NCBI RefSeq assembly: GCF_025698545.1
Contig: NC_068569.1
Coordinates: 11,408,001 to 11,472,000, forward strand
From: Gossypium raimondii
Taxonomy: Eukaryota > Streptophyta > Magnoliopsida > Malvales > Malvaceae
Reading direction: 5' to 3'
Length of the DNA: 64,000 bases
The notes under the pieces were generated by a model. It saw nothing but the letters and a program-made list of their open reading frames with translations. It searched no databases and was not told the DNA's origin. Position 1 is the stretch's first letter. Each line of letters opens with the position of its first letter. The position numbers and the translations under genes are program-made. Of this stretch, positions 1-64,000 are shown in pieces.

Positions 1-2431
1 TTTATCTAATTTTTATTTTTGTAAATGGTTAATTCAATAATGTTTATGCTTGCATATTATTTTTTAATATAATTATTTTATTTAATATTTAGTATATATA
101 TTTACGACTATGATATTTTTCTTTTATTAAAATTTTAAATATAAACAACTTAACGTGTTTTTAATATTTATGTTATAATATATTAATTTAATTTAAAATG
201 ATATATAACTATTAAATGATAAGGGCTTTAACCATTACTCTCTTTTGGCATATATGAGGTCGATACTAGTGAGCTTAGTGGATATAACTAAATTATCCAT
301 TATGCTTGAAATTGTTGGACTGTTGTGGTCATGAAATCCAAAATGATAGTATTTAAGTGAAATATAATAATTATTTTGAATTTTAATTCAATTAGCATAA
401 TTACTGTTGCAACAAATTGGAATATTCTTAAAGATGTTATAGGAGGTTATAGAAAGGTAAGATATAATAATTAAAAAACAAAGGCTAAGAAGTATTCCTT
501 ACGAGGAAGTTGACATGATAATAAATTGCAGTGCCAAAAAGCTTGTTGAATGTTGTATTCAGACTAAAATAAATGGTGGACATTAATTTTAAGATGTACC
601 ATCACAAGGAGAGTTGGTGAGTCAATTTTTTATCGTCAGAGATAGATAAGATGAATATGCTTAAGGTTTAATTAGTGTGGGCGGCTTATTTTGGGAGTCG
701 GGATATGATTGTTGCAACATTCTTTTTTACATTTCACAGTTTTAACCAAAGTTTATTATTGTTATATCTCCTCTGATTTAGGATACATGGCAATATAGTA
801 AGTTGCTTGAGAAGTACTTGCAAGTAATTCTTAACTCTCCATTGTTCGAATAGTCATCGAATTACCAATGTCTCGGAAGATTTACCTCCACTCAACCTCC
901 TAGCCTCTTCAAAAGAGTTCTAGCCATTAAGTTATTAGTCCTTGCGAATTGACTACCCGCTACCATCAGAAAGGTCTTTGCCTATTCATCTTTACGACCA
1001 AACCACCCTCCTTTTTAATGTGAATACAATCTTTATTGTAGACACATCCTTTAGGCCACCAAGCCCTACCTTAATGTAACAATCCCATACCATAATTTAA
1101 AAGGAATGACAAAATGAGTCCCATCATGAATATCTCTCCATGCACACCACAATGATAGCCTATTAGTAGATGGTTTACCATATTAGAACTATCAAGCACA
1201 AGACCTCCACTATATATACCCCCTTTCTCCTTTGTGCTATTAGGTCCTTTACTTACACTCCTCTTATGCTCCGCTCAGCTAGGATGAACCAATCTTCCTT
1301 AACACCACCGCATCATCCTCTTTATCCCCTCCCTTATTGATATACTCATAAAAAAACTTATCATCTAATCATCCCAAAATTCAATATTAAATTTTAATCA
1401 TTTCCCTCTATCTTTTCCAAAGACATGTCTGATTCTAAACATTTCGATGACGATGGACGAAATGGGGCAAAATTTTATAAAAAAGCCAAATGAAGCAAGT
1501 AATAAAAAAGTTTGTGTTTGTACCCAAAATCGGAGTTCAAACATTTGTGTAATTAATTTCCTTTTCAAGAGTAAAGAAGTGCAGAGTAATAAAAAGAAAA
1601 CAAATCAGTAATCGGCTAAAATCAAAATTCATGAATCATTTAACCTTCAGATGAGGGAACATTTAACTCAAAACATATTATATTAGGACAAAGACGAATC
1701 CAATTTGTGAGTTAAAAACTGGATAAATATTGGGCCTGAAATCTCTTGGAATTGACGTGCTGCTAAAAGGTAATGATCCATTATTTGGGCTCAAAGTATT
1801 CTATATCCAAGTAAGCAAATAATAGTAAAAATTAATTTCAGAATTCAGATGAATAAGCATTTGATCGAATTCACTGCTTTGACCCCCATACCAACTTATG
1901 GTGCATCCTGGGGAAAAACATTAATCCCAATCTTTATATTTCTTTTCCTTTCGGATTTCATCTTTACATTTCCAACAACTTAATTACCACGCCACCAAAA
2001 AGAAAAATAAAGTTCAATCGCTATAATAAACCCAATTGCCAGTGCAATCCAATCAAATCAAAGGATAGTAAACTTCGAAGTAGTTTTCGTGCCTAAAAAC
2101 TAAAAAACGAAGTTTCAACACCAAAATATTGGGGTGCTGGCCATATTTGTCTAAAGGAGGAATAAATCTACATATAGGCGATCAATCAATATATATAATC
2201 CTCCTTAAAGAAGTAGGAAGTGCCCAATGAACAAAACTTCTTCTCAGCTAAGTTGTTTTGTACTGTAATGTTAATCATAAAGGGGCGTGGACTAAATCTT
2301 TTAGCATCAACTTGTAAAATAATTAATCCTTTAACGAAGTAGCTTGTGTCCAATTATAGGAACTTCTTTGCCAAGTTTTAGAGAAAGACATTAGGAATCA
2401 AGTCATATATATATATATAGCAGCTAGATAG
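1..2431. other. Gene-free 5' part of the window
   Basis: AT-rich DNA with no convincing open frame. The stretch about 840-1330 is less AT-rich than its surroundings and, read on the minus strand, gives short stop-broken frames that I could not assign to a family; it may be an old transposon or gene remnant. A short (AT)n run at about 2404-2420 lies just before the SGS3-like gene and could contribute to its core promoter or 5' leader. Confidence 0.5.
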
Positions 2432-2497
2432 ATGGTCATTTTTTGTGAAGAACTGAATAGACTGAATTCGATCGATCCTTTACTCGGAATTACTAAT

Positions 2498-4862
2498 ATG
2501 GCCAACGAATTAGCATTTGATCTGATCTATGGAGTTGGTGACGAGAAGGATATTTTCGAGCTTTCATATGCTACATTTGCTGAAGAGTTGCAGCTCCAGG
2601 AGATCCTGAAGGAGTCCATGATGGGTTCTGAAAAGGAGCTGGAAGATGCAGCTAGTGAAGCCAACCAGAAACTTGAGTGTCTTGTCAGCCATGGATTATC
2701 CAACACGGAATGTGCTATCTCCCATGTCTCAGAGATTCATGAGCCTCAGTCGTTCAATAAACAGGGGTCAGCAAGATGGCGTCCCCAGCAGAGGTTTGGT
2801 TACATTGAGCAACAGAGGATAAACTGGGATGACAAAGGAAGAGACCGTTTCAGGTGGAGGAAACCTACAGGGTGGCACAACATTAGGGGAAGAAGGGTGG
2901 GAGATGTTCCTCAAACCAGTTCCAGGTCAGTGATTTTTACTTATTTGTAACAGATGGAAAAATACATATTTTAACTAATATCTGAAACATTGGTTCTCCA
3001 GCAAGGAATTTCATGCAAAAACCAGTTCCTGGGGTGAAGGCAGTCCTCTTGTTGGCACTGGTAATATTGAAGATCCTAAGGGTAAAGGCAAAGCCATAGA
3101 TGATGGCTGGTTGCTGGTCTCCAAATGGAAATCCGAAAGCAGGGGTGGAAACAGTGTTGACAAACAGCAGGTTGATCTCGGGCATCCTAATCATTTAAAG
3201 GGTTCAAAAGATGACGACACAAGTGCTGTTCACGAAGATGATTGCGAGTCCTTGGATGATGAGGATGACTTTGATTCCGATGATAGTCAAAAGAGCTACG
3301 AGAGTCGCAAGAAGAGTAAATGGTTTAAGGAATTTTTTGAGAGAATGGACGCCTTGAATGCAGAGGAGATTGATCAAACCCTGTGGCACTGTCCAGCATG
3401 CCAAGGTGGTCCAGGTGCCATCAAATGGTACAGAAGCATTAGTGACCTGATAGCACATTCCAAAAAGATTGGATCGAGAAGGGTGAAGTTACATCAAGAG
3501 CTCGCGATGCTTCTAGAAGGGGAGTTGTGCATTAGGGGAACATCAGTTTCTCCTCCTGCTGACCCAATTGTTGGTACTTGGAAAGGTTTAAAAGAGGAGG
3601 CAAGAGATCATCAAGTAGTTTGGCCTCCCATGGTTGTCATTATGAACACAATGACAAGCAATTCAAAGGATGGAAAGGTAAAAATGATCAGAAAATCTTT
3701 TGGTTTTTAATAGTTGAACCAATGATGCTGGTTTCTAGCACTGATTAAATTGAAAATTGTAATATACATTATATTATCTAATATGCATGCAATTTACAAC
3801 TTCTTTCAGTTTGTTGGCATGGGAAGTCATGAGCTTCTTGAGCACTTCAGCTCGTTTCCTGCTTTAAAGGCTCAACATTCCTATGGTCCTCAAGGTCACC
3901 GTGGTTTGAGCGTCTTGATCTTTGAGAGCTCGGCGGTAGGTTATTTAGAAGCCGAACGACTGCATCAGAATTTTTTGGACCAAGGATTGGATAAATTTGC
4001 TTGGAATTCTTGTACAAACGAAGTCCTGCCAGGAGGAGAGCGCCAACTTTATGGTTTCATGGCAGTGAAAGAGGACCTGGATTGCTTCAACCAGCATTGC
4101 CAAGGTGCTCTTTGTCATTCATACTGTTAAAGGTTCTAAGTAAATGCCCTGGATCATTTTAACTGATTTAATCTCAAACTAACGTGTATGAGATTTACAC
4201 TTGCTTCCAGTTCGTATTCTCTTCAAGTGATTGACATGCTATTACTATTGATCAGGTAAATCAAAGCTCAAATATGAGCTCAAATCATATCAAGAAGCGG
4301 TTCTGAATGAAATCAAGAAAATGAGGGAGGATAGCCAGCAACTTATCCGGCTCAAGGATAAGCTTGAAGAAGAAATAAAACGAGCAAAAACTCTTGAAAG
4401 ATCAGTCGATGATCTAAGTAGGAACCTGCAACAGAGAATGAAGGACATCTGCATATTTGAACGAAGGGTCAAATCACTGCATGAAGATAACAAAGAAGAG
4501 GTAATAATACTCTTTTAACAAATTCCACACAAAATTTTCCTTTTATGCATAAGGTTGTTAGCTACTATATAATACATATAGGTAACTGAAACTTGAGTGG
4601 CGTAATTTCTCAGGTGGAATCCCAGGAGATCTTTTATAAGGATCAAATTAAAATTCTGGAAGCAAGAGTGAAAGAGCTTGATCACAAGTTGAAGGAATCT
4701 GGCGCAAGTCCTTTACATACAGGGGAACCTGAACCTGCCATGTCCGGCCTATTGGAGGAGGAGCACACTCCATATCAGTACAACAGCAACCTCGGCATTG
4801 ATGAAGATTCAAGTTTGGAGAATGGAAAGCTTCCAAGCAAATCCAATGAAAATGGAGATTGA
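2498..4862 (+). CDS. SGS3-like protein with an RBR-like N-terminal leader
   Basis: Five exons, joined in frame: 2498-2925, 3002-3677, 3810-4104, 4256-4500, 4614-4862, giving 630 aa. SGS3 family proteins bind double-stranded RNA with 5' overhangs and help RDR6 make secondary siRNAs in cytoplasmic siRNA bodies. Residues 271-276 (WHCPAC) open the zinc-finger XS domain. The XS domain follows, from WPPMVVIMNT to the end of exon 3 (ending near FNQHCQG). Exon 4 encodes a coiled coil. A very acidic stretch (EDDCESLDDEDDFDSDD) precedes the zinc finger, as in Arabidopsis SGS3. The C-terminus after the coiled coil (exon 5) does not look like Arabidopsis SGS3. Odd feature: residues 1-45, with AEELQLQEIL at 28-37, resemble the start of the two RBR ligases downstream and not the usual SGS3 start. 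I chose the ATG at 2498 because it aligns with the MAQ/MAK starts of those genes; an upstream in-frame ATG at 2432 would add 22 residues. Confidence 0.85.
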
Positions 4863-5694
4863 AAACATTCAAACCACCAGCTTTTAAGACTTTACTGCAA
4901 CTCATAAAGTAATATCAGTGTAGGATTATATATCCCTGTGGATGCGTTGTAGGGTTGGGTGCTATTTGTTTATAAGAACCAACTATTATTTCATAATTTC
5001 TTCATGATAATTACATGGGTACTTTATGTTTATTAAAAAAAAGTTTTTTTGATACAATATTGAGGGTAAGGATGAGAATCACATGATTTAAATTCGCATG
5101 TTGTATCAAATGGATATCCAACACAAACTTAAATATCGATTTACACATGTCAAGACACTGGAAAGAAGTTGAAACGACAGTGATTTTTAATTGGCCTTTT
5201 AACTTTACAAAAACAAATAATTTTATCCATCAATTTAATTTTTCACACGACGTTGCATAAAAATTAATTGAATATTAATGTATCATCTATGTGGCAATAA
5301 AAAAATTAAATAAAGGGTTAAAATAAATTTTCCTTTTGTAAAATTAAAGTATCAAATAAATTATTATACCCTTTTAATTTTCTTCTACGCCGAGAAGTAC
5401 TGGATTCTCTTTCGAATAGATCCTGAAAGGAGAAGGAAAGCTGGAATGCCACCAGACGTCTATTATTGAATTCACCCAACCCGATAGTACCCATTTTTGG
5501 AACGTCCAGTGCCAAAGTCACGGAATGGGTAAGTCACCAATCCCTAAAACGGATTATGTAATGTACTTTACCCGCTAGGTTAGGGGGCGATTTTACCAGA
5601 GGTTTATATTGTATCAATCCACCCTTGTGTGCGTGATTCCTGTTGAAGCATATACTCGAGTAATTATCTAGGATAAGGCGATATCCTAGATGCT
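4863..5694. other. Intergenic region, 3' flank of the SGS3-like gene
   Basis: The 3' flank of the SGS3-like gene, then AT-rich DNA. From about 5390 to 5690 the composition becomes more balanced; short open stretches there match nothing I recognise. Because a plastid fragment follows directly, this part may also be organelle-derived, but I cannot show it. Confidence 0.35.
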
Positions 5695-5697
5695 ATG

Positions 5698-5970
5698 GGG
5701 AATTTTTCACACATAAAGTTTTTTAATCGGAGAATTCTTCATTTTTGTCTTAGAAATAAGGTCGATATTGAGTCCTGGGTCGGTACCAGTACCAAGAGTA
5801 ACAAAAATATTAAGACTGTCGTTAAGAATTATCAAATAATTGATAAAATGAACCTTTTTTATTTCACAATTTATCAAGATCAAGAAAGCAACCCATCTAA
5901 TAAAAAAGGAAGCCATTTTGATTGGATGAGACTGAATGAAGAAATACTAAGTCATCCTATACCTGGAACA
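5698..5970 (+). pseudogene. ycf1: Nuclear plastid DNA fragment (ycf1 C-terminal part)
   Basis: The + strand encodes about 90 codons that read as the C-terminal part of plastid Ycf1 (Tic214): FNRRILHFCLRNKVDIESW, then KNYQIIDKMNLFYFTIYQDQ and NKKGSHFDWMRLNEEILSH. The frame is still open, so the transfer may be fairly young, but it covers only a small slice of a gene that normally encodes some 1,800 residues. There is no plastid gene context on either side and the match stops after about LSHPIP. It is best read as a NUPT and not a gene. The identification rests on remembered Ycf1 sequence; an alignment to any rosid plastome would settle the edges. Confidence 0.75.
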
Positions 5971-6550
5971 TTGCATTGTAGAACAAAGAGCAATAATAAT
6001 AAATATTAATATTCAAATGTTGTATAAAAAGAATCTGATTCTAAATTTTTTTGGGAAATTAAATAAAGTTTTCAATGTAGTTTATGTACTAAGAATGAAT
6101 ATTGAGAGATTATTAAAAAAAAACAATCTCTAAGAAAGTTAAAACATTTGAACATACCTAAATTAATAACTATGAAGAGATTCATGGTTTCAAAGACTTA
6201 AACTTTTCCCTACAAAATTAGTAAAAGAAATGAAGCTTATAGAATTATATATACGAATTCGAATTGTATAGTGGTATAATTATAATTGTGCAGAAATATA
6301 TGTGCTTTATTTCCCACTTAAAACCAATAAAGGCGCTTGTTCAACTTGTACATGAAGTACTTGCTTTAGAGAAGTCAAGAAGTCAAGATTTATCGATTAA
6401 CGGGGACGTTACCACTTAATGAAGTAGTTGAATCAGGGTAGGGCTCTTCATTGCTAAATTACTTGAAAAGCCATGCCGTTTACTCCATTTTATTAAAAGA
6501 AAAAAAACAATTGAACCTTGTGGAGTGTAGTCAGTCTTTCGGTACCCATC
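5971..6550. other. Intergenic region and upstream flank of RBR gene 1
   Basis: AT-rich DNA with no gene. The last 200 bases before 6551 should hold the promoter and 5' leader of the first RBR ligase gene. I see no clear TATA box in a fixed position. Confidence 0.4.
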
Positions 6551-7704
6551 ATGGCACAAATCACACCATCATCTGATCTTGATTTTGTTGATGATTTTTA
6601 CTACTCGGCACTCTTTGATGAAGACGAACATGAAATCTTTCCACCATCTGACGAAAAGTATGCCGAGGAGTTGCAGTTTCAAGAGGCTCTCATGTCATCC
6701 ACCGTCTTTTCCAAAATGGGTAACAATGACATCTGCAACCCATGCATCGCCCATGCTTCATCACCCCTGTTAATCCAAGCCGTGCCTCTGCCCGAGTTAC
6801 TGGAGATGGAAACAGAGGAAACCGGTGAATCCTCCTTAAGCTTCTGCGAGATTTGCGCCGAAAGGAAAGAAAACGATCAGATGTTCATTACGCAAAGCTG
6901 CAACCACTCTTACTGCTCCGATTGCATTAGCAAGCATGTTTCGACGAGGGTTGAAGAAAACTTAACCGTAGTAAGGTGCCCTGGAGTGAATTGCGAGACT
7001 GTCTTGGAACTCGATGAGTGTAGGCCTCTGCTTCCCGAGGTGGTAATCCATCGGTGGGAAGATGCTCTCTGTCAGGAGTTTATTAGTGCATCCCAGAGAT
7101 TTTATTGCCCGTTCAGGGATTGTTCAGCCTCACTGCTGAATGATGGGGGTGAAGTTATTAGAGAAGCGCAGTGCCCATTCTGCCACAGATTGTTTTGTGC
7201 GCAGTGTTGTGTGCCATGGCATCCGGGGATTGCATGTGAGAATTTCCAGAGGCTGAATGAGTATGAAAGAGGGAGAGAAGATCTCATGGTGAGGGAACTT
7301 GCCAAGGAGAATAAATGGGCTAGGTGCCCCAAGTGCAAATACTATGTTGAAAGAACAGCAGGTTGCCCACACATGGTTTGCAGGTCAGTTAATATTCTAG
7401 TCATTTGTAATACTATTCATCAATGATACTGAATGATTGTCCTTGTCTTTGGAATTTGGATATTAGATTTTTTTTATGCTCTATATGCTGGAACGTGATT
7501 AATTCCCTTGAGCTCATATAGATGTGTTTAAACTAGACTCTTTTAGACTTACGGAACTGAAAATGATTTAAAGCTTCTTAAAAAGAGTACTTGGAGTTGA
7601 TAAGGGAGTTGTCCTATGATTTTGGTCGCAGGTGTCAGTTCGAGTTTTGTTATGGTTGCGGAGAAAAGTGGAGTAACACTCATGGTGGCTGCCAAAGGGA
7701 TTAA
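6551..7704 (+). CDS. RBR-type E3 ubiquitin ligase (copy 1)
   Basis: Two exons, 6551-7383 and 7632-7704, giving 301 aa. The protein has the RING1-IBR-RING2 layout of RBR ligases, which pass ubiquitin from an E2 to a catalytic Cys in RING2 and then to the substrate. RING1 starts at CEIC (residues 99-102) with CNHSYCSDC following. The IBR region runs from FYCPFRDC to PWHPGIAC (about 184-229). RING2 runs from RCPKC (258) to HGGC near the end. Cys272 in AGCPHMVC is the expected catalytic residue. The intron lies just after it, in phase 2. The N-terminal leader has AEELQFQEAL at 38-47, a motif shared with the next gene and with the SGS3-like gene. I start at 6551 (MAQ) because it matches the MAK start of copy 2; an in-frame ATG at 6518 would add 11 residues. 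At about 300 aa this is a short plant RBR. The substrate is unknown. Confidence 0.9.
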
Positions 7705-9895
7705 GAACACAACAACTCAACAATACCACAGTAAATGTTATCATCTTTTAAGTTGTTTTTAGTCTCTTTAAAGAAACTATTTGCATCAGATGTGCAGTAA
7801 GTTTAATTTGGTCTAATGTTCTTAGTTTATGACACATCAGATATAACTGATGTAATGAGGTATGAACTATTTGTTCGATTTAGTACTGAGAATTTGTTTG
7901 TTATTACTCTTAGTTGTGAATGATGTTTATCCATTGGAGCTTGTTCTTGATTGATGAAGATTGTGGTTCATTGTGGTAGTCTTTGTGTTCAACTTACATG
8001 CTAAAATACACATTAAAACACAGGCATTGAACCTTATGAACTGTATCCTAGAAGCTTTATGAAAGAAAAAGCTCTAGAAACAGGTTAGCAATCTTAGTAT
8101 TTCACTAAAGCCTAGCAAAAGATTAAACTGCTAAAATACCCTTTCATAACAATTCTTAATCGAAAAGGATTCATTTTTTTTAGGCAAAATAGATAAAACC
8201 TTAAAAGAAACTTGTTTTATTTAGGTGGGATTAAAAGAGGAGAATAAAGTTGAAATTAGAAAAAGGAAGAACATAAACTCAGTCACAGCCTTTTCTTTTC
8301 CTGTGCTACTGCATTCTGTTTGCTGTACTATTTTCTGATCAGTTTTAACAGGGGAAGGCAAATATAGCTATACTGAGAAAAATAGCTCCTTTTTTGCTGC
8401 TGAAGTTCCTTTGTGTGCTAGTATTGTGCCAATCTTACATATAGATCTTTGGTCAATTACATTATATAATTTTAGGCACTTTCCAATATTCATATACCCT
8501 TGGGATAACTTTTAAGAACCAAACTTGCAAGTTTGGTCTCAAAGTAGAAGCAAGCAAGCAGAACGGCTAATGTCCCACTCTCATAAAGGACATTCCAAGT
8601 GCAGTGAATCTCCTTGTTTCGTTCTCTCGTAGGAATTTCTCTTCCTCTGCGAGAAGGAAATCAATTCTTTAGTACACAATATGAGGTCTCCGTCTACTAT
8701 CGATCTCGCACTTCTATTCAATATCACGGCTACGTGTTTGTAATTGACCTGCACCGGCATAGGTTCAGCCGTGCTACATGAAAGTCGGTAAAGGGCCAGG
8801 CGTGCTTAAAGTTCTGAACTGGTGACTCGGATTGAGCTCCCCTTGCTGCACTGTGGGTTAACAAATATAATGGAAATCATATATCAATTAATAAATTTGA
8901 GGTTTTCATCTTAATAAATATAGTAGTGATTGCCTAAAAATTTGTGGTCCAAAGTCCATTCGCAACAGATACATCGAAGATATTTGCACCAGGCCCATCG
9001 TAACCCCATGCAAGCCGAATCACCTTCCAGCTAATTATGGTTCTAATTCAGTGCCCTATCACTCTCTACAAGAAAGTGTATAATCTCTATTTTCACTTGG
9101 TGCCAATATGTTGGCTTCTGAGACAACAAAGCCTTCGCTCCATATTAAGGATAAAATAAGGTAGGAACTTGTTCACCCTAATGGTGATGAGTACTAAGAA
9201 CTATAGCAATAGAATCATTGCAGATAATGTTTAATTACCCTTTTTATGACGCACACCAAAATCTACAAAAATAACAAAAGCTTTGTTCATCTTCTGGGAT
9301 GGGTCCATCCTTCTACTAGTGTTTTAGCTTTTTGTTGGTTAGTGACAACAATCACATAAGATTTTTTGACTAAGATTCTGTAGCAAGAACCACATCTTCG
9401 CAGGCAAGTTACAAAAAGGATGTTTGCTATTTAATGCATAGAAAAGTCAAAACTGTTGGAATATGCATTGTTATCCTGGCAGATGTCAAATAGAACTTGG
9501 CATTTCCCTTACGAAGTTACCCAATAAATTTGGACACAGTATATAATATAAATATATATATATATATACTTGGAGTATCAGATTTTCATACTATATCTTC
9601 GTATATGTAAAGTACATCTGTTGAAGATAGATATTTAAAAATAAAATAAGTGCAAATAATGTAGGTAAAACTTAAAAGCACAAGTCAAAGCTTCATATCC
9701 ACTTATATTTATTTATTTGTTGATAAATTGCTTGGATCGTAATGGACATTTTCCTAGAAAGTTACGCGAAAGTTAGAATCAGAAACGGACATGTTCCTAG
9801 CAAGTTAGCTTCAAAGCTACGCCCATATATATACCAATGGCTAGTTAAACTTAAAAGGGGAAAAAAGATTGGTGTTGTAATTAAGTGCTTGTAAC
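7705..9895. other. Intergenic region between the two RBR genes
   Basis: The 3' flank of RBR copy 1, then about 2 kb without a full gene. At 8938-9038, minus strand, an open frame contains SWKVIRLAWGYDGPG and ends in a stop soon after LWTTNF; it looks like coding sequence but I cannot name the family. A palindrome (AAACTTGCAAGTTT) is at about 8521-8534. An (AT)n run lies at about 9546-9568. The last 100 bases should carry the 5' leader of RBR copy 2. Confidence 0.4.
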
Positions 9896-10888
9896 ATGGC
9901 AAAAGTTTCATCTGATTTCGATTTTGCAGAAGAGGTTTATTGGTCAGTCCTTGATGGAAACGAAGGAGGTAATTTGGAAGACCTAGATGCCCTGTTAGCT
10001 GAAAAGTTGCAATTTCAAGAAGCAATATTCTTGTCGGTCAAAGAAAACGTCTCATCTTCGTCCTCAACCTCAAGCTCAACGTTGAAGGTGACAAGTTCGT
10101 CGATGCCTGAGCACAACAAGCCAGGGAAATCTAAAAAAAGAGTCGGTCCATCCTCCTTAAGTTACTGTGAGATATGTTATGATAGAAAAGAAAGGCATCA
10201 AATGTTCAGAATCTCGGGTTGCTCTCATTCATTTTGTGCTGGTTGTATTAGCACATACGTAAAGACAAGGCTAGAGCAAAACATAACCATAATCATGTGC
10301 CCAAGGGAGAACTGCAAAGTCCCATTGGAGCTTGAAGCGTGTAAGCCTCGGTTTCCTAAAGAGGTGATCGAACTTTGGGGGGATTTACTACGCGACGAAC
10401 TACTTTGTGCGACGGGTGGGCAACTTTACTGTCCTTTCAAGGATTGTTCAGCTTTGTTGCTGAATGATAACCACGAAGTCATAGCAGAAACAGAGTGCCC
10501 CTACTGCCACAGGTTGCTCTGTGCTCGATGTAAAGTTTCATGGCATTCAGGGATCAGCTGTGAGGAATATCAGAAGCTGAGCGAAGATGAGAGAGGAAGT
10601 GAAGACCTGATGGTGAGGAACCTTGCCAAAGAGAAAAAATGGAATCGTTGTCCTCGTTGCCATATCATAGTTGAAAGAACCGAAGGTTGCCTACATATGA
10701 CTTGCTGGTAAGTCTATGAATTATGCTTGTTTGCTTGCTTAGAAAGTAATTCGAGAAATTCGTGCTGTTTCGTTATGCGTCTAATTACGAATCTTGTTGA
10801 CGCCTGTGGTTGCAGGTGTAAGTACGAATTTTGTTATGCGTGTGGAGCAGAGTGGACTCATTATCATGGTGGCTGTCAGGGCAACTGA
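9896..10888 (+). CDS. RBR-type E3 ubiquitin ligase (copy 2)
   Basis: Two exons, 9896-10707 and 10816-10888, giving 294 aa. It is a tandem paralogue of copy 1, with the same RING1-IBR-RING2 order and one phase-2 intron at the same place. RING1 begins at YCEICYDRKE with CSHSFCAGC. The IBR runs from LYCPFKDC to WHSGISC. RING2 has RCPRC, then EGCLHMTC with Cys265 as the expected catalytic residue, then CYACG and HGGC. The leader has AEKLQFQEAI at 35-44. A low-complexity Ser/Thr stretch (about 51-65) separates the leader from RING1 and differs from copy 1. Exon 2 is exactly 73 nt in both genes. All zinc ligands I can count are present, so the protein looks functional; substrate and partners are unknown. 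Confidence 0.9.
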
Positions 10889-12684
10889 GAAGACAAGTGT
10901 AGAATGTAGATATGACAAGGATAACATAAGAATGAGAAACAGCAGTTAGTGATATTGTGTTTCTTTTTTCAATAATTGGAAGTCACTCTTAGCATTCAGA
11001 TGGAAACCAAGAGAACTTGTCCTGAAGTTTGGGTTTTCTGTTAAATGCTTTGGTACAGAATTGTCACTTTCTGAATGTCATTTGGCTTTGTTTTGCTGCA
11101 ATCTGAAAGTAATTTTAAAGAGATTTCTGCAAAATTGAGCACACTTTTAAGTTACCAGATTACTTTCAACAAGTGGAATCCACACGTCTTGGATTCATTT
11201 TTCCTTGATTTGAAATAAAAGCAAAAAGGCTATGAAATTTCTACATTGAGAAGAAACGATTAGAGTCAAATTAATGTCAAGTTTACTGGATTTAGGGTCA
11301 TTTCGGAGCTTAGCATGAACCCTGGCTTGGACCTACATCCAATTGAATTTTCTTGCTGATGTCTCATTAACATAAACTAGATTTTAGTTTTCACCTAATC
11401 ATCCATAAAACAAAACAAATAAGGTAGATTTTTCCAAACCTAATCAATCCATATTCCACGTGAATTATGTCGATATGATAGCAACCCATTTATTATTGAA
11501 CCCAAAAAAATAGCAGCTCTCACAACATATTTGATTCATTCTAATGAAATAAAGTAAAAATGGAATAGCTATTTGATAAAAATGAAATACAAAAGTGACG
11601 AGGACTGAATAATTTGGTTGACTTAGTGAAATAAATAAATGATTATATATATAATAGTTTGTTTGGATAAAATATTTTTAAAGAATAGGTAAGTAATAAG
11701 TATAAAATTATAATATTATCCTCGTTAAATAAATTATATTTTACGATCCAAAAATACAAAGAAGGAGCTGAATTGGTATTTTAAATTTTTAGCAATTTTT
11801 TCTTACTTAGGCAATTGATTTAGTGATTCGACCCCGATTACTTGCCTCTACTATCTTGTTATACCTCAACCAAATATTTCCCAATTTATTATATTTAAAT
11901 TAATAGCTTTTAAGAAAAATGTATAACCTTCGCAATCTCTATCATTTCACAAAGCTAAGTTTTTATGGCTCAATTGTTCTTTACAATTCCGTTACGGTTT
12001 TCTACCCAAAAACCTTAAGCATGCTCGTTTTAATTTTAATGAGAAAATGCGTAAACCATAAATAGCTCTCAAAGATGTGTGCTTACAAATGTTAGCTCAC
12101 TTAAACAATAAAAGTTAGAACGGTAAAAGATATTGCAATAAACACCTAAAAGATTATGTACAAAAAACTTAAGAGAAATGAATATCTAAATGGAATTCTC
12201 TTGATTTCAATACAAGAAGTATTTTTAACTTGTATTTATATTCTCTAATTGATTTAGATACATTTAAAAAATAATTTAAAATAATTTTACTTCACTAAAA
12301 CTTTAGAAATTCAATTTTCATAGCTTACAAGCAATGCTTCTCCTTTTTTGGTATATAAAAAAAATTAGTAATATGAAAAAGTCAACAATACCGATTGAAT
12401 AACCATTTGAAATCAAGAGTCGGATATTCCGTAAACATTCAATGATATATGACAAAAATAAACATCATGCAAGAACCGCCCAACAAAAGCTAACATGGCA
12501 TCAAGGTATCAAAATATCCAACAAAAAGAACCATGCAAATCGAAAATATGTGACAAAAGCCAAATGTCGACAAGAATAATATCCAATATAAACGAAGGTC
12601 ATAAAAGTGAACCAAAACAAGGAAAGAGAGCAATTCTAAACAGAATCAACAAGTCAGCCACAAAATCCACATCTAAAACAACCA
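10889..12684. other. Intergenic region, 3' flank of RBR copy 2
   Basis: The 3' flank of RBR copy 2 (to about 11.1 kb), then AT-rich DNA without a gene. From about 12.48 kb the sequence probably belongs to the mobile-element fossil that follows, since it is continuous with the 3' side of its minus-strand ORF. Confidence 0.4.
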
Positions 12685-13881
12685 TTAATCGTCTGATGAT
12701 GGCGGAGGTGGGAAACGTGACACGAGTTGAGCCATTTGATCCTCCAAATAAAAAATCCGAGGCATTAAGGCATCGAAACGAGCATCTACATGCTGGGAAA
12801 GACCATGAATGGCATCAAGGATGGCTGAAGTGCGAGGTGACGGTGGTGGAGGTAAGGCAAGTACCTCCTCCTCGGGTTGTACTTCTCCTTGTAATTGTTG
12901 TGCCGCTGCCGCCTGTAGTTTGTCTTTATGAACCCATTTACCATCCTCCTTATAGTAGCCACAGCTATGAACAGAGGAAATATTGATGAAGCTATCGATG
13001 GCTCGACCTGGATCAACAGACACCTTGAGTTTAAGTTGGCGAAAGATGAAAGAGAGAAAGGTGCCATACTTAAGGGTTTTGTTGCTAGAGAGGGGCCAAC
13101 GAACAACCTCAATCATGTTAAGGAACATGAGGACCGGAAGGTTAAGATGATGCTTAGTTTGAAAACAATGAATGAACCAATAATCGGTTTTGCGCAAGAT
13201 CGCATGTTTGTTTGTAGGGTTAATGGTCCAAGTGAGGATGAGATGAAGGATCCGATCATGTAATTCTAAATCACTAGCATGATCATCTTTAAGGATTAAG
13301 GTCGAAGGGAAAGAACCTAAAAAAGTCGGATCACCATCGAGAGGAATCCTAAGGTATTGAGACAAAATGGCAGGGGTAATGGTTACTTTCTCACCCATGA
13401 CATACGAAGTGATTGCAGTAACAGTTTTACCATCATCACCGTATTTGAATTCGGCATTAAAGTAAAAGACTCGGACGAGGTTGTCATGACAAGGGCCCGT
13501 AAGTTGGAGGCAATAAAGCCAACCCCATTCGTTCAAGGTGGAAAGGTGTCGAAAATCGAGTTCATCGCGAAGAAAGGGAAGGTCAATAGGGCGAGAAATA
13601 TGAACATTTCGAGTAGCAAAGGAAGTCTTGAATTTATTAAGATCGTCATGACCGCGGAAGCAATCAGATACGGACGATGGATAAACAGCACTAGATGACG
13701 CACCATCCGTCCTAGCCCTTTTCTTAGTAGCTCTATTATAGGAGGTATGAGGAGGCATGATAAACAATTTTTTGTAGGAGTAAGGGAAGAGTAAGTGTGC
13801 TAGGTGAAGACTAAGGAGTACTAAGAAAAGAACTAAGACAACATAAGAAGGATAGAAGAAAACCTGCGAAAACAAACGCAA
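12685..13881 (-). mobile_element. Fossil ORF of the putative plant transposon protein family
   Basis: A single minus-strand open frame of up to 398 codons. The more likely start is the ATG at 13758 (MPPHTSYNRATKKRARTDG), giving 357 aa, because the upstream part is only a hydrophobic stretch. The middle (FRGHDDLNKF, then LDFRHLSTLNEWGW and PILSQYLRIP-like text) resembles the plant domain I know as putative plant transposon protein, common in cotton and legume genomes. The tail is Gln/Pro-rich (LALPPPPSP, FPPPPSSDD) with a coiled-coil-like stretch. I see no polymerase, integrase or terminal repeat joined to it in this window, so the class of element cannot be fixed. The ORF itself looks whole. 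It is annotated as a mobile-element fossil, not a host gene. Confidence 0.6.
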
Positions 13882-16153
13882 TCAATTGATACTTCAAAAG
13901 CAGCAGCCTAATGTAACAGTATACAAAATCTTTAATTTTTTTAATTTATACACATATTATATATGAGTATATATGAATTATAGAAATATTAGTTTTAACT
14001 CATATATACAAATATACGTAACAAAAATGGAAATCGAAGAAAATGAATAAAAAATAAGAATAAATAATAATGTGATGGTTCAAACCAAAAAAATCCAAAC
14101 ATACTAGACACGAAAATATTTTATATAGAATTACCACTAATCATTTTAGATTAAATGTGATTAGACACTTATTGAACATATGCAACCCCTGTTCTAATGG
14201 ACAATACCACATTAGTATTGTCTAAAATTTTGATTATTATTCTAAGTTATTCTTATCTAATTTGACTATAATTACTTAAATTAATTTTAAAGAAATTCAC
14301 ATACTTCATATCTTTAAATTTTTAAAGAGATACATCTCAACCATTTACAAGATACCTTCTACGATTAATTATTTACGACTCAAAATGTTTGAAAATGATT
14401 TTGGAAAAAATAATCTGAAAATACTTTGATTGTTAGTTTAGGAGAAAAAAGATAAACTCAAAAACTTTTGGGGCGAAAAACTCAATACGCCTTAGTCATT
14501 TGTGAGACACGGCTCGATGAATTTTTCAATTTACAAAACATAAATATCACTTTTATTAATTTAATAAATCATTTGCAAGATACGAATTAACAAAACGACC
14601 CTCCGCGATTCCGAGAAATCTGATATATAGATATATATTTACTTTTAAAAGAAACTGGGCTTCAACCACTTGCAGAACACCATGTATCGGTCAACCATTT
14701 GCAATCCATCAAAATTTTAAAAACATGAGGTTCAAATTGAATCCGAATTGAAATCACAAACGTAGGGATTAAATTGAACAATTTACAAAATAACCGGACA
14801 ACGAAGAACCTAAACTGACAATTATCCAAAATTCTAAAGCAAAAAAGACGGTAGTAGATTTCCCGCTTGTTTTAATGGAATAATAAACAGGTCACTTATG
14901 GAGTACGAATTAACCAACTGACCATTTGCGGTTTCAAAATAGTAAATTTTATCTTATTTTATTTCAAGAACATATATATATTTTTAAATTGAATTCATTA
15001 TTATTAAAGAAAAAAGACGTCGGTCTTTGGGGGTACAATTGAAAAGAGTCAACCGTTTGTGGCCCCCATAACAATGTCTAATATATAACACTAAAATTTT
15101 ATTCCTAGAACATATTCGCAAATTAATTATCACTCAATATTCAATATTATAAAAACTTAAAATAACTCAGGGATCAATTGAAATAGGACTGAGATTTCAT
15201 GCACAAGGACTAAATTGAAGCAGACAAAAAACCTGACTACAAACACGTCAAATGGCGAAGGACTACAATAGGAATTTTCCCCGAAGCCCAAAAATATCTA
15301 ATACATGAGCGGGAAATTTCCCACTTGACGCGGTGAGAGGATAAAATTAAAAATAAAAAGCTTTATTTATTTTAATTCTGTTCCTTTTTACTTTCTTCTT
15401 TCTGACCCTAAGGCCCTTCTTTCCCTTCTCCCAACTCTCCCCTTTTTTTTCTCTCCCATGGCTTCCTCTTTTACCCACCATTTTTTTTTATATATTTTAC
15501 CTTTTTAAATCTCTACAAACAATTATGATTTCTGTTTTATCTTTGTTTGTGTGTTATTTATTATGGAGATTTCGTTGCCTTCTCAGCTAGATGGTTTCGA
15601 AATCATATGAAACACCGTATCATCAAAGGCTCTTCTCCGATTTCCGGAGTTTCAACAGTCTTTTTTTTTTTAAATCTGGGTTTATTCACGAACTAGTAGC
15701 GTGCATGCGAATAGAATAAAGAAATTAGGGGGAAAATAAAGCAAAAGAAGGAAAAAAACTACCTCCGGGTAGTGGCATTTTGGAATTCAAGCTTTGCCTT
15801 TAACGTGTGTTGTGATTTCTCTGATGCACCCCCTACGGTGGTCCGTTAAGAGATTAGATGTTCCGGAATGACTTGTTTAGCTTGTCATTGATTTCCGACT
15901 GTATTCAGCTTCCAGGCACAGACGCTTTGATCACATCCTTCACCGCTCCCTTTTTTGCTTGGCGATTGTTTCTTGACAATAAAAAAAATTACAAAATCAT
16001 CATCTCGATAAGTCAATAAAGATTAAAGAAAACACATTAAAATCAAGGCCATAGAAGAAATTAGAGAAGTACTACACATATGAGAAATTCCAGAAATTGT
16101 TTTCCAAAAAGAAAGGAGTATGGCAGACTAACCTTGCTTGGAGGAGCAAGATA
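13882..16153. other. Repeat-like gene-free DNA
   Basis: No gene. Between about 14.4 and 15.3 kb, phrases such as GGATTAAATTGAAC and GGACTAAATTGAAG recur in slightly changed form, typical of degenerate plant repeats. A pyrimidine-rich tract (about 15.37-15.47 kb) resembles a plant 5' leader, but no coding frame follows. Around 15.77-15.96 kb the composition is more balanced; a short minus-strand frame there includes KKGAVKDVIKASVPGS, which I cannot assign. Confidence 0.35.
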
Positions 16154-16162
16154 ATGAGAATG
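16154..16162 (+). repeat. Left 9-bp target-site duplication
   Basis: ATGAGAATG directly precedes the giant inverted-repeat element and is repeated exactly at 17510-17518 on its other side. Confidence 0.85.
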
Positions 16163-17509
16163 GGGTTTTTTACAAAAATATTATAAAAAAATAAAAATTT
16201 ACCAAAATATTACAACTTTTTTTTATTTATCAAAATATTACAATTTTTTTTATTTATCAAAATATATAAAAAAAACTAAAAAAAAAACCTGACACCAACC
16301 AATTAAATTGGCGGCACCATGGTGTCAAAGGAAAAAAAAATGTGTAATTGCTTGCTAAGTCCTCATTATTTATTATTATTTTTATTTCCTTTCAACTCAT
16401 TTTTTTATTTAATAACTCTATTTTAATTTAATAAACTATTCTCATTTAATAACTCTATTTTAATTTAATAAACTATTAAGTAATACTTAATTTTTTAAAT
16501 TAAAATAGAGTTATTAAATGAGAGAATTCTAATTAAGTGACTATTTGCAGTTTCAAGGACTTGACATAGAAATTCACCATTTTGAATTTTGAAAGTGAAT
16601 TGCTGCTGCTTGCGCACTAAAATTGAAATGTGGCTAATTGCCTTCTAAGCCCTCCTTATTTATTATTTTCTTTTATTCCCTTCAACTCAATTTTTATTTA
16701 ATAACTCTATTTTAATTTTATTACTTAATAGTTTATTAAATTAAAATAGAGTTATTAAATAAAAAATTGAGTTGAGTAATAAAATTAAAATAGAGTTATT
16801 AAATAAAAAATTGAGTTGAAGGGGAATAAAAAGAAAATAATAAATAAGGAGGTCTTACTTAATAGTTTATTAAATTAAAATAGAGTTATTAAATAAAAAA
16901 TGAGTTGAAGGGGAATAAAAAGAAAATAATAAATAAGGAGGGCTTAGAAGGCAATTAGCCACATTTCAATTTTAGTGCGCAATTCACTTTCAAAATTCAA
17001 AATGGTAAATTTGCATGTCAGGTCCTTGAAACTGCAGATGGTCACTTAATTAGAATTCTCTCATTTAATAACTCTATTTTAATTTAAAAAAATTAAGTAT
17101 TACTTAATAGTTTATTAAATTAAAATAGAGTTATTAAATGAGAATAGTTTATTAAATTAAAATAGAGTTATTAAATAAAAAAATAAATTGAAGGGGAATA
17201 AAAAGAAAATAATAAATAATGAGGACTTAGCAAGCAATTACACATTTTTTTTCCTTTGGCACCATAGTGCCGCCAATGACTTTGGCACCAATGGTGCCAC
17301 CAATTTATTTGGCACCTTTGGTGCCGCCAATTTAATTGGCTGGTGTCAGGTTTTTTTTTATTTTTTGGTTTTTTTTATATATTTTGGTAAATAAAAAAAG
17401 TTTATATATTTTGGTAAATAAAAAAAATTATAATATTTTGGTAAATAAAAAAAAAGTTGTAATATTTTGATAAATTTTTATTTTTTTATAATATTTTTGT
17501 AAAAAACCC
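16163..17509. mobile_element. Giant inverted-repeat (foldback) element, Mutator-like MITE
   Basis: A 1,347-bp element whose two halves are near-complete reverse complements. The ends match perfectly for 39 bp (GGGTTTTTTACAAAAATATT and on) and then continue with scattered differences for roughly 600 bp per arm. The flanks carry an exact 9-bp duplication (ATGAGAATG), which points to a Mutator-type transposase acting in trans. There is no coding capacity; short open frames inside are by-products. Sections matched between arms include the GCACTAAAATTGAAATGTGG block (about 16616 in the left arm, about 16954 on the right as its complement) and the TTAAAATAGAGTTATTAAAT unit, which is reiterated near the centre. 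If transcribed through, it would form a very long hairpin and could feed small-RNA pathways; this is inference. Confidence 0.85.
17254..17347. repeat. Palindromic minisatellite in the right arm of the foldback element
   Basis: About three tandem copies of a unit of roughly 30 bp built on TTTGGCACC-nnn-GGTGCC followed by GCCAAT or ACCAAT. Each unit is itself a small palindrome. The left arm has only one such unit (about 16298-16329), so the arms differ by local expansion or loss. Confidence 0.7.
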
Positions 17510-17518
17510 ATGAGAATG
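17510..17518 (+). repeat. Right 9-bp target-site duplication
   Basis: ATGAGAATG, an exact copy of 16154-16162, flanking the foldback element. Confidence 0.85.
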
Positions 17519-18213
17519 TTTTCTTGCATCAGCTTCGTATAAGCCTTCAGAAGGAACATCAGATTAGATTCTCCCGATCAAACGAATCAAACCAACTTGT
17601 CTAGGACATTCAAAGCACCAAGTTATAGGCAGCTCATTTGAATAGTCCATTGTGTAAAAAAACATAACCATATATACCTATAAGTGAAAAACAGTTCTAC
17701 TATAAGGGAAAAATACTGCTTGTGCTTCAATTCCTCAAAGTCAAAGCTCCATAGTAATAATTTGAATTTTGTAAATTTGATTAAGGGAGTGTTTGGATAT
17801 ATTTTATTATATCAAAATATTTGCAAATCAAGGTTAATAATATTTTTAAAAATAAAATCATAATATAAAATGAAATTAATAAAAATAATATCTAAAATAC
17901 TTTTTAAAAATTATAATTAACTTTAGTATAAATTATGTATTAATAATATCTAAGTATAAAACACTGATTTAATATATCAAATAAATAATGTTTTGTCATT
18001 TTAAAATATTTTTATTTCATATCATAATTTATACCTTGACATATTGTATTTAAAAACGTATAAAATATTTAAAAATCTTTTTCTCTCATTATAAATCCTT
18101 AAATACCTTCACTCTTCTCCCATTATCTCCTCAATCATTCTCTCCAATGCCTCCTTGTTTATTGAGAAAATAAAAAGTCTCATTCTGTCTCTAACTAATC
18201 ACATTAATATTTT
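17519..18213. other. AT-rich gene-free DNA
   Basis: Very AT-rich, with no open frame or structured element that I can recognise. Confidence 0.4.
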
Positions 18214-18769
18214 GGGTAAACTACACCATTAATTATTAAACTATAGATAAGTTTTCATTTTAGTTACTTAACCAAAAAATATTACAATTTGGTCATTAAA
18301 CTATTCAAAAGTTTTCTTTTAAGTCACTAAGCTGTTAAAATCGATGCTATATGACTTTCTCTGTTCGCACTGTCTGCATCAATCAAAAACTTTATTTCTC
18401 CTTCTCTTCTACAACTCAAAATTTTTTCATGAAATGACTTTAGATGTCACAAATTTACGAACAAAATTTAAAAAAAAAATTTCAACCTCCAACACTAACA
18501 GTCATATTGACTTTGAGCTAAGGCATGTTCTTCTACTTATCAATGGGTACTGATTCATCGTATCGATTATCGAATCATTGCTTGAAACTCGCTAGCGAAA
18601 CTTTAAAAAAAAAACTTAATAGCCCAGTAAATTAAATAAAAATTTTTGAATAGTTCAGTGACTTAAATGAAAACTTTCGAATAGATCAATGACCAAAATT
18701 TAACTTTTTAATTAAGTAACCAAATTGAAAAGTTACCCATAATTTAGTAACTAATGGTAAAATTTACCC
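18214..18769 (+). mobile_element. Inverted-repeat MITE, family A, copy 1
   Basis: A 556-bp non-coding element starting GGGTAAACTACACCATTAAT and ending in the complement of that sequence (TTACCC). Inverted arms of over 150 bp contain AAGTTTTCATTTTAGTTACT and its partner AAATGAAAACTTTCGAATAG. The unique middle part (about 18345-18600) reappears in reverse complement at 31.7-32.0 kb, with the same landmarks (TTCTCTTCTACAA, TGTTCTTCTACT, GAATCATTGCTTGAA). I see no clean target-site duplication for this copy. Confidence 0.75.
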
Positions 18770-19625
18770 TATATAATTTATTTTCATAAATTGTTTCGTC
18801 TTTCCGCTCCTTCACCTTTACAACTCATTCTATTTCATTTTCTTGAATTTTAAGAAATGAAAACCGGTTTCCGATGAAAGAGTGATGAGCATGGTTGTCA
18901 ACCGCCGACCACTATTGTCCAAAAACTTCTTAACTCCAAAAATTCACCTCATATAATATTTTGCCTTCTCTATTTGATTTTCCTTTGAGTTTTTCCGAAA
19001 TCTTCTTCTAAAAGAATAAATAAAACAACAACTCCACTTAAAAGAACTTTAAAAATCTAATAAAAATTTCACTTTTTGAGATGCCCAAATTTTGCTATGC
19101 TTGTACTGTTTGCCAAATATTATGATTTTTTTTTTTAAATTTAAAGGAATAAAAATCTTTCCCATGAGTTGTTCGTTGGGATACTGTCTCCGAATCCACG
19201 CTCGCCTGTAATATCTACTCTTCGGTTTCCCCAAACAATGGCTATTTTACCGGCAAAACGTAAACAAAAAAAACTAAGGCTCGAGTAATTGAGAAAACAG
19301 GAATCTTTATCGACTCACGAAACTTCCCCTCATGAGAGGAGTCAAGGGTCAAACTCCCCTTCGTCGTGCCGGAAAAGGGTACATTCGGCTTTGCCTAACC
19401 ATGGTTGAGGTTGACCCAAACCCGGTCCTTTCATAACACAATGTCATTTGAGTTGAGTAATTAACTCTAGCCGTTTGGATTTCGAAAAGGTGGGTGAGAA
19501 GGAGAGTCACATAACTGTAACTTGTCTGTTTGTGGCGCCAAATGTTCCAAAAACTTTTCCTACCTATCCATTAATAAAAAGAACCACATAACCCAAAACA
19601 ACTGTTTATAGTATCCAGGCTCCAA
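18770..19625. other. Upstream flank of the Rubisco-activase-like gene
   Basis: AT-rich to about 19.2 kb, then a more balanced 400 bp before the start codon. This should hold promoter and 5' leader, but no TATA box or known light-response element stands out clearly. Confidence 0.4.
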
Positions 19626-22600
19626 ATGGCTCTCTTCAGACTGCCTTATTCTTTCCCTTCCACTCTCCCATCATTCTTTCCAAAGATACTCTTGCCAGTT
19701 CCCTCCTTTTCAATTTCTTGTTCTTCAAAATCCACTCCCAATCAACTAAAAAACAACGATGATAACAGCAATACTGATAATCCCAAGAAACCCAAGAGAC
19801 TGTCAGAGCAGTCTTCCTGGGAAGCCAAAGATTCAGAAGGGAGAGATTATCTATACAGGCTTGGCAAGGAGGCTGATAACATGAACATAGCTGTTGGTGC
19901 TAGGGCTGGTGTGATTGATGATCTTTTCACTGGGAATTTTCTTGGCAAAGACTGTAATTTTCTTCCCTTTGCTCTTCCTTCTATATTTAACTTAAGACAA
20001 ACCTTTTAAAGAAATGAAATTGAATATCTTTTCTCTTCTTTTCTTTTTTTATCTGTAGCGGATATTGTGTTTGATTACAGGCAGAAGGCGACGAGGTCCT
20101 TTGAGTATCTACAAGGGGATTATTACATTGCTCCCGTATTCTTGGTAAAATTTCCAGGCTAACAATTTCCTTTTGCATTTCTTTTGGAAAAGTTGAGTTA
20201 AAGGTGGCTTTTTATGATTCAGGCTGATGATAGGTTTGAACTAGAATGTGATTAGCTTTACAGGGTCTTGTTTATCTTTATCAAATATTCACCTCTGCTG
20301 TGATTAGCATATAATAATAAAATAATAATTTTCAGTTCAACTTTACTATCTTGTTTGAACTTAGATTTTCATTGTCTAGTTCTTAATTTTGCTTTAAATT
20401 CAGTTGCAGTTAACATATATACACTATCTTTTTTTCTGCTGTTATCTATAGAGACAGCAAGTTGTTATTGTATTTCCTTTCTTCTTCTTATGTGTTTATT
20501 ATTTGTCAGAAGCTAACACTGCATTATGTTTGCTTTTCTCATTGTCAGGATAAAGTTGGTAAGTTTTATGGAACTGCACAAAGATGAGAAGATTGCTATG
20601 AATGATACAGGAAAAGTAGGAAATCTGGCAGAAATTAGTGACTGGAGCATTCCTTCAATTTTCTGTTTTTTGAAATATCCATGGAGTTTAAGATTATTTT
20701 GTTTCTATTATATGCTTTAATAATGAGAAGAAATCCGATATATTACTGTCGATACTATTATCCATCACCCTTTACCATTCCACGATATTATCATCTCTGA
20801 TGTGTGACCTTCCACTTGCCAGCTTTCTCTGATTTTCCAACTTGATGCTGAGCCTGTCATATAGTTATTATTTGTCTTCTTGAAATAATCCTATCATTTT
20901 GGAACTTATGAAATAATCCTATCATTTGTCTTCTTGAATGATGACTTGTTTTTTTTCCTGTTTTACTTGCTGCAGCATGCCACATCGTGAAGAACTACCT
21001 TGCTCATCTTCTCAACGTGAAAATTCCTTTGATTCTAGGTATATATTTGAAATAGTCAAGTGAATTTTTTTTTCTACTTTGGTTGGGAAGGGATGAGGGG
21101 ATTTTTAAAAGCTTAGACATACTTGTTTTTTACTTTTGTGGGTAGGATTGGTTTATATATTGGAGTGCTAAGTATAAATTCCATACTTCTCATTGTTATA
21201 TTTGTCCTTAACGGTTTGGGTCTTAGGACTGCTCACAACAATCTTGAATCCTTGATGATGGTTTCAACAGCTATGCTGGAAACAACATTTCACTGCATTA
21301 AATATCTTATGGACTGCAGATTCTTTTCTGGCATTTCTCGCAAAACCAATGTAGTATATAACTTGAATTCTCAATCATTTTATTTCTGAAACATTGGATT
21401 TTGACTTGAAGGTGTCTGGGGAGGAAAAGGTCAAGGAAAAACATTCCAAACTGAACTCATTTTTCAGGCTATGGGGATTGAACCTGTAATTATGTCTGCG
21501 GGGGAACTAGAATCTGATAGGGCTGGTAAGATCGGTTTCCACCGTTTTTCCTTCCTTGCCATTTGTCTGCAAGAATATAAGGAGATTCGATCCATTCCGT
21601 TATTATTACCTTTTTATGTGAAAAGACATGATGTATTCAAATTGTTGTTTCCTTGACAGGAGAACCAGGAAAATTGATACGCGAACGCTATAGAACAGCT
21701 TCCCAAGTGGTCCAGAACCAAGTTAGAAGCTTTACCACCCTCATTCTTCGTATATGTATGTCTAGGTTTATGAAGTTTAATAATGCTCTTTAATACCTAT
21801 GGTAAAATCTGCATGTTATATTAGCCTTTGCATAGGGATATACTGATATTTAATGTGTCAACGAACGGATTATTCCTCCTCCTCCAATATCTTTTTCAAG
21901 TATATTGCGGTCCTCTTACAATGATAAGATGAAATATTCAACCATGATAATGATGTAAAAGAGCAGAAGAGAGTTGAGAAAAATCCGAGTACAAGAAGAG
22001 ATAGTGAGAGAGCATTTTTGCCACTTTGACTCAAAGCCTTCGCAAATGCTTGAACTCCTCAAAATCCTGTGAATAATCTACCAAATAAGATGAAAATGAT
22101 CAGCTGAGATGTTGAATTCTATTTCCGCCTAGAGGAGAGCTGGACAAAATAAATGCCTTAATGTTCCAAAATAGCACAAGCACGTTCAACTATCTATACG
22201 ACCTTTCGATCAAGAAAGCAGTGAAGCTTTGTCGTCAGAGTTCCTATTTCCATCTCCGATTTTAAGTTCATCAGTGCCTGACAGAGATTGGAATGGAAAG
22301 GCTAAAGTCGTTCCCTTGCCTTAGAAAGTCAGAACTATGGTAAACATATTAGCATGAAAATAGAACAATTATGACCATAATAATATCCAGAGCTTTCAGT
22401 ATAAATATTTACAGATACTCAGTATGCTGTATGTTCCACATCATTGTTAATGACTTTCTGCAATTGTTCTTAATTGCATGTTTGTTTGAATTTTCTGAAC
22501 TAATGCAGGGCAAGATGAGTTGTCTGATGATCAATGACATTGATGCTGGTCTTGGTAGATTTGGTGAGCTTATGTTTTACTGGAACAGAAAACCTTGAAC

Positions 22601-24218
22601 TGTACCAATTATGCTTCAAGTTTCATAAATTTCCTCTTGTTTAATAAGTTTTAAAAAGTTACTTATGTACTGATTCGTTATCTTATACTTTATATATTTT
22701 TCACATCTTATCTAGGTAATACTCAAATGACGGTCAACAATCAGATTGTTGTTGGTACCTTAATGAATTTGTCAGATAATCCAACCAGAGTTAGCATCGG
22801 ACAAGATTGGCGAGAATCAGATATAACAAATAGAGTCCCTATCATTGTCACGGGGAATGATTTTTCAACCATTTATGCTCCCTTGATCCGTGATGGAAGG
22901 ATGGAAAAGTTCTACTGGTACATGATACTAAAGCTCCACTCTTTTTTACTTCCCTTGTGGTGCTTTGTTGATACAATACAATCAAATGGTCTTGTGGTGG
23001 TTCAAAGAAAGAAATCAAGCTATTCCATTATTATCTAACACATCATTTGTAATACAGGCAGCCTACTAAGGAAGATATTGTGAACATTGTTCACAGAATG
23101 TATGAGAAAGATGACATATCTAAGGACGAGGTCGTAACTATTGTGGAAACGTTTCCCAATCAAGGTATATTCAGATCCTGCATGATCTCCATGATTAGAT
23201 TTTCTCTGTCACTTCTATAGCAAATATGTAGAGGGAAAAACAATGACTATATCATGGAGTGCATATTGAATTGTTTTTCCTCTTTGGTTTTGGACAGCCT
23301 TAGATTTTTATGGAGCTCTTAGATCTCGAACATACGACCGGTCGATTTCAAAGGTATGTAACTCTTCATTTAGGTATAGAAGGTGTTCTCAAGTTATGTG
23401 TGGATTTTCTTTCTTAAGTGATTGCCATACCTAACATGGTGCAATATTGTTGCTTTTACCTTGCTAGTTAGTGATTATTAGTTTCACCATGTTAGGAAGG
23501 TATCTAAAATGTCCATACCTGTTTTATGCCGTCATTTGGACACGTAATTTTTTCGTCGGTTCAAAGAAAACAAGTAAATATAATGTATTTTCATCATCTT
23601 ACTCCTTCCATATTACAGTGGATTGAAGATATTGGAGGAATTGAAAATCTTGGAAACAAACTTCTCGGACGGAAGAAGAATGAAGAGCTCCCCGTATATA
23701 CTCCCCCGCAGGTAGTATGGTAATCATAAACTTTCTTTTAGAGGCGCAAATTCATATGCTGTTAGCAGAGTTTTCAAGGAAAATTGGTTAATAACTAGTG
23801 CATGATCATTTTTCATAGAATAACTACCGAAAACAACATACAGAAGCCAAAAGAACTTCAAAAATATTACATCTTCTATCAGGTGATGAACAAATCAAAA
23901 CATGGTGGAATTCCCTTTTCAGTCTTTGCCCCCGCCACTGGCTTTTTGATTGTTAGTTTATATAAAAACGTCTTGATATGATACCCCCCCCCCTTTTTTT
24001 TTTCTTTCTGAAAGATTGTTTTTAGTAAGTTGAAGCTCGCAAGAGAAGTGAATGTAGTTTTTTTTGTGTGTGTGTGATTTGACTGGGAGTGGGGATGTTT
24101 CATTGAACAGCAAACGGTGGAGGCTTTACTTGAATCAGGGTATTCTCTCCTGAGGGAGCAACAGCTAATAATGGACACTAAACTTTCAAAGGAGTACATG
24201 AAGAACATTGATGACTGA
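19626..24218 (+). CDS. Rubisco activase-like AAA+ ATPase, chloroplastic
   Basis: Twelve exons: 19626-19953, 20059-20144, 20549-20558, 20976-21038, 21412-21525, 21660-21721, 22509-22563, 22716-22917, 23058-23164, 23298-23353, 23619-23711, 24111-24218, giving 427 aa. The N-terminus (MALFRLPYSFPSTLPSFF) is Ser/Pro-rich with few acidic residues, like a plastid transit peptide. Walker A is GGKGQGKT (166-173), Walker B LMINDID (227-233), sensor 1 is in VTGNDFS, and the arginine motif is RDGRMEKFYW (298-307). Rubisco activase uses ATP to pull inhibitory sugar phosphates from Rubisco. This protein is related but differs from canonical RCA in its N-terminal domain and C-terminal tail, and is closer, from memory, to Arabidopsis At1g73110. 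Whether it acts on Rubisco is not known to me. Exon 3 is only 10 nt long and is needed to keep the frame. Confidence 0.9.
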
Positions 24219-24611
24219 CTCTGATTCGATACCATCTGGTCTCAATATTATTAATATTTTTAATTTGTGGATTACTTTCTTTTCTCTCCTGGTGGTTGAT
24301 GTGTATTTCACTTTTTTATACCATTTATATTTATCTAATTCGATTATTGATTTTTTTTTTAAATCAACCGTTATATATGAAAAATATTGTTAAATTTAAC
24401 TATGGATCTTGGTTTTCCTTTTTTCTCCTCTTCAAAATAATAGGATTAGAGATGGAATGGGGCAGGTTTGGGTCGGGACAAAGTCGAGATCAAGTTAGGG
24501 TTGGGCAAGCAAAAAAAGATCTCCTCTGTACTATTGTTATTTTTAATCTTACTATTCCAAAGACATAACAGCAGCAGAAAGACTTTATTTAAAATTTTTG
24601 TCCCTAGACCA
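24219..24611. other. 3' flank of the Rubisco-activase-like gene
   Basis: Transcript 3' end and AT-rich flank; no further gene seen. Confidence 0.4.
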
Positions 24612-24835
24612 TCTAATCCCAAAATAGCTTTTTTGATTTTGTAAAAAAAAATAACATTTCAATCACTGTGTCATTATTTGTTGTTAGAGGTGTATCGGGA
24701 ATTGAATCACACATGACATAATTATAAGTGACACCTCTTATAACATATAATAATATAGTGATTAAAATGTTATAAAATAATAACGTTATTTACCAAAATG
24801 TAACAAATCAAAACATAATTTAGCTAAATTGGTTA
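24612..24835. mobile_element. Small inverted-repeat element (MITE-like)
   Basis: About 220 bp whose halves are imperfect reverse complements. The left half has TTTGATTTTGTAAAAAA, AACATTTCAATCACT and GTTAGAGGTG. The right half has CACCTCTTATAAC, AGTGATTAAAATGTT and TGTAACAAATCAAAA. No coding capacity. Exact ends and target duplication are unclear. Confidence 0.6.
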
Positions 24836-26335
24836 TTTTTATTTTTGTAGTTTACCGAAAAAGCTATAGATTTACACCACAATTTTTTTACTTATTTTAT
24901 TCAAATAAATAATATGTAATAATGATAATTTATATAATTTCAGATTATTTTAAGAGTATTTATATTTTTATATTTCGATAAATCCATAATATGAAAGTTA
25001 TAAGATTTGAACTCATAATATATATATTTTAAAATTTTACTATTCCAACCGAAGTTACATTTAATTTCTATATTAATTTTCTATAAATTAATTACATAAA
25101 ATTTCACTCACATGTATTATAACTCAATATGGACAATTTTTTCTATGTTTTAGGATGTGATCTCCATAGAATAAAAACGTATTTAAACTTTAACAATAAC
25201 GTTTAAGTTAACTTTCATTCATTAATTATGATGACAAGGCATAGTAATTAAGATGTTTACGTCATCCAAACCATTCTTCAAAAGTAAAATGGCTTAATTC
25301 GTACGATATTGACAATGGAGTGACATTCGTTTTCCATCAAGTAATGTCTGTGCTAAGAACAATTAAATCGGGAATCCAATGCTTTGTTTCTTGAACACCC
25401 CTAAAACATTCCTATTTCACTTTAAAGCCTTTGGGCTGCCCAATAATAATCAAGAAGAAGAAGAAAAAATTGTCAAAACTTTTTCTCGTCAATCGGGACA
25501 ATATTCCTACAGCTTCTAGTGATGGTTTATGGGAAATTCTTGAGTGGAAATGAGAAGTAAAACTTAGTTGACTTGACGCTGCTTAAAAGAAGAAAGTAAA
25601 GGCACTCATCTTGTCTTCATTTGTCTAAATAATTTTCAACACACACAAGAAAAAGGATTCTTTATTTCTTTGTTTATCAGATAGCTCCCATCTTTTATAC
25701 CTCCAATTATTTTAGACTACTCTATGGTGGGCAAAGGTTTGATGCTTGCTTGGCATGTTAGATTCGGTTTTATCTCTTTCAATTTACAATATGATTGGTT
25801 GTTCATTTTTATACCTTCTCTGATACGCAAAGCAAAGGAGCCTGCCTTATCTTGATGCTATCACTAACTTTTCATTTTTCAATGAATGGAATCTACCCTT
25901 CTTTTAAGTTACTTATTTTGGTAAATGGAATTTTAAAAATTGCTACATTTTTATTGTGGTCAGACTGCTTTCACTCATTGTTTTTAAGTTTTAGGTGACA
26001 TTATTAAATCCAAGAATACTTCCAATAGAAAACAACATTGGTAATTTATGATTTGACTCTGTTTGCAAAACTTGATGTGCACATTATGATGAGTGCTACT
26101 CTTTGTCATATCCTTCCATTCATGTTGGCCTTTCAGCTTTGACTTTCATTGGATCAAGTTTTTTCTAATCTACCAATTTGTTTATGAAATATATTTACGT
26201 CTTCTATGTGGTTATCAAGATTACTATTCGACCTAATGTTGGTAGTAGTTTTAATTTTTATTAACTGTACCGTAGTTTTATTCTACCTTTCAATTTATCT
26301 ATCACTTCATTCTTTTTTAAAATAAATTTTAGGAT
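24836..26335. other. Gene-free AT-rich DNA
   Basis: No credible coding sequence. A 67-codon open frame at 25795-25998 is rich in Leu/Phe/Ser, has no family signal, and is what chance would give. Confidence 0.4.
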
Positions 26336-26838
26336 AAATTACAAAAAATAATTATTTTTGTTTGTTTCAAATTACATTTTAGTCATTTATCTTTGAAATG
26401 CTATGTTTTAGTCACTTACGTTATCGTTTTGTTACGAAGTAGTCACTTTGCCGTTAAGCTCCATTACCTCCCTGACGGCATTCTTACGTGGTAGTCCAAA
26501 TGGGTTTTAAATGCTAACTTGGATATCTAACTGGGATAAGAATAACTTTTTCTGTCAAAATAGAAAAGAAAACTAAAAGAAAAAGGAGATGATAGATTTT
26601 TTTTTCCAATTTAAGGTGTAATTAATTCAAAATTGTTAATTAATTAAATTTATTTAATTAAAAATCTATTCACGTCCCAATTGGGTATTTAAAATCCATT
26701 TGGGCTACCATTAGAGAGGTAATGGAGCTTAACGATAAAATCATCACTTCGTAATAAAACGATAACATAAGTGATTAAAATATGATGTGAAGCAAATAAA
26801 AATGACTAAAAAATTTAGTTCGAATTTTGACAAACCTT
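26336..26838. mobile_element. Inverted-repeat MITE, family B
   Basis: About 500 bp with imperfect inverted arms of roughly 180 bp. The left arm reads TTTTAGTCACTTACGTTATC then GTTAAGCTCCATTACCTC; the right arm carries the complements GAGGTAATGGAGCTTAACG and CGATAACATAAGTGATTAAA. The middle is AT-rich. No open frame. The left arm has an extra internal repeat of the TTTTAGTCA block. Confidence 0.7.
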
Positions 26839-27810
26839 TCCCTACTTCTAATTGAAAGGAAAATGCTATATACATATAACATAAAATATAATTCAGTATT
26901 TAAATTTCCACATTTACAAATTTTCCTACTATTTCTTTAAAAATAAAATGATAACATTGTATGTAAAAAAAAAAAAGAAGAAGAAAGGAAAAACTTTGAA
27001 ATATATGGTTGTCTTCAATGGTGAGCGATTGCAATTGTACATTCAAAATTTTTTAAGTATGAATTAATCATTTCAAGATTGAAAACATGAACCTCCAAAT
27101 GAAATCACCTTATAATCATTACAAACAAGAAAACTAATGTCTTGAATTTTATAATAATTTTAGTATACTCTTATTATTTTAATGAATTGCTATTATTCAA
27201 CTTGTCAATTCAGCTAAACATTTTATTACTAATATAGATATTTATTACTATTATAAATTATATTTTTATAGAATAAATAAATCATATATTAGCTATCTTT
27301 AAAAGCTACTTTATTCTAAAAGCACTCCATAACAAAACCTATTCTTCATTCCATTTTTTTTTAATATTATACGTGTATATATATATGTATATGGAAGAAA
27401 AAGTGTTGAGATCACTAAGCAAAACCCCCCCAAAAAAGGGGTGAGATGTGATTAGGCACAAAGACGACAATGAAAAATGGGTTTGCAAATTGGTTAGGGT
27501 TGCATTAGGTATGAAGAGCCTTCCATACTTTATAAAGTGTTTAAAAGTGACCCACCATTTTTTTTTTCAATTTTATTTTTCCAAGTTGAAGTTGACGAAA
27601 CCCGCACATTGATTTATACTACATTGCCTTCATTGGTTCCTTAAGTGAAAACGAAGTTCCACTTTTCAATATTGCATTTAATTTACAAGCCAAATTATTG
27701 GAAAATTAATTGGTGTGTCTTTATCATTTATTAAGGCAATGGGTACTTTTTACACAAATCAAAACCTATCCTCGTGTGGATTTATGCTTATGATGTCAAA
27801 TTCGATATTG
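26839..27810. other. Gene-free AT-rich DNA
   Basis: No recognised gene or element. A short (AT)n stretch lies near 27375-27390. Confidence 0.4.
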
Positions 27811-28190
27811 ATTTTTTTTTGAAGAAAAATTCATATTAGATTAAAACATCAAAAACAAAGACAGGGTAAAAATTCAAAATTGAATCTGAACCCCCAAACC
27901 TCACACCTATATCCATTGGCTCCAATAGAGCCCATCAAAAGATTATCCGAAATAAGAATGTTTAGAATACAATTAAAAATCTTGCTCGACGTGAAGTAGT
28001 CAGCAAGTAACAGAGCCGCCCGAGCAAAGCTATAAGCTGCTCTATTTGCTATCCTACACGTCCCATTGGAAAGACAAAGAAATAAAATACTGTCTTGCTT
28101 CGAAACAATTCCGAGCTACTATACCAATGCCAGATTATTGCACACTTCAACAACTTGAGAGCTATCCATTGAAGTTATATATTAGCAATT
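27811..28190 (-). mobile_element. LINE remnant: RNase H-like tail with poly(A)
   Basis: Read on the minus strand, a frame holds CRIANRAAYSFARAALLLA and runs on to a stop near 27870. This looks like the C-terminal end of the RNase H-like domain found at the end of plant LINE (L1-type) ORF2. A run of T on the + strand at 27812-27820 is, on the minus strand, a poly(A) tail in the right place. Upstream pieces include DSSQVVEVCN-like text interrupted by stops. The copy is 5'-truncated, as LINE copies usually are; where its 5' edge lies (about 28150-28200) is uncertain. Confidence 0.6.
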
Positions 28191-31100
28191 TAAGGTTCAA
28201 ATACTAATAATTACCTCCTCCTTTCCTAATTTTATAATATATTAAAAGAATTATAATGAATTAAAGGTTATAGTAAATTAACAATGGACAGTTGATGATA
28301 TTTTAACCTAAAAGTTGGAAACATAGTTTATGGTATAAGGAATTTTAGTTCCAACTTTTTTTAGTTTATTTATATTTATTATTCATAAGAATAGAAAGAG
28401 GCAAAAGAAAATTGGAGAATGTAATTTAAAAAATCATTTTTATGATGTGTGCATGTTCACTCATATGATGCATCATCAATCATTTATTAGGAATTAAATG
28501 AAAATTATGCAAATATTAATGACTAAAAAATTATATTGAATTTTATAATTGAACGACTCGCATATTTGCCCCACCATACTAATAAAAAATAACCCCCCCC
28601 CCCCCACACACAAAAAACTCATAAAACATCAACTTGGTGCTTACCTACCATCAAGTGTTTTGATTTAGACAATGAAAGATTTGAATTTATGTGGAGCTCC
28701 AATACTCTTGATGTTAAATTAGCTTTGGAGGAAATAAATTAAGTCCATAAATATCAATTTGAAATTTAAATTACATAATGTGTAGGTTAATTTTAGATTT
28801 ATTTTACTCTGTGTTCAAATGTCTTTTACTTATTCAAATTTTTATTAGTATTAGACTATGATATATGTGTGTGAAAAATATAATTATATAATAAATATTT
28901 TTAAAAAATTATATAAATAAAATAAAATTTTGATTGTATGGTAAATATTAAATGTTGAAAACTATAAAAAATATAGGATAAAAATACTTTTAAAATAATA
29001 CAATTTATTTTGTAAAATAAATATATTTTGTTATTAACCAACTGAATTAGTACTTGATTCACTTATGCTACCTACTCAATCAAATACTTCATATATTTTA
29101 TAGATAATGGCTAACTTATTGTTCAATTGTAAGTTAAAAAGAGATATTTTTCTTAAAATTTGATTAGATTTTGCATAACAAAAATAGTAAAAACAAGAAT
29201 AAGAATTTATTTTCAACGAATAAATGCATCATAATTAAATTGTTTTTCATGTTAATGGTATCTTCAACTTCAACTATGAAGAATATTTTCTAATATAGCT
29301 CAAGAATAAATATAAAATAGAAATCTAATTCGTTAAGGTAAATAATCTCAATCAACTTGCCAAGATGACAATAAATCTTCAAAAAAAAAATCATAAATAA
29401 AGAAGCCAAGCCTAGGTGTTATAGTGAAATGTAGGGGTTTATAGTTTAGTTAAAATTTAATTAATTGATTCAACAGATCTAATTTGATTAATCAGTCGGT
29501 GGTTGAATTTAGTTCAATCGGAAGTTAGTTAAAAAAATCTAAATTTTTTATTATTGATTAATTGATTAATTCATTCCATACCGCTTTCAAGCAACTTGCT
29601 TTTCATTGTTTGGGTTTTTCCATGCTTTGATGATGTTTTCTTTCTCTTTTCCTAAAAAAAAATCCCCCCTATTTTCTATTTACGTTTCGGTTTTATCATT
29701 TTTTGTTGGTTAACAAGGGAATGTAGGGTGCATGGTGAGCTTAAATTTCGATTAGCCGAGTAATTTAATTGATAATATTTTAATTCAGTTAATGTATTTT
29801 TAAAATTTCAATTCAATTAACATTTAAAAATTTTATATTTCAATTAATAATAAAAACCCTAGTGAAATGCGCGCAGTCTCCAATCATGGATTTACTGATT
29901 GGGTAAAAAGTAAAAAAACCTTCGTCAAAAATCAGGTTAGGCACGTTCCATTGCCATATCCGGTTTCTTATTATCTACGTGGCGAACCCCCTTGCCGACA
30001 CTAACATTATTCTAACCAATATAATATTAAAATAACAAACTTAAATTACGTATTTTTGTCACATACAAATTTTAAAATTTATTTTGCTTTAATAAACTTG
30101 TTTTTTATTTTTAAATTTAAAAATTAAAATTATTTCCTCAAACAGAATGGAGCCTTAATTTAATCAACTAAAATATTTCTCCAAAGGTTTTCATTTTTCA
30201 GTATTTAAATTTGAGATTTATCATTTGCAAATATAATCAACCTTCTATATAATAATTTTGTTTTTTGCCCAAATTTTACAAGAAATTATTGTTATATACC
30301 TATAGAGAGATAATAGCTTACCATAGGATTTATATAATGAATTTCCATCAAAATAAAGAAAGTGAAAATTATGTTCAAAAAGAAGAGAAAAGTAAAAATC
30401 AAATCAACAAAATTAAAAAACAGTATAAAATGTGAGTGCATTATTACTTTTATGAATATTTTATTTTACATTATATCACATGACTAATTATAAAGTTCAT
30501 GAATTTAACAAGTTTAATTAATGAATAAGCTATTAAATTAATTTATTTATCATAAATTATTAAATTCAAGTAATCAATTTGTAAGTTTATGATATTACCA
30601 AAAAAAATTGTAAGTTTATGGTGTTTCAAATTTACAATTTATTTTTTAAATATTAAAGATAAGTAGTATATATTAAATTGAAGCAAAGTGAGCTAAGATA
30701 GGGATGAATGCAGCTAACATCCATAGAGGTGGTAGTGTTTTCAAGATTTTACATCTATAGTGAAGTGGGGTGGACGATAAGCCAGAACGTGCCAATTGTG
30801 AGACGATAATAAATTTAGCAATATCTACCCTAGTCCCGTTTCATTGACATTCTTAATTTTAATTTAATAAAATTAACATATAATAATTAAATAATTCTTA
30901 ACACATAGTGATTAAACGGATCCTAAATTTGATCATTGAATAAAGCACCTCATTTCTTTAATAGTGATGATTTAGAATATGTGGGCAAGACATATTTTAA
31001 AAATAATTATATATTGAAAATAAATGAAAAATTATATAATTTTTCATGAGAATGGAGTAAATTTTATAAGAGGATTAATCATTACAATTCATGGTAGGTA

Positions 31101-31567
31101 TCCCGACTATTTAAAAATAAATTTTATTTAGATTTAGATAAAATTAGTTTTTAAAAAGCAGTTATGTATTATTTGTTAAATACTATTAATTTTTTATACA
31201 ATATTAAGAGTAAGAGATAAGGTAACATAATTTAAATTTATACCGAACCGGTATTTGATAAGAGCTTTAATCATCTCTCTATACATGTCTATGAATATTA
31301 AAATTTTAAATATCCTTTATTTTATTTTATCATTTTAGTTTTTTATCATCTATGAATATTAATCTTTCGGGTTTTATAGTTGTCACTTCTAATAATCCTA
31401 AACTCTATCATTAAAAATATAATATGTATTACCACAACACCAATATTTTATTGATTAATCCTAATTTATATATCACACAAATATATTTATTTAACAGCTT
31501 CTATATCAAGTTGTTGTTCTCATTCTTCTTACTATTATAACGACCAAATTAGAGTTGGTTTTCTCTT
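28191..31567. other. Gene-free AT-rich DNA
   Basis: More than 3 kb without any convincing coding frame, RNA gene or clear terminal repeats. A C-rich run at about 28592-28605 is followed by ACACACA. Several short A/T tracts. Likely a graveyard of old elements. Confidence 0.4.
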
Positions 31568-32118
31568 GGATAAATTATATCATTAGTCATTAAATTATGG
31601 TTAAAATTTTATTTTAGTCACCTAATTAAAATAAGTTATAATTTGGTCATTGAATTATGTAGAAATTTTTATTTAAGTCACAGTACTATTCAAAAGTTTT
31701 TATTTAAGTCATTAGGCTGTTAATTTTTTTAAAAAAATTTCTCCAACAAGCTTCAAGCAACGATTCGACGATCGATATGGTGGATTAGTACCCATAACAC
31801 TAGTAGAAGAACATATCTTAGATCCAAGTCGATTTGATGGTCAATTTTGGAGATCGGAGAAAAAAACTGTTTGAATTTTGATTCGCAGATTCATGACGTT
31901 TAAAATTGCTTCATGAAAAAAAAATTGTAGAAGAGAAAAAGAAAGTGAACTTTTGATTGGTGCATATATTGGAGATAGAGAAAGCCATCTTCATCGATTT
32001 TAATAACTTAGTAACTTAAATGAAAACTTTGAATAATTTAAGGATCAAATTATAACTTTTTTAGTTTACCAAAACAAAAGTTTACCCATAGTTTAATGGT
32101 TAATGGTGTAATTTACCC
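31568..32118 (-). mobile_element. Inverted-repeat MITE, family A, copy 2
   Basis: A 551-bp element that is the reverse-complement sister of the copy at 18214-18769. Its right end (AATGGTGTAATTTACCC) is the complement of the family start. The internal block TTGTAGAAGAGAAAAAGAAA and GTAGAAGAACATATCTTAG match copy 1 in reverse. The flanks read TTTTCTCTT on the left and TTTTCTTTT on the right, 8 of 9 identical, which fits a decayed 9-bp target duplication and a Mutator-like origin. Confidence 0.75.
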
Positions 32119-33098
32119 TTTTCTTTTATGAAATATAAATGAAAACAATAAATAAGGCATAATGATAAATTAAGCTCTTAACATTTATAATTGTTGTCAA
32201 TATGACCCCTTTTTTACTTAAATTTCACCATAACTTAAAAAAAAAATCAAATTTGGCATTAACCTTAAAAGAACTGAGTTGTTGTTTTCTTAATGAAAAT
32301 ACAAACTAAAACGTTAAATCTTTAAACATGGCAATCCATGTGTACTTCATGTTACTTTTTTTTAATTTTATTAACTTTTATATTTTTGTGAATTTTGAAT
32401 TAATTTTTATTTTTGTGAATATTTTCATGGCTTTTAAATTATTTATTAATTTGGCATATAAAATAAAATAGTGTCATGTCGTAAAAGAAGCACATAGATT
32501 ATCATGCGAGTTGTCATACCAATATTAGTAAAAAACTAAGGTTTTAGTTAGTATTTTTATTAAGATAAAACAATTTGACTCGTTTTGAAAGGATGGTCTA
32601 ATTAACAAAAATATGTAAATATTAAGGGTTAAATTTATGAATATGGAAATAAATAATTATGTCGCTTAAGGTGATATATTAGTCACGTGTCGGTGGCCAT
32701 AGTCACTTATATATTGGCGAAAACAGAAAAGCAAAGCCCAAACATCATAAACTGCCATTTATATTAGTTTTGTAATAATTAATTTATTATGGTTATGGTT
32801 ATGGTTATGGTGGAGGGAGTTACAGCCTACTACTACTGCTTCTACTACCTAAGATAATTAATTATCTGCGCAAAACCAAGCTACCTTTCTTCGTCCTCAT
32901 CTGTGCAAAGCCTCTGTTTCTAGTTCCGTTCTCTTAATTTGTTTCTTATTGTTTGCTCATTTTCGTTAGTATTAGATCAGAGAGAGAGAGGGTGGAGATC
33001 TGGACAGGTCTGGCTGTGGCCGAAATCAAAGAAGAATATTTGAGGGAGGAGGAGAAAACATCGAACAAGATTAAACCGAAACAAATTAGGAAAATTCT
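32119..33098. other. Upstream flank of the 94-residue protein gene
   Basis: AT-rich to about 32.7 kb, then a probable promoter and 5' leader. A short GGTTAT repeat lies at about 32790-32812, a TACTAC run soon after it, and a GAGAGAGA tract near 32980. Confidence 0.4.
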
Positions 33099-34744
33099 AT
33101 GGATTGGTGGCATAAGATGATCTTCCCTGTTCGAAGACTCTGGTTTGTTGTTTCTTCTCGCGTTAAGGCTCGCAAAAATGGTGCGTTTCTTTCCCTTTCC
33201 CTTTCCCTTTCCCTTCACCCCATTCTCTTTCTCAGTTAATGTTCTTTGTTTCCCAGAGGCTTTTATTCTTTCTTTGGAGTTCTCTCTTTTCTTCTTCTTC
33301 CTTCTTGTATTACTGAATTTTCAAAATAAAAGAAATTATTCACTAGCCAACAAAAGGTTTTAATGAACTCTTTTATTTTTATTTTCAAATTTCTTAAAAT
33401 TGTTTTGATGTGTATTATTGTTTCTTTTGAGTCCGAAAAGAGTTCAACTATTCAGGACGAAGAGAAGAGAGGAAAATATCATATGACCTTTTGAATCAAA
33501 TCTTATCTATGCTTAAGATTGAGTCTATTCGAAATATTGGTAGAAAATATAAATCTGATCATATCCTCATAAAAAAGAGATTTATTTCTCCTAAAATCTA
33601 TAATTATAGTAAATATAGAACACATCTTGCACCGACAAAATGCTTAAGTTTGAAATTTAATATTTTTGTTAAAGTATTTTCGAATGAAAAAGAACTCATG
33701 TTGAAATGGATTATTCCTTGATTGTATTTTAGTTTCAATTCATTTGGAGGAAAAGAAACAGCGGAATTTTAAAATTGAAACAAGGAGAAGAAAACCATGT
33801 TAATTTATTCCATAATATTTTTTTCATTTTGGTTTTTCTTATTATTGTTCACATAAAGTTAACTAAGTAACTCCTAGATAACACGAAATGATTCTTTGAT
33901 TTTCTTTTCAATTTCTAAAGATAATGCAACATGGAAGGCTCTTAGTAAGTATAAGATACTTGTGTCAAACAATAATTATATATGTACTAATTTAATTAGA
34001 TGCACATAATTATTTAACATATTTTCTTTTTAGATTACTTTTTCAAATGGACTTACATTTGACTCTTTGTGGATGTATAAAATTTACTTATTAACATATA
34101 ATTTTATATTAGTGATATCATGTGTTGATTAACAACATGTAAAGTTCTTTCAATATTAATTATTTATGTAATTAAACATTTGGTTGAATAATAAGTACGT
34201 TTATTTATTTATTTGGAATTCAAAATTTGACGATAAAAACTTAAAAAGGCTTTTATTTACTAAGAAATAGAATGGTTAACTAAGGGCCCCTAGTAATTTA
34301 CCAAATATCAATATTACTTAATGAGAAAGATTAGGTTAAAGATAATTTAGTTAAATTACAATAATCAAGGAAAGATGATTGATCTATACATAAAAAAAGA
34401 AAGTTGATTGAAGATATTTGGTAAAGTAATTACGCATCTTATCTTTTTCCGGAAGCTCGGCTGAGATTGGACGAAAACATTATTTTATTTTCAATCATGA
34501 CTCAACCAGAATAACTTTTTTTTTTTTTTTTTTTAATGCAGGAGCCGGGTTGTTGAAGCTTCACGATGATGTACAAACATGTGGATACGAAGATGTGCAG
34601 GTGATGTGGGAAATGCTGCGAAGATCGGAATCGGAGCTGTTGGCTGCTAACAACAATCCCAAGCGTAAGCACCGCCCAGCTTTCTGGAGAGTTTTCGTTT
34701 GGTCTTCTAACCATACTTCATCCTTCTCGCCCAATTATGCCTAA
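33099..34744 (+). CDS. Small conserved plant protein of unknown function
   Basis: Two exons, 33099-33180 and 34542-34744, giving 94 aa; the intron is about 1.36 kb. The start MDWWHKMIFPVRRLWF is followed by SSRVKARK, then after the intron GAGLLKLHDDVQTCGYEDVQ and VMWEMLRRSESELLA, and a basic tail (KRKHRPAFWRVFVW). I recall similar uncharacterised proteins in other dicots with the motif KLHDDVQTCGYEDV, but cannot give a function. There is no signal peptide; the first 30 residues are basic and aromatic and may form an amphipathic helix. The donor site is GTGCGT. The acceptor is preceded by about 20 T residues, a strong polypyrimidine tract. A CCCTTT repeat starts within 10 bases of the donor. 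Confidence 0.75.
33189..33215 (+). repeat. CCCTTT hexanucleotide microsatellite in an intron
   Basis: About four copies of TTTCCC/CCCTTT starting a few bases after the 5' splice site of the preceding exon. Confidence 0.8.
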
Positions 34745-34776
34745 CTTCACACCATTTGCATGCATACTTCCTAATA

Positions 34777-34808
<32 letters not shown>

Positions 34809-36169
34809 GATAATAATAGTAATAATAATGTGTTCCTACTGTCCTGCAGCATGGACATTTGCGTCTTACGTTTAGAACTGAACTTATAACTCTGACGGCC
34901 TACCATACAGTGGCGTGGTACAGAGCTCTGTTGCAACCATGAACAATGTTCAAATTGAAATGGAAATATAAGATGATGTTTTACTCTGTTCCTTTTGGTG
35001 GGGGTTCAAAAATTGCTTTCAAATGACACAACTATTATGCATACATGCGTATATACTTATCAACTGCAATCAAATTACAGTACGGTAGTTCAATCGGTGG
35101 AGGATAAAGAGACTAATAATAATTAAAATTCCACTAGGAAGGAACAAAAAGTTGTACGTATGTATGCATGGCAATTGAAAATGATTTAAGCAATTACTTG
35201 ACTCCATAAAATTGTCATCAAATCAAATTACTACGACCAATCAAACCATCACAAACAAGTTAAGATGACTAAAGCGAGAAGAAAGATGGCATAAGAAACC
35301 TCTATTTCTCGTGTATTTTTCTCCATTAAACCTTTGGTCCCATACCATACCATATCTTTTATCTCATGTATTCATGCCCCTGTAATAAAACATTAAAACA
35401 CAGGCAAAGGCAGCTTAACAATCTCCCAAAATATGATAATACCTGTGTAAGAATTGAATGTGAGGAGAAATACCTGATCAGAGAAACTTAAGAGTATGTA
35501 TTTGTTACTGTAACACTTTATCTAAGCTATGCAAGGGAGTCTTGACTCTTGAGTGCTTAAAGTACCAGCTATTATTACGGTGTAATAGAACTATTCTCCA
35601 TCAGTTCACAAGAAAAGAAGCCATGGAATACAAAGATACAAAAACGAATAACATCGGAAATGACAGAAAATATGAGGTTATAATAAGTGAATATCACAAC
35701 AATTCCAGATCAAAGCGATTAAATATGACAGCAGTTCATCGAAGAGTTTCAGAGTAAAAAAGGTAAAATCAGCAAGAATGATAAAGGGAGCATAACTTTT
35801 GATATTAAGATTCTAACTGGATTGCTGCAAGTGAATACAGTGGAACTTCACATCATGAAATTTGTCTGCCTACTAAGCTAAGATATTATTCCTGCAAAAC
35901 TGTAATACAAATTTTCCCTCATAGGCTACTATAGAAAAAACTAGGCGAACCAAAATAATGCTAAAGGTACAACAACAGGGCAATCAATCATGTGTTTGCT
36001 TTTCTCCTTATCCCTTTTGATTAGTTGCCAACTAACCACAAGTATCGTGTTTTAGGGGGAATAATCCTAAATGCAGCACCCTGCTCACGAAAACTTATTT
36101 CCGCTTCCGGGAACCTTTTGACATTAAGTTACCAAATAAATTACTGACAGACACACAAGTTCCTGAATG
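34745..36169. other. Convergent 3' flanks with an AAT microsatellite
   Basis: This stretch lies between two genes that point toward each other, so it holds both 3' ends. A TAA/AAT trinucleotide run at about 34772-34830 sits in the likely 3' UTR of the upstream gene. The 71-codon open frame at 35542-35757 shows no family signal. Confidence 0.5.
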
Positions 36170-37294
36170 TTATTCCTCGGGTGAATGCATGTATATCTTC
36201 TCAAGCAGTACTGGCCAGCCTTCTCCAAGCCTCTGTGGGTTCAATTCCATGGCAGCCTTGAAATCCAGCAAAGAAATCAGTTTGTAGTATCTCTGTTCGT
36301 CTATAGCTTCCAAATTCCAGCTGCTATTTTGAACCTGATTATGGTGACTCGGTGAGACACCGTTAACAAGATTCCAGTGGGAATGCTGCTTCACTGTATT
36401 ATTTTTACTCAAACTACATCCATGCCTGGTTCCTACTAGCTCAAAGCTCATCCTTATTAACCTCTTTAAATAGACATCCAGTCCGTTGTTCAAGATATTG
36501 GCACAGTCCATTGGCACACCTTCAAGGCCCTCCAGTGCAGCAATTTGTTGCATGCGTTCCCTCAGTGCCTCAGAGTCGAGCAATCCGCCAATAGCATATG
36601 ACTTGGCATGTCTAGTACTTCTTGCCAAAGTCAAAGCCCTTCGGGTCTCAGAGATACTACTAGAGAATAATGGAATTCCAAGTGGTGCTTGCAATGAACT
36701 TCTAGCACACGACTCCTTTCCATCTTCAGCAAACAATACTTCACTTTGACCTCTGCCATCTTCAGAAACAAAACCATTGGCTGATCCCTTTACCTCAGAG
36801 TTAGGAAGCAGAACATCTCTTCCATTATCTGCTTTTCCTGAAACTTCTTGATGATGCTGCACCAGCTTCTTTGTACCATGAGAAGCCAGATACTGATTTT
36901 CAGATACAATAATGTCATTAGTTATTGTTGATTCATGAGAAGCAGAATCCACCTTGGCAGTAAGCCTAATGGATGCTCCAGATCTAGCTTTCCAAGGTGT
37001 CAATAGAACATCCCCAATTTGCTGACCGTCATGGATAGTCACAGGCGGTGGAGGAACTTTCGCGTTACAAGCATTTTTCAAAATTGAACGGATTAGGAGA
37101 TTGTGTAGTCTAACATTCTCTTTCCCGAGAACATGAAAGCAAACCTTATTGAACTCAACCTTGCTTAGCTTCAAGTTCAACAATTTATTCAAATAATGGT
37201 AGTACTGTTTCGATCTCTCAGGCCCCAGTCTCTTTATTAACTGAGCTTTCAACTCAAGAAGATTGATCCGCGAGTGCTGATTTGGCGGTTGCAT
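36170..37294 (-). CDS. SAGA complex subunit ADA1 (Tada1/Hfi1 family)
   Basis: A single uninterrupted frame of 374 aa on the minus strand. Residues 1-80 (LLELKAQLIKRLGPERSKQY, then FNKVCFHVLGKENVRLHNLL) match the SAGA-Tad1 family N-terminal region. The C-terminal half (GLLDSEALRERMQQIAALEG, then MDCANILNNGLDVYLKRLIR) matches the histone-fold-like part. ADA1 is a core structural subunit of the SAGA histone acetyltransferase co-activator in the nucleus. The middle (about 85-220) is Ser-rich and likely disordered. Just upstream of the ATG the minus strand reads TTTTTAG then CGGTGAACA, a good acceptor, so a 5' UTR intron that ends near 37305 is likely; the 5' leader would lie up to about 38.1 kb. 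Plants have several ADA1 paralogues; I cannot say which this is. Confidence 0.88.
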   Translation of the reverse strand: MQPPNQHSRINLLELKAQLIKRLGPERSKQYYHYLNKLLNLKLSKVEFNKVCFHVLGKENVRLHNLLIRSILKNACNAKVPPPPVTIHDGQQIGDVLLTPWKARSGASIRLTAKVDSASHESTITNDIIVSENQYLASHGTKKLVQHHQEVSGKADNGRDVLLPNSEVKGSANGFVSEDGRGQSEVLFAEDGKESCARSSLQAPLGIPLFSSSISETRRALTLARSTRHAKSYAIGGLLDSEALRERMQQIAALEGLEGVPMDCANILNNGLDVYLKRLIRMSFELVGTRHGCSLSKNNTVKQHSHWNLVNGVSPSHHNQVQNSSWNLEAIDEQRYYKLISLLDFKAAMELNPQRLGEGWPVLLEKIYMHSPEE

Positions 37295-38165
37295 TGTTCA
37301 CCGCTAAAAATCCATAACCTAATTATTTGACCAAAAAATGCAGATACACACTTCCTTTAACCCCAAAAACTTCAATTAAATTAGAGCTTCTTTGCTCCAT
37401 TTCAAAAAACCCCCTTTCCATAACCCCACTAAAGATGTTCCACTAACTCCAGAAAGACCCATGGACACCATTACAAAACGCATCTTTGCAACCCAACAGC
37501 AAAGCTCTCATAAAGTTCAAACATTTAAACTCGTCCCTCCAAATTCAATCAACAAAATTCAAATAAAAACCCAGAGGAATGAAAAAGAAAGAAAGCCAAA
37601 TTTGAACCATATCAACCCAGAAAAAACCTTCTTTATATTCATTCAGAGATAAATTTGACCAAAAAATCCACGAAAATAAGCTCAACCCACTTCATGAACA
37701 TCTCCTCTTTATTCAATAAATAGAAGCTAAAAGAAAAATACCGCCTCGAAAAGCAAAGTGCTGCTAAGCGGATCAACGAATGTTAAGAATATAAGTTCAA
37801 TGCCAACTTTCAACAATAAGCTTGAATTTCATGGGGGAAATTGAATACAACAGAGAGCAAAGGAAACATGAGATTCCAGAAAGAGAGAATTTCGAAAAGA
37901 AACTTTACTGTTGCTCTGACCTGATTGGAGCTCGAGAAAGTGGAAGAAAATTTCCGCGGATAAAGAAAAACAAAAGACCGTTCTGCTATCTTTCCTTCGA
38001 ACTCGAGCTTCCTTCTCCTTATATCTTCACTTCCTATTCTCTCATCAAAGAACTTTTTGTAGCATTTTCAACACACTTTCGTCTGATTTTCTCTTCCAGA
38101 GATCTTTGATGGATTTTGGGTTTGAAATCAAAGAGTTCTTCAGCTTACCCTCTTTGATCCATTAT
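37295..38165 (-). other. Probable 5' UTR, leader intron and promoter of the ADA1 gene
   Basis: No coding gene. The position, the acceptor-like sequence next to the start codon and the TC/GA-rich stretch at about 37.9-38.1 kb fit a spliced plant 5' leader. The short open frames here on the + strand are not supported by any family. Confidence 0.45.
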
Positions 38166-38235
38166 TTTTCTACGATTTCCTTTCTGGTTTTTTTATCCTT
38201 TTCGCGTATATTGTATTGGGCTAATATAATATTTA

Positions 38236-38440
38236 ATACCTGATATTGACTTCAATGTTAATTTGGTACCTAAATTTGTTCCCAATTTGGCACTTAAATT
38301 TGATTTCAATGTTTAATTTGGTACCTAAATTTTTCCAATCTGATACTTAACATTTTTTGTCCCAATTAAATGCATGAGTTCAACATCAATGCTCAATTTA
38401 ACATCTAAACTTTTTTCTATTCCAATTAAATACTTACATT
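38236..38440. repeat. Degenerate tandem repeat
   Basis: Three or so imperfect copies of a unit of 55-90 bp built around CAATGTTTAATTTGGTACC and TAAATTTTTCC. Flanked by AT-rich DNA. Probably part of an old mobile element. Confidence 0.55.
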
Positions 38441-39512
38441 TTTTACAAGAGCATGAATATCAAATATCGATCGAATTTGAGTATCAAATTGAATATTAAA
38501 CAAGTTGCAAATGATATATTAATATATTGTAAATAAATGTTACAATGTAGGAGCTCCAAAAACAATTTCCGCTTTGTGTTGAAGTTGAGGGAATAATGGA
38601 GTGGTTCACTCTCAGAGAGTGAATATGATAAAATATGTGATTTCCGATATAGCAGATAATTTTGGAATATTATAATGACTTAATATTTAATGCATTAATT
38701 TAATAAATTAAATTAAATTATTTGTTTATTTAATTTATTTATATTAAAAATTTTAAGATTCAAATAGATAATCGAATCAAATACAATCAATTTGATCAAT
38801 TAAAAATAAAAAATATATATTAAAACCCAATTTAACTTTCCTGCTCAATTAATCCAGATCAACCCATCCGATTCAAATAATCTAGATTTACTCTAATTTA
38901 ATCCATTTTAATTTTTTTTACTTTTGTCAAATTCAGTTCTTAAAACTTTTACATTTTGTTTACAAATAGTGGATTTAATTTGTATAGTCTCTTCTAGATT
39001 TTTTGATAAATGTGGTAAAAAATAAACGTGACGTTGTCACCTGCTACTTAATTAAATTTCACTTGTCACCTGCTACTTATTTAAATTTCACTGAAAGTGG
39101 ACCAAATCAAATAATAACCTATTTTATAAAAAAAAAAAAAATCAAAGCCGGATGCCAAACAAAGAAAAATTATATACACCACTGAAACGAAACTCTATGA
39201 TCTCTGAAATTGAAGCAAAGGATTTTATTACAAAACTGGAAAACTCTAATAAAACGATTATACAAGTCTCGGGAAAATTCTACTATATATTAATAGGAAA
39301 ATGGATTTCAAAATGTAATGAAAGAATATTTCCTTAAACAAAAAACAAAATCATGGACGGTTAATCAGAACACCGAAAGAACCTGAAATGCTTTGCACTA
39401 AAATGCTTTGCTTGCTCTTACTGTGAAGCCAGTTGGAGGTGAGGCCTAATTGGCAACCGGATTGCCAGTCTTTTAAGCTGTACAAAGAGATGACCAAGAA
39501 AAAGCCAGACTT
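38441..39512. other. AT-rich intergenic DNA with a 29-bp duplication
   Basis: No gene. At 39034-39091 the unit TTGTCACCTGCTACTTA plus following AT-rich bases occurs twice in tandem with a 29-bp period. The last 150 bases are the likely 3' UTR of the epimerase gene on the minus strand. Confidence 0.5.
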
Positions 39513-42500
39513 TCAGTTACTACGGAATATTCTTCGAGGGTCAAGTTGTCCGCTACAGTAACTGGAAGGAACAGCTGAAATCTCCAGCCTTCCTTTCCAC
39601 TCTTCACCAGGTTTCAAAATGATGGGATTCTCTACACAAGCAGCTGTGACACATAGCATGTGTTTATATTCATCATCACCGAAATCAGCCATCGCCTTTG
39701 CTTTCTTATCCCAGGGGTTCCACACGACTGAAAAGAAAAAAAAAAGGAAATACAGGAATTAAAAAACTGTAATCAACACATCTAACCATGATTTACATCC
39801 TTATCCAATCATCTAAAAGAAAGCATATGATTAAACCTATCTTCGTCATATTTAGTCGTTCTAAATACAGTCGGTTGATCTATAGTTGTTAACTTCCAAG
39901 GTGAGAATGGACCAACAACAAAATATCCATAGCACGCATAATTAATGTATAGAGACAATGAACTCACCAGCATCTGGAAGTCCATCCTTTCTCAACACAA
40001 AAGTCCGCTTCCTTTCATGGTCCAGGATGGCAATTTTTGTTGGTGTACTGAGATATACTTTGTCAACCTTTTTCATTAAGGATAACAGTAATAAAACAAT
40101 AAACACAAAGTAGAATTAAAAAGACCAGGAAAATGGATAAGCCTGCTTATGAAAATCAACACTAACTTCTGACTCGAATGTTAATGCGTCCCCTTGTTCA
40201 GTGAACCGCTCTCTATTCTTCAGGTTATCCAAATAATCCAGTGTCTCTAGTCCTTCTACTCGCACTTCACTAAATAAAATAGAAAAAAAATTACAAAGAG
40301 CATGAATGAGTAGGCCCTTGCAATTTATCATACAACAATGTCTAGAAACAAAGCTTTTTTTCATTCTATCTGTAATACAAACGTGTTATTAAAACAACTT
40401 TATTAACATTTCAAGATAAAGTCATCATCTTTTGCAAGAGTATCTAGAACACCTATGCAAAATAGTAAAGCAAATATATTTAGCTACAATGTAGAAGACT
40501 GTAGCCTGCATGATTATAAATCATACGTGTAAGTAAACTACTCATGTTCAGTGACTAATAACTTTGATCTCATATTTATTCTCCTGCTCTTGACAGTCCC
40601 ACTAGAACTATAGGGTGATTTCATCAAGGAATGTTCAGAGATTGCATCTCACACTGCTTTCAAGACTTAAGGAAAAGAGAGCCAGCATAGTTAAATAAAG
40701 AAAATAACTGCAACAAGTAAAATTAAAAATGCATAATACCATATTTACATGCGAAGGTTCTCATAACTAAAAACCACAAGATGGCAAGAAAAATATATTG
40801 AACCTGATATCAGTGACTGAAAAATAGGTGTGATAGGCAAATGTAAATGTAAACGACTTTCCATCAGTGTTGGTATTCCGAATGCGGGATGTCAACATCA
40901 AATCACCACCAGGACCCAAAGCTACCCTTAATCGACACTCATACCTGCACAAGATAGCATATCCCTTAATTTAAACAATGGAACTTCAGAATCAATCTCA
41001 CATGCATGCCAAAATGTACACATTAAATAAACAGGACAAGTAACATAGCAAATGAAATCAGTTAATCCATAAATCTATATACAGACCAGTACTAGAGCAC
41101 ATTAAGATTGACTTCAAAAACAGTGTACAACCGAATCCCATAAACAATAATGTTTTATGGGAAGAACAAACTATATTCCATGCCACTTTAACAGTTTTGC
41201 TTAAACTAAAGCACTGAAATTAAAATGCCAATTTAGGAACATAATTAAATAGATCAAACTTCTTATTGAGATATGCACCTGTGAGGCCAGATTTTCACTT
41301 CTTCTTCAGAGTGCCTGAGGATTAAGTCAACGAAGGCCCTGTGAGAAGTATTTGCTGGAAATGGTGGGGGATCACGATCAACACTCCAAAGACGATTCCT
41401 TGCAAATCCATGTTGCTCAAGAGAACCAATAGTCCCGAACTGCAGACCGCAAACATTTGAGTTGGAAGAAAAGTATACATAATAATTGCAAAAACACAGA
41501 GACAAAAGAATTGAAGCACATACTTGAGGAAAACAGATCTGTATACCTCCACGAATAGCATTAGGGGGCTTAAATGTAGCCTGCAGAAAGCACACATATT
41601 CATTGAAAAGGCAATCATATTGCTAGTTTTCTTCCAAAATAAAAATCAATATACATGGATCATTTCAATTAGAAAGTTTTTGTACTTTAAGAAAATCAAG
41701 AAACCTTGTTTATATCTAAAGGTAAGTAAAACTGACAGTTCTTTTGACATTTCCCTCCCAAAACAAACTCATTTTTCAGAAGTGCTTTTTAAGCACTAAC
41801 CTCTGTACCAAATACCATCAAGTGTTGATCAAACATGAAACACCAACTAAATAACTATAACCTGCGAGAATTAACCAACACACTGCAAAATTATGAGACC
41901 CTACAAGCATATGGTTGACTAAATGGGATAAAAAGATAACAGGATTACAAGTGACCAATGTGGTAAAAGTTATCCCATGAACTATTGCATGCACATTCTG
42001 GGACTATCTCTGCTGAAGATAATTAATAAAATGTGGAAAAGGTAACTTTAATTCTTTTAAGTCCGTAAGCTAAACATCTTCTTACAAGAATAATTCTAAA
42101 ACAGATACCTTACTACTAAGGAAAAGCAACTGTTCCCTGAATTCATTCTTCCAAGAAGTGACTTGGCCTCCATCCAAATAGACCTGTTTAAGAGGAAAAA
42201 AGGAAAATGAAGACAGAATTTGTGTTGTCTAAGAGTGTATTAAGTTTTTCAGGAAGACTACCTAAGCAGCAATCACAACTTTCTCTGTTGATACGATAGG
42301 ATTTCAAGAAACACTGATTCCACTTTTAAGCATGGTTAATATAAGGAAAAAATCAACAGACTGAAGATATTCAAACAAAAGAATTAATTTTCAGAAATAA
42401 TTAACATCAGAAGAAAGAGAGTGAGATAAAGATTCTCATGGCTTTAAGGACACAGAAATGGATTATTATCTATACTAGTATACTACGGTGGAGGAAATCA

Positions 42501-43307
42501 AAGACTTCTCTAGTGAACTCAATTTATCATCATGCGTCCATTTAACTAAATATGTTAACATAATAAATCAAGATCAACTTTATTATTTATCATCCAATAG
42601 GATGTTGTAAGCATATCAACTCACACGCTTTAAACTTCCCTATAGGTGTATAGAAATAGTAATAATGAGCATTAATCGGCACCCTCAAGATTGGTTTCTC
42701 AAGAATCTTTCGGTTCATACATTTCACCTTTCTCTTGACATCTTCTTTTGTCTTTTTATAAACACACTCGGTGCCATTCACGACTACAAAGAATGAACTA
42801 TTCTTCATTTTAAATTCAATGCAAACGCAACGCATCTTCAGGAGATTCATAGAACACACTCGGTCCCATTCACGAGTACGACAAAAGAACGAATTATTCT
42901 TAATATAAATTCAATGCAAACGCAACGCATCATCATCAGATATATTAAGCAAAAAACCCGACCGTTACAAGACTAAAAATCATCACAGTTTCATTATACA
43001 AACAATTAACAATCACAATATCTAAATCGATGAACACAATAATCAAATGCATAACACGCAAAACTCTGAAAAGAAAAGAAAAAGAACATTTTAACAAAGT
43101 TCTGAAGATTTCTAACAAAAAAAGTAACAAGAATAACTCCGGCTCCGAAAACAGAGACAAGAATGACGAGATAAGAAAACGCAAACGAAAGATCGGAGGA
43201 AAGAGAGGGGAAACCTCAGCAGAGGAACCACGTATCTCCCTTAAGATGACTTTGTCGAGGCCATTAACGCCTTTACAGTGCTCGACATACACATTCTCTG
43301 AAGCCAT
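39513..43307 (-). CDS. Glucose-6-phosphate 1-epimerase-like protein, catalytic Glu position changed
   Basis: Eight exons on the minus strand: 43307-43215, 42183-42109, 41580-41524, 41439-41279, 40944-40804, 40269-40167, 40067-39968, 39727-39513, giving 314 aa. The family (aldose 1-epimerase superfamily, D-hexose-6-phosphate mutarotase) interconverts the anomers of glucose 6-phosphate, probably in the cytosol here, as no transit peptide is present. Landmarks: AIRGGIQICFPQ, HGFARNRLW (His85), TFAYHTYFSV (His167), GLETLDYLDNL, and LKPGEEWKGRLE. In this superfamily the catalytic base is a Glu in a C-[VL]-E stretch; plant members usually read CVEAA there, but this protein reads CVTAAC with Thr271. 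Also GGIQ replaces the usual GGIP. So it is either a paralogue with lost or changed activity, or uses another residue. All splice sites are GT-AG and the frame is intact. Confidence 0.9.
42761..42933. repeat. Direct duplication of about 92 bp inside epimerase intron 1
   Basis: Two copies, about 42761-42837 and 42853-42933, share AACACACTCGG, CCATTCACGA and TTCAATGCAAACGCAACGCA in the same order with a few differences. The period is about 92 bp. Confidence 0.8.
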
Positions 43308-46131
43308 CTAATGAAATTCTTCAATTTCTGGAAAGAGAACAGAGGGGGGAAAAAATCATATAAAGGAGAGAAGGAAAGAGAATGAGAAGAGGAGTATTTC
43401 GGAGGATGTTTGTTCGGAGGGGGTCTACTTAATTAAGGAAATATCAGATAATTTATTTTTATTTCGTAAGCTTCTTTCTTTCTTTTCCTTTTAGTAAGTT
43501 TATTTTATTTCGGTTTTCATTTGATGGGATGGAACGTAACAATAACGTGTGTTTACGGCGCTCCATTATTATCCTTTTAAAAAACGACGGCATCCCACAT
43601 TAACCATATTATTATCGATGAAGCCTCTAATTTGATTTTTTACTGAAAAAAATAATTTTTATATATTTTGAAATGTGTAAATTAATTCTTTAGTGAAATC
43701 TTAAATTTATGTTGCAAATTATTTTTTCAGATAAACCATAAAATGGTCGTCCAATATATCTTTCGTTTTATTATGATCATCCAACTATTAATATTTTCGA
43801 TTTAATTACTAAATTTTTGAAATTAAATATTTTATTCGAGTTAATGTACATTTTTTATTGGTCTAGTAATACAATTAGCCCTCTAATGTTTATATATTAA
43901 ATCAATTTGATCATAAATATAAAAATTTAACAAATTTAGCCCTTAATGTTTGCAAAATTTGTCATTTTAGTTCTATTTCTAAAAATTTAATAAATTTGAC
44001 CTCAATATTTACAAAATATATCAATTTAGTCATAACTCTATTTTTTAAAAATATTTAAAAAAATATTTTAGTTCTTTATAACTCATTGACTAACTCATGT
44101 AAGATAATAAAATAATAAAAGAGTACACTATTTCAAGTCATTTGCATCAATTTCTTTTACTATAATTTGTGCTTCACATTAGACCAAACCAATTGATTTG
44201 GACTCTATCCGAAATAATTGATTGCATTACCACCCGAAAAAGTTACTATTTTAATGCATTTTATTTTCTTTTGGATATTTTTTTTGCATTTTATCTCAAC
44301 CTTTTAAAGTCATTTTGCAAGTGACTTGAAGGATGATACTTTTTTCCTTATTTAATAAAAAACCAACATCAGTTCAAAGGGACTAAAATAATTGATTTTA
44401 AAAGTTTAGTTCCTAAATAAAAAAAATTATTAGTTGTGTGACAAAATAGAACGGAAGACATAGTTAATTAACCATTTTATTGTTTACCCATAAAAATAAT
44501 TTCAGCATAAATATAGCGTTCCCGTATCATTTAACAAATAAAATTTAAGGAATAGACTAATTTATACATTTCAAAATACATAAAATTAATTTACTCATTT
44601 TTAATAAAAAGCGAAATGCAATTCATTTTCTCTTATACTTTTACCATGAAAATACTATATTTAAAACCACCTATTCTACTCCAAAATAATATTAAAAAAT
44701 CACCCCATTTTAAGGTGAACTAACTTTTAAAATGAATTTGGTAAAGTTTTAGATGATTCTAATAAATTTTTATATGATTTTAGCAATATTTTTGGAGGTA
44801 GAATTAAATTGTTTATTTTATGATAATAAAATATAATTTTATCATTTTAACAACTTATATCTTTATAATTTTAAAGGGTTAAATCAAATTTTTATTATTT
44901 TGGGAGAACAAAATACAATTTTATCACTACTAATTTAAAATTTTATAAATTATAAAAGTTTAAATTAAAATTTTATCATTTAAGGAATTATAACCACGGG
45001 TCTCTACTACACTCTGCCATTAAACTGAGAGACTCTTTTTTAAGAGGTTGTGATTCCAATTTTCAAAAAAAAAAAAAGTGAAAAGAAGAACTATATACCA
45101 TCATCGATCAAATATGGTATACACAATTTATACATAATCATAATCTAGCATGAATTTTTTGTTGCAAATCGTGATGATGCATTTAAGAATCATTACATTT
45201 TTGTCATATATGGTAAATGAACGTAAAATTTATTTTGAAACTAAAATAATAATAAATTAAGGGAAAAAAGTGAAAACTACAGAGCAAAATGAGGGAAACT
45301 AAGGCAGATAAATTTAAAACATATGAACCCAAAAAATTTTATTTTACAATATTTTAAACTTGTTTCTCGTTCAAATATTTTAGACATAAACAGAAATAAA
45401 TTTAATCCTGTATATTAATGCTGTATCACACGTTCACCTAAGAAATAAATTTTGATTTGTCGGCCACCTTTTAGATGCCGTGCTTCACATGATTTCATTA
45501 TATATACCGTGTTTGGTTCATGAGAAAATGAAACATCATCAAATTTGACTTGATTGCTTTGGTTAAATGTAGTATTGTTTCATATACATACTGAACTGAA
45601 AATCAAAGTCATTTACTCTGATGTGATGTTACATACCTTCTTTTTCTATAAAAGTTTACTGTTTAAGGTTCAAGTTAGATTTAAGTATTTATATATTCTA
45701 TAAAAGAACATGTAAAGTGTAATGTACAACAAGTAGGGCATTTGGGGAATAAATTTTCTTTTCAGCCAATACTGTGAAACAACCTATATATGATACAAAA
45801 AGAGTATCGTGCTACAAACCAGAAGCTTAATCCAATTATGCAATCACCTTTAAAATTCAGTGTCCAATAGATTTACAATTCGAATCTCAACCTCTACAAC
45901 TCCTCTCCTCCTTTCCTTTTCCTTAGACTATGACCTCATTTGCAGTCGGTCATAATTGTTTCGAATCGTCTCTTTCTAGCTTCTGTTAGGATCATATGGT
46001 TTAAGAGCTCAGTTCTACCTCCATCCGTGCGCCGGGTGGAAATAAAATTACACCTGAACTTAGAAGGTTAAGAAATGTGCAGGCTGTGGAAGTAAGAAAC
46101 AAGAAGAGAGGCAACAGATGAGCAAAGTAAT
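43308..46131. other. Epimerase promoter side and repeat-rich intergenic DNA
   Basis: The first 150 bases hold the 5' leader of the epimerase gene. From about 43.63 to 44.61 kb, AT-rich sequence begins and ends with related inverted stretches (TATATTTTGAAATGTGTAAA on the left, TTTATACATTTCAAAATACA on the right), with tandem TTTAGCCCTTAATGTTTG-like phrases between them; it may be a degraded MITE of about 1 kb. The rest has no gene. The end of the region is the kinase 3' UTR. Confidence 0.4.
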
Positions 46132-49100
46132 TCAGAAACTAACCTGAGCATTATCTGTTTTATATTTTTGCAGTTCTTCTTGGGCACAAATGAGCCTACA
46201 TACAACAAACCAAGGTTCAGACTAGTTTTTATGTTTTGAGATGGTAAAATTAAGAAGCAAAAAGAGAACCGAATGCACTAGACATTGGAATACCTCCACT
46301 GTAACTCGGATATTTCATGAAGCAACTCCTTCTCCCTATCATGAGCTACTTCCAACTGCAATTCAAGAAAAATATGTTTCCCAAATGAATTGTGCAAGAC
46401 GAAGATCTAGATTCGGGATCATTCATGCAACCTCGAAATCATGTAGGTCGATGAGGGTATTACAGATGATGTAAGATAAAGTTGAATGTTATAGCATAAT
46501 AATGATTGACGGCGAACCCAACAAACCAATGCCAAAGGGAAACATGGGAACTCCACTGTAGAGCTTTCTTAGAACCTGTTGGAAACACACAAACTACTAC
46601 TTCCTGCTTTTCGGCAGCACATTTCGCTCAATTCATTATTGATCTTCACATTGCTCTATCACCAAAATATTATTCCATGCTTCAATTTTTATTGTATGTT
46701 CCCTTAAGTTGTCGACAACTCAACTGACTGAACTCATCAACCATTTATCCTAACTAAAGATCCCACACATGTATTCCAAAATTTCAATTCATAAAGTGCA
46801 GGACTGCAGGTTCGCAATTTTTTTACAGCAGACTATATTTTTTGAGATTACCTTGGCTGATTTTTAATGATAGAACCCTATACGACGTACCAAAGATTTC
46901 TCTGTGACAGTTGAGACATTAGCTGGCATGGAAGCTCCCTCGAATGGGCGGTTGGCTAAATAATGGAGAAATAGAAAATGTAAGATCATCTAATTTGCAT
47001 TCATTAAAGAGAGGAATGGGAGTGTTTTGAGGAGCGTTAATGTTAGCACACCTATAGAGTCACCAGCAGAAACTTGCTTCATCAGATTAAGAATATGATC
47101 CTGTTGATGAAAGTAAGCCAAGTAGAGACATTAACTTTACAGATACAGTGGTAAAATGGCAAAAATATGTGGCTAACTTATACCCTTTGAAGAATGTTTG
47201 TCTGCAAAACGGATTGCAATAATGGGAAAAGTTGATTGGATGAAGAAGCTGATGGTGTGGCAACAGGAGTTGATGATGAAGCAGCTACAGGAGTTGATGA
47301 TGAAACAGCATCAGATGGTGCTGCTGCTGACACTAAAGGATGTGGGTCCATCAACTGCATAACCCATAACACTGACATTATAAAAATTATAAGAAAATAA
47401 GTAAGATTATAGATATGTTTATTTTTCCAGGCGTACGAGGCATCTTTGTCTACTTAGGATGATTGAAAAACTACATATGCATCCAAGATCGATTATCCCT
47501 TCCTTCTTGATGCTTGAACACAAGCCACCTACACAATGGTTCATGTGGACTCTGAGATTTTCTGAGTGTGATATGTGATGCTCTATCCGCTCTCGAAGCA
47601 GTCGTAAGGTAAGGTTGGTTTTTACGTAAGGTTTAGCGCAGCCCTTTAGCCTGCTTTTCCTTGAGACTGTGGAAAAGCGGCTTTAAGCTCCCCTTTCTTC
47701 TTTACTAATACTTGTTAGGCCTACTTATTGTCTGAATTTTTTTTGTTACGGATACAATTCAATCTCTTATAAATCAAATCAGATACCTAATCATGCATTT
47801 ACTAGAGAACTACAAAATGGGGTACTAATTCTAATGTTGGGTGTAAAAGGCAATTTGGCACATAAGGCTTTGCTTGGTAGAGTGGAAGAAAATTGGAAAG
47901 ACAAAAAATTGAAGGGGTGGAAAAATAGAAATATGGAAAATATTATTTCCAAAGGTGTGCTTGGTAGGAAAGATAGAAAAATGAAAAGAGAAGGCTAATT
48001 TATATCCCTTACGAGAAAAAGAAGCAAGAGCCAGACCGAAAGATATAAATCACCTTCTCTAATTGCACATTTTCAGAGGTAACCTTAAAACGACCCCTTT
48101 GCTGAACAACAGGTGGCTTTGCTTTCTCATCTAGATCATCACTGTTCATTGCTGCAATTACACTTTCGTTACTTGGGAAGTAAATCAACTTGGAGTGGCA
48201 AGAGAGCAAAATAATCAAATTAACCAACCAAAAGACAAAACCTGGAGACTGTTTTTGCACGACAAAAGCTAGAGAGTGAACAATTAACACTTGCCTGATG
48301 ATTTAGTAGATGCCTTAGAAGGAAGCTCTGAAATAGTATCCTCTTTTACTGCCACTCCATTGACACCAGAAATATTCTGGGACTGGTTTTGCTTATCACT
48401 GGAAAACTTCATAAAATGAGTGAATGTTGAAAAAATAGTATGATACAAGGATGACAATAATACTAATACTACAGTTAATGTTGTGGAAATGAATTGGATG
48501 GGATGATAGTTTAATAGAAGTTTGGATAAATGTTTCCCAGATGTCTAAAGATTACACCTTGTCAACTCTCTTATTCACACAACTCGAATCATATTGGTAA
48601 ATATAGATCACATGATTTGGCTTTTGGAAATCAAGCATCTGGTATGCCCATGACAATCATAGACCAAGATTTACAACAACAATTTCGCTGCTGACATAAA
48701 AAGCAGGACATCATGCTTTATCTCAAAGGGACAACAGGCAATGAATGGAGTTTGCAGAACTAATTCTTGGTAGAGGAACTTTACACAATAAGACAAGCAA
48801 ATTAAGTTGCCACACAACTGGTGCAACAGAGAAGTAAGCATTAGAACCAAGAAAATTTAAAGAATTATGCAGGTAAAGTATCAAACCTTTCTCCTTTAAT
48901 TAGAAGAATTATGCAGGCAAAGCATTAAACAAGCAAAATAAAGTATCAAACCTTTCTGGTGTAGGGGTGCTGCCTAAAGTTGCTAACCTTTGAAGAGAAG
49001 GTTTGGTCATGTTATCAAGAGATTTTCCATTGAGTTCCAAAACATGCTTTTCACTCGGATTACTTTCAAGATGATCATCATGACAAAGGGAAATCACATT

Positions 49101-52100
49101 CAGTTCATTGGTGGGACTAGCAATGCTCGAGTCATCATCAGATCTTTCAGATCTAGCTCTGGATGGTCAAACACAGACATAATTACATTACTTACAGTAA
49201 ATGAAGCCTTAGTTAAAGTATGAGACCTGATGTGACACTTCTGGATAAAGAAGACTATTCAAAATTTTATTTAGCACAGGCATGATACACTATGTTCTTA
49301 TAACTTCCTATATTTGAACAAAAGAGATAAAAAATTTAGAAAAGCAAGAATGTCAGATAACTAATAACATACTTGGCAAAATTTGTTGTTGGTTCAACAG
49401 CTGCAAAAGAAACTGGCTGATTCAGGACCAGATCATTATCTTCCTGTGGAAGCTAGATCATCATGAACCACACAAAAAGTATCTTGTAGGAAAGAATAAA
49501 TGACCAAGCACAAGGTATACAGAACCAAAAAAAATACTAATAATAATGAAGTACTTTATATGTGGCCTGAGAAGAGGTGTGCAGTTCTGATTGCTTCTCT
49601 TGTCCATCAAGAGTAGACAAAGAACTTGAACTCCCTCCCTGGGTAGTTTCGGATATAACATCTTCATCCTGAATCTGATGAAACAGAAAAAAAAGAAGAA
49701 TATGCCAATTCCAAAGAATTTGAAAACAAAAAATAGAAGTTTCATGTAAAGGATGAAAGGAAAGAAACCATTACTGTACCAGGGAAGCCTGAGCTTTCAC
49801 ATCCTCAAGATTGAAATTCCATTCACTTATCCCACGTTTATATTCATTCTGCTCGTTATTACAAAAGCATAAAAAATCATGAACTTAAGATCATGAAATC
49901 TTATCAGTAGCCATAGTTGCAGAAGATATTACATCAATGAGCAGGAAAGTAGAACATGCATCCACGATAGAACAGAGTAAAATACATATTGGTGAAGTAA
50001 AAATCCACAAAGCAAACATACACTTACAAATTACCAATCAAAGTTAATAATATAAATTGCAGTCTAAACCCACACTCTAGTATTGACTTCATGATCTAAC
50101 CAAAAGTTTTAATTCAATAATCATGACTTAACACAAGAACATTATAAAGACCACTTGTTTCAAGTTTTTAAAGTTCTAACCTGTGATAGTTCTTCTTTTT
50201 CACCATCTGGCATTTTCTTTTGAGCAAGCATATCTTCTTCTTTTCTCTATGTTTGAAAATGATAGCATTTGTGAGTATAATATAGAAATTTAAACATAAT
50301 GGGAGGCTAAATGATACAAACCAAGAGCCATATGCCTAAAAGTAGCATGCTAACCTTCAAAGCTTGGATACGGTCACCAAGAGCAGGCAATCCATCTAGA
50401 AGTGTTCGTGATATATAATCACTTGACCTCGCTTGCTTAAAAAAAGAATGTTTTAATAATTTCTTCGCTGAAGGTCTTTTTGAAGGATCTTTCACCAAGC
50501 AACTAGCAATCATTTGCTTGAAAGACTGAAGAGGAAAGAGAAACACAAGATGAACACATCACTTTATCTAATTAAATCCGACTATTGAGAGTTTTGGATT
50601 GATTAAAGCTTACCTTAGAAAACTTCTTATCTCTTTCATAATCCAGGCCAGGAGGTGCATTTTGCAAGGTCATAAGCAATACCTAAGAACAACAGATAGG
50701 TTTTTAAATCAGAATAACTTTTAAGGTCCGGAAAATGATCAGGATTATGCCAAAGGGGATCACAGAAGCTATCAACCTTCATTGGAGGATATTTTGAAAA
50801 AGGAGCATGGCCATGAGCAAGCTCTAGTGCAGTTATACCGAACGACCAGATATCCGCCCTACATGGATTTTACCAAATAAACATCAACATGATGCCACCT
50901 AAGGAGCATAAATATACTTTTTGAGAAAACAATAGATTTACTTGAAATCATAACCATGTAGTTGCTCCATAACCTCAGGTGCCATCCTGAAACAATGGAG
51001 AGGAAATTAGTCCACAGATTATAAGAAACATCGAAACTTTGCCACTCTTGTAAGTCCAGTGAGACATCTCTTCAAAATTAAGATGCTCTATGAACAGGAT
51101 TAGCTGGTTATTCTGTAATCTACATTTCTATGGGTTGATAAGAATATATCTAGCCTGTGCTATACATAAAATATCTGGCACTCAAGAATGCTATCTAAGA
51201 ACTAGGAACTAAATGAAATTTAGACATGATAATGTAAACATACCAGCAAGGTGTCCCTACAAATGTATTCCTCAGGCGTTGCCTATCACCTGATTCAAAA
51301 ATGCAAGCTGAAACACCGAAGTCCCCCAACTTGATTCCACCGCGGGAGTCAATAAGAATATTCCCAGCCTGTTGAACAAGATCATTGAGGAACAAAGAAA
51401 CCCAAGTACTACATTTTTACATAAGAAACAAATAATTAAGCTTTAATCAAAATTCTAGGAGCTCACAGCAAAATAATCAAGATATTCTACTTGAAGTTGA
51501 AATCAAGAAATACTCAACTCAAACATATATTGCACAAATCAGAACCTCTGTTGTAGCAGAAATACTATCTTCACTTGCCCTAACGATTTTCAGTATGTAT
51601 GCCTTTTGACTAGCAAATAAATTGCTCAATTATACAGAATTAGAGATGAAATAAACTGAACCAGTACGAGCTTAGTTTTAACCCCCCCCCCTTCCCAAAG
51701 GATTACATGTGTATAGCTCAAATGATGCTACAAACTGTAATAATCACTAAAATGTAATAGCACACACAAACACAATAGCTTTAAATCATGTTGAAGACCA
51801 AATGCTTACTTTAACATCCCGATGTATGTGCCCATGATGATGAAGATACTCTAAACCTTTCAACACTTCACGAAGTACAGTTGCTATAACAACCTCCTCA
51901 AAACCATCTGGATATGCAGCCTTTAGTATATGAAGACAAGATCCCCCAGACATGTATGGCATGACAACCCATAGATTATGATCGCTAACAAAGGAGCAAT
52001 GAGATTTAAGAACATTTGGATGGTCAACCAAGACCATTGTTTGTGCCTCACGAGAAATGTTATTCTACACAGGCACAATACAAGGATGATATCAAAACAA

Positions 52101-53099
52101 CTACCAATTTTTATTAGCTGAAGCTGATCAGGAAGAAAAAAACAAAATCCCTTTAAAAAAAGATAGAACTAGTGTTAATAACTTTGGAACAATCATGTTT
52201 GATGCAAAAGCATTCAGCCAAACTCTAAACATACTAGCTATGTTTGCAATGAAAAGAGCTTTGCTCCACAACTGATCTTATGAAAATGATTATCTCTAAC
52301 TTCTATTAATCCTCGCGTATTTCAAATGATTGATTTAATTTGAGTTGACCAAATGCACCAATATCTACATCATGTATTGAGGGAGAAGTGCCTCTACTAC
52401 ATGAACATAAATCTGTGTCCCTTAGCAATCTACATCAGCAAATATTAAAAATCAATATCTACCAGATCAAGAAGAAAATGCTAAGCCAAGCTCAAGTAGG
52501 TGATCAAGATTGTTTGAATATCGTTGCAGAATGTTAACTAATTGTATGCCTTATCAACTATGAAGAAAGCACTAACTTATTGATTTTCAAGTGAAGTTTA
52601 GAAACGGGGTTCAAGCAAATATCAATGATCCTTTTAAAAAAAAAATGAAATCTCATCAAATTGCTGACCGATCTTCAACATAAGATATAATGGATCTACA
52701 GAAATTCTTCAAAGTAGTTCATCATTGTGCAGCACAACAGATAAAAAGAAGCAACGGTAATTTTATTTTTTTTATATATATTGATCCAGTTTTGCACAAC
52801 CTTTAGCCCGAATCAGATAAGAAATTATCAAAACCAAATTTCAGTATATGAAGAACCAAACCACAACCACCACCACCCCAGAAAAAATGATGATAACTTA
52901 AAAGAGAAAAACAATAGCAGAATCGGAATGAAGGGATTACCAGATCACAGTTATCACGTTCAAAATCTAGAATTTTTATTGCAACAACTTCATCAAAGGG
53001 TATACAATGAGCACGGCGCACAGAAGCACTAACACCCTGCCCGACCTCCTCATGCAGAATATAATACTCCGGTCCAATTGGATACTTCTTCTTCTCCAT
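46132..53099 (-). CDS. STE20/GCK-type protein kinase (SPAK/OSR1-like, BLUS1 relatives)
   Basis: Nineteen exons on the minus strand: 53099-52941, 52064-51810, 51368-51244, 50986-50942, 50858-50777, 50682-50614, 50525-50355, 50246-50181, 49848-49780, 49674-49555, 49443-49373, 49158-48952, 48398-48295, 48151-48054, 47354-47184, 47100-47052, 46955-46891, 46355-46294, 46195-46132; 683 aa. The kinase domain fills about residues 12-280: Gly-loop [11 protein letters not shown], Lys42 in VAIK, HRDVK (134-138), DFG (154-156), GTPCWMAPE, and [15 protein letters not shown]. It strongly resembles Arabidopsis At4g24100/At4g10730. The long Ser-rich tail has GRFKV (534-538) and ends in a coiled coil ([18 protein letters not shown]). 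The intron after exon 13 uses a GC donor (AG/GCAAGT). The 3' end is uncertain: read-through of exon 19 ends VSF-stop, but a GT donor there could instead splice to a further short exon. A 5' UTR intron is likely upstream. Confidence 0.88.
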
Positions 53100-53900
53100 T
53101 ATAATTTAGACCTCTCCTTCCCCTTCACTGTCACATAAACACAACTTTCAATCGTCTTCCAGCATTAAAAAGCAAAACTTGATAACAAATCTTAAAAGGG
53201 CATAAAGTTTGAAACAAAGCCATGATAACAATAATAAAAAATGATTTGTTGCGGTCTATTAGGAAGAAACATGTATGTTGAAAAAAAAAATTCAAGCAAT
53301 GGGAGTATTGAATCATATACAAGCTAGCCTCGTTCTCTTAAATAGCAAGCAAAGGCTTCCTAAGTCTAGAAAGAGATCGCAAATGGAATCCAATTTTTAA
53401 TAACAATATAAAACCAATCAAACATTTTAAAACAAACATAGAATATAAATATTGTGATTTACATTCATGTATATACCGTATCCAATCTTCCAAAAAAAGA
53501 ATCAATAAACAAACCTGAAAAATCTTTTTCAAACCCACATCCCGATATCAATCTGCATAAAAAAGAAGAAAGATGAGGCGTATTATAATAAAACATTGAA
53601 AAGGCATGTATAAAAAAGTTAAAGGGAAGAAAAAATGATTACCGTGCAATGTAATGAGATGAGAGAAAGAGAAGTGAAAAGAAAGGAAAAGGAAAGGAGA
53701 TAAAAGAGAGAAAGGGGAAGGGAAAAGAGGCATTGATGAGATGAAAGGGTTTAATTGTTGTTTGGCTTCGCTTTCCCGTGAAAACAAAGAGCTAAAGGAG
53801 AGAGAGAGAAAGATAGACAGCGAGGCTCTCGGATCGCCGCTAAATATCGTTTGCATGCAGGAATCCCGCCACTTGTGTTTCTCTTTCTCTCTCTTTCTCT
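53100..53900 (-). other. 5' leader and promoter of the STE20-type kinase gene
   Basis: No coding gene. On the minus strand a CT-rich tract (CTCTTTCTCTCTCTTTCTC complement region, about 53.64-53.93 kb) fits a plant promoter/5' UTR. The open frames here are low-complexity Ser/Phe/Leu and have no family signal. Confidence 0.45.
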
Positions 53901-56042
53901 TTTATTTTCTTTGATTTAAGCAACATTATAAGCTAATAATCATTATTTTGATTTTTTCTTCAAATTGAATTTTAAGAGTTTGAATGGGTTTGTTAAGCTT
54001 GATCGAGTTTTTCAATTTTTTAAAAAAAAGATTATATAATATCTTTATGTTATTTTTCATTAATTTTGTCAATTTTTTGAATATATTATTACTATAATTG
54101 TTCAGAAAATTTCATGTGTGACATATATATTTACTCTAAAACGTTTTGTAAGGATATACAGCTCCAGGAGATATATATGATAAGGTTTAAGGAATTTTAA
54201 ATAGGATAATTTCGTTATTTCATGAGAAATTTGGAATATTTTCTGGATAGAAAAATATTCATATGACATGGTTTATGCGCAAAATAACTAAAATTATAGG
54301 AATATTTATATATCAATGGGTTTTGGGTGGGAGATGGAGTGTATATATCAGTGTTGGGACACAAGTTCCTCAGGAGTGTTAATGTGTTATTATATATTTT
54401 GGATGATCCGTCTAATAAAAGAGTGCATGACCGTAGGATTTAGAGAGGCTTGACTCACTCAGAGTGTTTGATTGAAGCAGATGACGAACAGAAGAAGAGA
54501 CAGTTCTGGGATGAAGAAGGAAGGTGCCTCCTATGGTATGGTTGGACTGATTGGAGTTTGAAAGCCTTTTCCGCTAGCAGGCCGTTTAGCCTATGATTGA
54601 TACTGTTACGCTCAACAACAACTAACTGGTCTTCAAGCCCAAATAAGATCCTGTTGTTCAGCATATTGCTCCCAACTCTCCTACATTTCACTCAACCTCT
54701 TCTCTAGCCAATCTTTTTCATTTTTCATGTTTCACTGCCGTATGAAGGACATATAATTCCCGACGCATGAGATATGTTTTCTATAATGTTTTCAGCCACG
54801 TACTAGACCACTATTTTCAATTTTGGACCGACCGGATCAGCCTCTGGTGTTACAACAAAACGAAGCAGCCTTTATCCAAACTGACCCCCACTCCAAGGGT
54901 AGTACTAAGTGGATCCCCAGTAAATGCTTGTGAATGAAGATTAGAGGTCTGTTATATATGTCCTTGCTGCTATCCTATAACCTTGGCTACCTTAACTCAG
55001 TTTCCATGAGCTCCACTTCTATAACTGTTGTGCAAATGCATGCATGGACGCCCCCGTTGGCTGCTACATTATTGGCAATCCAGCTGAGCATTGAGGATGA
55101 CTGTAACCTTTCTCAACCTTCCTGGTGCTAAGAAACCTTTGCAATCAATAATGTTTCCTTTCTGTTGGAAATAACTATATATGAGGTTCGTACTAAAGTC
55201 ATCGTCGGCTAGCCAGAACCAATTTCTTCCCGGTGTACTTGCCTGAGAAATTAGTAGACAGATTAATGTAAAACCGAGACCTGCATTAATTAATTAAAAT
55301 CTTTAAGCAAGTTATTTTTCTTTTCGTAGTTGGGAATATATATATATATATATTATTCATCCATTTTCCTTTCAACTATAAAGGGAAGGTCTTGGAAGCT
55401 GCAATAGGAGTAATGACAAATTGACTTAACTAAAAAAATGTCTAACTTGCACAAACCGCAGAGGAATTCAGAACATGGTGCCAGCCTAATCGATGGATTA
55501 GAGATTCTGCAAGGAAAAAGAAACTACAAAATAAATTAAGCCCAACTTGATTGTAGTTTACACTTAACGGGGTAAAAGTCAAACCCAAAACCTCGCAGAG
55601 TTTAGAGATATGGAGCATACAAAAAAAAGCCAGCAACCCGATACAAATTAAGAAAAAAGAATATATGTTGGGGTTAACTCCAGGAATTTGCACTAATCGT
55701 CCATTCCAGCATTAGTTTTCCCCATCATTTTACTATATAATCAAATTAATTAGTCATATCTTTTGAACCAACCGCATATATAATTATATATATAATCAAA
55801 ATTCTTCCCTCAACTTACTTAGTTGTTAGAACATTGGGGGGAAGAAAGTCAATTGGTTGCAATTTTCTTAGAGCTCACAGCTGCCCATAAATAGACGTTA
55901 GACATACAACTAATCCTTCCATGGTTAGTCTCTCTCTCTCGCCATTTTATGAGCTTAAATCCAAAGAAAGAGACCTTAAGCAGCTCAAGGGGGAAAGTTG
56001 CATTATCTCTAAGTAGGAAGGGATCTTCAGGAGAGTGAAGAA
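53901..56042. other. Intergenic region
   Basis: No gene that I can name. Between about 54.42 and 55.25 kb the composition is balanced, and minus-strand frames give text such as GKYTGKKLVLASRR that looks partly protein-like but is broken; it may be a dead gene piece. An (AT)n run lies at about 55340-55354. The last 100 bases hold the 5' leader of the following small gene. Confidence 0.4.
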
Positions 56043-56375
56043 ATGGGATATGTGCTGGTGGTTTCACTTCCCATGGTGATTCTCTTCATCATGTTGAGCT
56101 TTGGTTGCTTTGTAATGGGAAGGAACAAAGGGCGACAAGAAGGGCGTGCATTGGCTGCTCAAGAACTTGGGATTAATCCTCAGTCACAGGGAATGGTTTC
56201 GGTTGTAGATGGTGTAATGGTGCCCCCAGGGACTCCTCCAGCACCACCTCCGCCTCATCAACACCCAGCATTCCCTTCTGTTCCTTCCCCTCATCAACCT
56301 GCATTCCCTTCTCCTACACCTCATCAACCCAATACCCTCTACTTGAAGCAACAAAATGGCATGATCGCTGCTTAA
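56043..56375 (+). CDS. Small single-span membrane protein with Pro/His-rich tail
   Basis: Intronless, 110 aa. Residues 3-25 (YVLVVSLPMVILFIMLSFGC) form one hydrophobic helix right at the N-terminus; it is followed by a basic patch (GRNKGRQEGRA), so the tail probably faces the cytosol with the helix as a signal anchor. The second half is Pro-rich with repeated PHQPAFPSPTPHQP-like units. I do not know a function. The gene at 57158 encodes a shorter relative with the same helix-basic-Pro-rich plan, so the two form a tandem pair. In Arabidopsis a small transmembrane protein gene also lies beside PSAF, as I recall. The start is the only ATG that gives the helix and lies just after a typical leader. 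Confidence 0.75.
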   Translation: MGYVLVVSLPMVILFIMLSFGCFVMGRNKGRQEGRALAAQELGINPQSQGMVSVVDGVMVPPGTPPAPPPPHQHPAFPSVPSPHQPAFPSPTPHQPNTLYLKQQNGMIAA

Positions 56376-57157
56376 AAGTTCTCATGCTTTTTCATGTCGT
56401 TATGAACTAAACAAGCTCTTCATATGTATCCTTGTTGTTGATTAATTTTAACTACATTTGAGTTTGGTGTGGTTTCTTGGTTTAATAACTAATTTTCTTT
56501 GGGCTATATGTTATTGTAATCGTTTGAATTTTTCAATTTTCCTTTTTTTTTCCCTTTCCTTTTCTTTTTGGTTTGATTAATTCATCTCATTTTGTATTGT
56601 ATAGATTTTTATATATCCATTCGTATCGTATGTGTGTAATAGCCCTTGCCACCTACAATTCTTGGTAAGCAGCAATTTTTGTTTCTGAGTATCGGTATTT
56701 ACTTCCCTCAAAATTTAAGGGGAAAAAAAGAAGAAAAGTTGGCCAATACTAAGTAGAGCATAAATAGAAAGAACATTTGCAAGTGGAGTGGAGTTGTATC
56801 TTAATAAAAATAATACTACTAAACTACCGTAAAGTAACATCCTAGGAGAATCAGAATGTAGTGATTTGGCAGACAAATTAAAGACCTGTTCATGAGCACT
56901 TAACTCAGCGTTACTACACTTTTGTCCACTGGAAATTGACAAATGCCTGCATTGGGTTGGAAAGTTTAGCCGTGGAGGCTTGAACATTAAGCTGTATACA
57001 GTTAGCAAACACATTAAAAAACACCTACCTTTCTCTTCCACTCTGTCCTCCACAGAATCTGAACCCTCACTTTATTTAAGAAGCCACAAGAAACCTCTTT
57101 ATAAATATATTTCTCCTCTTTACAAAGAGATTTCATAGGGAAAAGCTCAAAGTAAAG
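56376..57157. other. Spacer between the two small membrane protein genes
   Basis: The 3' flank of the first gene, then the promoter of the second. A CTTTATATATTT-like AT stretch near 57098-57111 (TTTATAAATATATTT) is a plausible TATA box, about 50 bases before the start codon of the second gene. Confidence 0.5.
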
Positions 57158-57346
57158 ATGGGTTTGGTTGTAATCATCTCTCTACCACTACTTATCCTCT
57201 GCATATTACTTGCTGCGGCATATTACTTCTTCAGAAGAGCTAAACGGAGACAAGCTACTAACCCTCAGATTTATGGGGCACCAGCTCCGCCGCCTGGTGC
57301 ACCTCCTCCTCCACATACCAAGCCTGACAACTTGGCCAGTGTTTGA
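57158..57346 (+). CDS. Tiny single-span membrane protein, tandem paralogue
   Basis: Intronless, 62 aa. The protein starts MGLVVIISLPLLILCILLAA, one hydrophobic helix, then FFRRAKRRQ and a short tail with APAPPPGAPPPPH. It mirrors the preceding 110-residue protein: MGxVxVxSLPxxIL at the start, a positive patch, then a PPG-APPPP stretch. The shorter form lacks the His/Pro repeats. Function unknown. A TATA-like sequence upstream and a clean leader support a real transcript. Confidence 0.7.
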   Translation: MGLVVIISLPLLILCILLAAAYYFFRRAKRRQATNPQIYGAPAPPPGAPPPPHTKPDNLASV

Positions 57347-59127
57347 CAGGTTCCAGGAATGGATTTTATATCTCTGGGATAACTTTAGAAAAGAAAATTC
57401 CCTTCCCTGTACTTTATTTTACTGTAGACAAGCTTTTTGTTTTTTTGTTTGTTTGGTTGCTTATATTTGTGTGAATTTGAGACAAACTATGTTTGGTTAT
57501 CTGTGTTAAAATGATATTATCTCAGCAGGGTTAAGTTTAGGGTTGCCTTTGTCATTTGATTTTAGATTGGATTTGTTTGTGTTGCCTGCCCTGTGCACTT
57601 TTGTCACATGAAATAAATGGTTAAAATAGTGTATTTGTTGTATCCATTCTGCCTCGAGTTTATGTTTTTATATTCAAATTGAGGTTGTTCATCTGATATC
57701 AGTATCAATTAAAAAAGGAGGGTTTCAATTTAACAGGTTGAAATTATAAAAGCTAAAAATCTATTTTCTGAAGCATAATTTAGCCTGAACGTTTGATGTA
57801 GCTTAACTCAGTTATTTTATGATACTTTGCAGATAACTAAACACATACATTAACCATAGTAGTGGTTGCCGAAGTTACTAAACCATAAAACTGCAACAAA
57901 ACTTTGATTAAAATAAACAATTGGTTGCTTTATCAAAAGAACAATCACAGCACACTATCTCAGAGAGATAGTACTTAAAGAAAAAAAATCAAAACTTTCT
58001 ACCATGATTTAAAGTCGATTAGAGAGATGTATGTGGGAGCACGAGCGGAGTGAGTGGGTAGACGCTTACAGTTCTTTCTCAAGAAACCACATAAACAATG
58101 TTTCACTCGCAAATTGCCCATCATGTATGCCAGGCCAGATTTTCTTGCCTCTCTCAGATCCTCCAGTTGCTTGCTGCAACTTACCCCTCGAAATCTCTCT
58201 GTTTTGTTTGCTAGAACTACACCCATCTCTATTTTGAAGCCTAAAATCCTTAACATCGTCTGGTGAGCTTTGATTGCTACTTATTCAGGGGAAGTGGCTT
58301 CCAAATGCTCGAAGTTAACCATCATCAGGGTCACAGTCCAACTTTCTATCAGATGATTCTCAAAATCATGACTATCCTTCCTTTCTTTGATCTTCATAAT
58401 AGTTACCTAACAACACATTGAGTGAAACAGAACTCTGCAGAGCCAATGCATCTGGTAAAGACATCAAGCAGAAATAGAGCACCGCAAAGTCGGGAATTTT
58501 TTGATAGGATACAATTTAGTAACTAGGACAGTGATAAAATTTTCACTATTTCTCGAGTAAGAGAATATTAAACACCTGGCTCTGGTTGCCCCTTTCGCTT
58601 TGCCCCTGGAAGCAGGTCGTTACGATCATTACACTAATCATCGCTAGGCCTAAAGATTTATTTTGGCACATCATTTTGATTTTATGTCTAAAGATTTTGC
58701 ATTTAGTGACGAAGGAATGGAATTCCCATCCCATGTTAAATTGATGTTATGTTTTCAAATAACGGGGTTTTGATATTTTTGAGTTCCCCCTTTGAATGAT
58801 GTCCTGTTTTATTGTAACCAAAGATATTGCTACAGTTACATGCAGTAGTGAGTAGGGTCTGGCTCATGCGCAACACACGAACTAACGACAAAGCTCTCAA
58901 GTTTGAGAGGATATGGATATAAGAGAATCTGAAACTCACAACCAACAGTCGCCCTTTAACCAACCACAACCATCCATCTCAGCTTTCTTATCCTTCCTCC
59001 CACCACTAGTCTCCCCCTTACCCGAATCTAAAAGACTAAAACCCAACCCTCACCTTCCTCTCTTTCTTCATCATCAGCAAAGAAATATACCAGAAAATCA
59101 AAAAGAAGAAGAAAAGAGATCCCCAAG
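57347..59127. other. Intergenic region, psaF promoter side
   Basis: The 3' flank of the tiny membrane protein gene to about 57.65 kb, then gene-free DNA. Overlapping short frames at 58.0-58.27 kb exist on both strands but match nothing. The final 210 bases hold the psaF leader; ATATAAG at 58916-58922 is a weak TATA candidate. The leader is C-rich (CCTCCCACCACTAGTCTCCC). Confidence 0.45.
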
Positions 59128-59802
59128 ATGTCTCTTACAATCCCAACTAATCTCTCAAAATCAATTTTGAAGCCAAAGCTGGAGACCCAAGTGATCCCCA
59201 AGGCTTCATCCAGATCATTGATTGTATGCTCCTCCAGCAATCCTTCCTCCGACAAATCGGCTTCACCACTCCAGGCCTTCTCAGCGGCTCTGGCTCTTTC
59301 TTCCATCCTTCTTTCAGCTCCACTCCCTGCTGTTGCCGACATTGCGGGGCTCACTCCTTGCAAAGAGTCCAAGCAATTCGCCAAGCGCGAGAAGCAGCAG
59401 ATCAAGAAGCTGGAATCCTCGTTGAAGCTTTACGGCCCCGATAGCGCACCGGCTCTCGCCATCAAAGCCACCATCGAGAAAACCAAGAGACGGTTCGACA
59501 ACTACGGCAAGTACGGCTTGCTCTGCGGCTCCGATGGGTTGCCTCATTTGATAGTGAGCGGCGATCAGAGGCACTGGGGTGAGTTCATCACGCCCGGCCT
59601 GTTGTTCTTGTACATCGCTGGATGGATCGGGTGGGTCGGAAGGAGCTACCTCATTGCTATAAGCGATGACAAGAAGCCAGCCATGAAGGAGATCATCATC
59701 GATGTGCCTTTGGCTACCGGTCTCATCTTCAGAGGCTTTATTTGGCCTGTCGCTGCCTACAGAGAGCTTATCAATGGTGACCTTGTTGTCAAGGACGTTT
59801 AA
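59128..59802 (+). CDS. PSAF: Photosystem I reaction centre subunit III (PsaF), precursor
   Basis: Intronless, 224 aa, the usual precursor length. PsaF is a lumen-facing photosystem I subunit that docks plastocyanin (or cytochrome c6) and helps link the antenna. Residues 1-45 form the stromal transit peptide (Ser-rich, basic). Residues 48-70 ([20 protein letters not shown] then AVA) are a thylakoid transfer signal, with likely cleavage after Ala70, giving mature DIAGLTPC and 154 residues. The Lys-rich amphipathic helix [18 protein letters not shown] is the plastocyanin-binding face. The transmembrane helix is [18 protein letters not shown], followed by the stromal end ([20 protein letters not shown]). 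All expected parts are present. The gene is clearly G/C-richer than its surroundings, as for other highly expressed plant photosynthesis genes. Confidence 0.97.
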
Positions 59803-62159
59803 TCTTATCTTCCTCAGGTCTCCAGCATCCCTTCAAGTTTTTTCTTGAATTCTCGACAATGATATTTCCTGTTACCAACAATGTCATTAATCATTATAAT
59901 TGTTTTCTCTCATTATCTTTTGAGCATACAGAGATTGAATGGAACAACAACTAGGATGCGAAGACTGACTTTGTTCATGGAGAAAAGAGGCGTCTTGGGA
60001 AATTTCTTCTACTTGTATATGTAAAGGTTTTTTTAATCTGTGTGAGCTTATGTAATGCTAGTGTTAAAACATAATTTGGATATGATTTTTCTCTCCATCT
60101 CAATCGTTGTTACCCAAATTCATGTGACAGTAAATACAAATGTGTGCTATAAACAGGAAACTTTGAATACCATGAAATCCTATACCATCAACTTAGATGT
60201 TTAATCACACCAATGGATGACAAAACGTAAAGCAGAGATGCATATATATTTCAAGTTGAGAATAGAAGGTGAGATTTAAGGAAAGATGAGTGGTGATTCT
60301 AATGCAAACAGTCAGTCAGCCTCTTGTCTGGCTTAGTTGGGCTCCAATAGTAACATTAACTGGCCCTTCATCAACTGGCACAAACTAAATGAACAGACCG
60401 ATAAGGAGGGCCAGGAACTCGACCTGCATGGCACAAAATAAATCGTCAATATCTTAAAAGTGTATGTGATAATCTACTTCAATAAAGTAGTGAAGGTTAG
60501 GTTCAGGCCTTGTTCATTCAGACATGTTAAGACTGTCTTCTGAAATAAAGAAATTAGTGTTGGAAGAAGTCTTTCGGTTAGTAGTGAACCCTGTCTGAAG
60601 TTGATCATCGATGGAAACCGGACATTGTCTTCAAATAACCAAAAGACATTTGCAAATTTGGTTCCTCGTGGTTAGCCCATCTTTTTTAGCCATTGTCTGA
60701 AGCTCTATAGACCTAAAAATTGGACCTTGATCTAAGTAGCAAACATGATTTTCTTTTTCCTTTTCAGCTCGTAACCCAGATTGATATCAAACCAAGTTGG
60801 GCCTGGATCATTCTAGTTCTCTTCTCATTTCTTGGTTTGGTTACCCTTGACATATTACATCCACAAGAGCAAGTACGAAACTAAAAACAAATCTAATTAG
60901 TTTACTTAATGGAATCTGAATTACGAACATGGAGTTTAAGTCCATTTCGGGTTCGAATTCCAATATTTACAACCTTTTTTTTTTAATCTCAAAGTAGAAC
61001 CCATATTCATAGAGTTTATTAGTTACATAAGATAAATGATGGCTGATGTCTTTAAATTCAAATCAACCTTCTTTGTGTTTAGACTTTACAGTACAAAAAT
61101 AATGCGGGTTTATGGGTTAATTAGGCAGTCTGAGTGATCGCAAAGGGACATAATGAGAGAGTAATTTGACTTACAGAAGTCCATAATGGTGAGTGCATTC
61201 CAACAAACCACCATGCTTTCCCTTCCTTGAGAGAAGAGAGATGGCCCAGTCCTCCATATCTCCTCATTTCAAAAAATATATACCTACCGCTTCACTATTG
61301 GTAACCCTAATGGGGAGCAAAAGGAAACTGGTATAAAGGTGTGATTTGATTTTGGTATTTTGGACAACAAGTCTTTTCTTTTAAAAACAAATTAGCTCAT
61401 ACTAGTTTGATTTCTTTAGGGATATTGCTTAGATTCCTTTGACAATTTTACTGCACACTTGGCAAAGTTCCTTCTTCCAAATTTTGATTCAGGGTTTCAA
61501 GGCCAATCAAAACTTCTCTTGCTTCCGTAATTCAACATTAACAATTATGATTATTGAATCAATTATATATCCGATACCCATAGCCAATTTAGTCTCATTC
61601 AAAGTTTTTTCTTTCTTTCAAAGAAAAAGTAATGCAAAGAAAAATTAGTGTTAATTAGGTCTACCTAAGACCTCCTAATAGAAACGAATGATTCCTTCGT
61701 TGAAACAATTAAAAAGGGATGTTCAGTTTAAACAAACACATACATTAATAACACTACTACAGGTTACTGGATGTGGAAATGATTGGGTTAGGGGTTTGAC
61801 TTTCTGTAGAATCCCATGTTGCATTATTTGACACCACCCACATTTTCAACACTTAAAAAAAAATTCCTCCGGTGCTTAATATAAATTGTTTTTCTTTTTT
61901 TTAAGTAAAGGGCGGGAAAGGACTAAAAAGTAGGTAAGACGTCAACGTAAGAGAATGCATGTATGTTATAGCCACATTAACCACCCTCAAGCGTACATGC
62001 GCTCAACTGGGGTTCATGATTATGGGTTTGATTCATGTTTTTGTTGGGAACCCAAAGGAAAGAATTAATGTCACAATAAGGAACCTATTACTTGATGTTA
62101 ACCCGTCTTCCAACAACTTAATTATGTTAAATCATAATCTTGTTAGTTTGTAGTGTTTT
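59803..62159. other. Intergenic region downstream of psaF
   Basis: The psaF 3' UTR runs to about 60.1 kb. Beyond it I see no gene. Around 60.30-60.43 kb the minus strand has an acceptor-like TTTTGTGCCATGCAG followed by short open frames; it could be a terminal exon or a non-coding transcript but I cannot support either. Confidence 0.4.
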
Positions 62160-62525
62160 GGGATAAATCTCAAAATTATACATGAATTATGGTTTAATGT
62201 GCAATTGTATACATAAACTTTAATATGGTGCAATTATACGCGTGAAACTCTAATTGTGGTTCAAATGTATACTTGGAACTTTAATTTTGTTTCAATCATA
62301 CACATTTAAAGAAATAAATACATCAATTTATTTTTATATTGGATAAATATAATTATTTATGTATGTAATATATAAACATAAAATGATATTATATCGATAA
62401 TTGTGTTAAAATTTACAAAAATTAGATCAAATCAAAATTGCATGTATAAAATTGCACAAAATCAAAGTCCATATATACAATTGCACATTAAACCATAATT
62501 CATGTATAATTTTAGGATTTATTCC
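62160..62525. mobile_element. Inverted-repeat MITE, family C
   Basis: A 366-bp element with terminal inverted repeats of about 62 bp. Both ends carry TTATACATGAATTATGGTTT and TAATGTGCAATTGTATA in opposite orientation; the left begins GGGATAAATCT and the right ends AGGATTTATTCC. The middle is AT-rich with no open frame. No clear target duplication. Confidence 0.75.
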
Positions 62526-63686
62526 TTTTTTATAATTAAGATATTTTTTATGTTGGATTTATGGTTTATAATTTTTTTAATTTGTAATTGTCCTTTCAAT
62601 AATTATATTCTAAAATTTGAATTTAAAATTTTCATTTAAAATGCAATTTTAAATATGTTTTATTTTTTCTAATTAAAAGGCTCTAGTCTGAAAATTTAAA
62701 TAATAATAGTTGTGGATGTTTTTCTTCTTTTGAAAATGGTTTGCTAGACTTATCTTACTTACCAGCAAATCTACTTTCCCACATCCCAAGTCGTTGGTTT
62801 TTATTGAAAATTTGAATTTAATATAAAAATAGCTTTTATACATTATTTTGGGCATAAATTTGGTAATTGTTTACGTATTGAAATTTAAATTTTTTGTCCA
62901 AATTTATCTATATATTTTATAATTCTTTTCACAGTGAGACTTAAATTAGATAATTTATTCTCATATTGAAGACTGAAATTTTTTATCCATATTAGCTTGA
63001 ATTAGGCAATTGTTTTCAACTTGGTTTTTTTTATTTAATTACATTAACCCTAAAATAATGGTATTAAAATTTCTGTCAACTAATCCAATTCAATGCCCCC
63101 ACGTTTCAGGTGAACTCATGAGGCAAACCAAATGTATTAAGCCAACGTAAAGCTTCCCCCAAAAAATAATAGATTTTAAAAGATTTTCATATAATGGTGT
63201 TATATGGTAGGTAAACCAACACCACAAAAGTATTAACCCAGGGCTGACTATATAAGCAGTCATCAACATCAATTAGATAGCAATGGAGAAATTTATGCAC
63301 TAATTGAAGTCATTATATAACTTAAAAGATAGAAGAAGAAGAAGTAGTAGGAGCTAAGGGTGCTCGATTTTCAAACTTAATAAACGTCACCTTTTAAATT
63401 GGTTGCATCAACCAAAATAGGCTAAAACCAAGCTCATGTATAAAAAGTTAAAATTATACATATACATCATATATAGTTAATGATAAAGACCCTTTTCAAA
63501 CCAAAATATGCTAAATGACCTTGAGAACCACTCTAGCCGCCACAGCGCCACCGCTACCGCCACCACCTCTCTTTTTTTTGTCGACTCATATTGCTGTATA
63601 TAAAAATGATTTAGAGATTATATTTAAGAGGGAAATCAAGCATAGGGTGACAAAAATGCAGCCTGTTGTATATATATAATAATAAC
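62526..63686. other. AT-rich intergenic DNA and LBD 3' flank
   Basis: No gene. The short CCGCCACCACC-type run at about 63534-63570 lies in the 3' flank of the LBD gene. Minus-strand frames here have no family signal. Confidence 0.4.
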
Positions 63687-64000
63687 CTAGCATGACCACA
63701 TGGACTCTCCGAAGCTAGCGTGGTCAACTACCATATCCATGTCAAAAATGGGTTTAGCTTGTGAACCCATCAGCTTGGATGAGGGTGACCCGCTATTACT
63801 CGGGCTTCCAGGGCCGAACCCATGATGTGAAAACGATGCGGTCTGCCTCACCCGGAGGTGCACCACCTCTGCCTGTGCCATGGCCAATTGGGTTTGAAGG
63901 GCGTCTATCTGCTGCTGAAGTGATGATATGGCTCCGACGCACCCGTAAACTGGATCACGTACCCTGGCATTGGCCTCGTACACCATGCTGCTAACGGCGT
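63687..64000 (-). CDS. LBD (LOB-domain) transcription factor, class I, C-terminal part
   Basis: Minus-strand gene cut by the window edge; only the last 104 codons or so are present. The visible part begins AVSSMVYEANARVRDPVYGC and continues VGAISSLQQQIDALQTQLAM, which is the end of the LOB domain: the GAS-block tail RDPVYGCVG and the leucine-zipper-like coiled coil LxxQIxxLQxQLA of class I members. The tail ends DMDMVVDHASFGESMWSC, typical of the LBD4-type branch. LBD proteins are plant-only nuclear transcription factors that pattern organ boundaries and vascular tissue. The C-block and the start codon lie outside the window. Assignment to LBD4 rests on the tail and on the neighbouring psaF, both from memory. 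Confidence 0.9.
   Translation of the reverse strand, partial: AVSSMVYEANARVRDPVYGCVGAISSLQQQIDALQTQLAMAQAEVVHLRVRQTASFSHHGFGPGSPSNSGSPSSKLMGSQAKPIFDMDMVVDHASFGESMWSC

Follow-up and report, generated by a model that had tools for sequence, protein, structure and literature searches.

The stretch of DNA analysed here (the window, 64 kb) corresponds to C5:11408001-11472000, and the genome searched comprised 750.8 Mb in 281 contigs. As shown in Table 1, the window contains a gene for an SGS3-like protein, which we named SGS3L. The gene has five exons between positions 2498 and 4862 of the forward strand and encodes 630 residues, and every intron begins with GT and ends with AG. Two genes of RBR ligases, RBR1 and RBR2, both with an open spliced frame, lie downstream of SGS3L on the same strand, and RING and IBR models match exon 1 of each.

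Table 1. Positions of SGS3L, RBR1 and RBR2 features in the window.
Feature	Position	Strand	Description
SGS3L exon 1	2498..2925	+	142 aa; RBR-type leader and a stretch of unknown origin; ends in phase 2
Leader block, SGS3L residues 15-45	2540..2632	+	Against RBR1 25-55: 15/31 aa and 53/93 nt identical
UIM-like core LQEILKES, SGS3L residues 33-40	2594..2617	+	Ile where the consensus has Ala
SGS3L intron 1	2926..3001	+	76 nt, GT-AG, phase 2
SGS3L exon 2	3002..3677	+	Acidic stretch, zf-XS (residues 273-311), start of XS
SGS3L exon 3	3810..4104	+	Most of the XS domain (345-459 overall)
SGS3L exon 4	4256..4500	+	Coiled-coil region, paralogue-like
SGS3L exon 5	4614..4862	+	Short divergent C-terminus, unmatched in paralogue loci
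RBR1 exon 1	6551..7383	+	RING1, IBR; leader residues 1-55; ends in phase 2
RBR1 exon 2	7632..7704	+	End of RING2; stop 7702-7704
RBR2 exon 1	9896..10707	+	RING1, IBR; leader residues 1-52; ends in phase 2
RBR2 exon 2	10816..10888	+	End of RING2

Pfam models identified an XS domain in SGS3L at residues 345-459 (PF03468, E 3.6e-31, 108 bits against a cut-off of 25) and a zf-XS domain at residues 273-311 (PF03470, E 1.2e-5, 26 bits against a cut-off of 22). No RING1, IBR or RING2 match was found in SGS3L by Pfam at E 1. Judged from zf-XS, XS and the coiled coil, SGS3L is a divergent and apparently intact SGS3 paralogue. Its similarity to the paralogues is located in exons 2-4 and extends no further than residue 549 of 630. 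A search of the window at E 10 with the last coil of the paralogue L033 found nothing. An earlier note on this DNA had described the C-terminus as divergent, and these results bear it out. The canonical N- and C-terminal ends, which are usual in SGS3 and do not define the family, are both absent from SGS3L. Exon 1 is open throughout, and a clean donor joins it in frame to exon 2. No Met lies between residues 42 and 258, the latter being the first Met after exon 1, so that the protein needs exon 1 to provide its start. Intron 1 contains the branch-point-like word CTAAT, as read from the sequence. A counterpart of this intron was not seen in the SGS3-type paralogues of the genome.

Six SGS3-type genes were found in the genome, SGS3L included. 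Two of the other five are in tandem on C10, one is distant on C5, and C1 and C3 have one each. All five start with MSSRKG or MADATD and none has the leader of SGS3L, so that SGS3L starts differently from all five. In four of the five a single frame stays open from the start through the whole exon that precedes XS; in L030 this frame is broken. Canonical SGS3 is represented here by the MSSRKG-start genes L030-L032 of the same genome and not by Arabidopsis SGS3 itself (AT5G23570 in the accessible part of the review PMC11371168). These genes share with SGS3L the zf-XS, XS and coiled-coil regions, the acidic stretch and the SQKSYESRKKSKWF block, and the compared core pieces are 56-62% identical. 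SGS3L differs from them in its 142-residue exon 1, its extra intron, an exon 2 without Met before residue 258 and the missing last coil. The MADATD-start pair, L033 and L034, forms another divergent SGS3 lineage with 53-54% core identity to SGS3L. Unlike SGS3L, these two have an N-terminus that can be aligned to the MSSRKG type (L031 with L033, 0 of 2000 shuffles; L032 with L034, 32 of 2000) and lack the RBR leader.

A tree was built from the six SGS3-type genes and three FDM-type genes. The FDM type stood apart on a long branch and SGS3L was sister to the other five SGS3 genes with a support of 86, so SGS3L groups with SGS3-type and not with FDM/IDN2-type XS proteins. The sister position is provisional, because the SGS3L branch is long, the outgroup is distant and the two C10 rows are incomplete. 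FDDM1/2, which are called 'SGS3-like', were considered as relatives and rejected; they are IDN2-like proteins with XH and belong to a different branch according to the accessible part of PMC8872474.

The tandem canonical genes L030 and L031 (C10:16.675M and 16.698M) are 99.65% identical over 2 kb. Three single-base gaps separate them in the first 1.5 kb, and the frame break falls in a different exon of each. L032 on C5 may thus be the sole intact canonical SGS3, or the breaks may be an assembly error.

SGS3L starts with MANELAFD and carries AEELQLQEIL at residues 28-37, and the leaders of RBR1 and RBR2 carry AEELQFQEAL at 38-47 and AEKLQFQEAI at 35-44, exactly as the earlier note had read them. 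Exon 1 of SGS3L was compared with RBR1 residues 1-95. The best alignment was an ungapped block of 31 residues (SGS3L 15-45, RBR1 25-55) with 15 identities. Its BLOSUM62 score was 61, the shuffled sequences having a mean of 28.3 and an sd of 5.2, and 2 of 10,000 shuffles were as good. The leaders of RBR1 and RBR2 scored 81 with each other (0 of 10,000 shuffles). The leader of SGS3L scored only 36 against that of RBR2 alone, which was not significant (1017 of 10,000 shuffles), so RBR2 by itself adds little. In local alignments of the leader DNA, none of 2000 shuffles was as good against RBR1 and four were as good against RBR2. The likeness to two RBR leaders that had been proposed held for RBR1 and, at the protein level, was weaker than stated for RBR2 taken alone.

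The 45-residue leader was also used as a query against the six-frame translation of the window, with composition correction off. The top non-self match was the leader of RBR1 (E 2.4e-4, 28.1 bits), and the leader of RBR2 came only third among non-self matches (E 1.1). With the RBR1 leader as the query, the first two non-self matches in the window were RBR2 (1.9e-6) and SGS3L (4.2e-4). The leader match was missing at E 5 from the output of a default tblastn of whole SGS3L against the window. A genome-wide search with the 45-residue leader found only itself, as is expected at 28 bits. We then ranked 971 open segments with a length of 50 residues or more, taken from the window and 24 fetched loci. 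Non-self scores of the RBR1 leader were 80 for RBR2, 61 for SGS3L, 56 for a distant RBR gene, L037, and 49 for an FDM-type locus. Those of the SGS3L leader were 61 for RBR1 and at most 40 for all others; RBR2 and L037, with 36 each, sit among the chance scores. Taken together, these comparisons point to a resemblance between the SGS3L and RBR1 leaders that is real but modest. The RBR-type leader marks this RBR group without defining the family, and SGS3L has it toward RBR1 only.

The motif A[D/E]x[L/F]QxQE was back-translated and searched over 750 Mb. It occurred at 54 places in the genome, and the reversed control occurred at 4. Thirty-five of the 54 read AEDLQAQE and 6 are close to it; these 41 presumably belong to one repeat family. 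Thirteen places remain when they are set aside, and 3 of the 13 are the three neighbouring genes of the window. No RBR leader was seen at the 6 inspected among the other 10. One open reading-frame start, at about base 328 of L057 (C8:59118228), has AELLQLQE near the first Met of an apparently unrelated gene, which shows that chance can produce the motif by itself.

Exon 1 might be an unrelated N-terminal extension, in which a short amphipathic helix came to look like an RBR leader without common descent. We regard this as doubtful, though deserving to be taken seriously. Helices of Glu, Gln and Leu are common, the match covers 31 residues in one of two neighbouring RBR genes, and both the RBR2 comparison and the occurrence at L057 are of the kind that chance would give. 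Against it, the best match in the whole window is the leader of a neighbouring gene, similarly far from the start codon, the leader DNA aligns with RBR1 better than any shuffle, and the three neighbours make up 3 of the 13 motif places once the repeated word is set aside. Since the SGS3L leader matches RBR1 alone, chance was rated slightly higher, and a fusion slightly lower, than would otherwise have been the case.

The explanation we prefer is that SGS3L is an old SGS3 paralogue which received a new 5' exon, its leader coming from an RBR ligase of the neighbouring kind; we put the probability of this at roughly 0.57. An RBR-type 5' end is the best supported reading because of the similarity to RBR1, the similar distance from the start codon, the position of the genes as neighbours on the same strand and the absence of the leader from all five paralogues. 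The first 45 residues of exon 1 would have come from an RBR leader through an old rearrangement in the same-strand cluster. The new exon would then be spliced by the phase-2 intron onto an SGS3 body that has no start codon of its own. No second copy of the fusion was found among those candidates from the genome searches that were scored, and tblastn found no RBR or SGS3 gene at E 1 in the 8 kb before the window. Titles and abstract openings, which cover the literature in part, contained no SGS3 gene with an RBR leader.

Comparison with the paralogues also bears on where the join lies. The N-termini of L031-L034 were used, L030 being a near-copy of L031. Exon 1 had been said to hold the leader together with an SGS3-specific part, which proved incorrect: when residues 46-142 were set against the four N-termini, 376 of 2000 shuffles did as well even in the best case, and the exon 1 tail was rejected as an SGS3 N-terminus. 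The start of exon 2 had at most a weak likeness to the paralogue N-termini (of 2000 shuffles, as good were 67 with L031, 207 with L032, 1529 with L033 and 199 with L034). The simplest history suggested by these comparisons is that the join lies at the intron and not inside exon 1, a new first exon having been spliced onto the SGS3 body. The earlier proposal that an SGS3 copy captured the 5' end of an RBR gene thus keeps its core, supported by the likeness to RBR1 and by the five paralogues without the leader, and has to be altered in the place of the join and in the age of the event.

All of exon 1 could also descend from an RBR exon. In this case exon 1 and its donor would be a shrunken RBR exon 1, the leader having been kept, the RING/IBR centre deleted and the RBR donor spliced to SGS3. 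The first introns of SGS3L, RBR1 and RBR2 are all in phase 2. The 52 nt at 2813-2864 match, in frame and colinearly, the stretch of RBR1 that follows the IBR (score 18, 0 of 400 shuffles); among control chunks 2 of 608 reached 18, and these two overlap at one place. The donor region of SGS3L exon 1 scored 15 against RBR1, other pairs scoring 6 to 10 except RBR1 with RBR2 (28), and none of 13 donor-like sites elsewhere reached 15. The protein level gave a different result. Residues 46-142 were null against RBR1 (945 of 3000 shuffles), RBR2 (519 of 3000) and L037 (1178 of 3000), and against a profile of four RBR proteins (63 of 150). The best path of whole exon 1 through that profile, an uncontrolled score, was 27.2 and ended at residue 122. 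A DNA test of the same type as for the 52 nt was null against RBR2 (120 of 400 shuffles). When the shuffles left the splice word unchanged, 53 of 1000 equalled the donor match against RBR1 and 103 of 1000 that against RBR2. When the two sides of the donor were taken separately, the intron gave 36 and 37 of 1000 for RBR1 and RBR2 and the exon gave 895 and 640, and the RBR1 and RBR2 introns are not alike (895 of 1000). The tail of exon 1 as an RBR remnant is therefore suggestive in its DNA toward RBR1 only and null at the protein level. The idea that an RBR gene was rebuilt was not established, and we consider it unlikely. That the leader is real in the sequence and absent from the protein, because transcription or translation starts downstream, at Met41 or Met42 just past the leader helix, and skips most of the leader, or because exon 1 belongs to another transcript, seems very unlikely: by the Kozak rule Met42 has a good context (A at -3, G at +4), but so has the ATG at 2498, which appears to be preceded by a TATA-like run about 80 nt upstream, and exon 1 is open and continues in frame through its donor.

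If a first exon was indeed acquired from the RBR side, the next matters are its age and direction. The SGS3L and RBR1 leaders use identical codons for 6 of the 15 residues that they share and agree at 1 of 5 four-fold sites. The values are 11 of 21 codons and 3 of 8 sites for the RBR1 and RBR2 leaders, 70 of 128 codons and 18 of 43 sites for exon 1 of RBR1 and RBR2, and 29 of 61 codons and 10 of 26 sites for the core of SGS3L and L032. A recent capture was rejected, as the SGS3L and RBR1 leader codons are about as diverged as exon 1 of RBR1 and RBR2 or the core of SGS3L and L032. These small numbers place the leader codons near saturation, which makes the event an old one that may have come before or after the split of RBR1 and RBR2. 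Birth in the present tandem array, as had been suggested, does not agree with this: with a single four-fold site of five in common, the fusion is not a fresh product. A common promoter or 5'UTR was not convincing in the 300 nt upstream, where 12 of 400 shuffles were as good for SGS3L with RBR1, 283 of 400 for SGS3L with RBR2, and 213 of 400 for RBR1 with RBR2.

The distant gene L037 (C5:2847138-2847701) aligns to RBR1 from residue 7 onward. The N-termini of L031-L034 showed no likeness to the RBR leader (best, 561 of 3000 shuffles). The leader is thus an RBR trait and a novelty in SGS3L, being absent from the SGS3 paralogues and present in a looser form in L037. From this we infer that the transfer went from RBR to SGS3, which is the favoured direction. 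An RBR relic with frame breaks and stops, L061 (C5:11232001-11234500), stands some 175 kb ahead of the window, and its three forward frames showed no leader.

The leader contains a core that resembles a UIM. The accessible part of PMC8273247 gives the UIM consensus as x-Ac-Ac-Ac-x-Phi-x-x-Ala-Phi-x-x-Ser-x-x-Ac-x. In the accessible part of PMC8666691 the invariant Ala and Ser are said to be common to verified ATG8-binding UIMs, and the UIM of USP25 has Val at the invariant Ala, variation there being known among proteins classed as UIMs. The cores of RBR1 (FQEALMSS), RBR2 (FQEAIFLS) and L037 (LQLAIKLS) fit this pattern. LQEILKES of SGS3L keeps the frame and the Ser and has Ile for Ala, so that it departs from the Phi-x-x-Ala-x-x-x-Ser core. 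SGS3L shares the AExLQxQE word with the RBR1 and RBR2 leaders, and the UIM core is common to the three RBR ligases RBR1, RBR2 and L037. The Pfam UIM model did not match the leaders of RBR1, RBR2 or SGS3L (for SGS3L, none at E 10), and it matched the L037 leader peptide at E 0.0085 and 16.3 bits, under the curated cut-off of 21. Assignment to the UIM therefore rests on the pattern and the sub-threshold match of L037, hinting at a ubiquitin-binding leader in the RBR group of L037. In the PDB the SGS3L leader had no match, and the best E value for either RBR leader was 0.24. The AlphaFold prediction of SGS3L exon 1 was poor (mean pLDDT 45), with a helix at residues 16-40 whose pLDDT is about 40-60. 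AEELQLQE also fits what we take to be the pattern of the MIU, the inverted UIM. No MIU consensus was found in the accessible part of PMC2699339, where it was sought.

The RBR leader would then be a UIM-type helix, presumably ubiquitin-binding, and a contact of the ubiquitin or ATG8 type is probably weakened or repurposed in SGS3L by the change of Ala to Ile. If the gene is expressed as modelled, SGS3L would still bind RNA through XS and self-associate through its shortened coil, and the appended helix with its weakened or altered ubiquitin/ATG8 contact would change the partners or turnover of the protein. According to the accessible part of the review PMC11371168, ubiquitin and autophagy control the abundance and condensates of SGS3: it is ubiquitylated by SGIP1, it is removed by autophagy with VPg (where the proteasome acts too) or with VISP1, and VISP1 is a 71-residue plant peptide that attaches to ATG8 through a UIM and directs SGS3/RDR6 bodies into autophagy. 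VISP1 and the SGS3L leader could both represent a UIM-type helix on the SGS3 pathway. VISP1 is a separate peptide, whereas the helix of SGS3L sits in cis on the protein itself and has no Ala at the consensus position, and the two are likened here by description and not by sequence. By this analogy, a ligase-derived helix in cis might serve as a built-in signal, for ubiquitin, ATG8 or RBR-partner docking, that tunes SGS3L turnover or entry into condensates, as a VISP1 in cis; we offer this as a long shot. An SGS3 paralogue with a ligase-derived leader would offer a natural test of whether ubiquitin/autophagy control can be built in through a fusion. It would also be a further example of unrelated neighbours fused at the exon level, one in which genes of the donor kind still stand beside the product.

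The region between SGS3L and RBR1 contains, at window positions 5390-6010, two short pieces joined near 5658. Among the 40 of 68 candidates that were scored, one or the other of these pieces occurs at no fewer than 39 other places, several of them on small unplaced contigs with 93-97% identity. This pattern is as expected of organelle DNA inserts, and the frame at 5677-6009 resembles plastid ycf1. Long open frames are found on both sides of the cluster, at window positions 12685-13881 on the minus strand and at L060, and presumably encode plant transposon-type proteins.
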